A program made the position numbers and the translations under genes. Positions 1 to 5,689 of a stretch of 5,689 nucleotides of DNA are shown here, in pieces (the stretch's first letter is position 1; each line of letters opens with the position of its first letter). The DNA comes from Thioalkalivibrio nitratireducens (GTDB lineage: Bacteria; Pseudomonadota; Gammaproteobacteria; Ectothiorhodospirales; Ectothiorhodospiraceae). The notes below the pieces were generated by a model. It was given only the letters and a program-made list of their open reading frames with translations. It searched no databases and was not told the DNA's origin. The DNA lies in assembly GCA_011390385.1 (NCBI GenBank), contig JAABSN010000213.1, forward strand, positions 1 through 5,689, written 5' to 3'.

Positions 1-1
1 A

Positions 2-1180
2 CGTCCGCGCTCGCTGGTCAGCGGCAAGCGCATGGAAAAGATCGAATGGGGTCCGAACTGGGAGGAAATCCTCGGGACCGAATTCTCCAAACGCTCGAAG
101 GACTACAACTTCGAACAGGTGCAGAAGGACATCTACGGCGAGTTCGAGAACACTTTCATGATGTACCTGCCGCGCCTGTGCGAACACTGCCTGAACCCGG
201 CCTGCGTCGCGGCCTGCCCGAGCGGCGCGATCTACAAGCGCGAGGAAGACGGCATCGTGCTGATCGACCAGGACAAGTGCCGCGGCTGGCGCATGTGCGT
301 GTCGGGCTGCCCGTACAAGAAGATCTACTACAACTGGAGCACCGGCAAGTCCGAGAAATGCATCTTCTGCTACCCGCGTATCGAAGCGGGCCAGCCGACG
401 GTCTGCTCCGAGACCTGCGTGGGACGTATCCGCTATCTCGGGGTGCTGCTGTACGACGCCGATCAGATCGAGTCGGCTGCGAGCGTCGCCAGCGAGAAGG
501 ATCTCTACGAAAAGCAGCTCGAGATGTTCCTCGATCCCTTCGATGAGAAGGTACTGGCGGCAGCGCGCAAGGAAGGCATTCCCGAATCCTGGCTGACCGC
601 CGCGCAGCAGTCGCCGGTGTACAAGATGGCGATGGAGTGGAAGATCGCATTCCCGCTGCACCCGGAATACCGCACGCTGCCGATGGTCTGGTATGTGCCG
701 CCGCTGTCGCCGATCCAGTCGGCTGCCGAGTCCGGCAAGGTCGGCATGAACGGCATCATCCCCGACGTCGATTCGTTGCGGATCCCGGTGCGGTATCTGG
801 CGAACATGCTTACGGCGGGTGATGAGAAACCGGTGACGCTGGCGCTGAAACGGATGCTGGCGATGCGCGCCTACATGCGTTCAAAGACGGTGGATGGCGA
901 GCTCAACCAGGCGGTACTGGACGAGGTGGGGCTGCGCATGGACCAGGTGGAGGTGATGTACCGCTACATGGCCATCGCAAACTACGAGGACCGCTTCGTG
1001 ATCCCGACCTCACACCGGGAATACGCCAGCGCCACCTACGACGCCTACGGCGAGCGCGGCGGCTGTGGCTTCAGCTTCGGTAATTCCTGTGCCGACGGCG
1101 CGACCAAGACCAGCATTTTCGGCACCAAGCGCCTCACCGATCGCCAGGGCAAGCCGATCCGCGTGGAGATCAAATCATGA
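2..1180 (+). CDS. narH: Respiratory nitrate reductase beta subunit NarH (5'-truncated by window edge)
   Basis: NarH is the four-cluster Fe-S subunit of the membrane-bound nitrate reductase. It passes electrons from NarI haems to the molybdenum subunit NarG on the cytoplasmic face. The reading frame is open from base 2, and the residues before the Met at 32 (RPRSLVSGKR) match the family (E. coli RPKSLISGKD). That Met is therefore internal and the gene starts outside the window. About 392 residues of the usual ~510 are present. Numbering from Met-32, cysteine groups are C50-x2-C53-x4-C58-x3-C62, C83-x2-W86-x2-C89-x3-C93 and C110-x2-C113-x11-C125-x3-C129. W86 in place of a cysteine is the normal NarH signature for a [3Fe-4S] cluster. 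The conserved tail GGCGFSFGNSC is present. The stop overlaps the narJ start (ATGA), so the two are translationally coupled. No oddities seen. Confidence 0.97.
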   Translation, partial: RPRSLVSGKRMEKIEWGPNWEEILGTEFSKRSKDYNFEQVQKDIYGEFENTFMMYLPRLCEHCLNPACVAACPSGAIYKREEDGIVLIDQDKCRGWRMCVSGCPYKKIYYNWSTGKSEKCIFCYPRIEAGQPTVCSETCVGRIRYLGVLLYDADQIESAASVASEKDLYEKQLEMFLDPFDEKVLAAARKEGIPESWLTAAQQSPVYKMAMEWKIAFPLHPEYRTLPMVWYVPPLSPIQSAAESGKVGMNGIIPDVDSLRIPVRYLANMLTAGDEKPVTLALKRMLAMRAYMRSKTVDGELNQAVLDEVGLRMDQVEVMYRYMAIANYEDRFVIPTSHREYASATYDAYGERGGCGFSFGNSCADGATKTSIFGTKRLTDRQGKPIRVEIKS

Positions 1181-1902
1181 ATGAATCGATGCAGACCCTG
1201 AAGGTGATCTCCCGGCTTCTGTGCTATCCACGCGCGGAGATGCTCGGGGCGCTGGACGAGATGGCGGCCGCGGTGGCGGAGGAAACTCTGCTGCCGGACG
1301 ACCTTCGTCGGCGTTTGAATGCGCTGATCGCGGAGTACCGGATCACCGACCCCTACGTGCTGCAGGAAGACTACGTGAACCTGTTCGACCGGGGTCGGGC
1401 GGTATCCCTGCACCTGTTCGAGCATGTGCACGGGGAGTCGCGCGACCGCGGCCAGGCGATGGTGGACCTGGTGGATCTGTACCGCCGCCACGGCTTCGAG
1501 CTGAGTGCGCGCGAGCTGCCGGACTACCTGCCGATGTTCGTCGAATTCGTGGCCGAACAGTCGGTGGCGGAGGCGCGGGAACTGCTCGCGGACGCGGTGC
1601 CGGTGATCGCGCTGATCGGGGAACGTCTGGCCTTGCGCGGGAGCCGGTACGCCGTCCTGTTCGATGCGTTGCAGGCGTTCGCCGGGGCGCCCGAAAACCT
1701 GGACGAGATCCGGGAGCGGGCGGCCGGCGAGGGCCCCGACGAGACCGTGGTGAACATGGACAAATACTGGGCAGAAGAAGCGGTGACCTTCCTCGCGCCG
1801 GGCGGCTGCGGCAGCCGACAGGCGACTGAACAGCCGATCCACTGGGTGAAGCCGGAAGCCGCCGGCTCCGTGCTCGCCAAGCATCCCGTCTTCGGAGGTT
1901 GA
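1177..1902 (+). CDS. narJ: Nitrate reductase molybdenum cofactor assembly chaperone NarJ
   Basis: NarJ is a dedicated cytoplasmic chaperone of the TorD/DmsD/NarJ superfamily. It binds apo-NarG, helps Mo-bisMGD insertion and holds NarGH until it docks on NarI; it is not part of the final enzyme. The 241-residue length is close to the E. coli protein (236). The start ATG at 1177 gives the expected N-terminus (VISRLLCYP at residues 10-18). The family hallmark LFDRGRA (69-75) followed by LHLFEHVHGESRDRGQAMVD (78-97) is almost identical to E. coli NarJ. ARELPDYLPM and SRYAVLFDAL further on are also typical. The ATGA overlap with narH implies coupled translation, and narI begins 5 nt after its stop, so all three are one transcript. 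Confidence 0.97.
   Translation: MNESMQTLKVISRLLCYPRAEMLGALDEMAAAVAEETLLPDDLRRRLNALIAEYRITDPYVLQEDYVNLFDRGRAVSLHLFEHVHGESRDRGQAMVDLVDLYRRHGFELSARELPDYLPMFVEFVAEQSVAEARELLADAVPVIALIGERLALRGSRYAVLFDALQAFAGAPENLDEIRERAAGEGPDETVVNMDKYWAEEAVTFLAPGGCGSRQATEQPIHWVKPEAAGSVLAKHPVFGG
1894..1899 (+). promoter_or_regulatory. Shine-Dalgarno sequence of narI
   Basis: GGAGGT lies inside the last codons of narJ, 8 nt before the ATG at 1908. This spacing decides the narI start: a TTG at 1899 in the same frame would overlap the Shine-Dalgarno sequence itself and would add three residues absent from homologues. Confidence 0.8.
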
Positions 1903-1907
1903 CTGCA

Positions 1908-2585
1908 ATGAACGATCTGAACGAATTCGTATTCGGGTATTACCCGTATCTCGCCCTGAGCGTGTTCCTGCTGGGCAGCCTGGTCCGTTTCGAGCGGGAT
2001 CAATTCAGCTGGCGCAGCGGTTCAAGCCAGATGCTGCGTACGAAGAACATGCGCCTGGCCAGCAATCTGTTCCACATCGGGATCCTGCTGCTGTTTCTGG
2101 GCCACCTGTTCGGCCTGCTGACGCCGCAATGGCTTTACCATGGAATCGGCATTTCGACCTCGACCAAGCAGATCCTCGCGATCATCGCCGGCGGCATCTT
2201 CGGTCTGATCTGCTTCGTGGGCCTGACCCTGCTGCTGTACCGCCGGCTGTTCGATGCCCGCATCCGGGCAACCAGCAGCGGCTCGGATCATTTCATCCTG
2301 ATCCTGCTCTACGTGCAGCTGATCCTCGGCCTGGCCACGCTGCCGCTGTCGATGACCCATCTTGATGGCGCGAACATGGTGGCGCTGGCCAACTGGGCGC
2401 AGCACATCGTGACATTCCAGCCAGGTGCCGCCGCGTTCATCGTCGATGCCCACTGGATCTTCAAGGCGCACATCGCGCTGGGACTGACGATGTTCCTGGT
2501 GTTCCCGTTCACGCGCCTGGTGCACATCTGGAGCGCACCGGTGTGGTACCTGGGCCGGAGCTACCAGCTCGTGCGCCGGCGCTGA
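1908..2585 (+). CDS. narI: Respiratory nitrate reductase gamma subunit NarI (cytochrome b)
   Basis: NarI is the membrane anchor and quinol-oxidising subunit of NarGHI. It carries two b haems and passes electrons to NarH. From the ATG at 1908 the protein is 225 residues, the same length as E. coli NarI. The haem-ligand histidines fall where expected: H56 and H66 in NLFHIGILLLFLGH, H188 in FKAHIALG and H206 in TRLVHIWS. Five hydrophobic segments are visible, roughly residues 10-26, 53-72, 88-110, 128-148 and 184-204. The end YQLVRRR matches the family tail (E. coli YQLVRARH). It is the last nar structural gene. A 237-nt non-coding stretch with strong palindromes separates it from the next gene, so downstream genes may be expressed at a different level. 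Confidence 0.97.
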   Translation: MNDLNEFVFGYYPYLALSVFLLGSLVRFERDQFSWRSGSSQMLRTKNMRLASNLFHIGILLLFLGHLFGLLTPQWLYHGIGISTSTKQILAIIAGGIFGLICFVGLTLLLYRRLFDARIRATSSGSDHFILILLYVQLILGLATLPLSMTHLDGANMVALANWAQHIVTFQPGAAAFIVDAHWIFKAHIALGLTMFLVFPFTRLVHIWSAPVWYLGRSYQLVRRR

Positions 2586-2588
2586 GCT

Positions 2589-2622
2589 CTGGTGCCTCTC
2601 CTGTATTCGGGAGAGGCACCAG
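2589..2622. repeat. Perfect 13-bp hairpin just after narI
   Basis: Bases 2589-2601 (CTGGTGCCTCTCC) pair perfectly with 2610-2622 (GGAGAGGCACCAG), leaving an 8-nt loop. The hairpin starts 3 nt after the narI stop. No run of T follows, so it is not a standard intrinsic terminator. A REP-like element that stabilises the 3' end of the nar mRNA, or a weak attenuator before the next gene, fits better. The structure is read directly from the sequence; the role is inferred. Confidence 0.7.
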
Positions 2623-2679
2623 GGTGAGGGTCCCTCGCCAACGCCCCCCATCCGCGACGAGGGACTCCTCTCTCACCCT
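2621..2679. repeat. Interrupted long palindrome between narI and the dsrC-like gene
   Basis: An outer 8-bp arm (AGGGTGAG 2621-2628 with CTCACCCT 2672-2679) encloses an inner 8-bp arm (GTCCCTCG 2630-2637 with CGAGGGAC 2658-2665) around a 20-nt loop. Its first two bases overlap the 3' arm of the preceding hairpin, so the two structures are nearly mutually exclusive at that edge. It looks like a gammaproteobacterial intergenic palindromic repeat, but no second copy is present in this window to prove that. Confidence 0.55.
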
Positions 2680-2689
2680 GTTTCAGGCA

Positions 2690-2721
2690 GTAGGGTGCAA
2701 TGAGCGAAGCGAATTGCATCG
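2690..2721 (+). repeat. Dispersed palindromic repeat, copy 1
   Basis: The unit begins GTAGGGTGCAATGAGC and continues through GAAGCGAATTGCATCG. It has internal dyad symmetry (TGCAAT 2696-2701 with ATTGCA 2713-2718, loop of 11). A second copy in the same orientation lies at 4049-4081. The TAGGGTGC...GAGCG(A/C)AGCGAA pattern resembles dispersed intergenic repeats seen in many gammaproteobacteria; this is from memory and not searched. Right after it is a perfect 10-bp palindrome, GTGGCGCCAC (2723-2732). Confidence 0.7.
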
Positions 2722-2809
2722 AGTGGCGCCACAGCGAGCGACGGAGCCAGTAGCAACGCCGTGGCACATGCCGCCAACGACCATCACGCAAATCGATGAC
2801 GAACGTTAT

Positions 2810-2814
2810 GGAGA
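2810..2814 (+). promoter_or_regulatory. Shine-Dalgarno sequence of the dsrC-like gene
   Basis: GGAGA ends 8 nt before the ATG at 2823. This favours 2823 over the upstream in-frame ATGs at 2796 and 2808. The first would add nine residues, MTNVMEKCL, which are not a normal DsrC/TusE N-terminus. Confidence 0.65.
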
Positions 2815-2822
2815 AATGCCTT

Positions 2823-3161
2823 ATGGCCATCGAACTCAAAGATACCACCCTGCCCACCGACGAAGAGGGCTACCTGATCGACCCCGAAGCCTGGACGCCC
2901 GAAGTGGCGGAGCGCGTCGCCGAAGAGGAAGGCATCGCACTCACCGACGAGCACTGGGCGGTGATCCGGTTTATCCGCGACCACTACGAAGAACACCAGG
3001 TCGCCGTCGACGCCCGCTACGTCATCCGATTCCTGGACGAGAAATTCGGCTACGGCGACAAGGCGCACAACCACCTGTTCGAGCTGTTTCCCTACGGCTA
3101 CGTGAAGCAGGCCTGCCGGATTGCCGGCATGCGCCGCCCGCGCGCCTGGAGCACCGGCTGA
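2823..3161 (+). CDS. DsrC/TusE-family sulfur-relay-like protein with CysB only
   Basis: The family consists of small cytoplasmic sulfur carriers: DsrC serves dissimilatory sulfur metabolism and TusE passes persulfide in tRNA 2-thiouridylation. The protein has 112 residues from the ATG at 2823. Family features are DEEGYLIDPEAW (13-24), EEGIALTDEHWAVIRFIRDHY (35-55) and the C-terminal arm FPYGYVKQACRIAG (89-102). Cys98 corresponds to CysB of DsrC. CysA should lie 11 residues later as the penultimate residue, but Trp109 (TGG, 3147-3149) stands there, followed by S-T-G. TusE normally keeps CysA and lacks CysB, so this protein has the opposite pattern and is not simply TusE or canonical DsrC. A cysteine-poor regulatory or structural DsrC paralogue (RspA-like) is possible. 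It sits 237 nt after narI and 27 nt before the parvulin gene, probably co-transcribed with the latter. Family is certain; function is unknown. Confidence 0.9.
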   Translation: MAIELKDTTLPTDEEGYLIDPEAWTPEVAERVAEEEGIALTDEHWAVIRFIRDHYEEHQVAVDARYVIRFLDEKFGYGDKAHNHLFELFPYGYVKQACRIAGMRRPRAWSTG

Positions 3162-3188
3162 ACTGCATTCCAACGGAGGAACGAATCG

Positions 3189-3962
3189 ATGACGATATCC
3201 GTGAACGGCGTGGAGATCCCCGATCAGGCGATCCACAGCGAGATGCAGTATCACCCCGCCGGAACCCCTGATGCCGCCCAGTACCAGGCGGCTCGAGCCC
3301 TGGTGATCCGCGAGCTGCTGCTGCAGGAGGCCCGGCGCGGCGAGGTGAGCCCGGCTCCGGACGCGGAAGACCCGGAAGAAAGCCTGATCCAGGCATTGAT
3401 GGACCAGGCGATTCAGGTGCCCAAGGCGGACGAGGCGGCGTGCCGCCGTTACTACGAGACCCACCAGCAGCATTTTCGCAGCCCCGTGGTGTACCACGTC
3501 TCGCACGTGCTGCTCCCCGCGGCGCCGGATGACCATGAGGCACGGCGGGCGGCACTCGCGCAGGCCGAGGCGCTGCTGGCGGAGATCGGCAACGATGCCG
3601 GGCTGTTCATCGCCATGGCGATGAAGCACTCGGCCTGTCCGTCGCGGGATCAGGGCGGCGACCTCGGCCCGGTCACGCGCGGGCAGACGGTGCCTGAATT
3701 CGAGAAGGCCCTGGACCGGATGGCGACCGGAGAGATCGCAACCCGCCCGCTGGAAACCCGCTACGGCGTGCACCTGGTTCATCTGCGCGCGCGCGAGGGC
3801 GGGGAACCGCTGCCGTTCGAGGCCGTAAAGCCCCAGGTCGCCGAATACATGGAACAGCACGTGCTGCGCCGCGCGGTCGCCCAGTACCTGCAACGACTGG
3901 TCGGTGATGCCCGCATCGAGGGCATCGACCTCGAAGGCGCCGAAACGCCGCTGGTACAGTAG
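3189..3962 (+). CDS. Cytoplasmic parvulin-type peptidyl-prolyl cis-trans isomerase (NifM/PpiC-like)
   Basis: This is a 257-residue foldase predicted to catalyse prolyl cis-trans isomerisation. An N-terminal helical SurA/NifM-like region spans about 1-95. One parvulin domain spans about 101-201, with VYHVSHVLLP (101-110), the characteristic HSACPSRDQGGDLGPVTRGQ (147-166), VPEFEKAL (168-175) and RYGVHLVHL (191-199). A helical tail follows to the end. No signal peptide or membrane segment is visible, so it should act in the cytoplasm, unlike periplasmic SurA or PpiD. GGAGGA at 3175-3180 is 8 nt before the ATG. Parvulin genes of this type follow narGHJI in other denitrifiers (Pseudomonas aeruginosa has one between narI and moaA), which suggests a role in folding NarG/NarH. 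That role is inferred from context. The 27-nt gap implies co-transcription with the dsrC-like gene. Confidence 0.92.
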   Translation: MTISVNGVEIPDQAIHSEMQYHPAGTPDAAQYQAARALVIRELLLQEARRGEVSPAPDAEDPEESLIQALMDQAIQVPKADEAACRRYYETHQQHFRSPVVYHVSHVLLPAAPDDHEARRAALAQAEALLAEIGNDAGLFIAMAMKHSACPSRDQGGDLGPVTRGQTVPEFEKALDRMATGEIATRPLETRYGVHLVHLRAREGGEPLPFEAVKPQVAEYMEQHVLRRAVAQYLQRLVGDARIEGIDLEGAETPLVQ

Positions 3963-3978
3963 CTCACGCGATGGCGAC

Positions 3979-4032
3979 GGTGACCCGGGAAGCGGAACTT
4001 TCGTGGCAACTGCCGTGGCACGGGCGGTCACC
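3979..4032. repeat. Short inverted repeat after the parvulin gene
   Basis: GGTGACC (3979-3985) and GGTCACC (4026-4032) are perfect inverted copies 40 nt apart, starting 16 nt after the parvulin stop. The long loop and missing T-run make a terminator unlikely. The pairing may be chance in GC-rich DNA. Confidence 0.3.
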
Positions 4033-4048
4033 TCTGATGATGAAAGGC

Positions 4049-4081
4049 GTAGGGTGCCAATGAGCACAGCGAATTGCGCCG
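4049..4081 (+). repeat. Dispersed palindromic repeat, copy 2
   Basis: The unit starts GTAGGGTGCCAATGAGC and continues through ACAGCGAATTGCGCCG. It aligns to 2690-2721 with a 1-nt insertion and a few substitutions, in the same orientation. The dyad is retained imperfectly (GGTGCCAAT against ATTGCGCC). With copy 1 it brackets the dsrC-like and parvulin genes. Confidence 0.7.
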
Positions 4082-4236
4082 TTCGTGGCCCGGGAGTCTG
4101 GAGGCAGGGCCGGCGTGGTATCGGTTCGGCTCCGCCTCACCGCACGCGCTTTCATGCTGACCAACCGCTGGATCTGCGGAAGGAGAACCTCGCCCGGCGC
4201 TTTGAGCAGTACAGGCTCGATCGCATTGACCAACAG
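4082..4236. other. Non-coding stretch before the ubiU-ubiV locus
   Basis: No recognisable gene was found. The + frame ending at the TGA 4243-4245 reads like a protein tail (LRKENLARRFEQYRLDRIDQ) with strong G/C at third positions from about 4156, so a decayed gene end is possible. In E. coli ubiT is divergent from ubiU, but no convincing UbiT start or motif is visible on the - strand here. Confidence 0.4.
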
Positions 4237-4250
4237 TTGACGTGAATCAA
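4237..4250. promoter_or_regulatory. FNR/Anr-type binding site upstream of ubiU'-ubiV
   Basis: TTGAC-GTGA-ATCAA matches the FNR consensus TTGAT-N4-ATCAA at 9 of 10 positions. The box is centred at 4243.5, about 62 nt before the ubiU' ATG. FNR is known to activate ubiUVT in E. coli under anaerobiosis, so the position makes functional sense. No convincing -10 element stands out: CACTAT at 4289-4294 is a weak candidate and would put the box near -57. Anaerobic activation of the downstream genes is inferred. Confidence 0.75.
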
Positions 4251-4305
4251 GGTTTTCGCTCCTCGGGTGTTGCAAGCTCAGGGCGCGCACTATCGGAGTC
4301 GTTGC

Positions 4306-4506
4306 ATGGAACTTGTTTCCCCGGCGGGGAGCCATCCCGCATTGCGAGCAGCAGTCGATTCTGGCGCAGACAGCGTGTATTTCGGTCTGAGGGACGCCAC
4401 CAATGCACGCCGTTTCGCGGGCCTGAACTTCACGACAAGGACGCCGACGGAACTGCCCGAGGGCAGCCAGACAACCCTTGGCGCATACCACAGGCCATGG
4501 CAATGA
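4306..4506 (+). pseudogene. ubiU: ubiU remnant with large in-frame internal deletion
   Basis: Intact UbiU is a U32-family [4Fe-4S] protein of ~330 residues that, with UbiV, hydroxylates ubiquinone precursors without oxygen. Only 66 codons are left here. Residues 1-43 (MELVSPAGSHPALRAA... to RRFAGLNFT) match the UbiU N-terminus. Residues 51-66 (PEGSQTTLGAYHRPWQ) match its extreme C-terminus (E. coli SEGTQTTLGAYHRKWQ). The join lies at about 4435-4456, and roughly 265 codons are missing, including all four Fe-S cysteines and the U32 core. The frame is kept and the TGA overlaps the ubiV ATG. GGAG at 4295-4298, 7 nt upstream, supports the ATG at 4306. The fifth residue is Ser where E. coli has Cys. 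It could be a true deletion, a retained short leader that couples translation to ubiV, or an assembly collapse. It cannot act as UbiU. Confidence 0.88.
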
Positions 4507-5426
4507 ATCCAGCAACCAGTACATCATCGAAGACGCCGCGACTGTCGGTCGGACCCTGCCAGTACTTGTGGCAAAAAGACAGTGTCGAACACTTCTATGC
4601 GGAGATCGCCGACAGTCCCGTGGACATCGTCTATCTGGGCGAGACCGTGTGCGCGAAACGGCGCGAGCTGCGAACGCATGACTGGATCGCCCTGGGCCGG
4701 GAGCTGGCCGCGGCTGGCAAGGAAGTCGTGTTATCCACATTCACCGTGATCGAGGCACGTTCCGAAATGGGTGTGGTGCGCCGTCTCTGCGAAAACGGTG
4801 AATTCATGGTGGAGGCGAATGATGTCGCCGCCGTGCGGGTCCTGCGCGAACTCGGCCTCCCGTTTGCCACCGGACCTTCGGTGAACATCTACAATGGTGC
4901 AACCTTGCGCCATTACCACCGCCTCGGGCTGCGGCGCTGGGTGCTGCCAGTAGAACTTGGCCGCGAAGCGCTGAAAGACATCCGGGCGGAAGCGAAACCT
5001 GCCGATGTGGAGACCGAGGTCTTCGCCTACGGACATCTTCCACTGGCGTGGTCGCCACGTTGCTTCGCGGCGCGGTACCACGATCGGCCGAGGGAGCAAT
5101 GCGGCCTGCTCTGCATCGACTATCCCACGGGCGTCGCGGTGGATACACGAGAGGGGGATCGTTTCCTCAATCTCAACGGTATCCAGGTCGAGTCGGGCCT
5201 GATCTGTGACTTGCTGCCGGTCTGGCGCGATGTTGTCGAAGCGGGAGCCGATATTCTGCGGCTGAGCCCGATGCCGCAGGGTACCCTGGAGTCGATTCAT
5301 GCCCTGCGTCGGGCGATCCTGGGAGATGGGACCGCGCTGGCTGCACGCTCCGAGAATCCGGACCCGATTTGCAACGGCTACTGGTATGCCGATCCCGGAA
5401 TGGTGCGCGCCAGGCCGGCCAAATGA
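4503..5426 (+). CDS. ubiV: O2-independent ubiquinone biosynthesis protein UbiV (U32 family)
   Basis: UbiV is the partner of UbiU in the oxygen-independent hydroxylation steps of ubiquinone synthesis. It is cytoplasmic and carries a [4Fe-4S] cluster. The protein has 307 residues against 292 in E. coli; the extra length is mainly a polar N-terminal extension (residues 1-13). The four cluster ligands are C50 (YLGETVCAKRR) and C187-x12-C200-x3-C204 (AYGHLPLAWSPRCFAARY onward), with the same spacing as E. coli C39, C180, C193 and C197. Other matches are VVLSTFTVIEARSE, LNGIQVESG, ADILRLSPMPQGT and NGYWYADPG. The start at 4503 overlaps the ubiU' stop (ATGA); an ATG at 4497 in the same frame is an alternative. 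There is no good Shine-Dalgarno sequence, so initiation probably depends on translation of the ubiU remnant. The gene looks intact although its obligate partner is destroyed. Confidence 0.95.
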   Translation: MNPATSTSSKTPRLSVGPCQYLWQKDSVEHFYAEIADSPVDIVYLGETVCAKRRELRTHDWIALGRELAAAGKEVVLSTFTVIEARSEMGVVRRLCENGEFMVEANDVAAVRVLRELGLPFATGPSVNIYNGATLRHYHRLGLRRWVLPVELGREALKDIRAEAKPADVETEVFAYGHLPLAWSPRCFAARYHDRPREQCGLLCIDYPTGVAVDTREGDRFLNLNGIQVESGLICDLLPVWRDVVEAGADILRLSPMPQGTLESIHALRRAILGDGTALAARSENPDPICNGYWYADPGMVRARPAK

Positions 5427-5650
5427 GCCGAGGTCCAGAGCCAAATTCCTGACTCCTCCCCGATGGCTGCCGAATCCGTACATCCGATTCTGGTTGTGGC
5501 CAATCGAGTCGTTGCCCACGCCGATGCCGGAGGCACTGGTGGCCCGCGTCGCGCAGCGTCCCCTCTCCCCAGCCCTCGTCCGCATGCAGGAGGCGGGGGT
5601 CAGCAGTGCGCTGCGCGCGACTTTCACGCTAGTTGAGAGCTATACCCATC
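5427..5650. other. Stretch after ubiV with no confident gene
   Basis: No recognised gene or clear terminator was found. One + frame is open from at least 5422 to the window end, with G/C-biased third positions between about 5461 and 5620 (reading PIESLPTPMPEALVARVAQR around 5500-5559). It has no ATG before 5524 and no family match that I know. C-rich and G-rich tracts at 5560-5600 could pair weakly, like a degenerate palindromic repeat. Confidence 0.4.
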
Positions 5651-5689
5651 ATGTTTCGAACCCTGTTCGCGATCGCGTTTCGCCCGTTC
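5651..5689 (+). CDS. Possible start of an unidentified gene (runs off window)
   Basis: An ATG at 5651 opens a frame of 13 codons (MFRTLFAIAFRPF) that reaches the window edge without a stop. GAGAG at 5636-5640 is a modest Shine-Dalgarno candidate 10 nt upstream. The residues are hydrophobic and basic, which would suit a signal or membrane segment or an amphipathic helix. Too short to identify; it could be chance. Confidence 0.25.
   Translation, partial: MFRTLFAIAFRPF

Follow-up and report, generated by a model that had tools for sequence, protein, structure and literature searches.

The stretch of DNA analysed here (5,689 nucleotides, hereafter the window) probably carries a ubiUVT operon that is being lost, in a relative of Thioalkalivibrio that bears narHJI. 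The loss would be caught half-way: two genes of the operon are cut, one is open, a promoter-like site is kept and the nitrate reductase genes are untouched. According to PMC6747719 and PMC10470549, UbiT, UbiU and UbiV are all essential to the O2-independent ubiquinone pathway of E. coli, and UbiU and UbiV form a heterodimer in which each partner holds one [4Fe-4S] cluster; at least two deletions at the window locus would have removed two of the three proteins.

Among the best 80 of the 179 relatives in a UbiV-alignment scan of genome contigs, which were kept as loci, the closest to the window is L001, from a Thioalkalivibrio sp. metagenome-assembled genome (isolate CSSed165cm_158). It resembles the window in the locus and its neighbours, with the same gene order of parvulin gene, ubiU, ubiV, ubiT and nnrS, but differs in that ubiU, ubiV and ubiT, followed by nnrS, are all intact. 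BLASTN identity between the two is 84.6% as far as the ubiU junction, 88.1% between this and the ubiT piece, and 87.9% where nnrS starts, and a global alignment opens two large gaps downstream of the ubiU start. The L001 contig begins inside dsrC, so that any nar genes would lie past its end. A UbiU of at least 300 residues is present in 74 of these best 80 of 179 loci; as to the remaining six, four stop short of ubiV by 66 to 694 bp, and the genomes of the other two, L023 and L049, have a UbiU over the cut-off elsewhere. No UbiU was found in G050, the genome of L009. As a separate observation, the longest contig behind P0123 measures 2749 bases, as does that behind P0003; the UbiU is 98% like that of L001 and the UbiV only 80%. 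If both lie on one contig, this mismatch suggests that the contig has recombined or is chimeric.

The ubiU remnant

The preliminary description had reported a ubiU gene reduced to its two ends by an in-frame internal deletion, and comparison with L001 bears this out. The 66-codon open reading frame at 4306-4506 (forward strand, as are ubiV, the ubiT remnant, nnrS, narHJI and the FNR-like site below) starts with ATG and stops within the ATGA that opens ubiV; it consists of UbiU residues 1-43 (4306-4434, colinear with L001 1227-1355) joined in frame to the last 18 residues of the protein (4450-4506 with the stop), not to about 16 as first thought. The NCBIfam model for UbiU, NF047963, matches residues 1-45 only, over model positions 1-45 (E 2.6e-24); the score of 86 bits, where the cut-off is 440, is below the threshold for a full-length UbiU. 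The 18 C-terminal residues, ELPEGSQTTLGAYHRPWQ, are identical at 17 positions to the end of L001 UbiU, which confirms that this piece, too, is UbiU. The L001 protein has 332 residues and its gene takes up 999 bp with the stop (1227-2225), against 201 bp in the window, where 798 bp, or 266 codons, are thus missing and residues 44 to about 314 of the 332 with them. No cysteine occurs among the 66 residues, so the four-cysteine [4Fe-4S] site of UbiU is absent and its ligands must sit in the missing part; the loss of core and Fe-S cysteines had therefore been read correctly. In E. coli UbiU the ligands are C169, C176, C193 and C232, according to PMC6747719.

Alignment to this close relative defines the junction (4435-4449), the join itself falling at about 4435-4440; by eye, the deletion ends in L001 share a 3-bp match (CGG) and no long direct repeat. 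By chance alone, one such join in three is in frame. The first deletion, of 798 bp inside ubiU, may have stayed in frame either fortuitously or because ubiV remained coupled. Lacking both core and Fe-S site, the 66-residue product is probably without function, and the reading frame is most likely a remnant of ubiU. Situated 55 bp upstream of its start is the sequence TTGACGTGAATCAA (4237-4250), which we take to be FNR-box-like from a pattern search; the pattern also occurs at the matching position of L001. FNR sites upstream of ubiU are on record in PMC11707229.

Could the remnant itself be under selection, as had also been proposed for it? Over its 61 codons, window and L001 differ by 15 synonymous and seven nonsynonymous changes (dN/dS 0.134). 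When the two were placed with four outgroups, the changes (nonsynonymous/synonymous) fell as 4/5 on the window branch and 2/7 on that of L001, with 1/3 unassigned, too few for a test. The window-branch ratio, about 0.25-0.28 by arithmetic from the counts (135 nonsynonymous and 48 synonymous sites), would be intermediate between constraint and neutrality, the value to expect had function been lost late on that branch, small as the counts are. For the first 43 codons dN/dS between window and L001 is 0.185; functional pairs gave 0.008-0.062 in nine of the ten where it was computable, many of them with dS above 1 and hence saturated. The last 18 codons, with five synonymous changes and one nonsynonymous (dN/dS 0.048), look constrained. 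Of the 120 UbiU proteins that were listed out of 8000 scored, not one has H10, R36 or P51; these residues of the remnant are derived, at conserved sites, within a frame that has few changes overall. A weak search for short UbiU-like proteins, 36-115 residues long and having three exact 5-residue words in common with the frame, found none. Selection on the short frame is not supported, though the tail of 18 codons would be in keeping with it.

The ubiT remnant and the state of the operon

Accurate as it was in its reading of ubiU, the preliminary description had missed that ubiT is also broken, which turns the puzzle of UbiU alone into the decay of a pathway. The segment at 5443-5559 aligns with L001 UbiT at 3162-3278 and holds its first 39 codons, the codon aligned with the L001 start being no start codon. 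In the global alignment with L001, a gap of about 600 bp runs from after codon 39 to about 90 bp before nnrS (junction 5559-5566), taking most of the gene and most of the spacer; together with the lost start codon, this second lesion extends from 5443 to about 5566. The deletion ends in L001 share 2 to 4 bp, by eye. L001 UbiT carries an SCP2 domain, no Pfam match at E 0.1 was found for window 5299-5688 or 5463-5636, and the window ubiT accordingly has 39 codons with neither that domain nor a start codon. Past the gap, nnrS begins at 5651 and runs off the window at 5689; it aligns with L001 from 3977, where the encoded protein is NnrS (PF05940, 360.9 bits).

Judging from these lesions, the O2-independent ubiquinone pathway appears to have lost two of its three genes at the window locus, a second deletion having presumably covered ubiT and most of the downstream spacer, and illegitimate recombination may have caused the deletions. 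Because UbiU and UbiT are both cut, the locus should not supply the pathway, as had been anticipated from ubiU, and O2-independent ubiquinone synthesis would be absent from the cell. Counting against decay of the pathway are the undecayed UbiV, the retention of the FNR-like box and the constrained look of the last 18 ubiU codons.

The alternative that survives best, improbable though it is, holds that full-length ubiU and ubiT lie elsewhere in the source genome and that the window locus is a decaying duplicate. UbiV and the FNR-like box do look kept, and two ubiTUV copies are present in 4 of 1562 genomes according to PMC11707229; against this, among the 47 genomes of the family to which the L001 genome belongs, UbiV passes the cut-off in 18 and UbiU in the same 18, once per genome each, and no UbiU with H10, R36 or P51 stands among the 120 relatives listed. 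The identity of the two sets of genomes indicates, moreover, that UbiV without UbiU is no normal state in the family. Absences in the family, like those in the genus given below, are soft since genome completeness was not given, and the controls for the UbiU and UbiV genome searches were over the cut-off in one of 14. A little less probable again is that a collapse or a chimera in assembly made both gaps. Assemblies in the protein database may be chimeric, P0126 being perhaps one, with a UbiU that by eye is like L001 in its second half and distant in its first; but the two gaps of the window lie in different genes, separate errors would be needed outside them for the derived ubiU residues and for the missing ubiT start codon, and in L001 the gap ends show no long repeat on which an assembler could have collapsed the sequence.

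ubiV and the nar genes

UbiV is encoded by an intact frame of 307 codons (4503-5426; L001 2222-3142), which matches NF047965 with 350.3 bits, above the cut-off of 275. C50, C187, C200 and C204 are invariant in alignment A1 and fit the [4Fe-4S] cysteine motif CXnCX12CX3C given for UbiV in PMC6747719, C50 being the predicted first ligand; no solved structure matches UbiV by sequence. Between window and L001 dN/dS is 0.214 (0.114-0.237 in 14 other pairs), and the branch counts (nonsynonymous/synonymous) are 11/12 for the window, 18/25 for L001 and 9/16 unassigned. Decay of UbiV after window and L001 diverged was considered and dropped: the assigned residue changes number 12 against 15, with five unassigned, and dN/dS is in line with the other pairs.

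The window carries narHJI, narG lying outside it. The 3' part of narH (2-1180) encodes a protein 95.2-95.7% identical to the NarH of G003 and G004, narJ (1177-1902) scores 124.3 bits with TIGR00684 against a cut-off of 59.35, and narI (1908-2585) is 89.8% identical to the gene after narJ in G003 and G004. Relative to two outgroup genomes, dN/dS is 0.042-0.048 for narH, 0.113 for narI and 0.188-0.197 for narJ. By these ratios, narHJI seem to be under constraint and UbiV seems free of visible decay. Since ubiV is open and normally constrained, and narHJI likewise, the loss of the pathway is probably recent, and ubiV would still be open for that reason. A recent event had been one of the two readings offered at first for the ubiU remnant, and the open ubiV and small numbers of changes point weakly to it.

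UbiV of this clade is nevertheless odd. Out of 94 columns at which 28 other UbiV proteins do not vary, the window departs at 10, P0002 at 9 and L001 at 7; in a leave-one-out control, the 28 others show 0 to 3 departures over 94 to 97 columns. Several of the odd columns of the clade lie near the Fe-S cysteines. Both UbiU and UbiT are intact in L001, so the part of this oddity that L001 shares predates the deletions. For UbiU, with P0126 left out as chimeric-looking, departures from 138 invariant columns number 4, 3 and 4 in L001 and its two nearest relatives and 0 to 4 in the others, and there would seem to be no clear oddity in UbiU to match that of UbiV; the accompanying count of N-terminal residues excluded five reference proteins that lack an initial MEL. 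It is very unlikely that UbiV was kept in the window lineage to serve an independent function, whether or not together with the 66-residue UbiU remnant, freed from UbiU and UbiT and acting alone or with another partner after invariant-site changes in the ancestor common to L001, before ubiU and ubiT were lost: an open frame with its motif cysteines, a dN/dS of about 0.2 and the departures just given would suit such a role, yet L001, whose UbiV is equally odd, has UbiU and UbiT intact, recent loss accounts for an open UbiV equally well, and UbiV without UbiU is seen in none of the 18 family genomes.

Quinone supply in relatives and neighbouring genes

If ubiUVT is being lost, how would nitrate respiration be sustained? 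The loss may be tolerated because O2-dependent hydroxylases make ubiquinone and menaquinone feeds nitrate reductase, relatives having both kinds of genes. In each of four relatives two O2-dependent Ubi hydroxylases (Ubi-OHases) are over the cut-off, and menA is over it in all four, including G018, where neither menD nor menB finds a match. Among 30 genomes of the genus, UbiU is over the cut-off in three, with a piece at a contig end in one, and NarG in two, both with UbiU. Both menB and menD are over the cut-off in the same six of the 30: G001, G003 and G004, which have UbiU, and G019, G021 and G026, in which neither UbiU nor UbiV gives a match. With half of these six lacking UbiU and UbiV, menaquinone may take over electron transfer to nitrate reductase. 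The latter three genomes, which may be incomplete, are also without NarG over the cut-off, and hence give no example of nar kept without ubiUV. PMC10470549 reports ubiquinone made by UbiUVT and menaquinone to be interchangeable in anaerobic nitrate respiration of E. coli. Replacement of anaerobic ubiquinone, another of the outcomes first envisaged, is therefore plausible with menaquinone, as far as menA, menB and menD of the relatives can tell, and if it is true, the locus suggests that nitrate respiration need not retain O2-independent ubiquinone synthesis where menaquinone genes are present. On a side note, menB and menD occur in these six genus genomes even though 825 of 871 men pathways belong to five other orders in PMC11707229.

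Set beside the O2-independent ubiTUV pathway as described in PMC6747719 and PMC10470549, the window is alike in having ubiV directly 3' of ubiU, an adjoining ubiT remnant, an FNR-like box and the motif cysteines of UbiV; it is unlike in the large internal loss from UbiU (residues 44 to about 314 of 332) and in a ubiT without start codon and most of its length. PMC11707229 places ubiU and ubiV at most 500 bp apart in 99.6% of cases, and reports that ubiTUV was lost repeatedly in lineages of Pseudomonadota. The window lineage would resemble these in losing the pathway while its relatives keep other quinone routes, and it differs in that fragments persist and narHJI are kept, so that the locus looks like an intermediate stage of a known process. 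A search of the accessible literature for papers that join ubiU and ubiV with pseudogenes found none.

Two further features of the region deserve mention. DsrC/TusE-like and NifM-like parvulin genes follow narI (window 2796-3962; L102 and L103), and because they do so in G003 and G004 as well, they seem to be a fixed part of the nar region. The window also has a 20-bp direct repeat, with copies 90% alike at 2698-2717 and 4058-4077, both preceded by GTAGGGTGC; L001 has a similar element near 955-985 and another, on the opposite strand, near 3735-3770.
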